Positions 1 through 48,420 of a DNA stretch of 48,420 bases are shown piece after piece. Origin of the DNA: an uncultured Chthonomonas sp. (GTDB lineage: Bacteria > Armatimonadota > Chthonomonadetes > Chthonomonadales > CAJBBX01); contig CAJBBX010000052.1 in assembly GCA_903951425.1 (NCBI GenBank), forward strand, positions 1 to 48,420, read 5' to 3'. The notes beneath the pieces were generated by a model. That model was not told the DNA's origin. It saw only the letters and a program-made list of their open reading frames with translations, and searched no databases. Numbering within the stretch: position 1 is the stretch's first letter; every line of letters starts with the position of its first letter. The translations under genes and the position numbers were made by a program.

Positions 1-1744
1 AGGGCCAGATGTAGAGGTCGCCCGCGGTGACGGTCAGCTTGCCGGTGTTGGCCGAGGCCATGTACCCGCCATCGCCGGGGAACTCGCCGCGAATGGTTCG
101 GACGCCGACGCCCGCGCCTTCGGCCACGGTGTAGCCCACCTGCAGATAGCCGGAGGTATTGGTGTTGCCGGAGGCCAGCGTCGTGCCGTCCAGCTTAAGC
201 ACCATGGGCTTACCGGGGATGATGGCGTTGGTCGGGGTGTAGAGGTAGGACTTGAGCACGGTGTATGTCTTCACCTTTGCGGTGCGGTCGACCACGTAGA
301 CCTTGGTGTTCGTCGTGGTGGCCGTCAGGGCCGCCGAGGTGGCGCACGGCTGGTAGGACGCGTCGCCGGCGTAGGAGACCCCGATGGTGTGAGTGCCGGC
401 CGACGTGGCGATGACGTAGTTCAGTGTGGCCTGGCCGCCCGCGTCGGTTGCGGCTGAGCCCACGCTGGAACCCGCCACCGAGAACGCAACCGTTTTGCCC
501 GCGAGCCAGGCGTTGTCGGTCGTGCGTTTCAGGTAGGCCTTCAGCGCCACTGTGGTCGTGATCAGCCCCGTCCGGCTGGGCGCGTACAGCGACGTCGCCG
601 ACCGGACAAGCGGGCCAATGCACAGGTTGTGGTCGTAACCACTCGCTATCGCCGTGATCTCGACCAGGCCCGCCACCGCAACCGGCACGTAGCTCGAGGC
701 GGACCCCGAGCCATCACCGAGCTGGTTGTAGAGGTTCTGACCCCACGCCCAGACCCTTCCGTCCGACCCCAGGGCCACGCTGTGCGCGTAACCGCCGGCA
801 ATGCTCACAGCTCCGGACAGGCCGACGACCGCAACCGGAACCGTTCGGAACGTATCGGTTCCGTCGCCGAGCTGCCCCTCGGAGTTCCAGCCCCAACTGA
901 AGACCCCCCCCCCGGAACTGCGAGCCAGACTGTGGTACCCGCCCGCCGCGATCGAGGTCGCAGTCGTGAGGCCCAGAACCGGAACCGGCTCAGACCGGCC
1001 CTCTGCTGTGCCGTCGCCAAGCTGACCCCACGAGTTTGCCCCCCAGCCCCATACCGAGCCGTCACCCTTCAGCGCAAGGCTGTGTGCAACGCCGCCGGCA
1101 ATGGCTGTCGCACCTTCAAGCGCATGGACCTGAACGGGTGTCAGGCGATCAGCCTGGCTACCATCACCTAGTTGGCTCGTGCCGTTGTAGCCCCATGCCC
1201 ACACCGTACCGTCGGACTTCAGCGCCAGACTATGCCAGCCTCCACATGCCACGGCGGTTATGTCCGACAGGCCGATGACCTGCACCGGCGTCGGCGCATC
1301 GGCGGTCGTGCCATCGCCTACCTGGCCATACAAGTTGATGCCCCATGCCCACACGGTGCCGTCCGATCGAAGCGCTACGCTATGCAGATACCCCGCCGCG
1401 ACGCCGACCACCCCCGTCAGGCCGGGGACCTGAACCGGCGTCAAGCTTTCGACGCCCGTTCCGTCTCCGAGCTGGTAGTGTATGTTGTTGCCCCAAGCCC
1501 AGGCCGTGCCATCGGACCCAACCGCTAGGCTGTGCGAGGACCCGGTCGCGATCCCAGCCAGGGCGGCTGAACCGGCAACCCGCACTGGAGTAGTCGGCGC
1601 TGACTTCGTGCCGTCCCCGAGCTGGCCGTGTGCGTTGTATCCCCATGCCCACGGCGAACCGTCGGCCCCTGCCCGAGGGGCTACAGACGCCAGCCCCATG
1701 CCTAGTCCTGAGCACACTAGCACTAACCGTAGTAGACGCCTCAA
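1..1744 (-). CDS. Secreted RCC1-repeat / Ig-like domain protein (3' end outside window)
   Basis: The frame is open from a TTG start at 1744 to the left edge, so at least 581 residues are present and the C-terminus is missing. The TTG is chosen because AAGGAG lies six bases upstream and the product begins with a signal peptide (MRRLLRLVLVCSGLGMGLAS, then an Ala-Gly-rich cleavage region). Seven RCC1 blades follow, each with a W-x-W-G-x-N...GQLGDGT motif (for example AWGNNIHYQLGDGT). Then come two Ig-like domains joined by a linker containing KVYVVDRTAKVK, and the start of a third. The gene is a tandem paralog of the one at 1933-3978. RCC1 folds make seven-bladed propellers, so an extracellular binding or adhesion role is likely, but the ligand is unknown. 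Confidence 0.85.
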   Translation of the reverse strand, partial: MRRLLRLVLVCSGLGMGLASVAPRAGADGSPWAWGYNAHGQLGDGTKSAPTTPVRVAGSAALAGIATGSSHSLAVGSDGTAWAWGNNIHYQLGDGTGVESLTPVQVPGLTGVVGVAAGYLHSVALRSDGTVWAWGINLYGQVGDGTTADAPTPVQVIGLSDITAVACGGWHSLALKSDGTVWAWGYNGTSQLGDGSQADRLTPVQVHALEGATAIAGGVAHSLALKGDGSVWGWGANSWGQLGDGTAEGRSEPVPVLGLTTATSIAAGGYHSLARSSGGGVFSWGWNSEGQLGDGTDTFRTVPVAVVGLSGAVSIAGGYAHSVALGSDGRVWAWGQNLYNQLGDGSGSASSYVPVAVAGLVEITAIASGYDHNLCIGPLVRSATSLYAPSRTGLITTTVALKAYLKRTTDNAWLAGKTVAFSVAGSSVGSAATDAGGQATLNYVIATSAGTHTIGVSYAGDASYQPCATSAALTATTTNTKVYVVDRTAKVKTYTVLKSYLYTPTNAIIPGKPMVLKLDGTTLASGNTNTSGYLQVGYTVAEGAGVGVRTIRGEFPGDGGYMASANTGKLTVTAGDLYIWP

Positions 1745-1932
1745 TGCTCGCTCCTTGGTTTTTGCGGGCGCTCGAATGCGTCCCGCATGGTCATCCGATC
1801 TCGCCGGGGCAGCCATCCATCAGTCCGTCGGAAGATAGAAGCCGATCCCCCGGATCCGCCCCGCCCCCCCAACTGGTGAGGACGCCGGTACGACCGGTGG
1901 CCCCCACCCCATCACGCGCCAGTGACGCCCAG

Positions 1933-3978
1933 CTACGGCACCACGTTGAACGCAGTGTTCACCGTCACCGCCTGGTACCAGGCATCGCCGGCGAACTCAG
2001 CCGTGGCTGTGTGCGCGCCGGTAGGCTCGCCGGCGGGGATCGCCCATGCGGTCGAAGCCCAGCCGGTGGCGGCCGTTGCGGCGGCGCCGATGGGGGTGCC
2101 GTTGACGCTGAACGTGATCTCCTTGCCGGGCTGGATCAGGTAGTCCGGCAGGCTGCGAACATAGGCCTGGAGCGGGTGGCTCGTGCCCCGCTTGCCGCTC
2201 CGGACGTAGGGCCAGACGTAGAGGTCGCCCTTGGTCACCGTCAGCTTGCCTGTGTTGGCGGAGGCCGTAAAGCCGCCGTCGCCCGCCCACTCGCTTCGGA
2301 TCACGCGCGTCCCGGAGCCCGCGCCCTCGGGTACCGTGTAGCCGAGCTGCACATAGCCCGCCGGTCTTGTGGTGTCGGTGCCGAGAGCAGAGCCGTCCAG
2401 CTTGACCGTCATGAGCTTGCCGCCGACGGGCGTGTTGTTGAGCAGGTAGAGGTATGCCTTCAGCACCACGTAGGACTTCACCTTCGCCGTGCGGTCCACC
2501 ACGTAGACCTTCGTGGCCACGGTCTGGGCCGCGAGGCCCGCAGTGGCGGACGAGGGCTTGTAGTCGACCTCGCCGGCGAACTGGACCTTGATCGTGCGGC
2601 TTGCCGGTCCCTCATCGATGACCCAGTTCAGGGCGCCTTGCCCGTTGGCGTCGGTCGTGGCGGATCCGACTGAGACACCGTCGACCAGGAAGTCGAGCGA
2701 CCTGCCCTCCAGCCAGGCGTTGTCGGTCAGGCGCTTGAGGTAGCCCTTCAGGGCGACCGTCGTGGTGATGATGCCCGCACGGTCAGGCGCATAAACAGAC
2801 GTATTGACCGGCGCGGGCATGGCGGCCAGTGTGTGGTTGGCGCCGCACCCGATGGTTCTGACACCTGTCAGAGCGGGGATCGGCACCGGCGTGGGCCGCT
2901 CGGTAACGGTCCCGTCGCCTAGTTGGCCCCAGCCGTTGTTGCCCCAGGCCCATATGGAGCCCCCGGGCAGCAAGGCGAACCCGTGTTGCGCGCCGCCGGC
3001 GACGGCGGTGACGCCTGTGAGGCCCGGCACCTGAACGGGCGTCAGGCAGTTCGCGGTGGAGCCGTTGCCCAGCGCCGACTTGTCTCCCCAGCCCCACGCC
3101 CAGACAGTGCCGTCAGCCACCAGGGCCACGCTGTGCGCATACCCGCAGACGATGGACGTGGCGCCGGCCATCCCGGACACATGAACCGGGCTGGTGCGCC
3201 GGGTGGTTGTGCCGTCGCCGCACTGGCCGTAGGTGTTCTGCCCCCACGCCCAGGCCGTGCCGTCCTGCTTCAGCGCCACACTGTGGTACCAGCCGGCGGC
3301 TACCTTCGATGCGCCGACGAGGCCGAGAACTTGCACCGGCAGCGTACGATCGGTGGTGGTGCCGTCGCCCAGTGCGCCGTTGCTGTTGGAGCCCCAGGCC
3401 CAGACGGTGCCGTCCGACTTGAGCGCCAGGCTGTGCCCGAAGCCGCACGAGATCGCCGTGACGCCCGTCAGGCCCACCACCTGGACCGGCGCCCAGCGCT
3501 CCGTGAGAGTGCCGTCGCCCAGTTGGCCGCTATCATTGTCGCCCCAGGCCCAGACGGTGCCGTCGGACTTCAGCGCAAGCGTGTGGACGTAGCCGCAGGC
3601 GATGGCGGTGACCCCGGAGACGCCGGTCACCTGGATCGGCGAGATGCTGTCGTCGGCAGTGCCGTCGCCGAGCTGCCCCATCCAGTTGCCGCCGATGGCC
3701 CAGACGGAGCCGTTGTTCTTGAGCAGCACGTTGTGCCCGCCGCCGCCCGCCACGGCCACTACGTCGGCCATACCCGTCATGGGTACAGGCGTGCGCCTGT
3801 CGTTGTAGGTGCCGTCTCCGAGTTGTCCGCGGCCGTTCCATCCGCAACCGAGCACCTCGCCGTCGGCGGCCGAGCGCGCGCTCAACGTTCCGAGGTAGAG
3901 GCAGAACACGGCCACGAGCAGGCCGATAGCCATGCGAGGCCGGTCAGGCGAGACCGGCGGTGTTGCGCTCAGCTTCAT
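1933..3978 (-). CDS. Secreted RCC1 beta-propeller protein with three Ig-like domains
   Basis: The product is 681 residues. The ATG at 3978 is preceded by GGAGGG; a longer in-frame reading to 4215 would run through the neighbouring zinc-ribbon gene and is not credible. The signal segment is MAIGLLVAVFCLYLGTLSAR. Seven RCC1 repeats follow (GCGWNGRGQLGDGT, AWGDNDSGQLGDGT, AWGNNGWGQLGDGT and others), then three Ig-like domains of about 95 residues that share a VVDRTAKVK linker and an FAGD/WAGD...Y ending. It is complete and shows where its truncated downstream paralog should end: about 90 residues beyond that protein's cut. RCC1-Ig proteins are normally exported surface or matrix proteins; the binding partner cannot be told from sequence. 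Confidence 0.9.
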   Translation of the reverse strand: MKLSATPPVSPDRPRMAIGLLVAVFCLYLGTLSARSAADGEVLGCGWNGRGQLGDGTYNDRRTPVPMTGMADVVAVAGGGGHNVLLKNNGSVWAIGGNWMGQLGDGTADDSISPIQVTGVSGVTAIACGYVHTLALKSDGTVWAWGDNDSGQLGDGTLTERWAPVQVVGLTGVTAISCGFGHSLALKSDGTVWAWGSNSNGALGDGTTTDRTLPVQVLGLVGASKVAAGWYHSVALKQDGTAWAWGQNTYGQCGDGTTTRRTSPVHVSGMAGATSIVCGYAHSVALVADGTVWAWGWGDKSALGNGSTANCLTPVQVPGLTGVTAVAGGAQHGFALLPGGSIWAWGNNGWGQLGDGTVTERPTPVPIPALTGVRTIGCGANHTLAAMPAPVNTSVYAPDRAGIITTTVALKGYLKRLTDNAWLEGRSLDFLVDGVSVGSATTDANGQGALNWVIDEGPASRTIKVQFAGEVDYKPSSATAGLAAQTVATKVYVVDRTAKVKSYVVLKAYLYLLNNTPVGGKLMTVKLDGSALGTDTTRPAGYVQLGYTVPEGAGSGTRVIRSEWAGDGGFTASANTGKLTVTKGDLYVWPYVRSGKRGTSHPLQAYVRSLPDYLIQPGKEITFSVNGTPIGAAATAATGWASTAWAIPAGEPTGAHTATAEFAGDAWYQAVTVNTAFNVVP

Positions 3979-4087
3979 TGGGCCCTCCATGCGGCAGATG
4001 CCGGCGCCGTCACAGTTTCGCAGTGTGGGCGTGGCTTCCTGCCGAGGAGGGCCCACGCTTCGGCGGGGCGGCGGCGCCTGAGTACCG

Positions 4088-4408
4088 TCAGAAGTCGAAC
4101 AGGTCGCCCAAGAAGCCCTTCTTCTTGCGCGGCCGGCCGTAGTGATCGTCGTCGTGGTGGTCGTGGTCGTCATGGTCGTCGCTGCGCCTGTAGCCGGGCT
4201 GCAGCCGCGGATCAAGCCGGGGGTCGGCCATGCGCGGCGGGTCGGCCACAGGCGGCGTTCGGGCCGTGGCCACCGCGGAGCGCTCGATCAGCTTGTCCAG
4301 CTCGCCACGGTCCAGCCAGATGCCGCGGCACTGGGGGCAGTAGTCGATCTCGACGCCCTGACGGTCGGTCATGACGAGGGCGGAACCCGTGCAAACGGGG
4401 CAGTTCAT
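4088..4408 (-). CDS. TFIIB-type zinc-ribbon protein with His/Asp-rich tail
   Basis: This 106-residue protein has an N-terminal zf-TFIIB zinc ribbon: C3-x2-C6 and C24-x2-C27, followed by RGIWLDRGELDKLIE, which is diagnostic of the family. A proline-rich linker leads to a His/Asp cluster at residues 77-90 (DDHDDHDHHDDDHY), then a basic patch and the conserved end KKKGFLGDLFDF. AAGGAGAG six bases before the ATG supports the start. The function of this family is not established; it is cytosolic and binds zinc through its cysteines. The acidic-His tail next to a cation-efflux gene suggests metal binding or buffering, which is inference. Confidence 0.85.
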   Translation of the reverse strand: MNCPVCTGSALVMTDRQGVEIDYCPQCRGIWLDRGELDKLIERSAVATARTPPVADPPRMADPRLDPRLQPGYRRSDDHDDHDHHDDDHYGRPRKKKGFLGDLFDF

Positions 4409-4474
4409 CTTGTACTCTCCTTGTGCCCCGCGCCGGATCGGGCCGGGGCGCTGCTCAATGCTTGCTGGTACGCC

Positions 4475-4630
4475 TCAGTCGCCGCCGCCCTCGCCGCCCA
4501 GCTGCTGCATGACGACTATCACGACAATGACTACGACGATCACGCCTACGATCTTGGCCCAGAGCGGGACGCCGCTGATCGAGTTCCAGAGCTTGGTCCC
4601 GGTCTCAAGTGCCTTGTTGAACTCAGCCAC
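4475..4630 (-). CDS. 51-residue single-pass membrane peptide
   Basis: This small gene has a GTG start at 4630 and a TGA stop at 4475. GGAGG lies five to six bases upstream of the GTG. The start overlaps the stop of the cation-efflux gene by eight bases (GTGGCTGA), an arrangement typical of translational coupling. The peptide has an amphipathic head (AEFNKALETGTKLWNSISG), one strongly hydrophobic helix (LWAKIVGVIVVVIVVIVV, residues ~24-41) and a Gly/Glu/Asp tail. I recognise no family. Position and coupling suggest a partner or regulator of the transporter, but that is inference. Confidence 0.65.
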   Translation of the reverse strand: MAEFNKALETGTKLWNSISGVPLWAKIVGVIVVVIVVIVVMQQLGGEGGGD

Positions 4631-5606
4631 GCGCCCCTCCTTGCCGGTCCGGGTTTCCGGCCGCGACGGTTGACGGCTCCATATGGACGACCACGTCGGC
4701 GAACGGCACCGACTCCTCGATCCTCCGCTTCACCTCATCGGCCACGTCATGTCCCTGCCGCACCGTGACATCGGCGTCGACATGGACCACCACATCCACG
4801 AACGTCCGGTTTCCGCTCTCGCGCACCCGCAGCCGCTCACAGCCCATCACGCCCGGGGTCGCGCAGGCCGTGGCCTCGATGGCGCCGGCGACGCCCTCCG
4901 GCGCACGGTCCAGCAGCACGTCGATCGTCCGCTTGCCGAGGCGCCAGCAGACCCCGATGACGATGACCGCCACCCCCAGCGCCGCCAGCGCGTCCGCCTT
5001 GGCCAGGGCATCGGAGCCGCCGATCATCTCGCCCACCTTCACCGCGACCAGGCCGACCAGCACCACGCAGGAGCTCCAGACATCCGTGCTGAAGTGGAGC
5101 GCATCGGCCTCCAGCGCCTGGCTGTTGTGCTTCTTCGCCACGCGCATGAGCGCCCGGGACCGCGAGATGTCGATGATGATGGAGCCCACGATGACCACGA
5201 ACGACCAGACGGTGGCTTCCACCTCGACGGACTTGAAGAAGAGGCGCTGCACCGCTTCGCTGACGATCCAGAAGCAGGTGATGAAGAGCAGCATCGTCTC
5301 GAAGAGGGCCGATATGTTCTCGACCTTGCCATGCCCGTACCGGTGGTCGGCGTCGGCCGGCCGGTCGGCGATGCGGACAGCCAGGTAGGTCACGGCTGCG
5401 GCCACCAGGTCGAGGCCGGAGTGGAGCGCCTCGGAGAGCAACCCGAGGCTACCCGTGAGGATGCCGACCGCCAGCTTCGAACCTGTCAGCACCACGGCGG
5501 CGAGCACGGAGCTGAGCGCAACGCCCTGCTTCTCGGCTGATGCGGAAGCGGTGGCGTCGAGGCTCAGGTTCTCCTGTGCGGATGAAACGACCGTCATCTG
5601 GTCCAT
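4623..5606 (-). CDS. Cation diffusion facilitator family transporter
   Basis: This 327-residue inner-membrane protein is a CDF metal/proton antiporter exporting divalent cations. Six membrane segments lie between about residues 30 and 215. The metal site is seen as H62-x3-D66 in helix 2 (SEALHSGLD) and H171-x3-D175 in helix 5 (ALHFSTDVWSS). The family signature DHRYGHGKVENISALFE follows helix 2, and a C-terminal cytoplasmic ferredoxin-like domain ends with ADVVVHMEP. H/D in both helices is more typical of Zn/Cd carriers than of Mn/Fe carriers. It is the first gene of a likely operon with the overlapping 51-residue peptide and the zinc-ribbon gene. Confidence 0.92.
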   Translation of the reverse strand: MDQMTVVSSAQENLSLDATASASAEKQGVALSSVLAAVVLTGSKLAVGILTGSLGLLSEALHSGLDLVAAAVTYLAVRIADRPADADHRYGHGKVENISALFETMLLFITCFWIVSEAVQRLFFKSVEVEATVWSFVVIVGSIIIDISRSRALMRVAKKHNSQALEADALHFSTDVWSSCVVLVGLVAVKVGEMIGGSDALAKADALAALGVAVIVIGVCWRLGKRTIDVLLDRAPEGVAGAIEATACATPGVMGCERLRVRESGNRTFVDVVVHVDADVTVRQGHDVADEVKRRIEESVPFADVVVHMEPSTVAAGNPDRQGGARG

Positions 5607-5751
5607 TGCAAAATCCTTGCAGCAGCGGGCGCGCCTGCCGAACGTGGGGGCCGAAGACGTGGCCGAGCGCCCTTGGGAATGGACCGATTATGGTGGCCGA
5701 GGGGGTGTTTGCGTATCCGCGATATGGGGGATTTGGGCGGACGCGGCCCCG

Positions 5752-6417
5752 TTACGGCAGGTCGGCCAGGCCGCTGCGAACCGCCCAGACGGCGGCCTGG
5801 ATCCGGTCGGAGACGCCCAGCTTGGCCACGATGTGCTCGACGTGCGTCTTCACCGTGGACTCGGCAACGAAGAGCATGGCGGCGATCTCGCGGTTGCTCA
5901 GCCCGTCGGCAAGCAGGCGCACCACCTCCATCTCGCGCTCGGAAAGGGGGGCGGCCAGGTCGGCCAGGGCGGGAGCATCCCGTCCGGTGGAGCGAATCGA
6001 CCGGAGCAGGTCCCGCGAGCTGATGAGCATCTCGCCGCGCATCACCTGCCGCAGCGACTCCAGCAGCTCGGACCGATCGACACCCTTCAGCAGGTATCCC
6101 GAAGCCCCGCCGGCGATGGCGCGCGCCATGAAGGTGGGGTTGTCGTACGTGGTGAGCATCACCACCGCCATGTCGGGGTACTCCTTCCGCAGGGCCTGCA
6201 GCGCGTCCAGGCCGTCGCCGCCTGCCATGCGGATATCGACGAGCGCCAGCCGCGGGCGCGCGGCTCGGGCCGCCTCCACGGCATCGGATCCGGACGAGGC
6301 CTCGGCCACCACGGCGAACTCGGTGCGCCGGAGCATGCTCTTCACGCCGCCGCGCCAGATCTCGTGGTCGTCCACCAGCATCACGGTTACCGTCGGCTCG
6401 GGATGCGGATCGCTCAT
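5752..6417 (-). CDS. NarL/FixJ-family response regulator
   Basis: This 221-residue DNA-binding response regulator has a receiver domain (about 10-125) with acidic pocket D16-D17, phospho-acceptor D61 (ALVDIRM), T89/T90 and K111 (GYLLKG). A LuxR-type helix-turn-helix follows (about 155-215: LSEREMEVVRLLADGLSNRE, then STVKTHVEHIVAKLGVSDR). Its ATG lies inside the end of the histidine-kinase gene (ATGA overlap), so the two are co-translated and almost certainly form a cognate pair. In this family phosphorylation promotes dimerisation and DNA binding. The regulated genes are not indicated by the sequence. Confidence 0.93.
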   Translation of the reverse strand: MSDPHPEPTVTVMLVDDHEIWRGGVKSMLRRTEFAVVAEASSGSDAVEAARAARPRLALVDIRMAGGDGLDALQALRKEYPDMAVVMLTTYDNPTFMARAIAGGASGYLLKGVDRSELLESLRQVMRGEMLISSRDLLRSIRSTGRDAPALADLAAPLSEREMEVVRLLADGLSNREIAAMLFVAESTVKTHVEHIVAKLGVSDRIQAAVWAVRSGLADLP

Positions 6418-7682
6418 GGTGTCGCCTCCTGGCCCGAGGCCGGCAACGCGGGCACCGTGGCCCGCACGGTGGTCCCCTCACCGGCGGCGCTGCGAAGCTC
6501 CAGGGCGCCGCCGGCCAGCTCCACGCGCTCCGCCATGCTGTGGAGGCCGAGGTGCGCGTAGTCGGTCTGGGCCGCGGGGTGCTCGAATCCGCGCCCGGTA
6601 TCGATCACGGTGACGCAGAGCCTGGCGTCGCCCGGTCGGGCTCCGGGCGAGTACTCCAGCCCCACCTGGACCTCGGAGGCGCCGGCGTGCTTGCGGACGT
6701 TGCTCAGGGCCTCCTGGACCACGCGGTAGACCGTCGTCTCGATGGCGGTGTCGAACCTGCGGCCGCCTGAGCCGTCGGTGAACCGGGCGCTCTCCCAGCC
6801 TGCCCGCTCCCGCTCCTCGGAGAGGAGCTGCTCCAGGGCGCCGGCCAGTCCCAGGTCGTCCAGCGCCAGCGACCGTAGCCCGCTGACGACCCTGCGCGTC
6901 TCCACCACGGCGTCCCTCAGGAATCGCGTGGCCAGGTCGAGCTCCTCCTGCGCCTCATCCTCGGCGCCCTCGGCGTGGGCGGTCCGGAACGCCTCCAGAT
7001 GGGCGTGCGACGCCATGACGTACTGCGTCAGGCCGTCGTGCAGGTCGTAGGCCACGGCCCGGCGCTCGTCCTCCTGCGCCGCGATGAGGGCGCGGATGAG
7101 CGACCTCTGCCGCGTGATCTGGTGCAGCTCGTGGATGGCGACCGCCGCGTTCTCGGCCAGGGCGCGGAGCGAGGTGTCGGCGTCGGTCGGGAAGGGGCCT
7201 TCGCCGGTCGCCTTGACCACGCAGAGGGCGCCCAGCACCGTTCGGCGGCGGCGGATCGGCGCCAGGAGCCGGTCCGAGCGCGGCGCGGGATCGGCGGCGG
7301 CGCGTCCGCTCCTGCCGAGGGTGATGATGCGTTGCGCCTCGGCGAGCATCTCCTCGCCGGAGAGCGAGGCCGACGGGCCGTCGGGCGGCGCGCCCACGGT
7401 GACGGTCTGTTGCAGGCCCGTGCCGTCGGGGTGGGCCACCGCGATGGCGGCGTAGCGGGTTCGCGTGAGCCGGCAGGCTCCGTGCGCGATATGCTGCAGC
7501 GCCTCGATGCCGGTGCGGCTGGAGAGGACGTGCAAGGCCACCCGCCGCACCAGCGTCAACATCAGCGCGCGGCGTTCGGCGGTCAACTGCACTCGCTGGA
7601 GTTCATCCACCGAGGCGCTGGGCGCGGGCTCGGGCGGCGGACCGGCGCCCATCTCCTCGGAACCGTCGTCGGGTGCGCTCAT
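6414..7682 (-). CDS. NarL-type sensor histidine kinase with GAF domain
   Basis: This 422-residue kinase has no evident membrane segment. A disordered Pro/Ala-rich head is followed by a GAF-like sensory domain (about 45-185), a HisKA_3 dimerisation domain with phospho-acceptor H215 (DERRAVAYDLHDGLTQ) and a HATPase_c domain. The ATPase domain shows the N-box at N328 (EALSNVRKHA) and G1 box D361TGRGF. The lack of transmembrane helices and the GAF domain suggest a cytosolic signal such as a small ligand, a gas or redox state. The 3' end overlaps the response regulator by four bases. It is divergent from the gene starting at 7785. Confidence 0.92.
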   Translation of the reverse strand: MSAPDDGSEEMGAGPPPEPAPSASVDELQRVQLTAERRALMLTLVRRVALHVLSSRTGIEALQHIAHGACRLTRTRYAAIAVAHPDGTGLQQTVTVGAPPDGPSASLSGEEMLAEAQRIITLGRSGRAAADPAPRSDRLLAPIRRRRTVLGALCVVKATGEGPFPTDADTSLRALAENAAVAIHELHQITRQRSLIRALIAAQEDERRAVAYDLHDGLTQYVMASHAHLEAFRTAHAEGAEDEAQEELDLATRFLRDAVVETRRVVSGLRSLALDDLGLAGALEQLLSEERERAGWESARFTDGSGGRRFDTAIETTVYRVVQEALSNVRKHAGASEVQVGLEYSPGARPGDARLCVTVIDTGRGFEHPAAQTDYAHLGLHSMAERVELAGGALELRSAAGEGTTVRATVPALPASGQEATP

Positions 7683-7784
7683 ACCGTTAGTCTACTGCCA
7701 CCCGGGTCGCCTGCGTCCCGCCGCAGGAATCCGGGCATGCGATCTGGAACGTACCGGCGTCACCACACCACTAGGAGACGCCGC

Positions 7785-8831
7785 ATGACCGAGCGCGAGA
7801 ACTGGCTTCGGACCGTGGAGTTCCGCTGCCCGGATTGGATCCCCTGCAGCGTCTCGCTGGCGCCGCTGGCCTGGCATACGCACCGCGAGCGGCTCGAGGA
7901 TGTGGTCCTCTCGCATCCGCGCCTCTTCCCCGGCTTCGGGGCCGGATCGGTGGACTTCGACGCCTTCGGCAACGTCTACCGCCAGGGCGAGCGCTTCACG
8001 GACAACTGGCAGTGCGTCTGGCACAACGAGGTGGGCGGGCTCGAGGGGCAGGTCGTCGAGCACCCCCTGGCCGACTGGGACGCGCTGGAGGGCTACAGCC
8101 CGCCCGATCCCATCACCCAGAGCGAGCGGGGAGGCCGCGACTGGCCCGCCGCCCGCATGCACATGCAGGCCGCCAAGGACGCCGGCCATCTGGTCATGGG
8201 TGACGGCGAGCGGCTCTTCGACCGCCTCTACTTCCTCCGCGGTTTCGACAACCTGATGATGGATATCGCCACGGACGACCCGCGCCTCACGCGCCTCGTC
8301 GACATGCTGCTGGACTACGAGACGCGCCTCATCACGCCCGCGCTGGAGTTCGGCGTCGACGCGGTGGCCTTCCACACGGATATCGGCGCCCAGCGCTCGC
8401 TGATGATCAGCCCCGAGAAGTTCCGCAAGCACATCAAGCCCCTCTTCGCCCAGCTCTTCGGCCTCTGCCGCGCCGCCGGCGCCCATGTCTACCTCTCCTC
8501 CGACGGCTGCGTGCTGCCCATCGTGGACGACCTGATCGAGTGCGGCGTCTCGGTACACGACCCGCAGTACCGCGCCAACGGGCTCGACGGCATCGAGCGG
8601 GCCTACAAGGGCAAGCTCTGCGCCAATGTCGACCTGGACCGCCAGATGTTCGCCTTCTGCACTCCGCAGGAGATCACGGAGCACGTGCGCGGCGTGGTGA
8701 GCCGTATGTACCTGCCCGATGGCGGCCTCATGGTCTCCGGCTCCGTCTGGGACGCCAACACGCCGTTGGAGAACATCGAGGCCCTCTGCTCGGCCATCGA
8801 AGAGTGCTGCCTGGGATGCCGCGAATGGTAG
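7785..8831 (+). CDS. Uroporphyrinogen decarboxylase (URO-D) family protein
   Basis: This 348-residue protein starts at an ATG with AGGAG seven bases upstream. It has the TIM-barrel layout of URO-D and corrinoid methyltransferase MtaA/CmuA relatives: HTDIGAQRSLMISPEKFRKH, then GAHVYLSSDGC and a C-terminal TPQEITEHVRG...ENIEALCSAIEE region. The N-terminal WIPCSVSLAPLAWH region lacks the arginine-rich RQAGR substrate motif of true HemE enzymes. It is therefore unlikely to make coproporphyrinogen and more likely belongs to the large uncharacterised URO-D-like group, possibly methyl transfer. It overlaps the next gene and is probably co-transcribed with it. Confidence 0.85.
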   Translation: MTERENWLRTVEFRCPDWIPCSVSLAPLAWHTHRERLEDVVLSHPRLFPGFGAGSVDFDAFGNVYRQGERFTDNWQCVWHNEVGGLEGQVVEHPLADWDALEGYSPPDPITQSERGGRDWPAARMHMQAAKDAGHLVMGDGERLFDRLYFLRGFDNLMMDIATDDPRLTRLVDMLLDYETRLITPALEFGVDAVAFHTDIGAQRSLMISPEKFRKHIKPLFAQLFGLCRAAGAHVYLSSDGCVLPIVDDLIECGVSVHDPQYRANGLDGIERAYKGKLCANVDLDRQMFAFCTPQEITEHVRGVVSRMYLPDGGLMVSGSVWDANTPLENIEALCSAIEECCLGCREW

Positions 8832-9583
8832 CGGCGGCCCTCGCCCTTGCCGCCGCCGCCCTCTGCTGCCTGGCCGCGCCGGAGCGGCCTCGCGCCCTGA
8901 TCGTGGCCGACGAGATCCCCGCCATGCGCGTCGTAGCGGAACTGCTGGGTCGCGAGGCCGGCATGGACGCCCAGGTTGCGACGCAGGCCGAGACGCCGGA
9001 TGAACTGGCCGCCTACGCCTGCGTCCTGGTCTATATCCACGGGAAGCTGGACCACCGCGCCGAGGAGGCCTGCATTCGCTTTGCCGAGGGCGGCGGCAAG
9101 CTCATCGTCCTGCACCACAGCATTAGTTCCGCCAAGCGGGCCGGCGCCAACCCCCATTGGTTCCGGTTCCTGGGCGTGGAGGCGCCGTCGCTGCCCTTCG
9201 AGCAGGGCGGCTACCGATGGATCGAGGGCGTGACCATGGACATCCGCGCCCTCGCCCCGAAGCACCCGATCCTGCGCGGCGTGAAGTGGGAGCAGGCCGA
9301 CGGCGGGCAGGGCTTCCGGCTGGAGGAGACCGAGGTCTACCTGAACCACGTGCTGGGCCAGGGGCGCCTGCCTTCCGGCGATCCGTGCGGCAAGCGGACG
9401 CTGCTCCTGGGCCTCACCTACACCGCCGCCGACGGTCGAACCTACCGCCAGGAGACCGCAGGCTGGACGATGCCCACGGGCAAGGGCCACGTGGTCTACC
9501 TGATGCCGGGCCACACCGACCGCGAGTTCCGCCACCCCGCCTACGCCCGCATCCTGGCCAACGCCGCCCGCTGGAGGCCGTAG
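8816..9583 (+). CDS. ThuA-like domain protein
   Basis: The product is 255 residues with a short hydrophobic N-terminus (MVAAALALAAAALCCLAA) that could be a signal peptide. The ThuA-like (trehalose-utilisation, glutamine-amidotransferase-like) fold is indicated by ALIVADEIP near the start, YACVLVYIHGKLD, a GGGKLIVLHHSIS turn, KHPILRGVKW, and TMPTGKGHVVYLMPGHTDRE before the end. Members occur in carbohydrate-degradation clusters of planctomycete- and armatimonad-type bacteria; their reaction is not established. The start overlaps the URO-D gene stop; ATG 8825 is an equally possible start. No clear ribosome-binding site is present, so coupling to the upstream gene is likely. Confidence 0.8.
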   Translation: MPRMVAAALALAAAALCCLAAPERPRALIVADEIPAMRVVAELLGREAGMDAQVATQAETPDELAAYACVLVYIHGKLDHRAEEACIRFAEGGGKLIVLHHSISSAKRAGANPHWFRFLGVEAPSLPFEQGGYRWIEGVTMDIRALAPKHPILRGVKWEQADGGQGFRLEETEVYLNHVLGQGRLPSGDPCGKRTLLLGLTYTAADGRTYRQETAGWTMPTGKGHVVYLMPGHTDREFRHPAYARILANAARWRP

Positions 9584-9656
9584 GACGGAAGGTCATAGGG
9601 ACGGCCCCGCGGCACCTTCGCAGGAGCCCGGCCGTCCGCCGTCGAACCTACGCCCC

Positions 9657-9719
9657 ATGACCGCATCCCAGTTCATCGCCAAGTGGCGCCGCACAACCCT
9701 CTCGGAGCGATCGGCCGCG
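9657..9719 (+). pseudogene. 5' remnant of a type IIG-like N-6 DNA methylase gene
   Basis: The 21 codons from ATG 9657 read MTASQFIAKWRRTTLSERSA followed by Ala. This matches the characteristic N-terminus of large single-chain DNA methylases (M-T-x-x-x-F-I-x-K-W-x...L-x-E-R-S-A, normally followed by a QxHFxDLC segment). After codon 21 the similarity stops and the frame becomes non-protein-like. The matching C-terminal tail of the same kind of protein lies at 13560-13667. I infer that a cassette replaced the middle of that gene. The assignment rests on remembered family consensus, not on an alignment. Confidence 0.5.
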
Positions 9720-9830
9720 CCGTTCCCTAGGAGTGCGGCCGGGCATGGAGTGCCTGCCCGGTACGCTAGGCGGGAGGGCCCCGTGGGTCAGTGGGGTGAA
9801 CCACGCCAAGCCGGTGTGCGCCGGAGGGCC

Positions 9831-9876
9831 TTGACAACGACTGCCCCTCCGTGGTAACACTGTTACCACGGAGGGG
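9831..9876 (+). promoter_or_regulatory. Promoter with perfect 16-bp-arm palindromic operator ahead of the XRE gene
   Basis: A consensus -35 box TTGACA is at 9831-9836. The arms CCCCTCCGTGGTAACA (9844-9859) and TGTTACCACGGAGGGG (9861-9876) form an exact palindrome around a single C at 9860. A weak -10 (TAACAC, 9855-9860) falls inside the palindrome, so a bound repressor would block the polymerase. It ends 10 bases before the XRE start codon. The natural reading is an autoregulatory operator for the XRE/ImmA pair. The same sequence could also fold as an RNA hairpin if transcription began upstream. Confidence 0.65.
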
Positions 9877-9886
9877 AGAACAAGCC

Positions 9887-10285
9887 ATGGGGGAGGCATT
9901 CGGGCAGTATATCAGGGCGTTACGGCTGGAGCGCGGCATCGGGCTTCGCGAGTTCTGCTTGCGGATCGCCGTCGATCCATCCAATTACAGTAAGCTGGAG
10001 CGGGGCCTGCTCAGTCCGCCCGACGAGGGGCGGCTGGCCGCTCTCGAGTTGGCGCTTGACGTGGAACCAGGGTCAGAGCAGTCGCGGGAGCTCCGACGTC
10101 TCGCGGCGCTGGGGTGCGGTAGCATCCCGCCGGCAGTCCTCTCGGACCAGCAACTGGCCGGCAAGCTGCCGCTCTTCTTCCGCACGTTGGAGGGGGGCCC
10201 GGTGGACGAGGACAAACTCGAAGAGGTGATCGCAATGATCCGCCAAGCATGGACACATGATGCCCAAGGTTCAGTTCAGGTCTAA
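9887..10285 (+). CDS. XRE-family transcriptional regulator
   Basis: This 132-residue protein has an N-terminal lambda-repressor-like HTH (about 6-60: FGQYIRALRLERGIGLREFC, then DPSNYSKLERG). Its C-terminal region is less conserved, with an acidic helix at VDEDKLEEVIAMIRQAW. GGGGAG precedes the ATG by about eight bases. The gene sits directly behind a perfect palindrome and overlaps the ImmA/IrrE-type protease gene by 29 bases. This is the standard pairing in which the protease inactivates the repressor under stress, inducing a mobile-element or defence locus. Here the downstream target is probably the DNA methyltransferase-nuclease. Confidence 0.88.
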   Translation: MGEAFGQYIRALRLERGIGLREFCLRIAVDPSNYSKLERGLLSPPDEGRLAALELALDVEPGSEQSRELRRLAALGCGSIPPAVLSDQQLAGKLPLFFRTLEGGPVDEDKLEEVIAMIRQAWTHDAQGSVQV

Positions 10286-10868
10286 GGAGGAACTGCGGGA
10301 GGCGGCCGACAGACTCCTCGCTGACCTGGGCGGTGCACAGGGGCCGCCTGTTCCCATTGAGCTCCTGGTCGAGCAGACCTTCGGCCTTGACATCGTCCCA
10401 ATCCCAGGTTACCTGGACCATGCACGGGTAGACGGAGCCCTGTCTGCGGACCTTACGAGCATCACGGTAGACCAGTGGGTCATGGAGCGGAGGCAGAATC
10501 GGTACCGCTTTACGCTGGCACACGAGCTCGGGCATCTGGTGCTGCACCGCCCCCTCATCGAGTCCCTGGCGATGAGCGGCACCGGCACATGGAAGGGAGC
10601 GGTTCAGTCGTGGGATGCCAAGCAGTACAGCTTCCTGGAGCGACAGGCCAATGCGTTCGCCGGCTACCTGCTCGTCCCTGGCGCCGCGCTGCGGAGGCAC
10701 TACACGAGCGCCGCCGAGCGCGCTCGGGCCCATGGCATCGCTCTCGAAGAGCTGGGCGACTACGCAGCCAACCAGGTGGCGGGCTTCATCGCTGATGCGT
10801 TCCAGGTGTCCGCTAAAGTCATCACGATACGCCTTAGTGAGGAGGGCGTGCTGCCAAGCGATCGATGA
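10257..10868 (+). CDS. ImmA/IrrE-family metallo-endopeptidase
   Basis: This 203-residue protein is a zinc-metallopeptidase of the ImmA/IrrE family. The zinc/catalytic motif is H89-E90-L-G-H93 (RFTLAHELGHLVLH), and the third ligand is probably E128 in FLERQANAFAGYLLVP, a family hallmark. Family members cleave or otherwise inactivate partner XRE repressors. The start overlaps the XRE gene; the tandem ATGATG at 10257 gives two adjacent starts. The C-terminal half is helical and probably binds the partner. Together with the upstream gene it forms a control module. Confidence 0.9.
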   Translation: MMPKVQFRSKEELREAADRLLADLGGAQGPPVPIELLVEQTFGLDIVPIPGYLDHARVDGALSADLTSITVDQWVMERRQNRYRFTLAHELGHLVLHRPLIESLAMSGTGTWKGAVQSWDAKQYSFLERQANAFAGYLLVPGAALRRHYTSAAERARAHGIALEELGDYAANQVAGFIADAFQVSAKVITIRLSEEGVLPSDR

Positions 10869-10904
10869 CCGGGTGCAGCCAGCGCCGTTAGCTTCTGCCG
10901 AGAA

Positions 10905-10954
10905 GGGGCGGGATGGCCCACTGCGCCAGCGATGCGTCGATGCCCTCCCGCCCC
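10905..10954 (+). terminator. Possible hairpin after the ImmA/IrrE gene
   Basis: GGGGCGGGATGGC (10905-10917) pairs with GCCCTCCCGCCCC (10942-10954), 12 of 13 bases, with a 24-base loop. No U-run follows. It lies between the protease stop (10868) and the methyltransferase start (10979), so it could partly separate their transcription. Confidence 0.35.
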
Positions 10955-10978
10955 TCCCGCCCCTGAACCCACCACACC

Positions 10979-11608
10979 ATGCCCTCAAACACCCTCTACT
11001 ACGGCGATAACCTCGACGTCCTCCGGAAGCACATGCCCGACGCCTCCGTCGATCTCGTCTACCTCGACCCGCCCTTCAACTCGCAGCGCAACTACAACGT
11101 GCTCTTCAAGGAGCAGTCCGGTCTCCAGAGCCCCGCCCAGATCAAGGCCTTCACCGATACATGGGAGTGGTCCGAAGAGGCCTACCAGACCTTCCTGCAC
11201 GAGTGCCGCAACCCACGCCTCCTCAACCTAGTCCAGGGCTTCACCCAGATGCTCGGCCGCAACGCCGTCACCGCCTACATCGCCATGATGGCCCCGCGCC
11301 TCGCCGAGCTACACCGCGTCCTCAAACCCACCGGCAGCCTCTACCTCCACTGCGACCCCACCGCCAGCCACTACCTCAAGCTCGTTCTGGACGCCGTGTT
11401 CGAACCGACGAACTTCAGGAATGAGATCATCTGGCGACGCACAAACTCGCACAATAAGACCACTCGACAGTATGGACCAATTCATGATACCTTGTTGTTT
11501 TATAGTAAATCTGATATGTTTACATTTCATCCAGGATGTCGCCCGTATAGTCGTGCATATATTGAAGACAGGTTAAACATGTCGATGGCAGAGGTAAGCA
11601 TCAGCTGA
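10979..11608 (+). CDS. DNA methyltransferase, N-terminal half (gene broken by a frameshift)
   Basis: These 209 residues are the first part of a beta-class site-specific DNA methyltransferase (N6-adenine or N4-cytosine). Catalytic motif IV is D30-P-P-F (LVYLDPPFNSQRNYNVLF), followed by GSLYLHCDPTASHYLK and a target-recognition start (NEIIWRRTNSHNKTT). The reading frame is lost near 11573, at GACAGGTTAAACATGTCGAT. One missing base, probably a T in an original TTTAAA, would restore a DRFKHVD reading into the downstream frame. The last residues (NMSMAEVSIS) are therefore out of frame. Base use turns AT-rich from about 11430, unlike the GC-rich codons before it. The C-terminal half is at 11758-12693. 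Confidence 0.85.
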   Translation: MPSNTLYYGDNLDVLRKHMPDASVDLVYLDPPFNSQRNYNVLFKEQSGLQSPAQIKAFTDTWEWSEEAYQTFLHECRNPRLLNLVQGFTQMLGRNAVTAYIAMMAPRLAELHRVLKPTGSLYLHCDPTASHYLKLVLDAVFEPTNFRNEIIWRRTNSHNKTTRQYGPIHDTLLFYSKSDMFTFHPGCRPYSRAYIEDRLNMSMAEVSIS

Positions 11609-11757
11609 ACTACCTGACGGGCCCCGGCGTAAGGCATGGCGAGAGTGGTGCTTCCTGGCGTGGCTTTGACCCCACAGCCGCAGGGCGTCACTGGGCGATC
11701 CCGCTGTCCCTACGGGGCTTCCTGCCCGATCGAGGCGAGGGGCTGGGTAGCCACCAA

Positions 11758-12693
11758 ATGCTGGATATACTCCTGGCGCATGATCTCATCGTGTTCCCTG
11801 CCAAGCCTGGAGGCCAACCCATGTACCGGCAGTACATCGGACCAGGCACGCCATACCAGGACATTTGGGCGTACCAGCCCAATACACATGGCGTTCTCCA
11901 CCAGTCCCAGGAGTGCATCGACGAGGACGTTAAGTACCTTGAGGGCGAGGAGGAGAAACTCGGGTTTGACACGCAAAAGCCGCTTGGCTTGCTCCGCCGG
12001 ATTCTGGTTACATCCAGCGATCCAGAAGACACTGTGCTCGACCCATTCTGCGGCTGCGGCACAACAGTTCTGGCCGCCGCAGAGCTTAGCCGCCGGTGGA
12101 TCGGCATTGACGTAGCCCACCTTGCCGTGGCTCTCATCAAAGGACGTCTCGCCGACTCCTTCGCGCTCCAGGCCAAGTCCGACTACCGAGTCATCGGCGA
12201 GCCCACCACCGACGCTGAGGCCCGCGCCCTCGCCAACCAGGACCGCGACGAGTTCCAGAAATGGGCCGTCGGCCTCGTCCCCCGCGCCATGCTCTACCAG
12301 CAGAAGAAGGGCGCCGACGGAGGCGTCGACGGCCTCCTCTACTTCCGCGACGACGCCGCCAACCCCAAGAAGGCCGTCATCCAGGTCAAGTCCGGCCACC
12401 CCAGCCTCGGCCACGCCCGCGACTTCGCCCACGTCATAGCCCGCGAGAAGGCCACACTGGGCCTCTACATCACCCTCGACCCGCCCACAACCCCCATGCT
12501 CCGCGAAGCCGACACCCTGGGCTTCTACACCACGCCCCTCGGAGGCCACCGCCTCCCGCGCTTCCAGTTCCGCACAGCCGAGCAGCTCCTCGCCAACCAG
12601 CCCTTCCAGATCCCATCGTCGGCCCTCCTCCTAGGAGTAGCCACCGCCCCCAAACTAACCACCGACCCGGGCCAACAAACCCTGGACCTGTGA
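11758..12693 (+). CDS. DNA methyltransferase C-terminal half fused to a PD-(D/E)XK-like nuclease domain
   Basis: The frame is open from 11578; the first ATG is 11758, giving 311 residues. Before that ATG the same frame reads HVDGRGKHQLNYLTGPGVRH and on, the normal continuation of the gene beginning at 10979. SAM-binding motif I (D95PFCGCGT) follows TQKPLGLLRRIL, giving the motif IV then I order of beta-class enzymes. The last third carries KKGADGGVDG (D187, D191) and IQVK (Q209-V-K211), resembling an Mrr-like restriction nuclease. An intact version would be a single-chain restriction-modification enzyme. As it stands the enzyme is probably inactive unless the frameshift is bypassed. Confidence 0.85.
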   Translation: MLDILLAHDLIVFPAKPGGQPMYRQYIGPGTPYQDIWAYQPNTHGVLHQSQECIDEDVKYLEGEEEKLGFDTQKPLGLLRRILVTSSDPEDTVLDPFCGCGTTVLAAAELSRRWIGIDVAHLAVALIKGRLADSFALQAKSDYRVIGEPTTDAEARALANQDRDEFQKWAVGLVPRAMLYQQKKGADGGVDGLLYFRDDAANPKKAVIQVKSGHPSLGHARDFAHVIAREKATLGLYITLDPPTTPMLREADTLGFYTTPLGGHRLPRFQFRTAEQLLANQPFQIPSSALLLGVATAPKLTTDPGQQTLDL

Positions 12694-12694
12694 G

Positions 12695-12716
12695 GGGCGG
12701 CCCCCCGTGGCCGCCC
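12695..12716 (+). terminator. Hairpin terminator after the methyltransferase-nuclease gene
   Basis: GGGCGGCC (12695-12702) and GGCCGCCC (12709-12716) pair perfectly around the loop CCCCGT, starting two bases after the stop codon. There is no U-run, as is common in high-GC genomes. Confidence 0.5.
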
Positions 12717-12770
12717 GTGCGTAATAGACGCGTTCCGGCGCATTGCCATCGGCTTCAGTGCCTGCCTCGC

Positions 12771-13559
12771 ATGAACCAGGAGATTGCCCAGCCCATGCGA
12801 TTCGCGATTCCGCCCGAGCAGTCCTTGCTTAGCGGCCTGCCTAACACGTTCGCTGCGGCCGGCGGCGGCACTCTCGCCGACTGGGCCGCGCTCGCCTTCG
12901 CCACGCGCTTCGCCACCGAGCACGAGCGGCGCAGCCGACCCGATCGCCTGCCCGACGACCTGGACACCATCGCGCTGGCCTGCCTCTTGCTCGTGGCAGA
13001 CTATGGGTGCCGCCCCGATAGGCGCCTTATCGCGCGGCTATACCGCTGCGTCGCAAGCATCGGCACTGAGCCCCGATCTCGCTACCTCGATGCGCTTCCC
13101 TTCGATCTGTGCCTCTGGCTGCTCGGCGAGCCCTCGAATGCCCGCGACCGCCTGCTCGACGCCATCTTCGCAGAGGGATCGGCGGTGCGCTCCCTGACGC
13201 TCGACGTCGCATGGCTCTGCCGTGCCCACCTCAGCGCCAAGCGCGTCGGGAGCCTTCGCGCCGTGGGCGGCCTTCTGCATTCGGTCTCGCATGGGCACCT
13301 CCACACGGACCGGTCGTTCGTCCTGTGCCGCCACATGTTCCCCTCAGCCGCCGACTTCTGGTCCGCCGTCGCGCTACTCGAGGGTCCGCCCATGTCCCAG
13401 CAGTACCAGAACCAGATGGCGGAGGTACGCCAGAACCCTGCGCTGTTGGAGTTCAACTCCAGCTTCGCCGAGATCGAACTGCGCGTGTGCAGAGAGATCA
13501 CCGGTCTACTGCTCACGACAACGACCTTCGACTACCCGCCCGTCCAGACCGCAACCTGA
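12771..13559 (+). CDS. Hypothetical protein in the restriction-modification cassette
   Basis: This 262-residue protein belongs to no family I recognise. It is mostly alpha-helical and leucine/alanine-rich, with repeated helix-like segments (LADWAALAFATRF, IALACLLLVADYG, RYLDALPFDLCLWLLG) and several cysteines. There is no signal peptide or clear membrane helix. The start is uncertain: ATG 12771 has no ribosome-binding site, and ATG 12795 has AGGAG rather far upstream. It lies between the methyltransferase-nuclease and the 3' remnant of another methylase, so it belongs to the inserted cassette and may be an accessory or immunity factor, which is inference. Confidence 0.6.
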   Translation: MNQEIAQPMRFAIPPEQSLLSGLPNTFAAAGGGTLADWAALAFATRFATEHERRSRPDRLPDDLDTIALACLLLVADYGCRPDRRLIARLYRCVASIGTEPRSRYLDALPFDLCLWLLGEPSNARDRLLDAIFAEGSAVRSLTLDVAWLCRAHLSAKRVGSLRAVGGLLHSVSHGHLHTDRSFVLCRHMFPSAADFWSAVALLEGPPMSQQYQNQMAEVRQNPALLEFNSSFAEIELRVCREITGLLLTTTTFDYPPVQTAT

Positions 13560-13667
13560 TCCAACCCAGCCACCGCCTACAGCCAGCCCGCCGACCTGAC
13601 GGACGACGAGGTCATCTCGCGGCTGTTGGCCCTGAACCTGGCACGGGCCGCCGCCGAAGGCGGGTGA
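13560..13667 (+). pseudogene. 3' remnant of a type IIG-like N-6 DNA methylase gene
   Basis: Directly after the preceding stop, and by chance in the same frame, the sequence reads AYSQPADLTDDEV, then ISRLLALNLARAAAEGG and a TGA at 13665. The D-L-T/S-D-E-E-I-L-x-R-L-L-A-L-N-L-E-R-A ending is the recurring C-terminal tail of large single-chain DNA methylases. No start codon or upstream domain is present. With the matching N-terminal remnant at 9657-9719, this suggests one gene whose middle has been replaced. Confidence 0.5.
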
Positions 13668-14061
13668 TGGGGTGCGGGGGAGCGGGTGAAACGGCGCTTG
13701 GTGGGTCGGGCGCCGATCTGTGCCACACTTCCCGTGGTCGCTCCGCGAGGGGTTCTGCACAGACCCTTGGCGTCCTTGGCTGCCTGTGGCGCAAGGTGCG
13801 GCGTTGGCCGAGCGACCATCCTTGTCCGGGGTTTGCGGGGCACGCATGGGAACGCCGCGCCATCCGCATGCAAGTGGTGGCGCGGCGTCAGCAGCACGAC
13901 CGGGACGAACCCGAGTGGTCCTCAGGCAGGAGGGAGCCTTCGGACACTAACCGAAGGTCCGCTGGTAGTGTACCGACTGAAGTTTCAGGAGGTCCGCATG
14001 GTTCGCCCGGATAGAGCTACCGCCATGGCCGTCCGGCTCCCTCAGCCACGCCCGCGGCCGG
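13668..14061 (+). other. Intergenic stretch without a convincing gene
   Basis: I see no protein-like frame here. A small hairpin is present (CCTTCGG 13937-13943, CCGAAGG 13951-13957). A near-perfect ribosome-binding site AGGAGG (13987-13992) stands five bases before ATG 13998. However, the frame from that ATG is Pro/Arg-rich and not protein-like, while the frame used at 14062 has a stop just upstream. This fits a decayed or frameshifted 5' end of the following gene. Confidence 0.4.
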
Positions 14062-14394
14062 ATGCTGGGCGCTGTGGTCCTTCGCCACCTGATGGTGATC
14101 GCCGACCGGGAGGCCCTGCTCCGAACGTCCACCCCGATTTTCTGCTTCGGCCCTGCCGACCTGCCCTGCGAGCAGACCTATGAGGAGGTCCTCGCCGACG
14201 TCTTCGAGGCCATGGCGCACCCGATGTGGGCCACCTACATCGACATCGTTGCGGACCGGTTCGATGGCAGCCTGGATGTCTGCGCGCTCCGGCTGCAGAT
14301 GCCCGTGGAGGAGGTCCTATCCGCGGTTGAGCTCCAGATCATCGATGACCTGTGGGCGCCGCCTGTCGTCCGGTGGCCGATAGGCAGCGCTTGA
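14062..14394 (+). CDS. Short hypothetical protein, possibly a decayed gene
   Basis: The 110-residue product looks like real protein (TYEEVLADVFEAMAHPMWAT, VDRF-like DIVADRFDGSLDVCALRL, then VEEVLSAVELQIIDDLW). The ATG at 14062 has no ribosome-binding site, and protein-like sequence continues upstream of it without a start codon to about 14030. The good AGGAGG-ATG at 13998 is in another frame. I recognise no family. Either a frameshift separates the true start from the body, or the gene is a remnant at the edge of the cassette region. Confidence 0.4.
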   Translation: MLGAVVLRHLMVIADREALLRTSTPIFCFGPADLPCEQTYEEVLADVFEAMAHPMWATYIDIVADRFDGSLDVCALRLQMPVEEVLSAVELQIIDDLWAPPVVRWPIGSA

Positions 14395-14400
14395 GGCGCC

Positions 14401-14480
14401 TGAGGAGGAGAAGGGGGTGAGGGGGTGGGCGGCGCGTGAAGGGGTGAAGGGGTGAGGAGGTGAGGGGGTGAGGGTGTGAG
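14401..14480. repeat. G-rich degenerate tandem repeat (GGGGTGA-type units)
   Basis: About ten degenerate 7-9-base units based on GGGGTGA/GGAGGTGA run through this stretch, followed by a C-rich run at 14486-14516. On the minus strand it lies 3' of the hybrid kinase gene and reads as TCACCCC repeats. A similar CACCTCC repeat occurs at 33918-33966. G-runs of this density could form a G-quadruplex. Confidence 0.6.
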
Positions 14481-14616
14481 AACCACGACCCCCACCCCCG
14501 CCCACCCCCACCCGCATCGCGGCAAGGGGAGGGAGCAGGGAGTGAGGGGTTGGCAGCGGCATCTTGGTGCGCGCCGTGGTTGGTTCGCTTATTCGCCCCT
14601 GCAGGTCCTCACTTCC

Positions 14617-17196
14617 TCATGCGGGAGGTGGTCCGTCGAGGGTCTCGCGGACCGTGCGCGCGAGGACCTCTCGCGTGAAGGGCTTGGGGAGGAACGGCAT
14701 GCCGTCCTCCAGCACGCCGTCCTTGGCGGCCACGTTGGATGTGTAGCCCGACATGGCGATGCACCGGATGCCCGGCCGCAACTCCCGCATCACCTGTGCC
14801 AACTCGATGCCGGTCATCTTCGGCATGGTGATATCGGTCAGGAGCAGGTCGATCGTGCCGTCGAACGCGGCCTGCTGCTCGATCGCCTCTTCGGGCCCCT
14901 CCGCCGACAGCACGCGGTACCCCAGCCGCTCCAGTAGCCGCTGGGTCGAGATGCGGATGGGCCGCTCGTCTTCGACCAGCAGGATCGTCTCGCCGCCGCC
15001 GGCCGGCTGGGCGCGCTCGGGTCCAGACGCTACGGGCTCGGGAGTCGGCGGCATATCGAGCGACCTCGGCAGGTGCATGCGGAAGGTGGCGCCTCGGCCC
15101 GGCTCGCTATCCACCTGCACAAACCCGCCGTTCTGCTGCATGATGCCGAAGACCGTTGCCAACCCCAGGCCGGTACCCTCGCCGAGGCCCTTGGTCGTGT
15201 GGAAAGGCTCGAAGATGTGCTGCAGAGTCTCGGCGTCTATGCCATTTCCGGTGTCGCTGACTGTGAGTCGCACGAAGTCGCCGCCATCGAGCGAGACATT
15301 GGATGTCTCGACGGTCAGCGTGCCTGGCCCGGCCATGGCGTCGCGGGCGTTCACGGTCAGGTTGACCATGATCTGATCGATCTGCGACGCGTCGGCCTTC
15401 ACGTTCCAGAGCTCCTCGCCCGGACGCCAGGCGAGCTCGATATCCTCGCCGATGAGCCGGCGGAGCATTCTGAGCATGCCGTTGAGAACGCTGTTCAGAT
15501 CCAGCACGGTGGGCTTGATCGTCTGTTTGCTGGCGTAGGCCAGAAGCTGCCGGGTCAGGTCGGCTGACCTGTTGGACACGCCCTTGATCTCGTCGAGGTG
15601 CTCGACGGCCTGATGCCCGGCCGGCAGCACGTCTCGGGCCAGCTCCACATTGTTGAGCACGGCCATCAGCATGTTGTTGAAGTCGTGGGCGACGCCGCCT
15701 GCAAGCCGCCCGACGGCCTGCATCCTCTCTATGTGGGCCAACCGGGTCTGAAGCGCCTCGTGTTCGGCCGCGGTCCGCGTCTGGTCTGTGATGTCGGTGA
15801 CGATGCATGCGAACTGGCCGGGGGCCGGCCGAAAGGCCACCACATCAAAGTGCTTGCTCAGGCCTGCGGAGTAGTCGGTGAACCGGGTCGGCACGCCCGT
15901 TGCGACTACCTCGCCGTAAGCGGCGATCCAGGTCGGCTCGATGCCCGGCAGGGCCTCCGTGATCGTCCGGCCCACAATATCAGTGAAGCTGAGGCCGGTC
16001 ATCGCCTCGAATGCTGCATTGACCGCGAGGAACCGGTAGTCGATCGGGCGACCCCCTGCGTCGTAGACCATCTCATGCAGGGCGCAGCCGGTGGGCATGG
16101 CGCCGAAGAGCGCGTCATACTGCCGGCGGCTTGCCACCGCCGCGGCCCGCGACTCGGCCACCCGGGTCAGCATGGCGCTGATGCCGCCTGCCAGGGATGC
16201 AATCTCATCTGATCCGGTCACCGTCACTTGTCGGCTAGACTCGCCTTCAGGATCCACGCCGGCGACCTCGGCGCTGAGCCGCTCCAGGCGGGTGACCACG
16301 TACCGGCGGAGCACGATGGAGACCGTGACGCCGAAGACCAGGCATGCCACAACCAGCAGGACGCCGAAGAGGGCGGTGGCACGGACGCCCTGCCGGGAGA
16401 TCTCGCGCGGCATGGTCACCTGGACCAGGAGCGCCGGCGCTCCGCCGACGTCGTGCACGCGGCCGCATAGGCTCACGGTACCCTTGCCGTAGATTGCCGC
16501 GTCGTCCTGGGCTGCCTGGTTGAGCGCCGCAAGGGCTCGCCGGGCCTCTGGCGTGAGCGAGGGCGCATCGAGTGCATGGAGGGCGACGCCGACCTGCAGG
16601 TCATCGCTAATGCGCCGGACCTGCGCCGGGCCCAGGTAGCGACCCATCACGAGCACGCCCCGAGCCGGGCCGGCTCCAGCGCTGGTCAGAAGCGGCCGCG
16701 CCGCTACGGCCATGGCTCCGCCCCTGAGCATCACCACGCCCTTGGCTGCGGGGTCGCCTGCGACGGACCGGTGCAGCGGGCCGCCGGGGCGGACGAGATC
16801 GGCCAGGGCTGTCGGCGCGGGCCCGATTCTCGTATGTGCCCGACCGAACTCGCCTGACCAGACCGGACGGCCGGCGGTGTCGGTGATCAGCAGGGCATCC
16901 AGATCGAGGGCGTTCATGACAGATGGCGTGAGGTTCGCCTTCACGAAGGCGTCGCTACCGGTCTGGGCGAAGGCATAGGCGTCGTCAAAGTGGGACCAGT
17001 CGGCGACTGACCGGTCGACGTCATCCACTACATTGCTCAGCGCCACGCGAGCGCGAGCCAGATCGTGGCGGGCGTAGGCGGCTTCTGTGGCCTCGAAGGC
17101 GCGGCTCACGACGAGGCTGGCGGCGGCGTAGAGAAGGAGGACCAGGAGGCCGACGGCAAAGATCAGGATCGTCAGGACCCGTCTGCCGAGTCTCAT
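14617..17196 (-). CDS. CHASE4-PAS hybrid sensor histidine kinase
   Basis: This 859-residue membrane kinase has a first membrane helix at about 8-30. A periplasmic CHASE4-like sensor follows (about 45-265, with the hallmark ADWSHFDDAYAF), then a second helix (about 273-296) and a HAMP linker (to ~350). A PAS domain (about 355-475), HisKA with phospho-acceptor H504 (GGVAHDFNNMLMAVLNN) and HATPase_c (DTGNGI, GEGTGLGLATVFGI) come next. The C-terminal receiver domain (from ~736) has D788 (LLTDITMP) and K838 (FLPKPF). Phosphate can pass internally to the receiver or on to an unlinked regulator. No partner regulator gene is adjacent. Stop 14617 is followed by the G/C-rich repeats. Confidence 0.92.
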   Translation of the reverse strand: MRLGRRVLTILIFAVGLLVLLLYAAASLVVSRAFEATEAAYARHDLARARVALSNVVDDVDRSVADWSHFDDAYAFAQTGSDAFVKANLTPSVMNALDLDALLITDTAGRPVWSGEFGRAHTRIGPAPTALADLVRPGGPLHRSVAGDPAAKGVVMLRGGAMAVAARPLLTSAGAGPARGVLVMGRYLGPAQVRRISDDLQVGVALHALDAPSLTPEARRALAALNQAAQDDAAIYGKGTVSLCGRVHDVGGAPALLVQVTMPREISRQGVRATALFGVLLVVACLVFGVTVSIVLRRYVVTRLERLSAEVAGVDPEGESSRQVTVTGSDEIASLAGGISAMLTRVAESRAAAVASRRQYDALFGAMPTGCALHEMVYDAGGRPIDYRFLAVNAAFEAMTGLSFTDIVGRTITEALPGIEPTWIAAYGEVVATGVPTRFTDYSAGLSKHFDVVAFRPAPGQFACIVTDITDQTRTAAEHEALQTRLAHIERMQAVGRLAGGVAHDFNNMLMAVLNNVELARDVLPAGHQAVEHLDEIKGVSNRSADLTRQLLAYASKQTIKPTVLDLNSVLNGMLRMLRRLIGEDIELAWRPGEELWNVKADASQIDQIMVNLTVNARDAMAGPGTLTVETSNVSLDGGDFVRLTVSDTGNGIDAETLQHIFEPFHTTKGLGEGTGLGLATVFGIMQQNGGFVQVDSEPGRGATFRMHLPRSLDMPPTPEPVASGPERAQPAGGGETILLVEDERPIRISTQRLLERLGYRVLSAEGPEEAIEQQAAFDGTIDLLLTDITMPKMTGIELAQVMRELRPGIRCIAMSGYTSNVAAKDGVLEDGMPFLPKPFTREVLARTVRETLDGPPPA

Positions 17197-17541
17197 AGCA
17201 TCACCTCATGCCGCTGCTCGGGAGCATGCTCGCGGCCGATGCAGTGATTCTACCTGCCCCTCACCCCCTCGCCCTGCCGCGCTACGTCTACTTTTGGGGG
17301 CCCAAAGCGCGCCGGCATTGCTGAGGGTTCCATGTTCCGCTCCGCTGCCGGTATGGGCTCGCCTGCCGCCGTTTCTCCGACGGCGGCCGCTGCCGGCATA
17401 TGGAACACGTATACGCGGTCAGAGCCGATGCGGGCTCCCACCAAACCCACCGTCCGCAGGTACAATGCCGCTGTGGCGCGGCCTCCTTCCGCGTCATGCG
17501 TGAGCCGCAACTGGCAAGCGGCGCGTTGGTGCGCACTAGAG
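17197..17541. other. Intergenic region upstream of the hybrid kinase
   Basis: No convincing gene is seen. A hairpin (GCCGCCGT 17365-17372, ACGGCGGC 17380-17387) and a near direct repeat of CCGCTGCCGG (around 17342 and 17388) are present. A short minus-strand frame at 17250-17510 has no ribosome-binding site and atypical composition. The promoter for the kinase should lie here, but no clear -35/-10 pair is visible. Confidence 0.4.
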
Positions 17542-17573
17542 GCGCCCCCGGAGGCTTCGGCTTCCGGGGGCGC
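17542..17573 (-). terminator. Terminator of the porin gene
   Basis: A 14-bp stem (GCGCCCCCGGAGGC / GCTTCCGGGGGCGC, one G-U pair) closes on a four-base loop (TTCG on plus, CGAA on minus). It lies about 48 bases beyond the porin stop on the minus strand. No strong U-run follows on that strand. Confidence 0.65.
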
Positions 17574-17620
17574 TGTCTTTGCGTTGGGGCGGGTGGGCTA
17601 TCGCCGGCGGAGGCGAGGGC

Positions 17621-18724
17621 TCAGAACTTCACGGTCTGGCCGATGGTGATCGTGTGCTGCTTGCCTGAGGTCCCTGCGGCCGACGGGAAGAAGGCCGATC
17701 CCGCGTGGTCGTAGCGGTACTCGAGGCGGGTGAGGCCGCCGCCCTTCTGGGCCTGCTCGAGGGTGAGCGTCGAGCTGTGGAGGGTCTGGGGCGTGCCGGT
17801 GCGGAGGCCTTCGCTGTCGTCGAAGCCCTCGAACCGGGCGGCCACGGCGCAGGTGTCGCAGGCCTGGTAGCGGCCGTAGAGGGCCAGGCCGTTCCAGTGC
17901 CCGCCGCCGCCGGCGGAGCGCGTCGCCGAGGCGTAGTCGAAGTTTGCGCCCACCTTGAGCTTCGGCGTGAGGGCCATGGTGGCAACGAGGTCGACGAGTT
18001 GCACGTCCAATGCGTAGGGCAGGGCCGCGCCTGCGCCTTCGGTTCCGCCCATCCAGTTGAAGATCACGTTGGAGGCCGCCGTAGGCTTGTAGTTGAGCTG
18101 GAGGCCCAGCGACTTGCCGCCGTTGTCGTCCTCGGCGTTGTTCCAGCCGTTGACGAGGTGGAGCTGGCCGGTGAGGGCGCTACTGAGCGGGGTGGTGGCG
18201 CGGATACCCATGTGGTAGAAGGGGATCGCGTAGTTGAAGAGCAGGCCGCGCGAGTAGTTGTCGTTCAGCGGGCTCTCGATCACCTCAAGGCCCATCATGG
18301 TGACGTACTTGCCTGCGTCGATGGTGACCGGGTGGGCGCCGCCGCCCGTCCAGGTGCCGTAGAGCTGCTGGATCAGCTTGTAGTTGGTGGCGCCTCCGGG
18401 CTCTGTGGCGTGGACCAGGTCGGCGGTCTTGCCCGCGGTCAGCGTAGCGGTGAAGCCGAACGGCGAGGACGCTGTGGTCGAGCGGGTGATGTTGAGCTCG
18501 GCCAGGCTGAGCGCGAAGCTGCTGTGGCGCACGTCGAAGCTACGGCCGGTGAGCAGCGCGCCGGAGGCCGGATGGGAGAGGCTCGCCTGGGTGTAGACAT
18601 CCACCAATCCGGTGACGGTGGTGGTCGGCGCATCTTCTGCGCCGGCGCAGGCGAGGGGGCCGGCCAGGGCGACGACGGCGGCGAGGGCGCGTGCGAACGG
18701 GCGCACGGGCATGGCATGTGGCAT
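17621..18724 (-). CDS. Outer-membrane beta-barrel porin (OmpL-like, BBP2 type)
   Basis: This 367-residue protein starts at ATG 18724, with AAGGAG eight bases upstream. It has a signal peptide (FARALAAVVALAGPLACAGA). Alternating beta-strand sequence runs to a terminal phenylalanine (TIGQTVKF), typical of outer-membrane barrels. The stretches AGKYVTMMGLEVIESPLNDN, SRGLLFNYAIPFYHMGIRAT and GKSLGLQLNYKP match the putative beta-barrel porin-2 (OmpL-like) family. It should form a general or solute-specific channel in the outer membrane, which implies a two-membrane cell. A strong hairpin follows the gene, so it is probably monocistronic. Confidence 0.82.
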   Translation of the reverse strand: MPHAMPVRPFARALAAVVALAGPLACAGAEDAPTTTVTGLVDVYTQASLSHPASGALLTGRSFDVRHSSFALSLAELNITRSTTASSPFGFTATLTAGKTADLVHATEPGGATNYKLIQQLYGTWTGGGAHPVTIDAGKYVTMMGLEVIESPLNDNYSRGLLFNYAIPFYHMGIRATTPLSSALTGQLHLVNGWNNAEDDNGGKSLGLQLNYKPTAASNVIFNWMGGTEGAGAALPYALDVQLVDLVATMALTPKLKVGANFDYASATRSAGGGGHWNGLALYGRYQACDTCAVAARFEGFDDSEGLRTGTPQTLHSSTLTLEQAQKGGGLTRLEYRYDHAGSAFFPSAAGTSGKQHTITIGQTVKF

Positions 18725-19019
18725 GGCTCGATCTCCTTGGAGTGTGGCTGGCGGACGAATCCGCAGGGAGACGGCCCACAACCCCGTGGAGCGTCGAACT
18801 GGGTGGTTTCCCGGCGCAGGTCGTGTGGGGTCCCGTTCAGGGCGGGTCCGCACGGTGGCGAGGGAGTGTGCGCAAGGCGCTGCGCGCGGGACGCATCTCC
18901 GGCGAGGATGCCGGTGAACACGTCCGGTGGCCGGCGGCAACTGCGCCGCCAGCCAGACAGTGGCTCAGGATGTCACGGAGCAGGCCTCTATGTCAAGCGT
19001 TCGTCGGGCTACCCGCCTG
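18725..19019 (-). promoter_or_regulatory. Region upstream of the porin gene, weak promoter candidate
   Basis: This 295-base gap lies between the glnS stop and the porin start, both on the minus strand. A consensus -35 TTGACA reads on the minus strand at 18996-18991, but no good -10 stands 16-18 bases downstream. I see no open frame with protein-like composition. The long leader this would give leaves the promoter uncertain. Confidence 0.3.
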
Positions 19020-20735
19020 TCACTTGCCCCCTTTGGCCGCCTTCTCGATCCTGGCCCACGTGTCGCGGAGTGTGACGGTGCGGTTGAAGACCAGGGCGCC
19101 CGGCGCGCTCTCCTTGTCGACGCAGAAGTAGCCAAGCCGCTCGAACTGGTAGCGCGTCCCCGGTAGCGCCTCGGCGGCCGAGGGCTCCACGAAGCCGCGC
19201 ACCACCTTGAGGGATTCGGGGTTCAGGTTGTCGAGGTAGGTTTGGCCCGGCTCGACGTCGTCGGGGTCGGGCTTCAGGAAGAGATGGTCGTAGAGCCTCG
19301 CCTCCATGGGCGCGGCGGTGGGGGCCGCCACCCAGTGGAGCGTGGCCTTCACCTTGCGGCCGTCGGGTGCGTCGCCGCCTCGGGTGGCGGGGTCGTAGGT
19401 GCATCGAAGCTCCACAACGGCTCCGTCGGCGTCCTTCACCACCTCCTCGCAGCGGATGAAGTAGCCGTTGCGCAATCGGACCTCGCGGCCCGGCGAGAGG
19501 CGGAAGAACTTGGGCGGCGGCACCTCGCGGAAGTCGTCGCGCTCGATGTAGAGCTCGCCGCAGAAGGGGACCTTGCGGGTGCCGGCCGAGGGGTCCTCGG
19601 GGTTGTTGATGACGTCGAGCTCCTCGACCCGGCCCTCGGGGTAGTTGGTCAGCACCACCTTCAGCGGATCCAGCACGGCCATGATGCGCGGCGAGGTGCG
19701 GTTCAGGTCCTCGCGGACGCAATCCTCCAGCGCGGCCACGTCGACCATGCTGTCGGTCTTGGCGACGCCGATGCGGCGGCAGAACTCGCGAATGGCCTCG
19801 GGCGTGAAGCCCCTGCGGCGGAGCCCGGCAAGGGTGGGCAGGCGCGGGTCATCGTAGCCGTTCACGTGGCCGCCGTTGACCAGGTCGATGAAGCGGCGCT
19901 TGCTCATGACGGTGTAGTAGAGGTTCAGGCGCGCGAACTCGATCTGGCGCGGGTGGTAGATGCCCAACTCGTCCAGGAACCAGTCGTAGAGCGGCCGGTG
20001 GATCTCGTACTCCTGCGAGCAGAGCGAGTGGGTGACGCCCTCGATGGAGTCCTCGAGGCCGTGCGCCCAGTCGTACATGGGGTAGAGGCGCCACTTGTCG
20101 CCCTGGCGGTGGTGGTCGGAATGGAGGATGCGGTACATCACCGGGTCGCGCAGGAGGAAATTCGGCGAGGACATGTCGATCTTGGCCCGCAGCGTGCGCG
20201 TGCCGTCGGGGAACTCGCCGGCGCGCATGCGGGCGAAGAGGTCCAGGTTCTCGTCGGCGGTGCGGTTGCGGTAGGGGCTGTCTACGCCGGGCGTGGTGAG
20301 GGTGCCGCGGCCGGCGCTCACCTCTTCGGCCGTCAGGTCGCAGACGTAGGCCTTGCCCTTGCGGATCAGGTCGCAGGCCCACTCATACATCTGCTCGAAG
20401 TAGTCCGAGGCGTAGAGGAGGCGGTCTTCCCAATCGGCTCCGATCCAGCGGACGTCCTCGATGATGGCGTCGACGAACTCCTGGTCCTCGCGCACGGGGT
20501 TGGTGTCGTCAAACCGGAGGTTGAACTTGCCGCCGAACTCCAGGGCGATGCCGTAGTCGATCCAGACGGCCTTGGCGTGCCCAATGTGCAGGTACGCGTT
20601 GGGCTCCGGCGGGAACCGCGTGTGGACCCGGTCGAACCGGCCGTTCCGCAGATCCTCGCGGATGGCCTCCCGGATGAAGTCGGTCTGGGTCTCGCGGCGC
20701 TCGCCGGCGCCTCCTGCAACGTCTGCTTCGCCCAT
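19020..20735 (-). CDS. glnS: Glutaminyl-tRNA synthetase
   Basis: This 571-residue class I aminoacyl-tRNA synthetase charges tRNA-Gln with glutamine. The HIGH motif is H50-I-G-H53 ([15 protein letters not shown]) and the KMSKS-equivalent is VMSKR at 276-280. The GlnRS/GluRS-type acceptor-binding segments are clear ([37 protein letters not shown]), and the C-terminal two-barrel anticodon-binding domain is complete (KPDPDD to [13 protein letters not shown]). Length is close to the usual ~555. ATG 20735 has GGGGAG five bases upstream. Its presence indicates direct glutaminylation rather than only the GatCAB amidation route. It is divergent from the GntR/LacI regulator. Confidence 0.96.
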
Positions 20736-20828
20736 GGCTGCTCCCCATCGTAGACGGCGCTTCGGCGTTGAAGCGAGTGTTCCAACCAGTATACCGCTCA
20801 CGATTCCGGCCCGGCGTCGCGGGACCGC

Positions 20829-20857
20829 TTGACACTGGACTGCAAGTGGTGTAAAGT
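20829..20857 (+). promoter_or_regulatory. Sigma-70-type promoter of the GntR/LacI regulator
   Basis: TTGACA (20829-20834), a 17-base spacer and TAAAGT (20852-20857) make the best promoter in the window. Transcription would start near 20864, leaving a leader of about 67 bases to ATG 20931, or almost none to ATG 20868. Confidence 0.65.
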
Positions 20858-20930
20858 GGTAGGGAGCATGGTGGCGATCATCAGGTCGCAGTTTGATGCA
20901 GGGTGCGCTCGAGGCGAGGCGGAAGCAAAG

Positions 20931-22109
20931 ATGGCGACGCGGCCAACCGGCGAAGCGGCAGTGAAGCGGAGCAGGCTTCCGGCGTACCAGCGCGTCGTCC
21001 GCATCTTGCGGGACCGTATCGCCGACTACGGATATGCCGTGGGCGAGTACTTCCCGTCGGAGCGTGATCTGGCCGCCGAGTTCCGGTGCAGCCGCGACAC
21101 GATCCGTCAGGCGATGGACGTGCTGAAGCAGGACGGCCTGGTGGCCCCGGAGCAGGGGCGCGGGACCGTGGTGCTGGGCCTGCCGGAGCCCCACGAAACG
21201 CCGAGGGAAGCCAGGGACCGGCTGCAGTTGGCCGCCCTGATCATCTACGGGATGGCGCGGGACGGTTCGGCGGCCATATTCCAGGGATGCCAGGAGATCA
21301 TGAGGCTGGAGGACCACCACCTCATCGTGTGCGAGACGCCGAGGGATGCCCAGAGGCGGCATGAGACCGAGGCGGCGCACCTGCGTTCTTTGATAGACAA
21401 GGGGATCGGCGGGATCATCATCTACGCCGAACCCACCGACCAGAACCGGAGCCTCCTTACCGAGGCCCTGGGCGGCGGCGTCAGCGTCGTGCAGATAGAC
21501 CGCTACCTGCAGGGCCTGGACTGCGACTACGTGGGTGTCTCGAACGTGGCGGCCGCGCGCGCGGTCGTCGAGCATCTGGTGCAGGACGGTTACCGCCGCA
21601 TCGTCGCCGTCTCGCTGGAGCCCGAGCCCTCGTCGTGTACCGAGAGGCTGGCGGGCTACACGGAGGCCATGGACGCCCACGAGCTACCGGCACGTGTGGA
21701 GTTCGGCGGACCGACGACTGAGACCAACGCCGAGATGACGCGGCTCGTTGACCGATGGATCGCCACGGAGGCGATCCCCGATGCCGTCTTTGCGGTCAAT
21801 GACGGACTGGCGTTGCTTCTGATCCGTGCGCTCCGCGATCGGGGGCTGAAGGCGCCCGGCGACGTTGCCGTGGCCGGGTTCGATGACATTGGGGCTGCCG
21901 CGCTGATGGAGCCGCCGCTGACAACCGTGAGGCAGCCGTTCTACGAGATGGGCCAGACCGCCGCGAGGTTGCTGCTTGACCGCATGGCGGGAACGTACAC
22001 GGGCGTGGCCCGGCGCGTCACCTGTCCGACGCAACTGGTCGTCCGTGAATCATGTGGGTGCTCGCAGTCCGGCCGCGCAAAGGCGCGCAGCCGGGCCGCT
22101 CGCCTATAG
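20931..22109 (+). CDS. GntR-type HTH / LacI-type sensor chimeric regulator
   Basis: This 392-residue regulator combines a GntR winged helix (about 18-83: [45 protein letters not shown]) with a LacI/periplasmic-binding-like sugar sensor (about 100-375). The sensor shows [49 protein letters not shown] and [12 protein letters not shown]. Such chimeras are the common sugar-responsive regulators of Armatimonadota and Verrucomicrobia. The start is uncertain: ATG 20931 begins the conserved region closely, while ATG 20868 in the same frame would be nearly leaderless. It is followed 53 bases later by the prepilin gene and then by a sugar kinase, its likely regulon. The ligand is probably a sugar, by inference. 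Confidence 0.9.
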
Positions 22110-22162
22110 CGATGACCGTCGCCTACGAGCGCCGGCACATCAAATCCACGAAGGAGATGGAT

Positions 22163-22921
22163 GTGAGATTGATGCATGCACAACGTGGTCGGCGTGGCTT
22201 TACGCTGATCGAACTGCTCGTCGTCATCGCGATCATCGCGATCCTGGCGGCGATCCTCTTCCCTGTCTTCGCCCGCGCCCGTGAGCAGGCAAGGAAGACC
22301 TCCTGCCTCTCCAACATGAAGCAGATCGGCCTGAGCTTGATGATGTACGTGCAGGACTACGATGAGACCGTGCCAGACTCGTCGGTAACCTGCAACGACG
22401 ACCCCTCCTTCACCCCCATGTGCAACTACGCCAACGGCTACGTCGGCGGCCTGCACATCCAGGCGTTTGGCCATCGGCGCTACCTGGCCAACGGGCAGCT
22501 TGGCGGCCATGTCCGCGTGCTGAACCCCTACGTCAAGAACGTCCAGATCTTCACCTGCCCCAGCGACGCCCAGGCTGAGCGCTGGATCCCGTGGGCCGTC
22601 TCCAGCAGCTACTACTTCCGCCACGCCATCGACGGCTACACCTTCACCTGGCGCCATGCCATGCGCATGGCCTCGATCCAGCGGCCGGCATCCCTCGCCC
22701 CGATCGTCGAAGAGGCCTGGCACGACGGCGGCGGCACCCCCTGGATGTGGACCGGCACGAACGAAGGCCGCGACAAGACCATCAACGCCGTCTTTTTCGA
22801 CGGCCATGCGTCTTTGCTGCGCATCCCGTTCACCACCCAGCTGGGCGTAGCTAACTACGATATCAACTGGTACCTCAAGGGCCACCATTGGCACCTCGAC
22901 AACGACCCGTCCGACATCTAA
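22163..22921 (+). CDS. Type IV prepilin-like (type II secretion pseudopilin-like) protein
   Basis: This 252-residue protein begins with a short basic leader, then the prepilin peptidase site G|FTLIE and a hydrophobic helix ([15 protein letters not shown]). [20 protein letters not shown] and [16 protein letters not shown] follow, the signature of the very abundant armatimonad H-X9-DG-type prepilins. The C-terminus carries [16 protein letters not shown], matching the DGH motif of that group. GTG 22163 is chosen because AAGGAG lies six bases upstream; ATG 22157 and ATG 22172 are alternatives. It should be cleaved and assembled or anchored at the inner membrane. Its role in sugar loci is unknown; surface binding or secretion of polysaccharide-active proteins is plausible. 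Confidence 0.9.
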
Positions 22922-22934
22922 GGCTGGTGACCGC

Positions 22935-23207
22935 GTGAAGAACCTCGATCCCAAGATCGTCATCCCGGCCGTCATCGTCATCCTGGTGCTCTGCGCCGCG
23001 GTGATCCTCAAGACGGTGGGTGTCGGCAAGGACACCACGCCGCCGCCGATCGCAACCGGTGGCGGGCCCGCGCCGGTCACCGGGCCTGCCGGTGGCGCCG
23101 GCTCCCCGCCGCCTATGTCCGTGACGCTTCCGGGCATGGGTGAGGCGCAGAGCAAGACGCCGCCGCGGCCGATGCTCGGCGGCGGAGCGCCCGGCATGGG
23201 CCGCTAG
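22935..23207 (+). CDS. Small single-pass membrane protein with Pro/Gly-rich tail
   Basis: This 90-residue protein starts with GTG. A short head (MKNLDPK) precedes one membrane helix (IVIPAVIVILVLCAAVIL, about 8-25). The rest is an exported low-complexity tail rich in Gly, Pro and Met (GGGPAPVTGPAGGAGSPPP). It begins 13 bases after the prepilin stop and is surely co-transcribed with it. I know no characterised family. Small proteins of this shape often follow prepilin genes in these bacteria, suggesting an accessory role. The function is not known. Confidence 0.75.
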   Translation: MKNLDPKIVIPAVIVILVLCAAVILKTVGVGKDTTPPPIATGGGPAPVTGPAGGAGSPPPMSVTLPGMGEAQSKTPPRPMLGGGAPGMGR

Positions 23208-23259
23208 GCCCCGTCGCACTTCGCTTAGCCCGGAGTGGCCCGTGTGGGCTTCTCCGTCC

Positions 23260-23300
23260 GGCAAGCGGCCGCAGTCCCATGTGGGCTGTGGCCGCTTGCC
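23260..23300 (+). terminator. Strong hairpin between the prepilin pair and the sugar kinase
   Basis: GGCAAGCGGCCGCAG (23260-23274) and CTGTGGCCGCTTGCC (23286-23300) form a 15-bp stem with one G-U pair. The 11-base loop contains a smaller CCCA/TGGG hairpin. There is no U-run, and the kinase starts 32 bases later. It could end the prepilin transcript or stabilise or attenuate expression of the kinase. Confidence 0.5.
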
Positions 23301-23332
23301 ACATCTGCCCGTCCCGATGGAGCGGATCGCCC

Positions 23333-24679
23333 ATGAGCCAGCCATCTACCCTCATCGGCCTCGACCTCGGCACCAGCGCCATCAAGGGCGTCCTGGTGGG
23401 CCAGGACGGGGCCATGCTCGCCGAAGCCGGCGTCGAGACCGCCCTGCTGAAGCCCCGTGAGGGCTGGGTGGAGGCCAATGCCGAGGAGCTCTATCGGCGC
23501 GTCTGCGGGGTGATCCGACGGCTTACCGACGCCGCGCCGGAGCCCGTGGCGGCCCTGGCCATGTCCGCCGCATCGGGCAATACCCTCCTGACCGACGCCG
23601 CCGGCGCCCCGCTGACGCCCATCATCAACTGGATGGACCAGCGCGCCGTGCGGGATCCTCCGCCGGCGCTGGAGGGGCTCGACCCCGTCGCCGTCCATGC
23701 GGTGACCGGCTGGCCCTGGCTCTCCATGTTCCCGATGGCGCATCTGGCCTGGCTGGCGGAGCATCGCCCGGAGGCCTACCAGTCCGCCGGGCGCTACGCC
23801 ATGGACACCGACTGGCTGCTCCACCGGCTTACGGGGCTCTGGCGCATGGATCGGTCGACGGCGACGACCTCCTATCTGGTGGATCAGGCCGCCGGGTCTT
23901 TCTTCACGCCGCACCTGGAGCGCCTGGGCATCGGCGAGGACCGCCTCTCGTCGCTCGTTGACCCTGGTATGCCCTTGGGCCCGGTTACGCCGGAAGCCGC
24001 CGACGCCACGGGCTTGCCCGCCGGCACGCTGGTGGTGGCCGGCTCGTTCGACCACCCGTCGGCCGCCCGCGGCGTCGGCGCGCTGGAGCCCGGCGACCTG
24101 CTCCTCTCGTGCGGCACCTCGTGGGTGGGCTTTACGCCCTGCGTCCTGCGCGGTCCGCTACTTGAGGCCGGCCTGCTCTGCGACCCGTTTCTCTCCGCCT
24201 CTGGCGGACCATGGGCGGGCATGTTCTCCGTCACCGGCATTGGCCGGCAGATCGACTGGTACATCGACCATCTCATCGCGCCGGGCCGGCCCGACCGTCT
24301 CAGTGTGTTCAATGAGGCGGCCGCGTCGGCTCGGTCCGGCGCAGGCGGCCTGAAGATCGACCTGCGCCTGCCGCCGGAGCCCATCGACGCCGATGCGGCT
24401 TCCATCAGCCGCGCCGTCATGGAGGGAGCCGCCACGTTGCTCAGCGAGAAGCTGCTGGCGCTAAGGCCCTACGGCATGGAGTTCCGGCGCGCCGTCATGG
24501 TGGGCGGACCCTCGGCGAGCCCCATCTGGCCGGGCATCCTGGCCGAGGCCGCGCAGATCAGCATCACCGTGGTCGGACGCTCCGCCGGAGCGCGTGGAGC
24601 CGCCATGCTTGCGGGCATCGGCGCCGGGTGGTACGCCGACGAGGTAGAGGCCTGCGGCATCTGGAGCGCCGCGGGGTAG
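23333..24679 (+). CDS. FGGY-family carbohydrate kinase
   Basis: This 448-residue kinase has the actin-like FGGY fold. The phosphate-1 loop is near the start (LIGLDLGTSAIKGVLV), INWMDQRA and DTDWLLHRLTG are in the sugar-binding N-domain, and the catalytic aspartate is probably in VVAGSFDHPSAARGVGAL. GDLLLSCGTSWVG and AVMVGGPSASPIWPGILAEA complete the C-domain. It transfers phosphate from ATP to a sugar; xylulose, gluconate or a related substrate is likely, but the exact one cannot be fixed. GGAG lies about ten bases before the ATG. It follows a GntR/LacI regulator, which fits sugar-induced control. Confidence 0.88.
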   Translation: MSQPSTLIGLDLGTSAIKGVLVGQDGAMLAEAGVETALLKPREGWVEANAEELYRRVCGVIRRLTDAAPEPVAALAMSAASGNTLLTDAAGAPLTPIINWMDQRAVRDPPPALEGLDPVAVHAVTGWPWLSMFPMAHLAWLAEHRPEAYQSAGRYAMDTDWLLHRLTGLWRMDRSTATTSYLVDQAAGSFFTPHLERLGIGEDRLSSLVDPGMPLGPVTPEAADATGLPAGTLVVAGSFDHPSAARGVGALEPGDLLLSCGTSWVGFTPCVLRGPLLEAGLLCDPFLSASGGPWAGMFSVTGIGRQIDWYIDHLIAPGRPDRLSVFNEAAASARSGAGGLKIDLRLPPEPIDADAASISRAVMEGAATLLSEKLLALRPYGMEFRRAVMVGGPSASPIWPGILAEAAQISITVVGRSAGARGAAMLAGIGAGWYADEVEACGIWSAAG

Positions 24680-24795
24680 CGCCGAGGCCGCGCACGCGGT
24701 ACCCTCAACGTATGGGCGCAGAGCATGCGCCAACATGAGCTTCCTGCGCGGCCGCAAGTCAACGCTCCACGCGCAGGCGAACCGGAGGTCCATCG

Positions 24796-26787
24796 ATGAA
24801 GCACCGACAGGCGGCAACCCTCGCCGCGCTGGCCGTGCTGGCGTTCTCTGCCGCGCCGTCGGCGAACGCACAGCAGGCCCGGAAGCCGTTCCTCCATCCC
24901 CTGTTCACCGACAACATGGTGCTGCAGCGCGGCGCGCCGGCTCCCGTTTGGGGCTGGACCACGCCCGGAGCCGCCGTCTCCGTCACCGTGGCGGGCAAGA
25001 CCGTTGCCGGCAAGGCCGCGGCCGACGGCAAGTGGATGGTCCGCGTGGGGCCGCTGCAAGCGTCGACGAACCTCACGGTGACCGTGAAGGGCCCGCAGAC
25101 CGTGACGCTGAAGAACGTTGCGGCGGGCGATGTCTGGCTCTGCTCGGGCCAGTCCAACATGCAGATGAGCATCGGCAGCGTTGACTACCCCGAGGCCGAG
25201 ATCGCGGGCGCCAACCATCCGAACATCCGCCTCTACACGGTGCAGGATAACGTGGCCGTGCAGCCGCGCGAACTGGTGCCTGTGGTTCCTGACGGCCTGC
25301 TGGGCGTCTGGTCTGTCTGCTCTCCGGCCAGCGTCAGCGAGACCGCCGGCGGCTTCTCGGCCGTAGCCTACTTCTTCGGCCGCAAGCTGCACAAGGAGCT
25401 GGGCGTGCCCATCGGCCTCATCCACTCGTCCTGGGGCGGCACGATCGCCGAGGCGTGGACGAGCGCCGAGGCCCTGCAGACCATGCCGGACTTCCGCGCC
25501 GCCGTGGCCAACGTCAAGTCCGCCGCCGGCAAGGGCTCGGACTTTGAGAAGCAGATGCAGGAGTGGTGGGCAGCCAACGACACCGGTTCGGCCAAGGGCT
25601 ACCAGTCCCTGACGCTCGACACCTCCGGCTGGAAGAGCATGCGCGTGCCCCAGAACTGGAACGACAGCGAGCTGTCGGGCTTTGACGGCGTCGCCTGGTT
25701 CCGCCGCGAGTTCGACCTGCCGGCCTCAGCCGCCGGCAAGCCCGCGCAGATCTCGCTGGGTCCCATCGACGATATCGACACGACCTTCGTCAACGGCGTC
25801 GCCGTGGGCTCGGCTTCCGTGTGGGACCAGAACCGCAACTACAAGGTGCCCGCGGGTGTGCTGAAGGCCGGCGCCAATGTGGTGGCTGTACGGATCCTCG
25901 ATACCTCCGGTCCTGGAGGCATCTGCGGCGCCGCGTACCAGATGCGCCTGGAGCCCGAGGGCTCCGACGCCGTCGGCCTCGCGGGCGCCTGGTCCTACAC
26001 CACCACCACGCCCATGGCGCAGACCAAGCCCATGCCCGCGCGCATGGACAGCAACCCCAACATCGCGACCGTGCTATACAACGGCATGATCGCCCCGTTG
26101 GTCCCCTACGGCATCAAGGGCGCCATCTGGTACCAGGGCGAGAGCAACGCAGGACGCGCCTACCAGTACCGCACGCTCCTCCCGACCATGATCCGCGACT
26201 GGCGCACCCAGTGGAAGCAGGAGTTCCCCTTCTTCATCGTGCAGCTGGCCAACTTCATGGCCGTGGATGACCAGCCGAAGGCCGATCCGTGGCCGGAGCT
26301 TCGCGAGGCCCAGCTGATGACCGCGCAGAAGACGCCCAAGGTGGGCATGGCCGTTGCCATCGACATCGGCGACGCGCAGGACATCCACCCGAAGAACAAG
26401 CAGGATGTGGGCCTGCGCCTGGCCCTCTCGGCCCTGAGCATCGCCTACGGCAAGGCGCTGGAGTACTCCGGCCCCGTCTACGCGGGCATGGAGAAGGCCG
26501 GTTCGGCCATCCGGCTGAAGTTCAGCCATGCCGCGGGCATGACCGCCAGGGGCGGCGGCGAGCTCAAGGGCTTCGCCATCGCCGGAGCCGACCGCAAGTT
26601 CGTCTGGGCCAAGGCCCGGATCGAGGGCGGCACTGTTGTCGTTACGGCGCCGGGGATCGCGAGCCCCGTGGCTGTCCGCTACGCCTGGGGCAACAATCCC
26701 GTCTGCAACCTGGTGAACAAGGCCCACCTCCCGGCGTCGCCCTTCCGCACCGACCAGTGGCCGGGCGTCACCGCCAACGCCAAGTAG
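24796..26787 (+). CDS. Secreted sialate O-acetylesterase-like SGNH hydrolase
   Basis: The product is 663 residues with a signal peptide (ATLAALAVLAFSAAPSANA). An N-terminal beta domain (FTDNMVLQRGAPAPVWGW, typical of the family) precedes the SGNH esterase core with nucleophile S120 (VWLCSGQSNMQM). A galactose-binding-like insertion (about 270-400: GVAWFRREFDLPA) and the block APLVPYGIKGAIWYQGESN follow. The catalytic D529-I-H531 (QDIHPKNKQDVG) and a C-terminal beta domain complete it. The enzyme removes acetyl groups from sialic acid or from acetylated plant or microbial polysaccharides; the substrate is inferred. GGAGG lies eight bases before the ATG. A strong hairpin ends the transcript. 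Confidence 0.9.
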   Translation: MKHRQAATLAALAVLAFSAAPSANAQQARKPFLHPLFTDNMVLQRGAPAPVWGWTTPGAAVSVTVAGKTVAGKAAADGKWMVRVGPLQASTNLTVTVKGPQTVTLKNVAAGDVWLCSGQSNMQMSIGSVDYPEAEIAGANHPNIRLYTVQDNVAVQPRELVPVVPDGLLGVWSVCSPASVSETAGGFSAVAYFFGRKLHKELGVPIGLIHSSWGGTIAEAWTSAEALQTMPDFRAAVANVKSAAGKGSDFEKQMQEWWAANDTGSAKGYQSLTLDTSGWKSMRVPQNWNDSELSGFDGVAWFRREFDLPASAAGKPAQISLGPIDDIDTTFVNGVAVGSASVWDQNRNYKVPAGVLKAGANVVAVRILDTSGPGGICGAAYQMRLEPEGSDAVGLAGAWSYTTTTPMAQTKPMPARMDSNPNIATVLYNGMIAPLVPYGIKGAIWYQGESNAGRAYQYRTLLPTMIRDWRTQWKQEFPFFIVQLANFMAVDDQPKADPWPELREAQLMTAQKTPKVGMAVAIDIGDAQDIHPKNKQDVGLRLALSALSIAYGKALEYSGPVYAGMEKAGSAIRLKFSHAAGMTARGGGELKGFAIAGADRKFVWAKARIEGGTVVVTAPGIASPVAVRYAWGNNPVCNLVNKAHLPASPFRTDQWPGVTANAK

Positions 26788-26793
26788 CGCCTC

Positions 26794-26829
26794 GCCTCCC
26801 CGGGCGCCCAGGTGCGCGTCCGGGGAGGC
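26794..26829 (+). terminator. Terminator of the sialate esterase gene
   Basis: GCCTCCCCGG (26794-26803) pairs perfectly with CCGGGGAGGC (26820-26829) across a 16-base loop, starting six bases after the stop. No U-run follows. Confidence 0.6.
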
Positions 26830-26872
26830 CATCCGGCGCCATCGTCGTGGCACCTCTCGCGGTCACGTCACG

Positions 26873-26878
26873 TATAAA
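26873..26878 (+). promoter_or_regulatory. Possible -10 box for the DinB-like gene
   Basis: TATAAA stands 41 bases before the GTG start. No recognisable -35 is found 16-18 bases upstream, so this is weak. Confidence 0.3.
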
Positions 26879-26919
26879 GTCCGGAACCCGCGTTACCGAC
26901 CCGGCAAAGGAGACAACCC

Positions 26920-27399
26920 GTGAGCCACATCAAGCAGATGGCCGTCAAGATGAACCGGTCCGCCGTCGAGAACATCGTGATCAACTTCGACGCCATGCCC
27001 GCCGAGCGCCAGGATTGGAAGCCGCTGGACGTCGGCCGCTCCGCCCTGTCGCAGGTGCAGGAGTGCGCCATCATCAACCCGTTCTTCGCGGCCATCCTCA
27101 CCACCCAGACGGTGCCGGCCATGGAGGGCGAGGCCTATGCGGCAGCGAAGGCAGCCCTGGCGACGCCCGAAGCCGCTCGTGCGGCCCTCGCTGCCTCGGC
27201 CGACACGCTGCAGGCCGCCATCGAGGCCTTCCCCGACGAGAAGCTGGGCGAGACAGTGACGCTCCCCTGGGGCGAGGGCATGGTCATGACCTTCGGGCAG
27301 ATCATGCTCGCGCCGTACTGGAACATGACCTACCACCAGGGCCAGATCGCCTACATCCAGACGCTCTACGGCGATTCGGAGATGCACGGCAAGGTCTGA
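26920..27399 (+). CDS. DinB-superfamily protein
   Basis: This 159-residue four-helix-bundle protein of the DinB/YfiT superfamily starts at GTG 26920, with AAAGGAG seven bases upstream. The C-terminal block ILAPYWNMTYHQGQIAYIQ resembles the metal-binding NxxYHxGQI(N/A)YIQTLYGD end of the family. The first histidine ligand usual in helix 2 is not evident (SQVQECAIINPFFAAI has Glu/Cys there), so metal binding may be altered. Members include thiol-dependent transferases, but most are uncharacterised. The gene is bounded by hairpins on both sides and is probably monocistronic. Confidence 0.82.
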   Translation: MSHIKQMAVKMNRSAVENIVINFDAMPAERQDWKPLDVGRSALSQVQECAIINPFFAAILTTQTVPAMEGEAYAAAKAALATPEAARAALAASADTLQAAIEAFPDEKLGETVTLPWGEGMVMTFGQIMLAPYWNMTYHQGQIAYIQTLYGDSEMHGKV

Positions 27400-27421
27400 C
27401 GCACCGCCCCGTGTCGTATCC

Positions 27422-27463
27422 GCGGCCCCGGCCGGCCCCTCGCGGGGCCGTAGCCGGGGCCGC
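27422..27463 (+). terminator. Strong terminator between the DinB-like gene and ruvA
   Basis: An outer stem GCGGCCCCGGC / GCCGGGGCCGC (27422-27432, 27453-27463) stacks on an inner stem CGGCCCC / GGGGCCG with loop TCGC; only a TA bulge interrupts 18 base pairs. Confidence 0.7.
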
Positions 27464-27470
27464 ACTGCGT

Positions 27471-27476
27471 TATACT
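27471..27476 (+). promoter_or_regulatory. Possible -10 box for ruvA
   Basis: TATACT lies just behind the terminator and 56 bases before the ruvA start. No consensus -35 precedes it. Confidence 0.35.
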
Positions 27477-27531
27477 TATGCCGCCGAAGGGGCCCGACCG
27501 GTCGGGCGTCCCGCGCGGCAGGGGGTAGGGC

Positions 27532-28158
27532 TTGATCGCACATCTCAACGGGACGCTGGCCGCCGTAGAGGCCAACAGCATCGTGCTGGACGTCGGCGGC
27601 GTTGGCTATCGGGCCCATGTGCCGCTGAGCGTCCTCTCATCGCTTCCGGAGATGGGCGGCAAGCTGCTGGTCCACACCACCATGGTGGTCCGCGAGGACG
27701 ACATGACGCTCTACGGCTTCCGCACGCCGGAGGAGCGGCAGGTTTTCCTGATGCTGATGGGCGTCTCCGGCGTGGGCCCCAAGGTGGCCCTCTCCATGCT
27801 GGGCATCATGGACGCCGAGGAGCTGGCCCGGGCGGTCTCCACGGGCGACGTGAAGGCGCTCACCCGCATCCCCGGGGTCGGTCCCAAGCTGGCGCAGCGC
27901 GTCGCTCTGGAGTTAGGCGAGAAGTTCGCCGAGTTCCTCTTCGGCCTTCGCGTCACAGGCGTGCAGGCTCCGGCGGCGGGCAGCGCAAGCGAGGCGCTGG
28001 AAGATGTGGTGGAGGCGCTGGTGAACCTTGGCTACAGCCGTGCCGATGCGCGCCGCGCGGCCGACAGGGCGGTCACGGCGGCAGGCTCGGCCAATGCCGA
28101 CACCGGATCCCTGTTCCGCGACGCCCTGAACCTGCTCACCGGCGCGGGCAAGCGGTAG
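27532..28158 (+). CDS. ruvA: Holliday junction branch migration protein RuvA
   Basis: This 208-residue protein starts at TTG (MIAHLNGTLA) behind a GGGGGTAGGG stretch. Domain I is an OB fold (about 1-63, VGYRAHVPLSVLSSLPEMGG, LVHTTMVVREDDMTLYGF). Domain II has two helix-hairpin-helix motifs (MGVSGVGPKVALSML and LTRIPGVGPKLAQRVALEL). After a flexible linker, domain III (about 155-205: EALVNLGYSRADARRAADR) contacts RuvB. RuvA binds Holliday junctions and loads the RuvB motor for recombinational repair. Neither ruvB nor ruvC is next to it here. An isochorismatase-like gene follows nine bases later, giving an unusual operon. Confidence 0.96.
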   Translation: MIAHLNGTLAAVEANSIVLDVGGVGYRAHVPLSVLSSLPEMGGKLLVHTTMVVREDDMTLYGFRTPEERQVFLMLMGVSGVGPKVALSMLGIMDAEELARAVSTGDVKALTRIPGVGPKLAQRVALELGEKFAEFLFGLRVTGVQAPAAGSASEALEDVVEALVNLGYSRADARRAADRAVTAAGSANADTGSLFRDALNLLTGAGKR

Positions 28159-28167
28159 GAGGCGGCC

Positions 28168-28731
28168 ATGCAGGCAAGGCACCCACAGATACTCCGGCCC
28201 GAGACGACCTTCTTGCTGGTGATCGACGTGCAGCCGTCGCTCATGGCGGCCGTAGCCGGCGGCGAGATCGTTGCGGCGAACTGCGGACAAGTCATGGAAG
28301 CGGCGCGCATCCTGGGCGTTCCGACCGTTGTCACCGTGCAGAACCGCGACAAGCTGGGCGAGCCGGTGGCGCAGGTGGCCGAGCGTATCCCGGCCGGCGC
28401 TACCGCGCTCAACAAGATGACCTTCAGCTGCATGGGCGACGAGGCGATCCACCAGACGATCCGCGCCCTGGGCCGCAGACAGGCGCTGATCTGCGGCCTG
28501 GAGACCCACGTCTGCGTCTGCCAGACGGCGCTCGACCTGCTGGCGTCGGGCGCCCAGGTCCACGTGGCGGCCGACGCCGTCTCCTCCCGCCTTGAAGCCA
28601 ACCGGCTGGCGGCGCTGGATCGTATGCGGTCCGCCGGGGTTGTCATCTCCACGGTCGAGATGGCGATCTACGAGATGCTCGAGCGCGCGGGCACCGACCC
28701 GTTCCGCCAGATCCTGCGGCTGGTCAGGTAG
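28168..28731 (+). CDS. Isochorismatase-family cysteine hydrolase
   Basis: This 187-residue cytosolic hydrolase carries the family triad: D20 (LLVIDVQPSL), K83 (TALNKMTFS) and C116 (CGLETHVCVCQTALDLL). The fold is a compact Rossmann-like alpha/beta. Family members hydrolyse isochorismate, nicotinamide, ureidoacrylate or related amides; the substrate is not determinable here. The YcaC-like simple architecture without extra domains suggests a small amide or is non-specific. The start lies ten bases after the ruvA stop, so the two are co-transcribed. Confidence 0.88.
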   Translation: MQARHPQILRPETTFLLVIDVQPSLMAAVAGGEIVAANCGQVMEAARILGVPTVVTVQNRDKLGEPVAQVAERIPAGATALNKMTFSCMGDEAIHQTIRALGRRQALICGLETHVCVCQTALDLLASGAQVHVAADAVSSRLEANRLAALDRMRSAGVVISTVEMAIYEMLERAGTDPFRQILRLVR

Positions 28732-28738
28732 CGACGCC

Positions 28739-29341
28739 ATGGCAGGACCGTTCCGGTACTCCTCCGGCCGCGCCGACCTGAACGACGCCATCCCCCTGGC
28801 GGCGCGGGTCCACCTCCTGATCAGCCGGGGACACCGGAAGCAGGCCCGGGCGCTGCTGGCAATGCTTGACGGGCGCTACCCCGGCCATCCCGACCTCGTC
28901 GACCTTCGCGCCGAGCTGATGGCGGCGGATCTGGCGGCGGGCCAGGAGAAGCAGCGGAGCCGCGACCTGCGGTTCAGCCTGGGACTCAACACCTCCTGGC
29001 GGCGCTTCCTCTGGGCCTGCGGATGCGCGGGCCTGGCCATCTACTCGGTCTATGCCGTGCTGCCGGCCGTGGCCGCCGCAAGCAAGGGTGGCCTGAGCAT
29101 GTCGCTCACCACCATGGTCAGCGCCGGCTCGCGCTACAGCCGGCACATGGAGCCATGGACGCGGCCGGCGTGGATCGACTTCGTCTACTGCGGCGCGCTG
29201 CTCGCGGCGGCGGCGGTCGGCGTCGTGGTTCTGATCCGCGCAACCAGGGGGGCGGCGGACTGGGAAGAGATGGACGTGCGGTTCGACAACGACGGTTGGC
29301 GCCGCGGCGGCTGGTCCAGTCCCTGGTGGTGGTGGTGGTGA
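28739..29341 (+). CDS. Membrane protein with C-terminal poly-tryptophan end
   Basis: The 200-residue product belongs to no family I recognise. The N-terminal ~75 residues are helical and TPR-like (LLISRGHRKQARALLAMLDG, YPGHPDLVDLRAELMAADL). Two membrane helices follow (about 95-120, FLWACGCAGLAIYSVYAVLP, and about 143-165, VYCGALLAAAAVGVVVLI). The tail is acidic then Gly/Arg/Trp-rich and ends in five consecutive tryptophans encoded by five TGG codons. It begins seven bases after the upstream stop and ends at a hairpin shared with the convergent gene. The function is unknown. Confidence 0.75.
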   Translation: MAGPFRYSSGRADLNDAIPLAARVHLLISRGHRKQARALLAMLDGRYPGHPDLVDLRAELMAADLAAGQEKQRSRDLRFSLGLNTSWRRFLWACGCAGLAIYSVYAVLPAVAAASKGGLSMSLTTMVSAGSRYSRHMEPWTRPAWIDFVYCGALLAAAAVGVVVLIRATRGAADWEEMDVRFDNDGWRRGGWSSPWWWWW

Positions 29342-29359
29342 GCGGGGCCTGAGCCCCGC
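29342..29359. terminator. Bidirectional hairpin between convergent genes
   Basis: GCGGGGC and GCCCCGC pair perfectly around CTGA in the 21-base gap between convergent stops, so it can serve both transcripts. Confidence 0.6.
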
Positions 29360-29362
29360 CCC

Positions 29363-31288
29363 CTATCCTCCCACGACCGGTGTCTGCACGACGATCTTGG
29401 TACGCTCCATGCTCACCTCCACCCCTACGGCCGGCCCTGAAGCGGCCACGGCCAGCGAGAAGCGACCATCCGCACCGGCGGCGGCGCGCATTCCGCCGAC
29501 GGAGAGCACGGCGCCCGGGCGGGCGAATCCGGTGATCTCGACCTCACCGCCTTCCGCCTGCCGAGCCAGGATGGCGCACGCCACAGGGCCGTTCAGCGAG
29601 ACGATGGCCCGCCCGATGGCCGCCCGCGTGATCTCCAGCCGGGCTGGGCTGCGGGTATAGGTCTCATAGCCCGCGGCGACTTGCCGGGCGAACTCCAGCG
29701 TCAGGTTGCGGGCATCCACCTGCGTCATACTCAGGCGCTTGGCCGTGGCGCCCACGCGGTCCTCCAGCATGCAGAGCATCTCGTGGTCCTCGATGCCCTC
29801 GCGCATGGCCTCATATCGGAGGCTGGACTTCGGCGCGCCGTCGCCCGGGTAGACAATGGCGTTGTCTCCCGGTGCGAACTGCAGGAAGGGCACCTCCCAT
29901 TGGTTGAAGCCCCAGTGCAGGTAGCCGGTCGTGCCCGTCGTGTAGTTGAACCACTGGAGCATGCGTGTCTTGATGAGCGGGTAGTCCATCAGCCGGTTCG
30001 GGAAGCGGCCTTGCGGCACCCAGGCCGTGTAGAACCAGACCTCAGAGCCCGCGGCGCGTACCTGTTCGAAGCGCTTCTCCCACTGCTGGTAGTAGTTGAG
30101 CTGGGGCACCCAGACCTCCAGGTCGCCTGCTAGGTCGGGCACGTGGACCGCATCGATGCGGCGGAGCTGCGGCGCGGCCCTCTTCACCCGCCGTGCAAGC
30201 TGTCGCCAGGAGGCCACGTTCACGTCGATGGGCTCGTCGGCAACGTGGATCATCGATTTGCTGAGCCAGTCGCGCTGTTTCAGGTGCTCCTGCAGCAGGG
30301 GTAGCCACTCTTCGAGCTCGGCCGACTGGGGCTTGCCGCCGTCGGGTCCGGTGGCCGCCATGGGGTAGGAGACGAACTCAGTGTCTTCCCACTGGCCGTT
30401 CTTCCTGCCGCCCATGTGCGAAATCTCGATGCCCTGGAAGCCCTTGGCCAGGAAGATCTCCACCCACCGGTCGAACCGCGCGAAGTCGAGCCGCAGCTTG
30501 CCGTCGGCTCCGCGCGTTGCTCCGATGAGCGACCAGGGCGTGAGGATGACGTTCTGGTGGTGATCGCGCATCATGGCGGCGGTGCGGGTCAGCGCGGTCC
30601 AGAAGGCCTCTGTGTCCATGGGCGCGTTGAGCCGCTTGGCCAGGCTGTTGTGGTCCATCCACACCGTGACCTTGAGCCGCGTGTCGGCGGGTAGCGCCGC
30701 ATCCAGCACCGTGAGGCGCACGGGCACCCGCAGCGCGCCGGCGGACAACGGGATGGTGATCTCGCCTGCGTAGTCGCCTGCCACGGCGTTCCGGGGCACG
30801 GAGTAGGCGACCCAGACGGGCTGGGCCTGGCGCGGCCGCAGGGCGCACGTGGCGGCGTCGCTGAGCGGGTCGGGGAAGTCGTCCGGCGCCTTGCGGGCCA
30901 ACTCCGGGGCAGGCGTGGCCGTGCTGTTCTTCTCCACGCGCACATAGTCCACGAAGGCCGCCCGGAACGCCGTGGCGGGCATCGGCCTGCCGGAGCCGGC
31001 CTTCAGGGGCGACGAGGTGGGCAGCCCGGCCTCGTTGGGCACGTCGTCCGAGAGTAGGACGATCTGCGCGGAGACGGTCTGGCCCTTCAGCGCCGTGAGG
31101 AAGACGCCCGCTTGGCCCGAACCGGCCACCGCGACCGCACCCGCGGCCATCTCGGGAACAGGCGCCGCCGCCGAGGGAGGTCTGGCATCGCGGAAGACGT
31201 TGTCGAGGCTCGACGTAACCCAGAATGTCGGTGGCTGAACCGGGCCGGCTTGCGCCAGCGCCAGCGTGGCAGCGATCATGGCAAGCAT
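29363..31288 (-). CDS. Secreted DUF4091 glycoside-hydrolase-like protein
   Basis: The product is 641 residues with a short signal peptide (MLAMIAATLALAQAGPVQPP). A beta-sandwich N-domain (about 25-200) leads into a TIM-barrel-like catalytic region (about 205-460). Its motifs KVTVWMDHNSLAKRL, SMIHVADEPIDVN and WFYTAWVPQGRFPNR are shared with DUF4091/GH123-like proteins. DUF4091 itself is marked by SSLRYEAMREGIEDHEML (about 500-520), and a beta tail ends the protein. The D-E pair in ADEP is the probable catalytic site, as in GH123 hexosaminidases. It acts outside the cytoplasm, on an unknown N-acetyl-hexosamine or related glycan. It is the last gene of the archease-rtcB-PAP2 run, starting seven bases after the PAP2 stop. 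Confidence 0.82.
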   Translation of the reverse strand: MLAMIAATLALAQAGPVQPPTFWVTSSLDNVFRDARPPSAAAPVPEMAAGAVAVAGSGQAGVFLTALKGQTVSAQIVLLSDDVPNEAGLPTSSPLKAGSGRPMPATAFRAAFVDYVRVEKNSTATPAPELARKAPDDFPDPLSDAATCALRPRQAQPVWVAYSVPRNAVAGDYAGEITIPLSAGALRVPVRLTVLDAALPADTRLKVTVWMDHNSLAKRLNAPMDTEAFWTALTRTAAMMRDHHQNVILTPWSLIGATRGADGKLRLDFARFDRWVEIFLAKGFQGIEISHMGGRKNGQWEDTEFVSYPMAATGPDGGKPQSAELEEWLPLLQEHLKQRDWLSKSMIHVADEPIDVNVASWRQLARRVKRAAPQLRRIDAVHVPDLAGDLEVWVPQLNYYQQWEKRFEQVRAAGSEVWFYTAWVPQGRFPNRLMDYPLIKTRMLQWFNYTTGTTGYLHWGFNQWEVPFLQFAPGDNAIVYPGDGAPKSSLRYEAMREGIEDHEMLCMLEDRVGATAKRLSMTQVDARNLTLEFARQVAAGYETYTRSPARLEITRAAIGRAIVSLNGPVACAILARQAEGGEVEITGFARPGAVLSVGGMRAAAGADGRFSLAVAASGPAVGVEVSMERTKIVVQTPVVGG

Positions 31289-31295
31289 CTCCGCG

Positions 31296-31889
31296 CTACT
31301 CCCTCAGGGCGGCTTGGGCCGCGGGGTTCCGCCCGGCGGCGTAGAGCGTCAGCGCCGCCACGGCGGCGCCCATGGCCCATCCGCCCAGGACGTCCGATGG
31401 GTAGTGGTAACCCAGATAGATTCGAGTGTATCCGATGACCAGCGGCAGCAAGAACCAGAGCGGGGCCCATCGGTTCCGTCGCCGCGTCATCCACCAGCAT
31501 ACCGTGCCCAGCGCCATCATGTTGGCGGCGTGGTTCGACGGGAACGACGGCGAGCCGGGACAGTCCGATCCGGGGGCCTGCCGCACGTCGGGCACGACCG
31601 TGGCGCCGGAGGCCGTCCGGTGGCAGGGGCGCTCACGGGGGAAGAGCTTCTTGACGCCCTTGGCGGCGCCGGCGTCGGCGATACCCACTGCTACCAGCGC
31701 GCAGAAGACCCATACCCTCGCACGAGGCGAGCCGCGCCACAGCGCGACGGCCACGCCGATGCAGGCCAGCGCCATGAACCATCCCTGCTGGTGCATGGAC
31801 GTGATGAAAGGAAAGAGGGCGTCCAACACCCGGTTGCCCGCGCCCACGTTCAGCGCATGGAATGGCGCCGTATCGATCCAGGGCCTCAT
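31296..31889 (-). CDS. PAP2-family membrane phosphatase
   Basis: This 197-residue integral membrane protein has the three phosphatidic-acid-phosphatase motifs: K80-x6-R87-P88 (KKLFPRERP), P117SNH120 (SFPSNHAANMMA) and R156-x5-H162-x3-D166 (TRIYLGYHYPSD). About five membrane helices surround them. Substrates in this family include undecaprenyl pyrophosphate and phosphatidic acid or phosphatidylglycerophosphate; the one used here is not known. The ATG overlaps the rtcB stop (ATGA), so translation is coupled. Confidence 0.9.
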   Translation of the reverse strand: MRPWIDTAPFHALNVGAGNRVLDALFPFITSMHQQGWFMALACIGVAVALWRGSPRARVWVFCALVAVGIADAGAAKGVKKLFPRERPCHRTASGATVVPDVRQAPGSDCPGSPSFPSNHAANMMALGTVCWWMTRRRNRWAPLWFLLPLVIGYTRIYLGYHYPSDVLGGWAMGAAVAALTLYAAGRNPAAQAALRE

Positions 31890-33418
31890 CCCTTGATGAC
31901 CCCCAGCGGCCGCAGGCGGGCTACCTTGCGGGCCAGGCCGGCCGCCCCCACCGCGCCTACGACCGTATCGACGTCCTTGTAGGCCATCGGCGCCTCCTCG
32001 GCCAGGCCCTGGCCCGACGCGCCGCGCACGACGATGCCCTGCGCCTCCAGGTCGCGCCGCACGTCGGAGCCCGTGGTGGCCTGCTTGGCGGCGGTGCGGC
32101 TGAGGCTCCGACCCGCGCCGTGGCAGGCGCTGGCCCATGAGAGCTCGCCGGTCCCAGCCACGCCCGCCAATACGTAGGAGCAGGTGCCCATGCTGCCTGG
32201 GATCAGCACGGGCTGGCCCACGGCCTGGTAGTCGGAGGGGATCTCGGGGTGGCCCGGCCCGAACGCACGCGTGGCCCCCTTGCGATGCACCAGCACCTGC
32301 CGCCCGCCATGCTCCTCGGCCTTGGCGATGTTGTGCGCCACGTCGTAGACCACGCGCACCGACGCGCCGGAGACCTTGCGGAAGAGGTGCGTCACTGCCT
32401 TCCGCACCCGGTGGCCGATGGCCTGCCGGTTGGCCCAGGCGTAGTTGGCCGCGCACGCCATGGCTGCCAGGTAGTCCTGCCCCTCCGGCGACGAGGCCGG
32501 CGCGCAGGAGAGCTGGCGGTCCGGCAGCTTGATGCCCTGTGCGGCCATCCGGGCGTCCATCAGCTTCACGTAGTCGGTGCAGACCTGATGGCCCAGGCCG
32601 CGCGAACCTGTGTGGATCAGCACGCAGAGCGTGCCGGGCGCCAGGCCGAACGCCGCTGCGGCCGCTTCGTCGAACACCTGGTCGACCACCTGGACCTCGA
32701 CGAAGTGGTTGCCCGAGCCCATGGTCCCCAGTTGGTCCAGGCCGCGCTCACAGGCGCGATAGGAGACCTTCTCGGCGTTGGCGCCGGGCAGGCAGCCGCC
32801 GGACTCGGTGTGGTCCAGGTCCTGCGGCAGGCCCAGGCCGAGGCGCTCCACGGCGAAGCGGGACCCGCCTTCCAGCACGCCGTTCAGGTCCGATCGGTCC
32901 AGCCCCACCCCGCCGCCCGTGCCCATGCCGGAGGGGATCGCTCGGCTCAGCTCGTGCGTCAGGTCGACGACGCCGGAGCCGGCCGCCTCGCGCATGATGG
33001 GCAGCGAGATGAGGCGTACGCCGCAGTTGATGTCGAAGCCCACGCCGCCGGGCGAGACCATGCCGTGGGGAAGCTCCATGGCCGCTACGCCGCCCACGGG
33101 GAAGCCGTAGCCCGTGTGCATGTCCGGCATGCCGTAGACGCAGCCGGTGACGCCGGGTAGCGAGGCCACGTTGGCCAGCTGGTTCAGCGTCTCGCCCTGT
33201 AGCATGGCTTCCAGCAGCGCCTCGTCGGCATAGATCCGTGCGGGCGCCAGCATGGCGGGCCGTCCCTGGCGCGAGAGTTCGTAGCAGCATGGCCCCACCT
33301 GCGTCAGGTCGGCGCGGGTGAACTGCGGCTTGCCGGGGCACTCGGCCCGGTTCGACTTCAGGTCCGCCGCCAGTCGCTCGTCGCCTTTGGCCCGCTTCTG
33401 CGGGTGTTTCCGAGACAT
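31886..33418 (-). CDS. rtcB: RNA-splicing ligase RtcB
   Basis: This 510-residue enzyme joins 2',3'-cyclic-phosphate and 5'-OH RNA ends using GTP and Mn2+. Metal ligands are visible at D129 and C132 (VGFDINCGVR), H238 (GSGNHFVE), H269 (IHTGSRG) and H362 (DVAHNI). The guanylated histidine is H433 (WASACHGAGRSLSR). Length is near the usual ~480. The archease gene lies 18 bases upstream, giving the conserved archease-RtcB module: archease speeds guanylation and allows multiple turnover. In bacteria the role is RNA repair, for example of cleaved tRNA or rRNA after stress. The PAP2 gene overlaps its end. Confidence 0.96.
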   Translation of the reverse strand: MSRKHPQKRAKGDERLAADLKSNRAECPGKPQFTRADLTQVGPCCYELSRQGRPAMLAPARIYADEALLEAMLQGETLNQLANVASLPGVTGCVYGMPDMHTGYGFPVGGVAAMELPHGMVSPGGVGFDINCGVRLISLPIMREAAGSGVVDLTHELSRAIPSGMGTGGGVGLDRSDLNGVLEGGSRFAVERLGLGLPQDLDHTESGGCLPGANAEKVSYRACERGLDQLGTMGSGNHFVEVQVVDQVFDEAAAAAFGLAPGTLCVLIHTGSRGLGHQVCTDYVKLMDARMAAQGIKLPDRQLSCAPASSPEGQDYLAAMACAANYAWANRQAIGHRVRKAVTHLFRKVSGASVRVVYDVAHNIAKAEEHGGRQVLVHRKGATRAFGPGHPEIPSDYQAVGQPVLIPGSMGTCSYVLAGVAGTGELSWASACHGAGRSLSRTAAKQATTGSDVRRDLEAQGIVVRGASGQGLAEEAPMAYKDVDTVVGAVGAAGLARKVARLRPLGVIKG

Positions 33419-33436
33419 TTCCGATCAGCCTTTCCG

Positions 33437-33841
33437 CTAGATATCCAGCAGCACCGATGCCCGCCACCGCGATCCATAGCGAGCCATCTCCACATCGTGA
33501 TACGTGGCTGCCTTCATGGAGGATCGCCACCGCGTGACGCGCCGGCCGCGCACGGTGGCCCGCAGGCCACGCTCCGTCAGCTCCAGCACGGTGACTTCCG
33601 TGAAGGCGGCACAGGCTATCTCGGATCGGCCGAGCATCTCGTTAAGCCAATCGACCAGAAGCGTCGGCAAATCACGCGCTTCGACCGTGATCTCCTGCTC
33701 AGGACCCAACTCTCCGCCCATCGGGCCGCACTGCCGCGCGATGGCCCGAGCCGCCTCGGCAAAGAGCTCCTCGGCGGTATCGGCGTAGATCCGTAGCCGC
33801 CACTCGCCCACATGCTCGCCACTCCGCGTCACAGCACGCAT
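33437..33841 (-). CDS. Archease
   Basis: This 134-residue protein begins at ATG 33841, with GAGGAGG eight bases upstream. The family pattern is present: an acidic-helix region after the first strand (YADTAEELFAEAARAIARQC), a central LPTLLVDWLNEML helix, and the C-terminal KAATYHDVEMARYGSRWRAS segment ending in a hydrophobic LLDI strand. Archease is a small cytosolic cofactor that supports RtcB guanylation through its metal-binding acidic residues. Its position directly before rtcB on the same strand confirms the pairing. It is slightly shorter than the typical ~140 residues. Confidence 0.9.
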   Translation of the reverse strand: MRAVTRSGEHVGEWRLRIYADTAEELFAEAARAIARQCGPMGGELGPEQEITVEARDLPTLLVDWLNEMLGRSEIACAAFTEVTVLELTERGLRATVRGRRVTRWRSSMKAATYHDVEMARYGSRWRASVLLDI

Positions 33842-33870
33842 TCGCCGCACCTCCTCGGAGAGGGTACCCG

Positions 33871-33910
33871 CACACGGACGAACACGGACTGACACAAACT
33901 GACACGGACG
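33871..33910. repeat. 10-bp tandem repeat, four units (ACACGGAC type)
   Basis: Four consecutive 10-base units, CACACGGACG, AACACGGACT, GACACAAACT and GACACGGACG, stand in the divergent gap between the archease and oxidoreductase genes. The same unit and period occur at 48196-48225. Confidence 0.7.
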
Positions 33911-33917
33911 GCCGCCT

Positions 33918-33966
33918 TTCACCTCCTCACCTCCTTCACCTCCTCCCACCCTCAGGGAGGAGGTGA
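33918..33966. repeat. CACCTCC repeats ending in a 12-bp-arm hairpin
   Basis: Short CACCTCC units lead into a perfect inverted repeat, TCACCTCCTCCC (33936-33947) and GGGAGGAGGTGA (33955-33966), with loop ACCCTCA. It lies about 80 bases before the oxidoreductase start in a divergent intergenic region, so it may be regulatory or simply a repeat element. The units resemble those at 14401-14480. Confidence 0.55.
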
Positions 33967-34047
33967 CCTGCGCCGCGGTGAACCTAGCGGACAGAGAGCC
34001 AAGGCTCGCGTGGCGGCGTTCGGCAGATCGGACGCCCGGGAGGGACC

Positions 34048-35355
34048 ATGAACAACAAGCTTACTCGCCGCGACTTCGTGCGGACGGCGGCCGCGGTGAC
34101 CGCGCCCATGGTGGTGCCGGCATCGGCGTTGGGCCTCGGCGGCCGCAAGCCGCCCAGCGAGCGCATTACGGTCGGCATTATCGGCGTGGGCTACCAGGCC
34201 CGCGGCCACCTTGGCCTGCTGATGAACCACCCGGATACTCAGGTCCTGGCGGTCTGCGACGTGGACCGCTCCCGGCTGGACGATGCCAAGGATACGGTGA
34301 CCCAGGGCTACAGCAACGACAAGACCTACAAGGGCGTGCTCGCCACCTGGGACTATCAGGAGCTGATCGCTCGGAAGGACATCGACGCCGTCCTGATCGG
34401 CACGCCGGACCACTGGCACTGCATCCCCGCGGTCGAGGCCATGAAGTCGGGCAAGGATGTCTACTGCGAGAAGCCGCTGACGCTAACCATCGCCGAAGCT
34501 AAGCTGATGATCGACGTGGCCCGCAAGCACAATCGCGTCTTCCAGACCGGAAGCCAGCAGCGCAGCGACAGGGAGTTCCGCATTGCCTGCGAGGCGGTTC
34601 GCAACGGCCGCATCGGCAAAGTGAAGGAAGTCTATGTGGCTGTCGGCGGCCCCAGCCGCCCGTGCGACCTGGCCGAGGAGACCATGGAGCCGGGCCTGCA
34701 GTGGGATCGGTGGCTGGGCCAGGCGCCCATGCGGCCATACAACGCCATCCTGAGCCCGCGTGGCGTGCATAGCCACTTCCCGGACTGGCGCTCGTTCAAG
34801 GAGTACTCCGGCGGCGGCATGACCGACTGGGGCGCGCACCACTTCGATATCGCTCAGTGGGGCCTGGGGATGGACGAGAGCGGACCCATCATGGTCACCC
34901 CGCCCGCCGACCCCAAGAGCGGCACAGGCAACCGGTACACCTACGCCAACGGCGTGGTGGTGATCCACGGCTCGTGGACGACGCCTGACGGCAAGTCCAT
35001 CGGCGGTGTGAACTTCGTGGGTGAGAACGGCGCCGTCCACGTGGATCGCGGCCAGATCCAGAGCTGGCCGGACAACATCGTCAAGGAGCCGCTGGGCGCC
35101 ACGGAGAAGCCGCTACGCAAGTCGCCGGGCCACCACCAGGACTGGTTCGACTGCATCCGGTCGCGCCAGCGCTGCATCTGCGACGTGGAAGTGGGCGCCC
35201 GGTCGGTGACGGTCTGCCACATCGGCAACCACGCCTACTGGAACGGGCGCGAACTCAAGTGGGACCCCAAGGGCTGGCACTTCGTGGGCGACAAGGAAGC
35301 CAGCCGCTGGCTCGACCGCGAGCGCCGCGGCCCGTGGAAGCTGCCCAAGGCGTAG
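34048..35355 (+). CDS. Tat-exported Gfo/Idh/MocA-family oxidoreductase
   Basis: The product is 435 residues. A twin-arginine signal (LTRRDFVRTAAAVTAPMVVP) begins the protein, so it is exported folded, probably with its cofactor bound. The Rossmann NAD(P) motif is TVGIIGVGYQARGHLG (about 41-56), followed by VLAVCDVD. The conserved DVYCEKPLT (E-K-P) supplies the catalytic lysine region, and the C-domain has GGGMTDWGAHHFDIAQWGLG. Family members oxidise or reduce sugars and inositols; planctomycete- and armatimonad-type bacteria carry many Tat-exported copies. GGAGGG precedes the ATG. The gene is isolated between a repeat region and a convergent terminator. Confidence 0.9.
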   Translation: MNNKLTRRDFVRTAAAVTAPMVVPASALGLGGRKPPSERITVGIIGVGYQARGHLGLLMNHPDTQVLAVCDVDRSRLDDAKDTVTQGYSNDKTYKGVLATWDYQELIARKDIDAVLIGTPDHWHCIPAVEAMKSGKDVYCEKPLTLTIAEAKLMIDVARKHNRVFQTGSQQRSDREFRIACEAVRNGRIGKVKEVYVAVGGPSRPCDLAEETMEPGLQWDRWLGQAPMRPYNAILSPRGVHSHFPDWRSFKEYSGGGMTDWGAHHFDIAQWGLGMDESGPIMVTPPADPKSGTGNRYTYANGVVVIHGSWTTPDGKSIGGVNFVGENGAVHVDRGQIQSWPDNIVKEPLGATEKPLRKSPGHHQDWFDCIRSRQRCICDVEVGARSVTVCHIGNHAYWNGRELKWDPKGWHFVGDKEASRWLDRERRGPWKLPKA

Positions 35356-35371
35356 CCGGCAGGCTCGCAAC

Positions 35372-35420
35372 GACGCCGTTGACGGGGGTTGACCTTGTTG
35401 TCAGCCACGTCAACGGCGTC
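35372..35420. terminator. Bidirectional hairpin between convergent genes
   Basis: GACGCCGTTGACG (35372-35384) and CGTCAACGGCGTC (35408-35420) pair perfectly over 13 bases with a 23-base loop. Extra GTTGAC/GTCAAC copies nearby allow alternative pairings. Confidence 0.55.
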
Positions 35421-35447
35421 AACACCGTCAGGCCCGTTGGCTTGCCC

Positions 35448-37706
35448 TCACCGCACCACCAGCGCCCGAAGCTCGCAGGCATCCAGGTCGAGCTTCACCG
35501 TGCGCCCGACGCCCGCGCCGCCGGTACGTAGCGGCTTGCCCGTGACGGCATCGCGGACGGCTCCAGCGCCCGGTACCCGCACGACGACCCCGGCCCTCGG
35601 CCGAAGCCCCACGTGGGCCACCGAGTAGTAGGTCCCGCTCCTCGGCGTGGCGATGGACCGCACCATCACCTCGCGCTCGGAGCAGGCGTTCGGCAGCGCC
35701 TTGCCCGGCAACGCCGGCAGTGCCAGATAGGCCGCGTGGAACCGCCGCGCATACTGCGGGAAGCCCCGCATGGGGGTGGAGCCCACCAGGCGTCCCAGCA
35801 TCCACGGGTCGCCATAGGCCACCGCGCGCACTTCGGGCATCATGCAGAGCGGTCCTGCGAACTCCACGTCGCTGAGGAAGTCACCCAGCAGCTTTTCGTC
35901 GCGGTGCTCGTTGAGCGGCTGGAAGCGGACAGCCGCCAGCCCGGATGGGCCCCGAAAGGCCTCCATGTCTGCCGCGCGCGCCGCGGTGAAGGCCCGGCTG
36001 ATGGGATAGGTGAAGAGGATTCCAGGCGTGTCGCGGTAGCGCTCGGGGTCGGCGCGCGGTTCGGCATGGTCGAACTCGCTGTCGGACCAGGGCTCCGGAG
36101 CCGCGGTGATGGAGGCGAGGGTGCGGCCCTTCCCGGCCACCTCGGAGAGCGACAGGCACTGCCACCATTCGGGCAGTTCGGGCCGAGGGTCCTGGTCGCG
36201 CGGCGTCTTGTTGGGCGTAGTGCGGAACCGGTTGGGGTCGTCGGAGACCACGATCTTGCCGCCGGTAAGCGTTGGGCCGGCCTCGTTGTTCCAGTTGGTC
36301 CAGAGCAACATCGACTGCTCGCCGAGGAGCGAGCGGAGGTGGTCGCGGAGGGCGATCATGAAGAGCCGCCGCTTACCGAGCCACCAGTCGACGTAACGGG
36401 CCTTGAACCCGGCGTCGGCCTGCAACGCCTCGCGCGTGACCGGCGCGGACAAGCCGGCATCGGCCCGGTAGCGGGCCAGGCAGGCCTCGGAGAAGCTGAG
36501 CGGCCAGGCGCCCACACGCATGCGGAACCAGGCGCCGAGGAAGCGACCCTTCGCCTTGAACCGCCCCACGGTCCGGTCCAGTAGCCGCCGGGCGTCGTCT
36601 ACGGATCGTGGATCGGTCACGTCCAGATGGTTGATCTCGGTCCACCAGATGCCGGTGTAGGGCTTACCCTCGCCCTTCATGGGCACGCACTTAGCCAGCT
36701 TGTTCAGGCCCATGCTGCCGGTGTACTCGTAGTAGGGGAGGATGCTGAGGCCCAGCGCGGTCGCATCGGTCACCATCCGCTCCCAGCGCTGTGGCTCCCA
36801 GTGGGGCGTGTACCAGCCGTCGTCACCGGCATCCCAGCCCTGGTTGTGGCCGAACTCGAGCAGGTCCTTGCAGAAGGTGTTCATGCCCAGGAGGCGCATG
36901 CTCTGGGCCTTCCACTGGAAGAAGGTCCGCATGTCGGCCACGCCCGCGCTCTTGCCATGGTCGCCCTCGGCGTAGCCGTCGGGCATCTCCTCGCGGGTGA
37001 AGAGGCTACGCATGGGCAGGCCGTCGGGCAGCTTCGGCAACGGCGGGTAGAGCTTGGCGACGTCCGGCACGGCGTAGAGGCGAAGCCGGGCCACGGCCGC
37101 TCCCGCCGAGACCGGGTCATCGGCGCGGCTGGGATGGAAGACGATGACCCAGAAGCCGTCGGCGGGACCGTCGGGGTGCTCCGCCTGCCCCCGCTCGCGC
37201 CGGATGCCGTAGAAGCGGTCGTAGAGCCGGAACGCCTGCGTCCATGTGCGCATCTTGCCGCTGAGCGGCGCGTCGAGGCTCTCGATGTTGTTGGCGGTGT
37301 AGCCGAGCAGGCAGTCGCCGAACGTGGGCCCGGTGTGGAAGCCCTGGAACGCCTCGCAACCCCGGTTGACGATGTGTGCCGAGCGGGGCTTGTCCTCGGG
37401 GAAGTCGGCCGCCAGCACGTAGACGCCTCCGGCCTTGAGGCCCTTGCCCACGCCGAGCTTGTAGGCGTAGTAGCATGGGCCCGGCACGGCGTCGGTGGGA
37501 GCGGCCACGCGGCAGTCGGCGCCCAGCAGGCGCTCCACGCGGGAGGCTCCGACGGGCGTCTCGGCGAACCGGCCGGCGGGCGTCGTGGCGCACTCTACCT
37601 GGTCCACCAGCGGTAGGTTGCCGTAAGGCTCGCCCAGGTCATCGGCCGATGCGACCGTAGCGCAAGCGGCAAGGCATGCGGCCGCCAGCAGGGCACGGAT
37701 GGTCAT
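35448..37706 (-). CDS. Secreted putative glycoside hydrolase, unknown family
   Basis: The product is 752 residues with a signal peptide (IRALLAAACLAACATVASA). The N-terminal ~200 residues look like a beta-sandwich carbohydrate-binding domain (VGKGLKAGGVYVLAADFPED, FWVIVFHPSRADDP). A TIM-barrel-like part follows (MRLLGMNTFCKDLLEFGHNQ, ALGLSILPYYEYTGSMGLNK, GKPYTGIWWTEINHLDVTDP, SMLLWTNWNNEAGPTLTGGK). Candidate acids are E and D residues in those turns, but I cannot name the catalytic pair or a CAZy family. The start overlaps the recF stop (ATGA). It is the last gene of the large minus-strand operon. Confidence 0.75.
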   Translation of the reverse strand: MTIRALLAAACLAACATVASADDLGEPYGNLPLVDQVECATTPAGRFAETPVGASRVERLLGADCRVAAPTDAVPGPCYYAYKLGVGKGLKAGGVYVLAADFPEDKPRSAHIVNRGCEAFQGFHTGPTFGDCLLGYTANNIESLDAPLSGKMRTWTQAFRLYDRFYGIRRERGQAEHPDGPADGFWVIVFHPSRADDPVSAGAAVARLRLYAVPDVAKLYPPLPKLPDGLPMRSLFTREEMPDGYAEGDHGKSAGVADMRTFFQWKAQSMRLLGMNTFCKDLLEFGHNQGWDAGDDGWYTPHWEPQRWERMVTDATALGLSILPYYEYTGSMGLNKLAKCVPMKGEGKPYTGIWWTEINHLDVTDPRSVDDARRLLDRTVGRFKAKGRFLGAWFRMRVGAWPLSFSEACLARYRADAGLSAPVTREALQADAGFKARYVDWWLGKRRLFMIALRDHLRSLLGEQSMLLWTNWNNEAGPTLTGGKIVVSDDPNRFRTTPNKTPRDQDPRPELPEWWQCLSLSEVAGKGRTLASITAAPEPWSDSEFDHAEPRADPERYRDTPGILFTYPISRAFTAARAADMEAFRGPSGLAAVRFQPLNEHRDEKLLGDFLSDVEFAGPLCMMPEVRAVAYGDPWMLGRLVGSTPMRGFPQYARRFHAAYLALPALPGKALPNACSEREVMVRSIATPRSGTYYSVAHVGLRPRAGVVVRVPGAGAVRDAVTGKPLRTGGAGVGRTVKLDLDACELRALVVR

Positions 37707-38878
37707 GGGACGGTCGCCTCCTCAGCGTCGTCAGCCTCGTGGCGCAGGGCCTCGTCCAGGCTCTGCGGCTCGATCGTCCCTGCCGTCACGCGCCAGATGT
37801 GCGCCTCGCGCAGCAGGTCGGGCGGAAGCCGCCGTACGCCCGTGCAGGTGAGGAAGGTCTGGCAGCGCTGGTGCAGCGCCTCCAGAAGGTGGCGGCGGCG
37901 CGTCTCGTCAAGGTCCGACATTACGTCGTCCAGCAGCATCACGGGCGCCTCGCCCACGTGGCGGCAGAGCAGCTCAAACTCGGCCAGCTTCAGGCTCAGC
38001 ACCACGGTCCGTTGCTGGCCCTGGCTGCCGTAGGTTCGGGCGTCGGATCCGCTCACCGCGAACCTCAGGTCGTCGCGTTGCGGGCCCACCAGCGTGGCGC
38101 CGCGGCGAATCTCCTCGTGCTGCACACGCTCGATCTGCGCATGGAACGCCTCCGCGATGCCGTCGCGCCCGGCGTCGTCGGCCACGCGGATGTTCGGCAT
38201 GTAGCGGACCTCCAGCGCCTCGCGCCCGCCGGAGATGCGCCCGTGGATTTCTGCCGCCAACGGCGCCATCTCCTGAGCGAACTCACGGCGCTTGGCGACG
38301 ACGGGCGCACCATAGTGTGCCAGCTGGTCGTTCCAGACCTCCAGTCCGCTGTCGGCCACTGGGCGGTCGCGAAGCTCCTTCAGCAGCCCGCGCCGCTGCT
38401 CCAGCACCCGCTTGTAGGCGCCGAGGTCGAAGCAGTACTTGGGGCTCATCTGCGAGATGACGAGGTTCATGAACCGCCGCCGCAGCGTCGGCTCGCCGCA
38501 GACGACGCCCAGGTCGATGGCGCCGAAGAAGACCGCGTTCAGCACGCCCAGTAGCTCGATGACGCGCTGGCGGCGGGAGCCGTTGATGCGCAGGGCCTTC
38601 CGGTCGCCGGGCGTGAGGGTGACGTCCATGGCCACCTCACCCTCGCGCTCGGTCTCGATCTCGGCCTCCACCAGCGCCTGGCCGGCGCCGGACCGGATCA
38701 TCTCCGTGTCGCGTCCGGCGCGCAGGCTCTTCGTGGTGGCCAGCAGGTAGATGGCCTCCAGCAGGTTGCTCTTGCCCTGGGCGTTGAGGCCCACGAGCAC
38801 ATTGAGCCCAGGCCCAGGCCGCATCTCCTGGGTCTGATAGTTGCGAAAATCGCGCAAGGCGAGCCGGGCTACACGCAT
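37703..38878 (-). CDS. recF: DNA replication and repair protein RecF
   Basis: This 391-residue SMC-like ATPase acts in RecFOR loading of RecA at gapped DNA. The start ATG 38878 is preferred to 38905 because MRVARLALRDFRNYQ matches the conserved RecF N-terminus. Walker A is G30LNAQGKSN (the usual form is GxNGQGKT). Further motifs are LLEAIYLLATTKSLR, FFGAIDLGVVCGEPTLRRRF, the signature YGSQGQQRTVVLSLKLAE and Walker B VMLLDDVMSDLD. Length is slightly above the usual ~360. It lies between secreted hydrolase genes instead of the classical dnaN-recF-gyrB setting, with a 13-base gap before and a 4-base overlap after. Confidence 0.95.
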   Translation of the reverse strand: MRVARLALRDFRNYQTQEMRPGPGLNVLVGLNAQGKSNLLEAIYLLATTKSLRAGRDTEMIRSGAGQALVEAEIETEREGEVAMDVTLTPGDRKALRINGSRRQRVIELLGVLNAVFFGAIDLGVVCGEPTLRRRFMNLVISQMSPKYCFDLGAYKRVLEQRRGLLKELRDRPVADSGLEVWNDQLAHYGAPVVAKRREFAQEMAPLAAEIHGRISGGREALEVRYMPNIRVADDAGRDGIAEAFHAQIERVQHEEIRRGATLVGPQRDDLRFAVSGSDARTYGSQGQQRTVVLSLKLAEFELLCRHVGEAPVMLLDDVMSDLDETRRRHLLEALHQRCQTFLTCTGVRRLPPDLLREAHIWRVTAGTIEPQSLDEALRHEADDAEEATVP

Positions 38879-38891
38879 GGGGGCATGGGGT

Positions 38892-41591
38892 TCAGCGGGC
38901 CTCATCCATCACGATGTCCTTGGCGCGCTCCGGCGGCGTCACCTTGAGCGACTCGACGCGTCCCCTGCGGTAGACGCACTCCACCACCGTCTTGCCCGGC
39001 GCGTGGAGCTTGAATGAGACATCCCAAGCTCGCGGCCACGCCGGCAGCAAGCGGATCGCGCCTCCCGCCTCGATGGGCTCGGCCTGCATGAGCATGAGGT
39101 GCGTGGTGTTCAGCAGGTTGCCGCCGTGGTTCTGGTCGGGCAGCCAGTCGAAGTTCGGCCCCCACGTCGCGGGCCAGCGGTAGGCCGGGTGCGAGTTGGC
39201 GGCCTTGGTCCGAAGGATGCCCGTCGCTTCGTCGGTGAGGCCCAGCAGGGCGGCCACGTTACCGTCGTAGCCCCACCCCACGGGCAGGTGGTTCTTGCGG
39301 GCGGCGTAGGCGGCGCGCCCTTCAGGCAGTAGCTCGGGCCGGTTCATGCTGACCAGGCGGAACGGCCAGACGGCGTAGAGCTCGCCGTTCTCGCAGTTGT
39401 AGGTGCGCGGGTCGTACTTCTGGGCCGGGGCCAACCGCCGTTCGCCGTCCACGGTCTCAATGGGCAGGTCGGGGCAGGTGGCGCGCATGTGCGTGAAGAA
39501 GGCGCGTTGCTTCTGCGTCACGAGGCTCGCCGGCAGGTCACAGAGCCGCCGCGTGACGGCAATGAGGCCGGCGACGGTGGGTAGGTCGTTTACCACGCCG
39601 TCCCAGTAGGTCTCCACCACCTGCGTGGGGTCGATGACCACCTTGCCCTGGGCGTCCTTGCGGAAGCGCGTGTCGAAGTAGCGCAGCACCGACTCCGCCA
39701 TGGGCAGCACGCGCGAGCGGAGGAAGGCGGCGCTGCGTGTGGTGTCCCAGCTATCGAGGAGCAGGCCCAGCAGCTCCGGCCCCTGGTTCCAGGCGTTGGC
39801 CCAGTAGCGGCACTGCACGTAGGAGGGCTCGCGACCGGCGCGGTCCCAGCCGTAGTCGCCGCCGGAGTAGGTGCCGAAGAACGTCATCGTCTCGGGGAAG
39901 TAGGCGCCTTCGGCCTTGTGGTATAGCCGCGTGCGCCCCTCGGCCAGCGGCCGAGCGGCCTCGTAGAGGCGGAAGAAGGCGTCCATCATGTCGCTGTCGC
40001 CCGACGCGGGCATGGGATGGACGATGTGCCGGACGTTCTGGAACCAGTAGCAGTCGCCCCAGTTCCTGAAGTCGGCGTTGTAGGGCATGCCCATGGCGGC
40101 GGGCTCGACCGTGTAGGTGCCGCCGTTGAACTTCGCCGGCAGGGCGCCCCGGTTCTGGCAGGCCTGCACATAGCGCTGCAGCACGTAGCCGCGGGTGATG
40201 GCCGAGCCCTGCTCCGGTTCGCGGTGGGCGATGCGCTTGCCGTCGAGGGTGATGGACGCCTCGCCGGTGCGGGCATCATACGTGGCGGCCGCGTCGTACC
40301 GGCCGCCGACCGTCAGGCACTTCGGCGCGGTGAGGGTCAGGCTCCCGACGATGAGGCGGAGGCTGTCGCCGGGGTGCGTGTCAAAGAGGAAACCGTCTCC
40401 GGATGCGGCGGTTACCTTGTCCAGGATGCGCCCCGGCGTCAAGCCGGTGGGCGCGATGGTGGCGGCCAGCGTGAGACCGGGCGCGTCTCCGGCGATCATG
40501 GGCTCGGGCGCCACCGCGTCCATTGGACCGGCGAAGTGGGCCGCGATTTCGGCCTCGCTGAGCACACGCGCGACGCAGAGGGGCCGCTGGATCTGGCCCG
40601 CGAACCGGTTCTGGCCGTTGGAGTCGAAGCCCAGCCGCAACGGGAAGGTGTTGGACGGGATTTCCGGACCGGAGGTATCGCCGGAGATGAAAACCCATGA
40701 GCGTCGCCAGTAGGCGCGCCACCAGGCCTGCGTGCGGCGGGCAGCGACGGCGGGCTCGGAGTTGGAGGCTTGCGCGGCGAGGCCCTTGCGCCACTCGGCC
40801 ACAGTGCCGGTCTGCGCGGTGTGCGTGGCGACCTGCAGCCCGAAGCTACGGACCGGATGCGGCGTGACGAGGTCGCGCTCGCCCCGGCGCACCAGGCCCG
40901 GCCCCTGCATCGATGCGCCGAAGGTGCGGCCGAGCAACGGGTCGAACGTCCCCGGCAGGCCCGTGAGCGACTGGTTCTGCCAGAGCTTCGGCACGATGCT
41001 CGTCTCGTTGCGGTGGTACCAGCTCACGCGGCCCGGCGCGCCGGCCTCGAAGATGTCGGCTGCCTCGACGCGCTCAAAGGGGGCGTCATGCACCGACCAG
41101 GCGCTGCCGTTCTCGCCCTTCGGCAGCTCCCGGGCTTCGTTGCGCCAGCACTCCGCTGTGGCCGTGACGCGCGTGGGCCGGGCGAACGAGCCGGACATAT
41201 GCACCACGTGGGCGGCGCTGTCCACGAAGAGGCCCAGCTTGCCGCCGCCGCCCGCCACCTCGATCCGTCCCGCCCGCAGCCGCAGGCGCTGCACGAAGTC
41301 CTTGGCACCGACGAAGGGGCTCGGCTCCATGTGCACTCGCACTGCGCCCAGCTTCAGCAGCCGGCTGATCTCGGATAGGCTGTCCGTGCGGGCGATGTAG
41401 AAGACCAGGTCACCCGTGGCTTCCTCCACCCAGACGTTGAGCACGACTTCGCCGTTGCCGATGGGCATGGATCCCGTGGCGTTGCGGGACGGGCTACGCC
41501 AGACCACGTCGTAGGCGTCCAGTTGTGCGGCGGGCGGCGCGGAGGGCGTCCCGGCCGATGCTGCGGCCAGCGCGATGAGGGCGGCTGTCAT
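38892..41591 (-). CDS. Secreted DUF5703 / GH95-like hydrolase with LamG-like insert
   Basis: The product is 899 residues with a short signal peptide (MTAALIALAAASAGTPSAPP). The N-domain is DUF5703-like (YDVVWRSPSRNATGSMPIGN, GEVVLNVWVEEATGDLVFYI). A concanavalin-A/LamG-type insert (about 310-480: NRFAGQIQRPLCVARVLSEA, EASITLDGKRIAHREPE) splits it from the (alpha/alpha)-barrel-like C-domain. That domain shows MGMPYNADFRNWGDCYWFQN, TYNCENGELYAVWPFRLVS and LLPAWPRAWDVSFKL. The last pattern and the barrel type resemble GH95 alpha-L-fucosidases, so an exo-glycosidase acting outside the cytoplasm is likely; the substrate is unknown. The ATG overlaps the preceding stop (ATGA), so it is co-translated. 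Confidence 0.8.
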   Translation of the reverse strand: MTAALIALAAASAGTPSAPPAAQLDAYDVVWRSPSRNATGSMPIGNGEVVLNVWVEEATGDLVFYIARTDSLSEISRLLKLGAVRVHMEPSPFVGAKDFVQRLRLRAGRIEVAGGGGKLGLFVDSAAHVVHMSGSFARPTRVTATAECWRNEARELPKGENGSAWSVHDAPFERVEAADIFEAGAPGRVSWYHRNETSIVPKLWQNQSLTGLPGTFDPLLGRTFGASMQGPGLVRRGERDLVTPHPVRSFGLQVATHTAQTGTVAEWRKGLAAQASNSEPAVAARRTQAWWRAYWRRSWVFISGDTSGPEIPSNTFPLRLGFDSNGQNRFAGQIQRPLCVARVLSEAEIAAHFAGPMDAVAPEPMIAGDAPGLTLAATIAPTGLTPGRILDKVTAASGDGFLFDTHPGDSLRLIVGSLTLTAPKCLTVGGRYDAAATYDARTGEASITLDGKRIAHREPEQGSAITRGYVLQRYVQACQNRGALPAKFNGGTYTVEPAAMGMPYNADFRNWGDCYWFQNVRHIVHPMPASGDSDMMDAFFRLYEAARPLAEGRTRLYHKAEGAYFPETMTFFGTYSGGDYGWDRAGREPSYVQCRYWANAWNQGPELLGLLLDSWDTTRSAAFLRSRVLPMAESVLRYFDTRFRKDAQGKVVIDPTQVVETYWDGVVNDLPTVAGLIAVTRRLCDLPASLVTQKQRAFFTHMRATCPDLPIETVDGERRLAPAQKYDPRTYNCENGELYAVWPFRLVSMNRPELLPEGRAAYAARKNHLPVGWGYDGNVAALLGLTDEATGILRTKAANSHPAYRWPATWGPNFDWLPDQNHGGNLLNTTHLMLMQAEPIEAGGAIRLLPAWPRAWDVSFKLHAPGKTVVECVYRRGRVESLKVTPPERAKDIVMDEAR

Positions 41592-44002
41592 GGCTTGCGC
41601 ACCTTTCGTGTTCGCGCCACGCCCGGGGCGGCCACCACCTTAAGCGGATGGGCCACGATAGCGTCCGGCGCCAGGTCTCGTACCTCGATGGTCTGGCCCG
41701 GCGACCGATGCAGGCGGTCAAGCTCGGACCCGGCAGGCAGTGTCAGCGTCGCGCTGACAGGCTGAGTCGTGCTGTTGTACACCAGGGCCTCGTCGCCGCG
41801 AAGGGCCACGAAGAGCCCGTCGCCGGCGCCATCGGGGACGGCGCTTGGCGGGATGCCGGCTGCACGGCCTGATCGCAGGAGCAGCGCCAGCGCGCGGGCA
41901 TACTCGGCGGGGCCGTAGGCCGCGGCGGGTAGCGCGACGATGCGCCCCTTGCCCATCTTCACCGTGGAGGCCGCCAGTGTGGCCCGGTCCAGGGTCACGG
42001 CGCCGAAGCGGGGCTCCGTGATGCCCGCGTCGCCGCCCGCGGCCTCCAGCGTGATGGCCCTCGGGTAAATGCACAGCTCGCGGGAGTCGGTGGCGAGAAC
42101 CATCGGCTTCATGCGGAACTCCAAGCGCAGCGTGTTGGAGCCCTTGAGCAGCGTGGCGGGCACCTGGAAGCTCCACTGGTGCTCGTTGCCGGAGCCGCCG
42201 GACATGCGGCCGATCTCCGCGCCGTTGGCCAGCACGGCGCCCTCCAGCGGCACTCCGCCCTCGTAGGTGAGCGTGTAGTCCAGCTTGGGGTCTACCGGCA
42301 GCTTCAGGCCGGCGTTCTTGCCGCCCCAGCGGTAGTCGCCCTCCGAGTGGCTCCAGGTGCCCGTGAGCTCGACGCCGGGCGGCGGCGCGCCGGGACGGAC
42401 GACGTAGCGCGCGGGCACCAGCACCTGGATGGTCGCCCAGGCTGCCGCCTTCGGGGCCAGCGGCGGCACGGCTCTGAAGGTCGACGTGGCGTCGTTCCAG
42501 ACCCGGAGGCTCTTCTGCTCGGTCGCCACCAGGGTGCCTCCGGCCCGGATCCAGCGGGTCAACTGCGCGTAGGCCCGAGCGTCCAGCGTGGCGACGGGGC
42601 CAAGCAGCAGCACCCGGTATCGGTCCAGCTTGCCGTCGGCGGCCAGGTTGTCATCCACCATGTCGAAGTCGACGGCGTCCCGTAGCGAGGCGTAGCGGTT
42701 CAGGCTCTCGGTGCTCATCTCCCGCTTGCACATGGCGTCGATGCGCGGGTAGTAGGCCGCCACGTTGACGTAGGGCGCCTTCTGCACCAGATGCTTGCGG
42801 TGGGCGTTCCATGCTGTGGTGCGCCCCTCGGCGGGCGTCGCGGCCCCGAAGTTGGCCACCTGGCCCTCATAGTAATGTACATGGTTGCAGCCGGCCGCCG
42901 CAGCGCCGAAGATGCGCGCCGTGACGCCTCGGGCGTTTACCTCGCCTGCCGGCTCCAGGCCCGACGGCACCCCGTAGAGCTTGGCGGCCGTGGTCACCTG
43001 GCGGGTGCCCATGAAGTTGCCGGCGTAGTTGCTGCCCTCGTTGGTGAGCCGCAGCCAGACGTTGTTCTTGGCGCAGAGCCTGGCCTGGCCGCTGATGTCG
43101 AAGCCTAGCATCACATGGTCGCCGCCGCCGACGCAGAGGTAGAGGGGCACCCTGGGGTCCGCGTGCTTCCGGGCCACGCGCATCCAGGCGCCGCACCACT
43201 CGGTCATGGCGCCACGGTACCACTCGGCCTGGTCGAGCCAGCGGGCGTCGGGCATGGGCAGGGCGGGCAGCTGGAACGTGACCTGTTCGAACCCGGCGTA
43301 CCTGGTTGCCCAGGCCGCGTTGAGCTTGGCGATGCTCACGTAGTGGCGCTTTGCCCAGGCCCTGAACGAGGCCCGGGCGGGCTCCTCGGCGCACCAGAAG
43401 CCCGCGTGGTTATGGTACTGCCCGTTCCATCCCACGGCGCCGGCGGGATAGATGCTCTCGCCGAAGTCGCCGCTGACGCCGAACATGACCGACTCCAGCG
43501 CAGGCGAAGCGTTGTAGCGCTTGAAGAGCCCGCCCAGCACGCGATCCACGTGCTCCTCGAGGCCCGGGCAGAAGATGGAGCGCGCGTCGCTGTCTTTGTC
43601 ATGCTCCAGGCATCGGTGGGCCACGTCCTTGCCGCCCTCGCGGAACCACTTGGGCGTGGCGTAGCTGGGGTTCATCATGACGAAGGCCTGCCACTTGAGC
43701 CCCGCCTTGCGGCAGGCGCCGTCGAGCTTGTCGGTTTCGGTCCAGTCGAACGCACCGGGGCCGCTGGGCTCCAGCACGTTCCAGGGCACATAGGTCTCGT
43801 AGGCGTCAACGCCCAGCGAGCGGGCGAAGGCGGTCGAGCGCTCCATGGCGGCCACATCCTTGATGGGCCACATGGCGTTGGTGACGCTGCCCATGAGGAC
43901 GACCATGGGCTCGTGCTCGACGACCGTGGGCTTGCCCTCGGCGGCGTGGGCGGCCGGGGCCAGGACCAGGGCGAGCAGCAGGGCGAGGGCAAGGTTGCGC
44001 AT
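41588..44002 (-). CDS. Secreted GH14/GH42-like glycoside hydrolase
   Basis: The 804-residue product starts at ATG 44002, with AAGGAG eight bases upstream, and has a signal peptide (LALALLLALVLAPAAHA). The TIM barrel (about 25-450) opens with MVVLMGSVTNAMWPIKDVAA, and ARSLGVDAYETYVPWNVLEP follows, as in beta-amylase-like (GH14) and beta-galactosidase-like (GH42) proteins. GVSGDFGESIYP holds a probable acid/base Glu and WLRLTNEGSNY a second. The segment FRAWAKRHYVSIAKLNAAWA is the GH42-type loop. A class I GATase-like and beta domain (about 475-800) complete it. It starts two bases after the upstream gene stop. Confidence 0.82.
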   Translation of the reverse strand: MRNLALALLLALVLAPAAHAAEGKPTVVEHEPMVVLMGSVTNAMWPIKDVAAMERSTAFARSLGVDAYETYVPWNVLEPSGPGAFDWTETDKLDGACRKAGLKWQAFVMMNPSYATPKWFREGGKDVAHRCLEHDKDSDARSIFCPGLEEHVDRVLGGLFKRYNASPALESVMFGVSGDFGESIYPAGAVGWNGQYHNHAGFWCAEEPARASFRAWAKRHYVSIAKLNAAWATRYAGFEQVTFQLPALPMPDARWLDQAEWYRGAMTEWCGAWMRVARKHADPRVPLYLCVGGGDHVMLGFDISGQARLCAKNNVWLRLTNEGSNYAGNFMGTRQVTTAAKLYGVPSGLEPAGEVNARGVTARIFGAAAAGCNHVHYYEGQVANFGAATPAEGRTTAWNAHRKHLVQKAPYVNVAAYYPRIDAMCKREMSTESLNRYASLRDAVDFDMVDDNLAADGKLDRYRVLLLGPVATLDARAYAQLTRWIRAGGTLVATEQKSLRVWNDATSTFRAVPPLAPKAAAWATIQVLVPARYVVRPGAPPPGVELTGTWSHSEGDYRWGGKNAGLKLPVDPKLDYTLTYEGGVPLEGAVLANGAEIGRMSGGSGNEHQWSFQVPATLLKGSNTLRLEFRMKPMVLATDSRELCIYPRAITLEAAGGDAGITEPRFGAVTLDRATLAASTVKMGKGRIVALPAAAYGPAEYARALALLLRSGRAAGIPPSAVPDGAGDGLFVALRGDEALVYNSTTQPVSATLTLPAGSELDRLHRSPGQTIEVRDLAPDAIVAHPLKVVAAPGVARTRKVRKP

Positions 44003-44004
44003 GG

Positions 44005-46533
44005 TCAAGGCTCCTTCTTGGCGTCGGTCTGCGGCAGGGCGTCCAGACGGGTGTGGAGCAGGCGCAGTTCGCGCTTCTGCGTCTCGGTGGCGAAGCCGTC
44101 GCAGAGGTAGTCGCTCCAGAGCATGCCCGGGGCGCCTCCCTCCTCGTAGGTCGCCTTCCACCAGGGGTAGGCGGCGGTCAGGCAGTGGATCATCATCCCC
44201 TTGCGCGGCGCGTCGAGGCCGTAGTGGGTCTGGTACTCGCGGCCGTAGTGGTCATTCAGCAGGATATCACGCATGTGGTCGAACTGCGGCAGGAACATGG
44301 GGACCACGCCCGCCGCCGTCATCTCGCGCATGCCCTGCCGCCACTCGGCCTCGGTGTAGGGGAGCGTGGTGTAGTCGCTGTAGAAGTGGAGCGTGTCGGC
44401 CCGCTTCACCACGTCGAAGACCATGGCGTTGCGCCGCTGGGAGTAGAACGCGTGCCGCCAGTGCATACTCGGCGACGCGGCGTCTCCGGCGATCACCAGG
44501 TTGGCGCCTTCGGTCCGTACGGCGATCTCGGCGCCGGGGAGGAACTGGCCAATCAGCGCGTTGCACCGCCGCAGGAACTCCATGCGCATCTCGGTGCGGA
44601 AGAGGTCCCAGTCGGCCACCGCCGGCGACCAGTCGTGGAAGGGATGCTCGGGCTTGTTGTAGACCGGGCCGTGGGGCATGCCGTCGCCCTCGATCCCCTG
44701 GTCGGCCTGCGGGTCCACGGCCTCGAACGACGCATAGCTCGACCCCCAGGCGGCGTTCATGGCGCCCGGCGTGGCGTACTTCGCCTGCAGCCACTGCCGG
44801 AACCGCGCCAGCGTGAGCGGGCCGACGCGGTACCGGACGTTGATGTCGTCGCGCATCCAGCCCCAGCTGTCCTCCATGTCCACCGGTACGCGGCCGTCGG
44901 CGGTGCGGAACCAGAGGTCGCCCCAGCGCTGGTACTGGTACTTCGTCCAGGCTGCCACCACCTCGGCGGCCACGGGGTCTGCCAGGTCGATGCCCTCCCA
45001 GTCGCCGTAGCCCTTGGGCGCCAGGGCGGCCTCGTGGGCCTGCGCGCCCATGATCGGCTTGGCCGCGTTGAGCCAGTGGCGGCCCGATGGCGGGTAGACG
45101 CTCCAGCCAAGCAGCTTGAGGCCGGCCTCGCGCACCAGCACGTCGTACCAGTACTTGTACTGCGCGCTCAGCGGCTCGGGCTCTTTGCGGCCGCCCAGTT
45201 CGTCAATCCACCATCCGCCTGCGGTGTTGGCGATGAGGTTCACGCCCAGCCGCTTCATCTCCATGATCTCCGCGCGCAGGTGCTTCTCCGGGAAGGGGCC
45301 CAGCTGCACTCCCGTGCGCATGCCGGGCATGGCCTGCGCCACGAAGGCCGGCGTCCGCTTGCCGTCGCGCTCCACCAGCATGACGTTGGCGGGGTTGTGC
45401 CGCACGGCCAGCGTCTCGTCGGTCACCCGCACCGGCACACGCGCCACGGCGATGCGCCGCGAGCCGGGCAGGATCAGCTTTACGGTGACGTGCTTGGTCC
45501 AGGGCGCCGGCTGCAGGTAGAGCGTGCCGCTCTGGCGCTCCGGTTCCGCCGCAGGTGGGTGGATGCGGAACGCCGTCATGAACTCCTCAAACGCGTCGAT
45601 GTAGCCGGGCGTCTTGTCGGCGTCGTCCATGGGCACGAAGCGCGGCGCCACGGGGCTCTGGCCGCCTTGCTTGGTCACCCGGATCGGCACATCCAGCCTG
45701 CAGAAGGGCGCTCCGGCCCAGATGTTGACGCCCCACTGGTAGTCGCGGTGGTAGCGGTAGAGCATCTGGAACTCGATGCGGTAGTCTCCCTCCACCATGC
45801 CGTGGTTGTAGGGTCCGCCCAGCCTCGGGCACCAGAAATGGACCCAGACATCCCAGCTCTGGCCGGGGTAGAGGTAGGTGAGGTGCCGCTCGAAGAGGTT
45901 GATGGGCTGCGCGAACCACTCCTCGGAGCCGTCGGGCTTCAGTTTGCGCAGGATGGGCGACGCGAACGAGGCGCCGAAGCCCTCGGGGTCCAGGATGGTA
46001 TCGCCCGTGTTGGTGACGCGGAACTTGAACCAGACCAGCGCCGCCTGCCGCACCGTACCCGAGCGGACCATGGCGTCCCGCTTGAAGTGCGGGTATGGGC
46101 TCACGGGGGTCTTCGGGTCCGGCGTCAGCGGCACGTACTTGCCCGGCACGTTGTCCGCGGAGATGCTCCCGAGGTAGTCGATCCGCACGCCCAGGTTGCC
46201 GGGGATCGCCAGGTCGTAGAGCGCCTTCCCACGCGCCTTGCGCACATCCTCGAACGCGACAGCCTCCACGCAAGCCTTGCCCGCGCCGCCGGGCCGCTCC
46301 AGCGTGTACTCCACAGGAGCCACGTCGTAGGCGCGGATCGAGGAGGGCAGCGAGACGGAGAGCGTATGGCCCTCCAGCGTCAGCGTCGCCGTCCGTCGCG
46401 GCGACCCGTCGTACCGCGCCAGCTGCCCCGAGGCCCGCGCGGCGTCAGAGAGGGCGGTGTAGCTGACGGTGGGCAGGGCCGCCGCCGAGGCGGCAAGCGC
46501 CAGCGCGAGGACAACCAGAGCGAGTGTGTTCAT
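44005..46533 (-). CDS. Secreted GH42-like (beta-galactosidase-type) protein
   Basis: The product is 842 residues with a signal peptide (TLALVVLALALAASAAA). A long beta-rich N-terminal region (about 20-390) contains carbohydrate-binding-like strands (YLYPGQSWDVWVHFWCPRLG, WGVNIWAGAPFCRLDVPIRV). The TIM barrel follows (about 395-830): EIMEMKRLGVNLIANTAGGW, KLLGWSVYPPSGRHWLN, VPVDMEDSWGWMRDDINVRY and the GH42-type FRQWLQAKYATPGAMNAAWG loop. Catalytic residues are not assigned with confidence; E and D in DMEDSWGW are candidates. It is the first gene of the five-gene minus-strand run, and no clear ribosome-binding site precedes its ATG. Confidence 0.8.
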   Translation of the reverse strand: MNTLALVVLALALAASAAALPTVSYTALSDAARASGQLARYDGSPRRTATLTLEGHTLSVSLPSSIRAYDVAPVEYTLERPGGAGKACVEAVAFEDVRKARGKALYDLAIPGNLGVRIDYLGSISADNVPGKYVPLTPDPKTPVSPYPHFKRDAMVRSGTVRQAALVWFKFRVTNTGDTILDPEGFGASFASPILRKLKPDGSEEWFAQPINLFERHLTYLYPGQSWDVWVHFWCPRLGGPYNHGMVEGDYRIEFQMLYRYHRDYQWGVNIWAGAPFCRLDVPIRVTKQGGQSPVAPRFVPMDDADKTPGYIDAFEEFMTAFRIHPPAAEPERQSGTLYLQPAPWTKHVTVKLILPGSRRIAVARVPVRVTDETLAVRHNPANVMLVERDGKRTPAFVAQAMPGMRTGVQLGPFPEKHLRAEIMEMKRLGVNLIANTAGGWWIDELGGRKEPEPLSAQYKYWYDVLVREAGLKLLGWSVYPPSGRHWLNAAKPIMGAQAHEAALAPKGYGDWEGIDLADPVAAEVVAAWTKYQYQRWGDLWFRTADGRVPVDMEDSWGWMRDDINVRYRVGPLTLARFRQWLQAKYATPGAMNAAWGSSYASFEAVDPQADQGIEGDGMPHGPVYNKPEHPFHDWSPAVADWDLFRTEMRMEFLRRCNALIGQFLPGAEIAVRTEGANLVIAGDAASPSMHWRHAFYSQRRNAMVFDVVKRADTLHFYSDYTTLPYTEAEWRQGMREMTAAGVVPMFLPQFDHMRDILLNDHYGREYQTHYGLDAPRKGMMIHCLTAAYPWWKATYEEGGAPGMLWSDYLCDGFATETQKRELRLLHTRLDALPQTDAKKEP

Positions 46534-46633
46534 ACGCGCTAGGTTCGAGATGACGATGCCGGGTACCTGCCGGTAAGCGCCCGCCCCCGGCAGTCATCCA
46601 GGGCAAGTGCACGTGCGATGCGCGCGCTGTGTG

Positions 46634-46678
46634 GCAGAAACCTGCGGCATGGTTTCTGAGGAGCGAAGCGGAAGGATC
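46634..46678. repeat. Half copy of the CTGAGCGAAGCGGAAGGAT-type palindromic repeat
   Basis: A small hairpin (AGAAACC 46634-46640, GGTTTCT 46649-46655) runs into CTGAGGAGCGAAGCGGAAGG (46654 on), which resembles one arm of the larger palindromes at 46852-46986 and 48236-48391. The rest of 46534-46851 holds no gene that I can support. Confidence 0.45.
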
Positions 46679-46851
46679 CCCTGCGCCCAAGCCACCATAG
46701 CCACCCGCACCAGGGCGCCCGCCCGCCCCCACGCAGACAGTTGAAACCGCCGCCCGGCAAGAAACCAAGAAACCGAGGCCCCGTGTGCCCGGCAGGTCGG
46801 TGTCTTGGATTCTTGGGAGCGAGGTGCGAGTGGGGCGAGGAAGCGGCGCCG

Positions 46852-46986
46852 TTGACGTCGTCCTGAACGAAGTGAAGGACCCCGACTCCCTCGGCAGGGC
46901 GGCTCGGGCCGGGCCGTTGGTCCCGCCGGTGCGCGACTGCGCGGTGCAGGAGTCGGGGCCCTTCGTTGCACTCAGGGCGACGTCAA
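46852..46986. repeat. REP/MITE-like imperfect palindrome, 38-bp arms
   Basis: The left arm 46852-46889 (core TCCTGAACGAAGTGAAGGAC) and the right arm 46949-46986 are inverted copies matching at 31 of 38 bases by direct comparison. Both ends carry TTGACGTC / GACGTCAA. The 59-base middle is GC-rich and non-coding. AAGGGCGG follows the right end, as at the copy near 48391. Confidence 0.7.
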
Positions 46987-47066
46987 GGGCGGTGCGGTGG
47001 CGAGTGGTGAGTGAGCGACCGGCCAACCGGCAACGGCAACGGGCAAAAGGGCCAGAGACCAAAGGG

Positions 47067-47942
47067 CTACGAGGAGCCCTCGGGCGAGACACACCGGAAC
47101 CCTTGATTGTTTTTCCTATTGTCAGGGTCGTTCCTATTGCGATAGTGCGCGCGGAAGTTGTCGGCATTGTTGTTGTTCCACGAGCCGCCCCGCAGGACAC
47201 GGTACTCTCCTTGCGCCGGCCCCGTGGGATTGCGGTCGGGCGCGGAGGCGTAGTAGCCGTCGGAGTACCAGTCGGCGCACCACTCCCAGGCATTTCCCGC
47301 CATGTCCTGACAGCCGTACGGACTCGCTCCCGCCGGCTTGCTCCCCACCGGCAGGGTTGATGAAGCGCCACCGCCAGTGTCGTTGACACATTTCGCTGCC
47401 GACCACCCGCTGCCCCACGGGTACTCGCGCCCGTCCGTGCCCCGAGCCGCCTTCTCCCACTGAGCCTCTGTGGGTAGCGAGACACCGGCCCAGGCGCTGT
47501 ACGCAGTCGCATCGTCCCATGTCACGTTCACGATCGGGTGAGCGTCCTTCCAGCCCCACCCAGGATCCTCGGGCATGTCGGCGCCGGTGGCGTCGCAGTA
47601 CTTGCGGTACTGCGCCACGGTCACCTCTGTCTTGTAGATCCAGTAGCCGCTCAGGGTGACCTTGCGGGCGGGCCGCGCATCGCTCTCGCCGCTGTCGGAG
47701 CCCATGGTGAACGCGCCTGCGGGCACCCAGACGAGGGTGGCGCCGTCCTTGGGGTTGCGAATCGTGTCACCCACCTTCTTGCCGGAAGCCGGCCGCCAAC
47801 TCGATTGGGCCTGAGCGCCGGCAGGTCGGTCGCCCTGAGTCGTCATCGCGGACCAGACCGGGCGGCCGAACACGAACAGCGCGGACAGCATGGCGCCGAC
47901 GACGACCACGACGCTGGCCAGCAGACGGAATGCGTACTTCAT
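47067..47942 (-). CDS. FGE-sulfatase (SUMF1/EgtB)-fold protein with Asn-rich variable-type C-terminus
   Basis: This 291-residue protein has an N-terminal membrane anchor or signal (LLASVVVVVGAMLSALFVFG) and a linker to ~65. The formylglycine-generating-enzyme/C-type-lectin-like fold follows: VWVPAGAFTMGSDSGESDAR, YWIYKTEVTVAQYRKYC, VSLPTEAQWEKAARG, YGCQDMAGNAWEWCADWYSD and YRVLRGGSW. The cysteines of genuine FGE enzymes after GGSW are absent; N256-N259 stand there instead, so it is probably a binding protein. Residues 255-284 are extremely Asn-rich (10 Asn in 24), the pattern of a diversity-generating retroelement variable region. GGAG lies six bases before the ATG. No reverse transcriptase is visible in the window. 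Confidence 0.88.
   Translation of the reverse strand: MKYAFRLLASVVVVVGAMLSALFVFGRPVWSAMTTQGDRPAGAQAQSSWRPASGKKVGDTIRNPKDGATLVWVPAGAFTMGSDSGESDARPARKVTLSGYWIYKTEVTVAQYRKYCDATGADMPEDPGWGWKDAHPIVNVTWDDATAYSAWAGVSLPTEAQWEKAARGTDGREYPWGSGWSAAKCVNDTGGGASSTLPVGSKPAGASPYGCQDMAGNAWEWCADWYSDGYYASAPDRNPTGPAQGEYRVLRGGSWNNNNADNFRAHYRNRNDPDNRKNNQGFRCVSPEGSS
47090..47205 (-). other. Candidate DGR variable region at the 3' end of the FGE-fold gene
   Basis: This is the C-terminal part of the FGE-sulfatase-fold gene. On the coding strand it is dominated by AAC/AAT codons (W255, then N256-259, N262, N269, N271, N275, N278, N279) with R-N-R-N-D-P-D-N-R in the middle and GFRC at the end. This matches the adenine-rich layout of template-derived variable repeats in DGR target proteins. 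Its AT content contrasts with the GC-rich gene around it. No second (template) copy is seen in the window. Confidence 0.5.
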
Positions 47943-48195
47943 GGCTCTCTCCGTTGCCGCTCAGATCAATCGGGTTGCGACGGACTGGTCCGCCAGCTAC
48001 CATGTGGCCCGATGCGGCGACTGTCGGGGGTATTGTGCACGGCTGCCGTGAGAGGATCGTGTGCGAGTGGTCTGCTTGGGCCCGATTTCGCTCCGTGTCG
48101 GCATGCTTGCTGGGAGTTCGCCCCGAGGGCATGTACCGGCCTCGCCGGGTCCGAAAAACGGCGGGGCGGGCGAAGTGCGGAGCGTTGCGAGGGGA
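47943..48195. other. Intergenic region upstream of the FGE-fold gene
   Basis: No convincing gene. The promoter of the FGE-fold gene should lie here on the minus strand, but no clear -35/-10 pair is seen. The stretch is followed by the 10-bp tandem repeat and a palindromic element. Confidence 0.4.
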
Positions 48196-48225
48196 GACAC
48201 GAACTCACACGGACGGGCACGGACT
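48196..48225. repeat. 10-bp tandem repeat, three units (ACACGGAC type)
   Basis: Units GACACGAACT, CACACGGACG and GGCACGGACT match the unit and period of the repeat at 33871-33910, more than 14 kb away. Confidence 0.65.
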
Positions 48226-48235
48226 TGCCTTTGCC

Positions 48236-48391
48236 GTCATCCTGAGGCCGCCGTATGGCCGAAGGACCCCCCGGAGGGTGCCGAGGGCACTACCGAACCG
48301 CACGGTTTCCCCCGGGCATACGGCGGGTCGCGAGGGGCGTCGGCCCGGCCGGCGACTTACGGGGGGTCCTTCCGCTTCGCGTCAGGATGAC
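48236..48391. repeat. REP/MITE-like palindrome, second copy
   Basis: The left arm (48236-48273) starts GTCATCCTGA and ends GAAGGACCCCCCG. The right arm (48360-48391) starts CGGGGGGTCCTTC and ends TCAGGATGAC. The outer 10 bases and inner 13 bases pair perfectly, with unrelated bases between them. The sequence GTCAAGGGCGG follows the right end, as at the 46852-46986 copy. Confidence 0.7.
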
Positions 48392-48420
48392 GTCAAGGGC
48401 GGCTCCCACCGGTAAGCCGG

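Follow-up and report, generated by a model that had tools for sequence, protein, structure and literature searches.

Terminal stubs of a lost type IIG restriction-methylase gene flank a composite set of defence modules in an uncultured Chthonomonas sp.

Single-chain type IIG/IIL enzymes of the MmeI family combine an N-terminal PD-(D/E)XK nuclease, a spacer, a gamma-class methylase, a target-recognition domain (TRD) and a C-terminal domain, and the catalytic residues of MmeI itself are D70, E80 and K82 (PMC4833311). Exchange of the recognition domain is a known process in DNA methylases, e.g., those of Helicobacter (PMC3077401, PMC3983042). Whole systems can also change at a fixed place: hotspots of restriction systems, and sites at which a different defence has taken over from restriction, are described for the Listeria ICR (PMC10059834) and for Acinetobacter (PMC12421847). 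Regulation of such operons may involve proteolysis, as with CapH/CapP, where single-stranded DNA activates a protease that cuts the repressor controlling the adjacent immune operon (PMC13373217, citing Lau et al. 2022). We analysed a contig of 48,420 nucleotides from an uncultured Chthonomonas sp. (the window), in which parts resembling several of these systems occur within about 4 kb (Table 1).

Table 1. Features of the defence site and its flanks in the window
Feature	Coordinates	Strand	Evidence or remark
ThuA-like gene, conserved left flank (3' part)	8711..9583	+	PF06283 E 3e-14
Head stub, N-terminal 21 codons, type IIG MmeI-like restriction-methylase	9657..9719	+	profile, shuffle, pairwise matches
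Perfect palindrome (33 bp), 16-nt arms, 1-nt centre, start region of XRE gene	9844..9876	.	likely operator
XRE helix-turn-helix repressor, CapH-like	9887..10285	+	PF13560/PF01381; PADLOC capH E 5e-4
ImmA/IrrE metalloprotease, CapP-like, overlaps XRE gene	10257..10868	+	PF06114 E 4e-13; PADLOC capP E 4.8e-18
Methylase-Mrr gene, N-terminal open frame, motif IV DPPF	10979..11608	+	PF01555; DNA identity to the G001 copy
Exchanged middle of methylase-Mrr gene (target-recognition region)	~11455..12038	+	protein vs DNA identity contrast
Frameshift between methylase-Mrr halves	~11566..11584	+	tblastn of intact homologues switches frame here
Methylase-Mrr gene, C-terminal open frame, motif DPFCGCGTT, Mrr_cat ~12244-12495	11758..12693	+	PF01555, PF04471
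Rare gene, 262 aa, function unassigned	12771..13559	+	relatives in G097, G136
Tail stub, C-terminal ~30 codons plus stop, type IIG MmeI-like restriction-methylase	13575..13667	+	profile, shuffle, pairwise matches
CHASE4 hybrid histidine kinase, right flank	14617..17196	-	congener relatives elsewhere

The original prediction read two peptides, encoded by the 21 codons of the head stub (MTASQFIAKWRRTTLSERSAA) and by positions 13560-13667 (SNPATAYSQPADLTDDEVISRLLALNLARAAAEGG* with its stop), as the ends of one large single-chain methylase, and the family to which they belong could be named. Used as a query, the tail stub retrieves open frames of 920-1000 aa from further genomes in the phylum and matches them best at their extreme C-terminus. 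These frames align as one family with a D-x9-ExK motif close to the N-terminus. In Pfam the intact homologues have the MmeI domains for nuclease, spacer, methylase and TRD; in PADLOC their best match, far above all else, is REase_MTase_IIG (E 5e-304 for L086), matches to BREX PglX being marginal. Because a Pfam search of the two stub peptides alone gave no match, a profile was built from nine intact homologues (model length 923) and run on the six frames of the window. It returned two matches only, on the same strand and in the correct order: the tail (25.3 bits, E 1.8e-7, model positions 887-915, window 13572-13658) and the head (9.0 bits, E 0.016, model positions 3-25, window 9651-9719). In 200 dinucleotide shuffles the top score was 4.0 bits at the head end and 2.7 bits at the tail end, so that neither real score was reached; one shuffle attained 9.6, at another part of the model. 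Moreover, both peptides align to single intact proteins, three of which (L164, L156 and L078) each share 12/21 residues with the head and 18/29 with the tail. The profile, the shuffles and these single-protein matches together establish that the pairing of head and tail is real.

The boundaries of the stubs are sharp. Head homology ends abruptly past ERSAA, and tail homology begins at ~13572-13575; the predicted tail thus holds from there onwards, its first codons (13560-13571) falling outside the homology, right behind the TGA (13557-13559) of the preceding gene. The profile search of the window found neither the D-x9-ExK nuclease nor the methylase motifs nor the TRD, which are absent together with model residues ~26-886. 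What is left, N- and C-terminal family sequence on one strand and in the right order, is accordingly a remnant only and not a type IIG member, and the simplest reading is that both pieces, the head having just 21 residues, come from one gene. Both stubs flank other defence genes. The prediction that the termini are scars of a lost defence gene stands: a type IIG gene has truly left its scar here, at a defence site of variable content. Two sets of further candidates were discarded. Weak tail matches in six genomes (G005, G042, G053, G061, G073 and G094; E 0.3-1) are mostly unrelated frames, that of G073 being a distant methylase, and MmeI_Mtase matches in the window's own genome were not counted as family members, the full-length profile giving a single weak match there (E 4.9e-5).

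The four genes between the stubs are those originally described, an XRE regulator, an ImmA/IrrE protease, a methylase-nuclease and a hypothetical gene, with two corrections: a frameshift divides the methylase-nuclease, and the four genes do not form one unit. The XRE repressor adjoins a protease of the HExxH ImmA/IrrE type, with HELGH in its sequence, and GTGGTA...TACCAC or GTTGTA...TACAAC elements lie upstream of several, though not all, homologous XRE-ImmA pairs. The window's palindrome, with its GTGGTA...TACCAC core, is thus likely the operator of the pair; a role as terminator was considered and dropped, since the core is found again, as an operator, in front of homologues. A scan for promoters found no sigma-70 consensus, and a hairpin between the ImmA gene and the methylase gene was not significant (z -1.6).

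The methylase-Mrr gene, a single-chain restriction gene by its make-up, has motif IV, TRD and motif I in the order of a beta-class N6/N4 methylase, followed by an Mrr_cat domain. In the window it is not a single uninterrupted frame, the C-terminal frame being open upstream to ~11566, whereas the copy in the congener G001 is uninterrupted; as assembled, the frameshift should leave the enzyme inactive. DNA identity to the G001 copy is ~97-100% over 10979-11398 and again from 12219 almost to the stop codon, and over ~11459-12038 it drops to unrelated levels. The recognition-region proteins of the two genes share 45 of 153 aligned residues (29%), and local GC is low (0.35-0.48) over 11459-11619, within this middle part. 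The target-recognition domain has thus been exchanged relative to the congener's copy, whose surroundings are prophage-like and include a recombinase and a YqaJ-type nuclease. The swap of a middle that the original prediction placed in the large methylase is therefore well shown for a different gene, the smaller methylase-Mrr gene inside the block.

The 262-aa gene has one relative directly behind an intact type IIG gene of another subfamily (in G097) and another within a defence island of G136. In the latter genome, a DUF2513 frame (L129 6371-6847, G136:C77) adjoins a PDC-S23-like gene and closes with what resembles the C-terminal end of a further type IIG subfamily (ELDFIINYDIKYRMG); it may be an orphan tail of a second kind.

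Comparison with the two available congeners, G001 and G002, places the site at a break in gene order. Synteny with both ends at 9579 (blastn), just before the stop codon of the ThuA-like gene, and past this point each congener has different DNA and genes. The search for an intact methylase at the site was thus unsuccessful: neither congener has a methylase there, nor any intact alternative allele between the same flanks. On the right, relatives of the histidine kinase lie on other contigs with other neighbours, for which reason no empty site can be demonstrated. The segment ~9580-14634 is specific to the window genome among the three compared. Searches found no tRNA, no tandem repeat inside the block and no direct repeat flanking the gap. 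The stretch from the tail stub to the histidine kinase contains an open frame of 110 aa (14062-14394) with no family match, beside degenerate tandem repeats of 8, 16 and 36 bases (14395-14480), and short pieces of ~14410-14540 match many places in the genus.

Loss of the type IIG middle is not peculiar to this genome. From 85,000 species genomes scanned, 80 tail-bearing loci were kept and classed by reading of their profile matches. Of these, 54 have the full length in a single frame, 7 are complete though split, 14 are cut by contig ends, two lack the middle (L155, L177) and three are orphan tails (L135, L147, L211). In G097 the head is joined directly to the tail. Given these deletions and orphan tails, middle loss in type IIG genes is recurrent, and mostly occurs without an insert. 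In a Planctomycetota draft genome (L211 56-2245) a different, split N6-methylase lies directly upstream of the orphan tail. A decayed head fragment from this family is present in the congener G002 itself (L107 6230-6450, G002:C89; model positions 22-80). It has a stop, and K in place of the catalytic E (WKYKGK), and lies ~0.4 kb before the type I-E genes cas3, cse1, cse2 and cas7. A Rhodospirillales draft genome (L206 2-1583) has two type IIG tails in tandem, ~1 kb apart.

How the block came to lie between the stubs can be read in several ways. We favour decay of the type IIG gene and filling of its gap by separately acquired defence modules, to which we give a probability of about 0.6. This account draws on the two matches in the window, the only ones and in order, on the type IIG identity of the intact homologues, on the plain internal deletions in G097, L155 and L177, on the orphan tails and on the decayed fragment in G002. 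It also draws on the make-up of the inserted DNA, which is a composite of at least three independently mobile modules rather than one cassette, because the XRE-ImmA pair and the methylase-Mrr gene occur elsewhere without each other, the latter in the congener's prophage: the pair is kept in at least ten other loci, never with this methylase-Mrr within 1.5 kb either side, and ~20 methylase-Mrr relatives lack the pair. Counting against it, the head stub is short and weak by itself (E 0.016), head and tail may stem from two neighbouring type IIG genes, and none of the relatives shows a step with the methylase intact at the site, so that any order of events would be conjectural. The original prediction had proposed instead that a ready-made restriction cassette recombined into the type IIG gene in one step and left the old ends as anchors. 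Both ends do survive in the right order and strand around a defence-related filling, a middle exchange with conserved ends did take place within the methylase-Mrr gene, and in L211 another N6-methylase precedes an orphan type IIG tail. Nevertheless, the four-gene block is not found elsewhere as a unit, neither congener has a methylase allele at the site, and homologous recombination inside the gene is not supported: the gap has no flanking repeat, and elsewhere in the family a plain internal deletion is enough to remove the middle. We regard one-step replacement as possible but unlikely, since none of the results calls for it and the modular composition argues against it.

An origin of head and tail in two different type IIG genes, with the modules lying between them in a decaying defence island, would agree with the tandem tails of L206 and with the different ranking of 35 homologues by head and by tail similarity (Spearman -0.15, on pieces too short for a strong rank test). 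We consider it improbable, since a single gene is the simplest source of two stubs that belong to one family, share an orientation and each break off just inside a terminus. A chimeric metagenome contig joining pieces of different loci could be suspected from the draft state of the genome (188 contigs, 3% estimated contamination) and from the frameshift in the methylase-Mrr gene. It is very improbable: the contig is without N, the GC of the modules is near that of the flanks except in the exchanged methylase-Mrr middle, and the near-identity of the ends of this gene to the congener's copy makes it at home in the genus. A broader proposal, that conserved type IIG ends serve as recurrent recombination anchors inside which unrelated defence genes are exchanged in place across many phyla, is one we doubt strongly; if it were true, such exchange would have been caught at different moments in the window, in G002, in L211 and in others.

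Under decay with separate insertions, a type IIG (MmeI-like) gene would formerly have stood downstream of the ThuA-like gene and lost ~860 of its ~920 codons, and the defence modules that now separate its first 21 codons from its last ~30 would have arrived in separate events, through deletion and insertion by end-joining or homology to passing DNA. With modules of separate arrival, the stubs would be passive scars. As to function, we infer from the families concerned that CapP would sense single-stranded DNA and cleave CapH, which would lift repression at the palindromic operator and induce the pair's own operon, perhaps also the restriction gene behind it; the latter would mark host DNA and cut unmarked DNA.

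All parts of the site are of known kinds, and none of the processes is new in kind. Its value lies in showing that short terminal stubs of large restriction genes are recognisable and usable for locating defence genes since lost and defence sites of variable content. The site also offers, from a little-studied phylum, a clear case of a recognition domain exchanged between a chromosomal gene and the prophage of a congener, and illustrates how defence modules of separate histories may be joined in one place.

Each element has a described counterpart. The stubs match the two termini of the MmeI family, whose D-x9-ExK the intact homologues keep, but only ~50 of ~920 residues remain in the window, with no catalytic motif among them (PMC4833311). 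The overlapping genes for an XRE repressor and an ImmA/IrrE protease, with a palindromic operator and a restriction gene behind, resemble CapH/CapP (PMC13373217), from which they differ in the weak capH match (E 5e-4) and in that the pair is also found without a neighbouring restriction gene. The methylase-Mrr gene has the conserved ends and exchanged recognition region seen between closely related methylase genes in the domain movement and TRD exchange of Helicobacter (PMC3077401, PMC3983042), here in an Armatimonadota methylase-Mrr fusion and between a chromosomal locus and a congener's prophage. Finally, where the Listeria ICR (PMC10059834) and the Acinetobacter site (PMC12421847) differ is that the window offers a pair of gene stubs in one genome without an allelic series; what it has in common with them is differing defence content at one chromosomal position.
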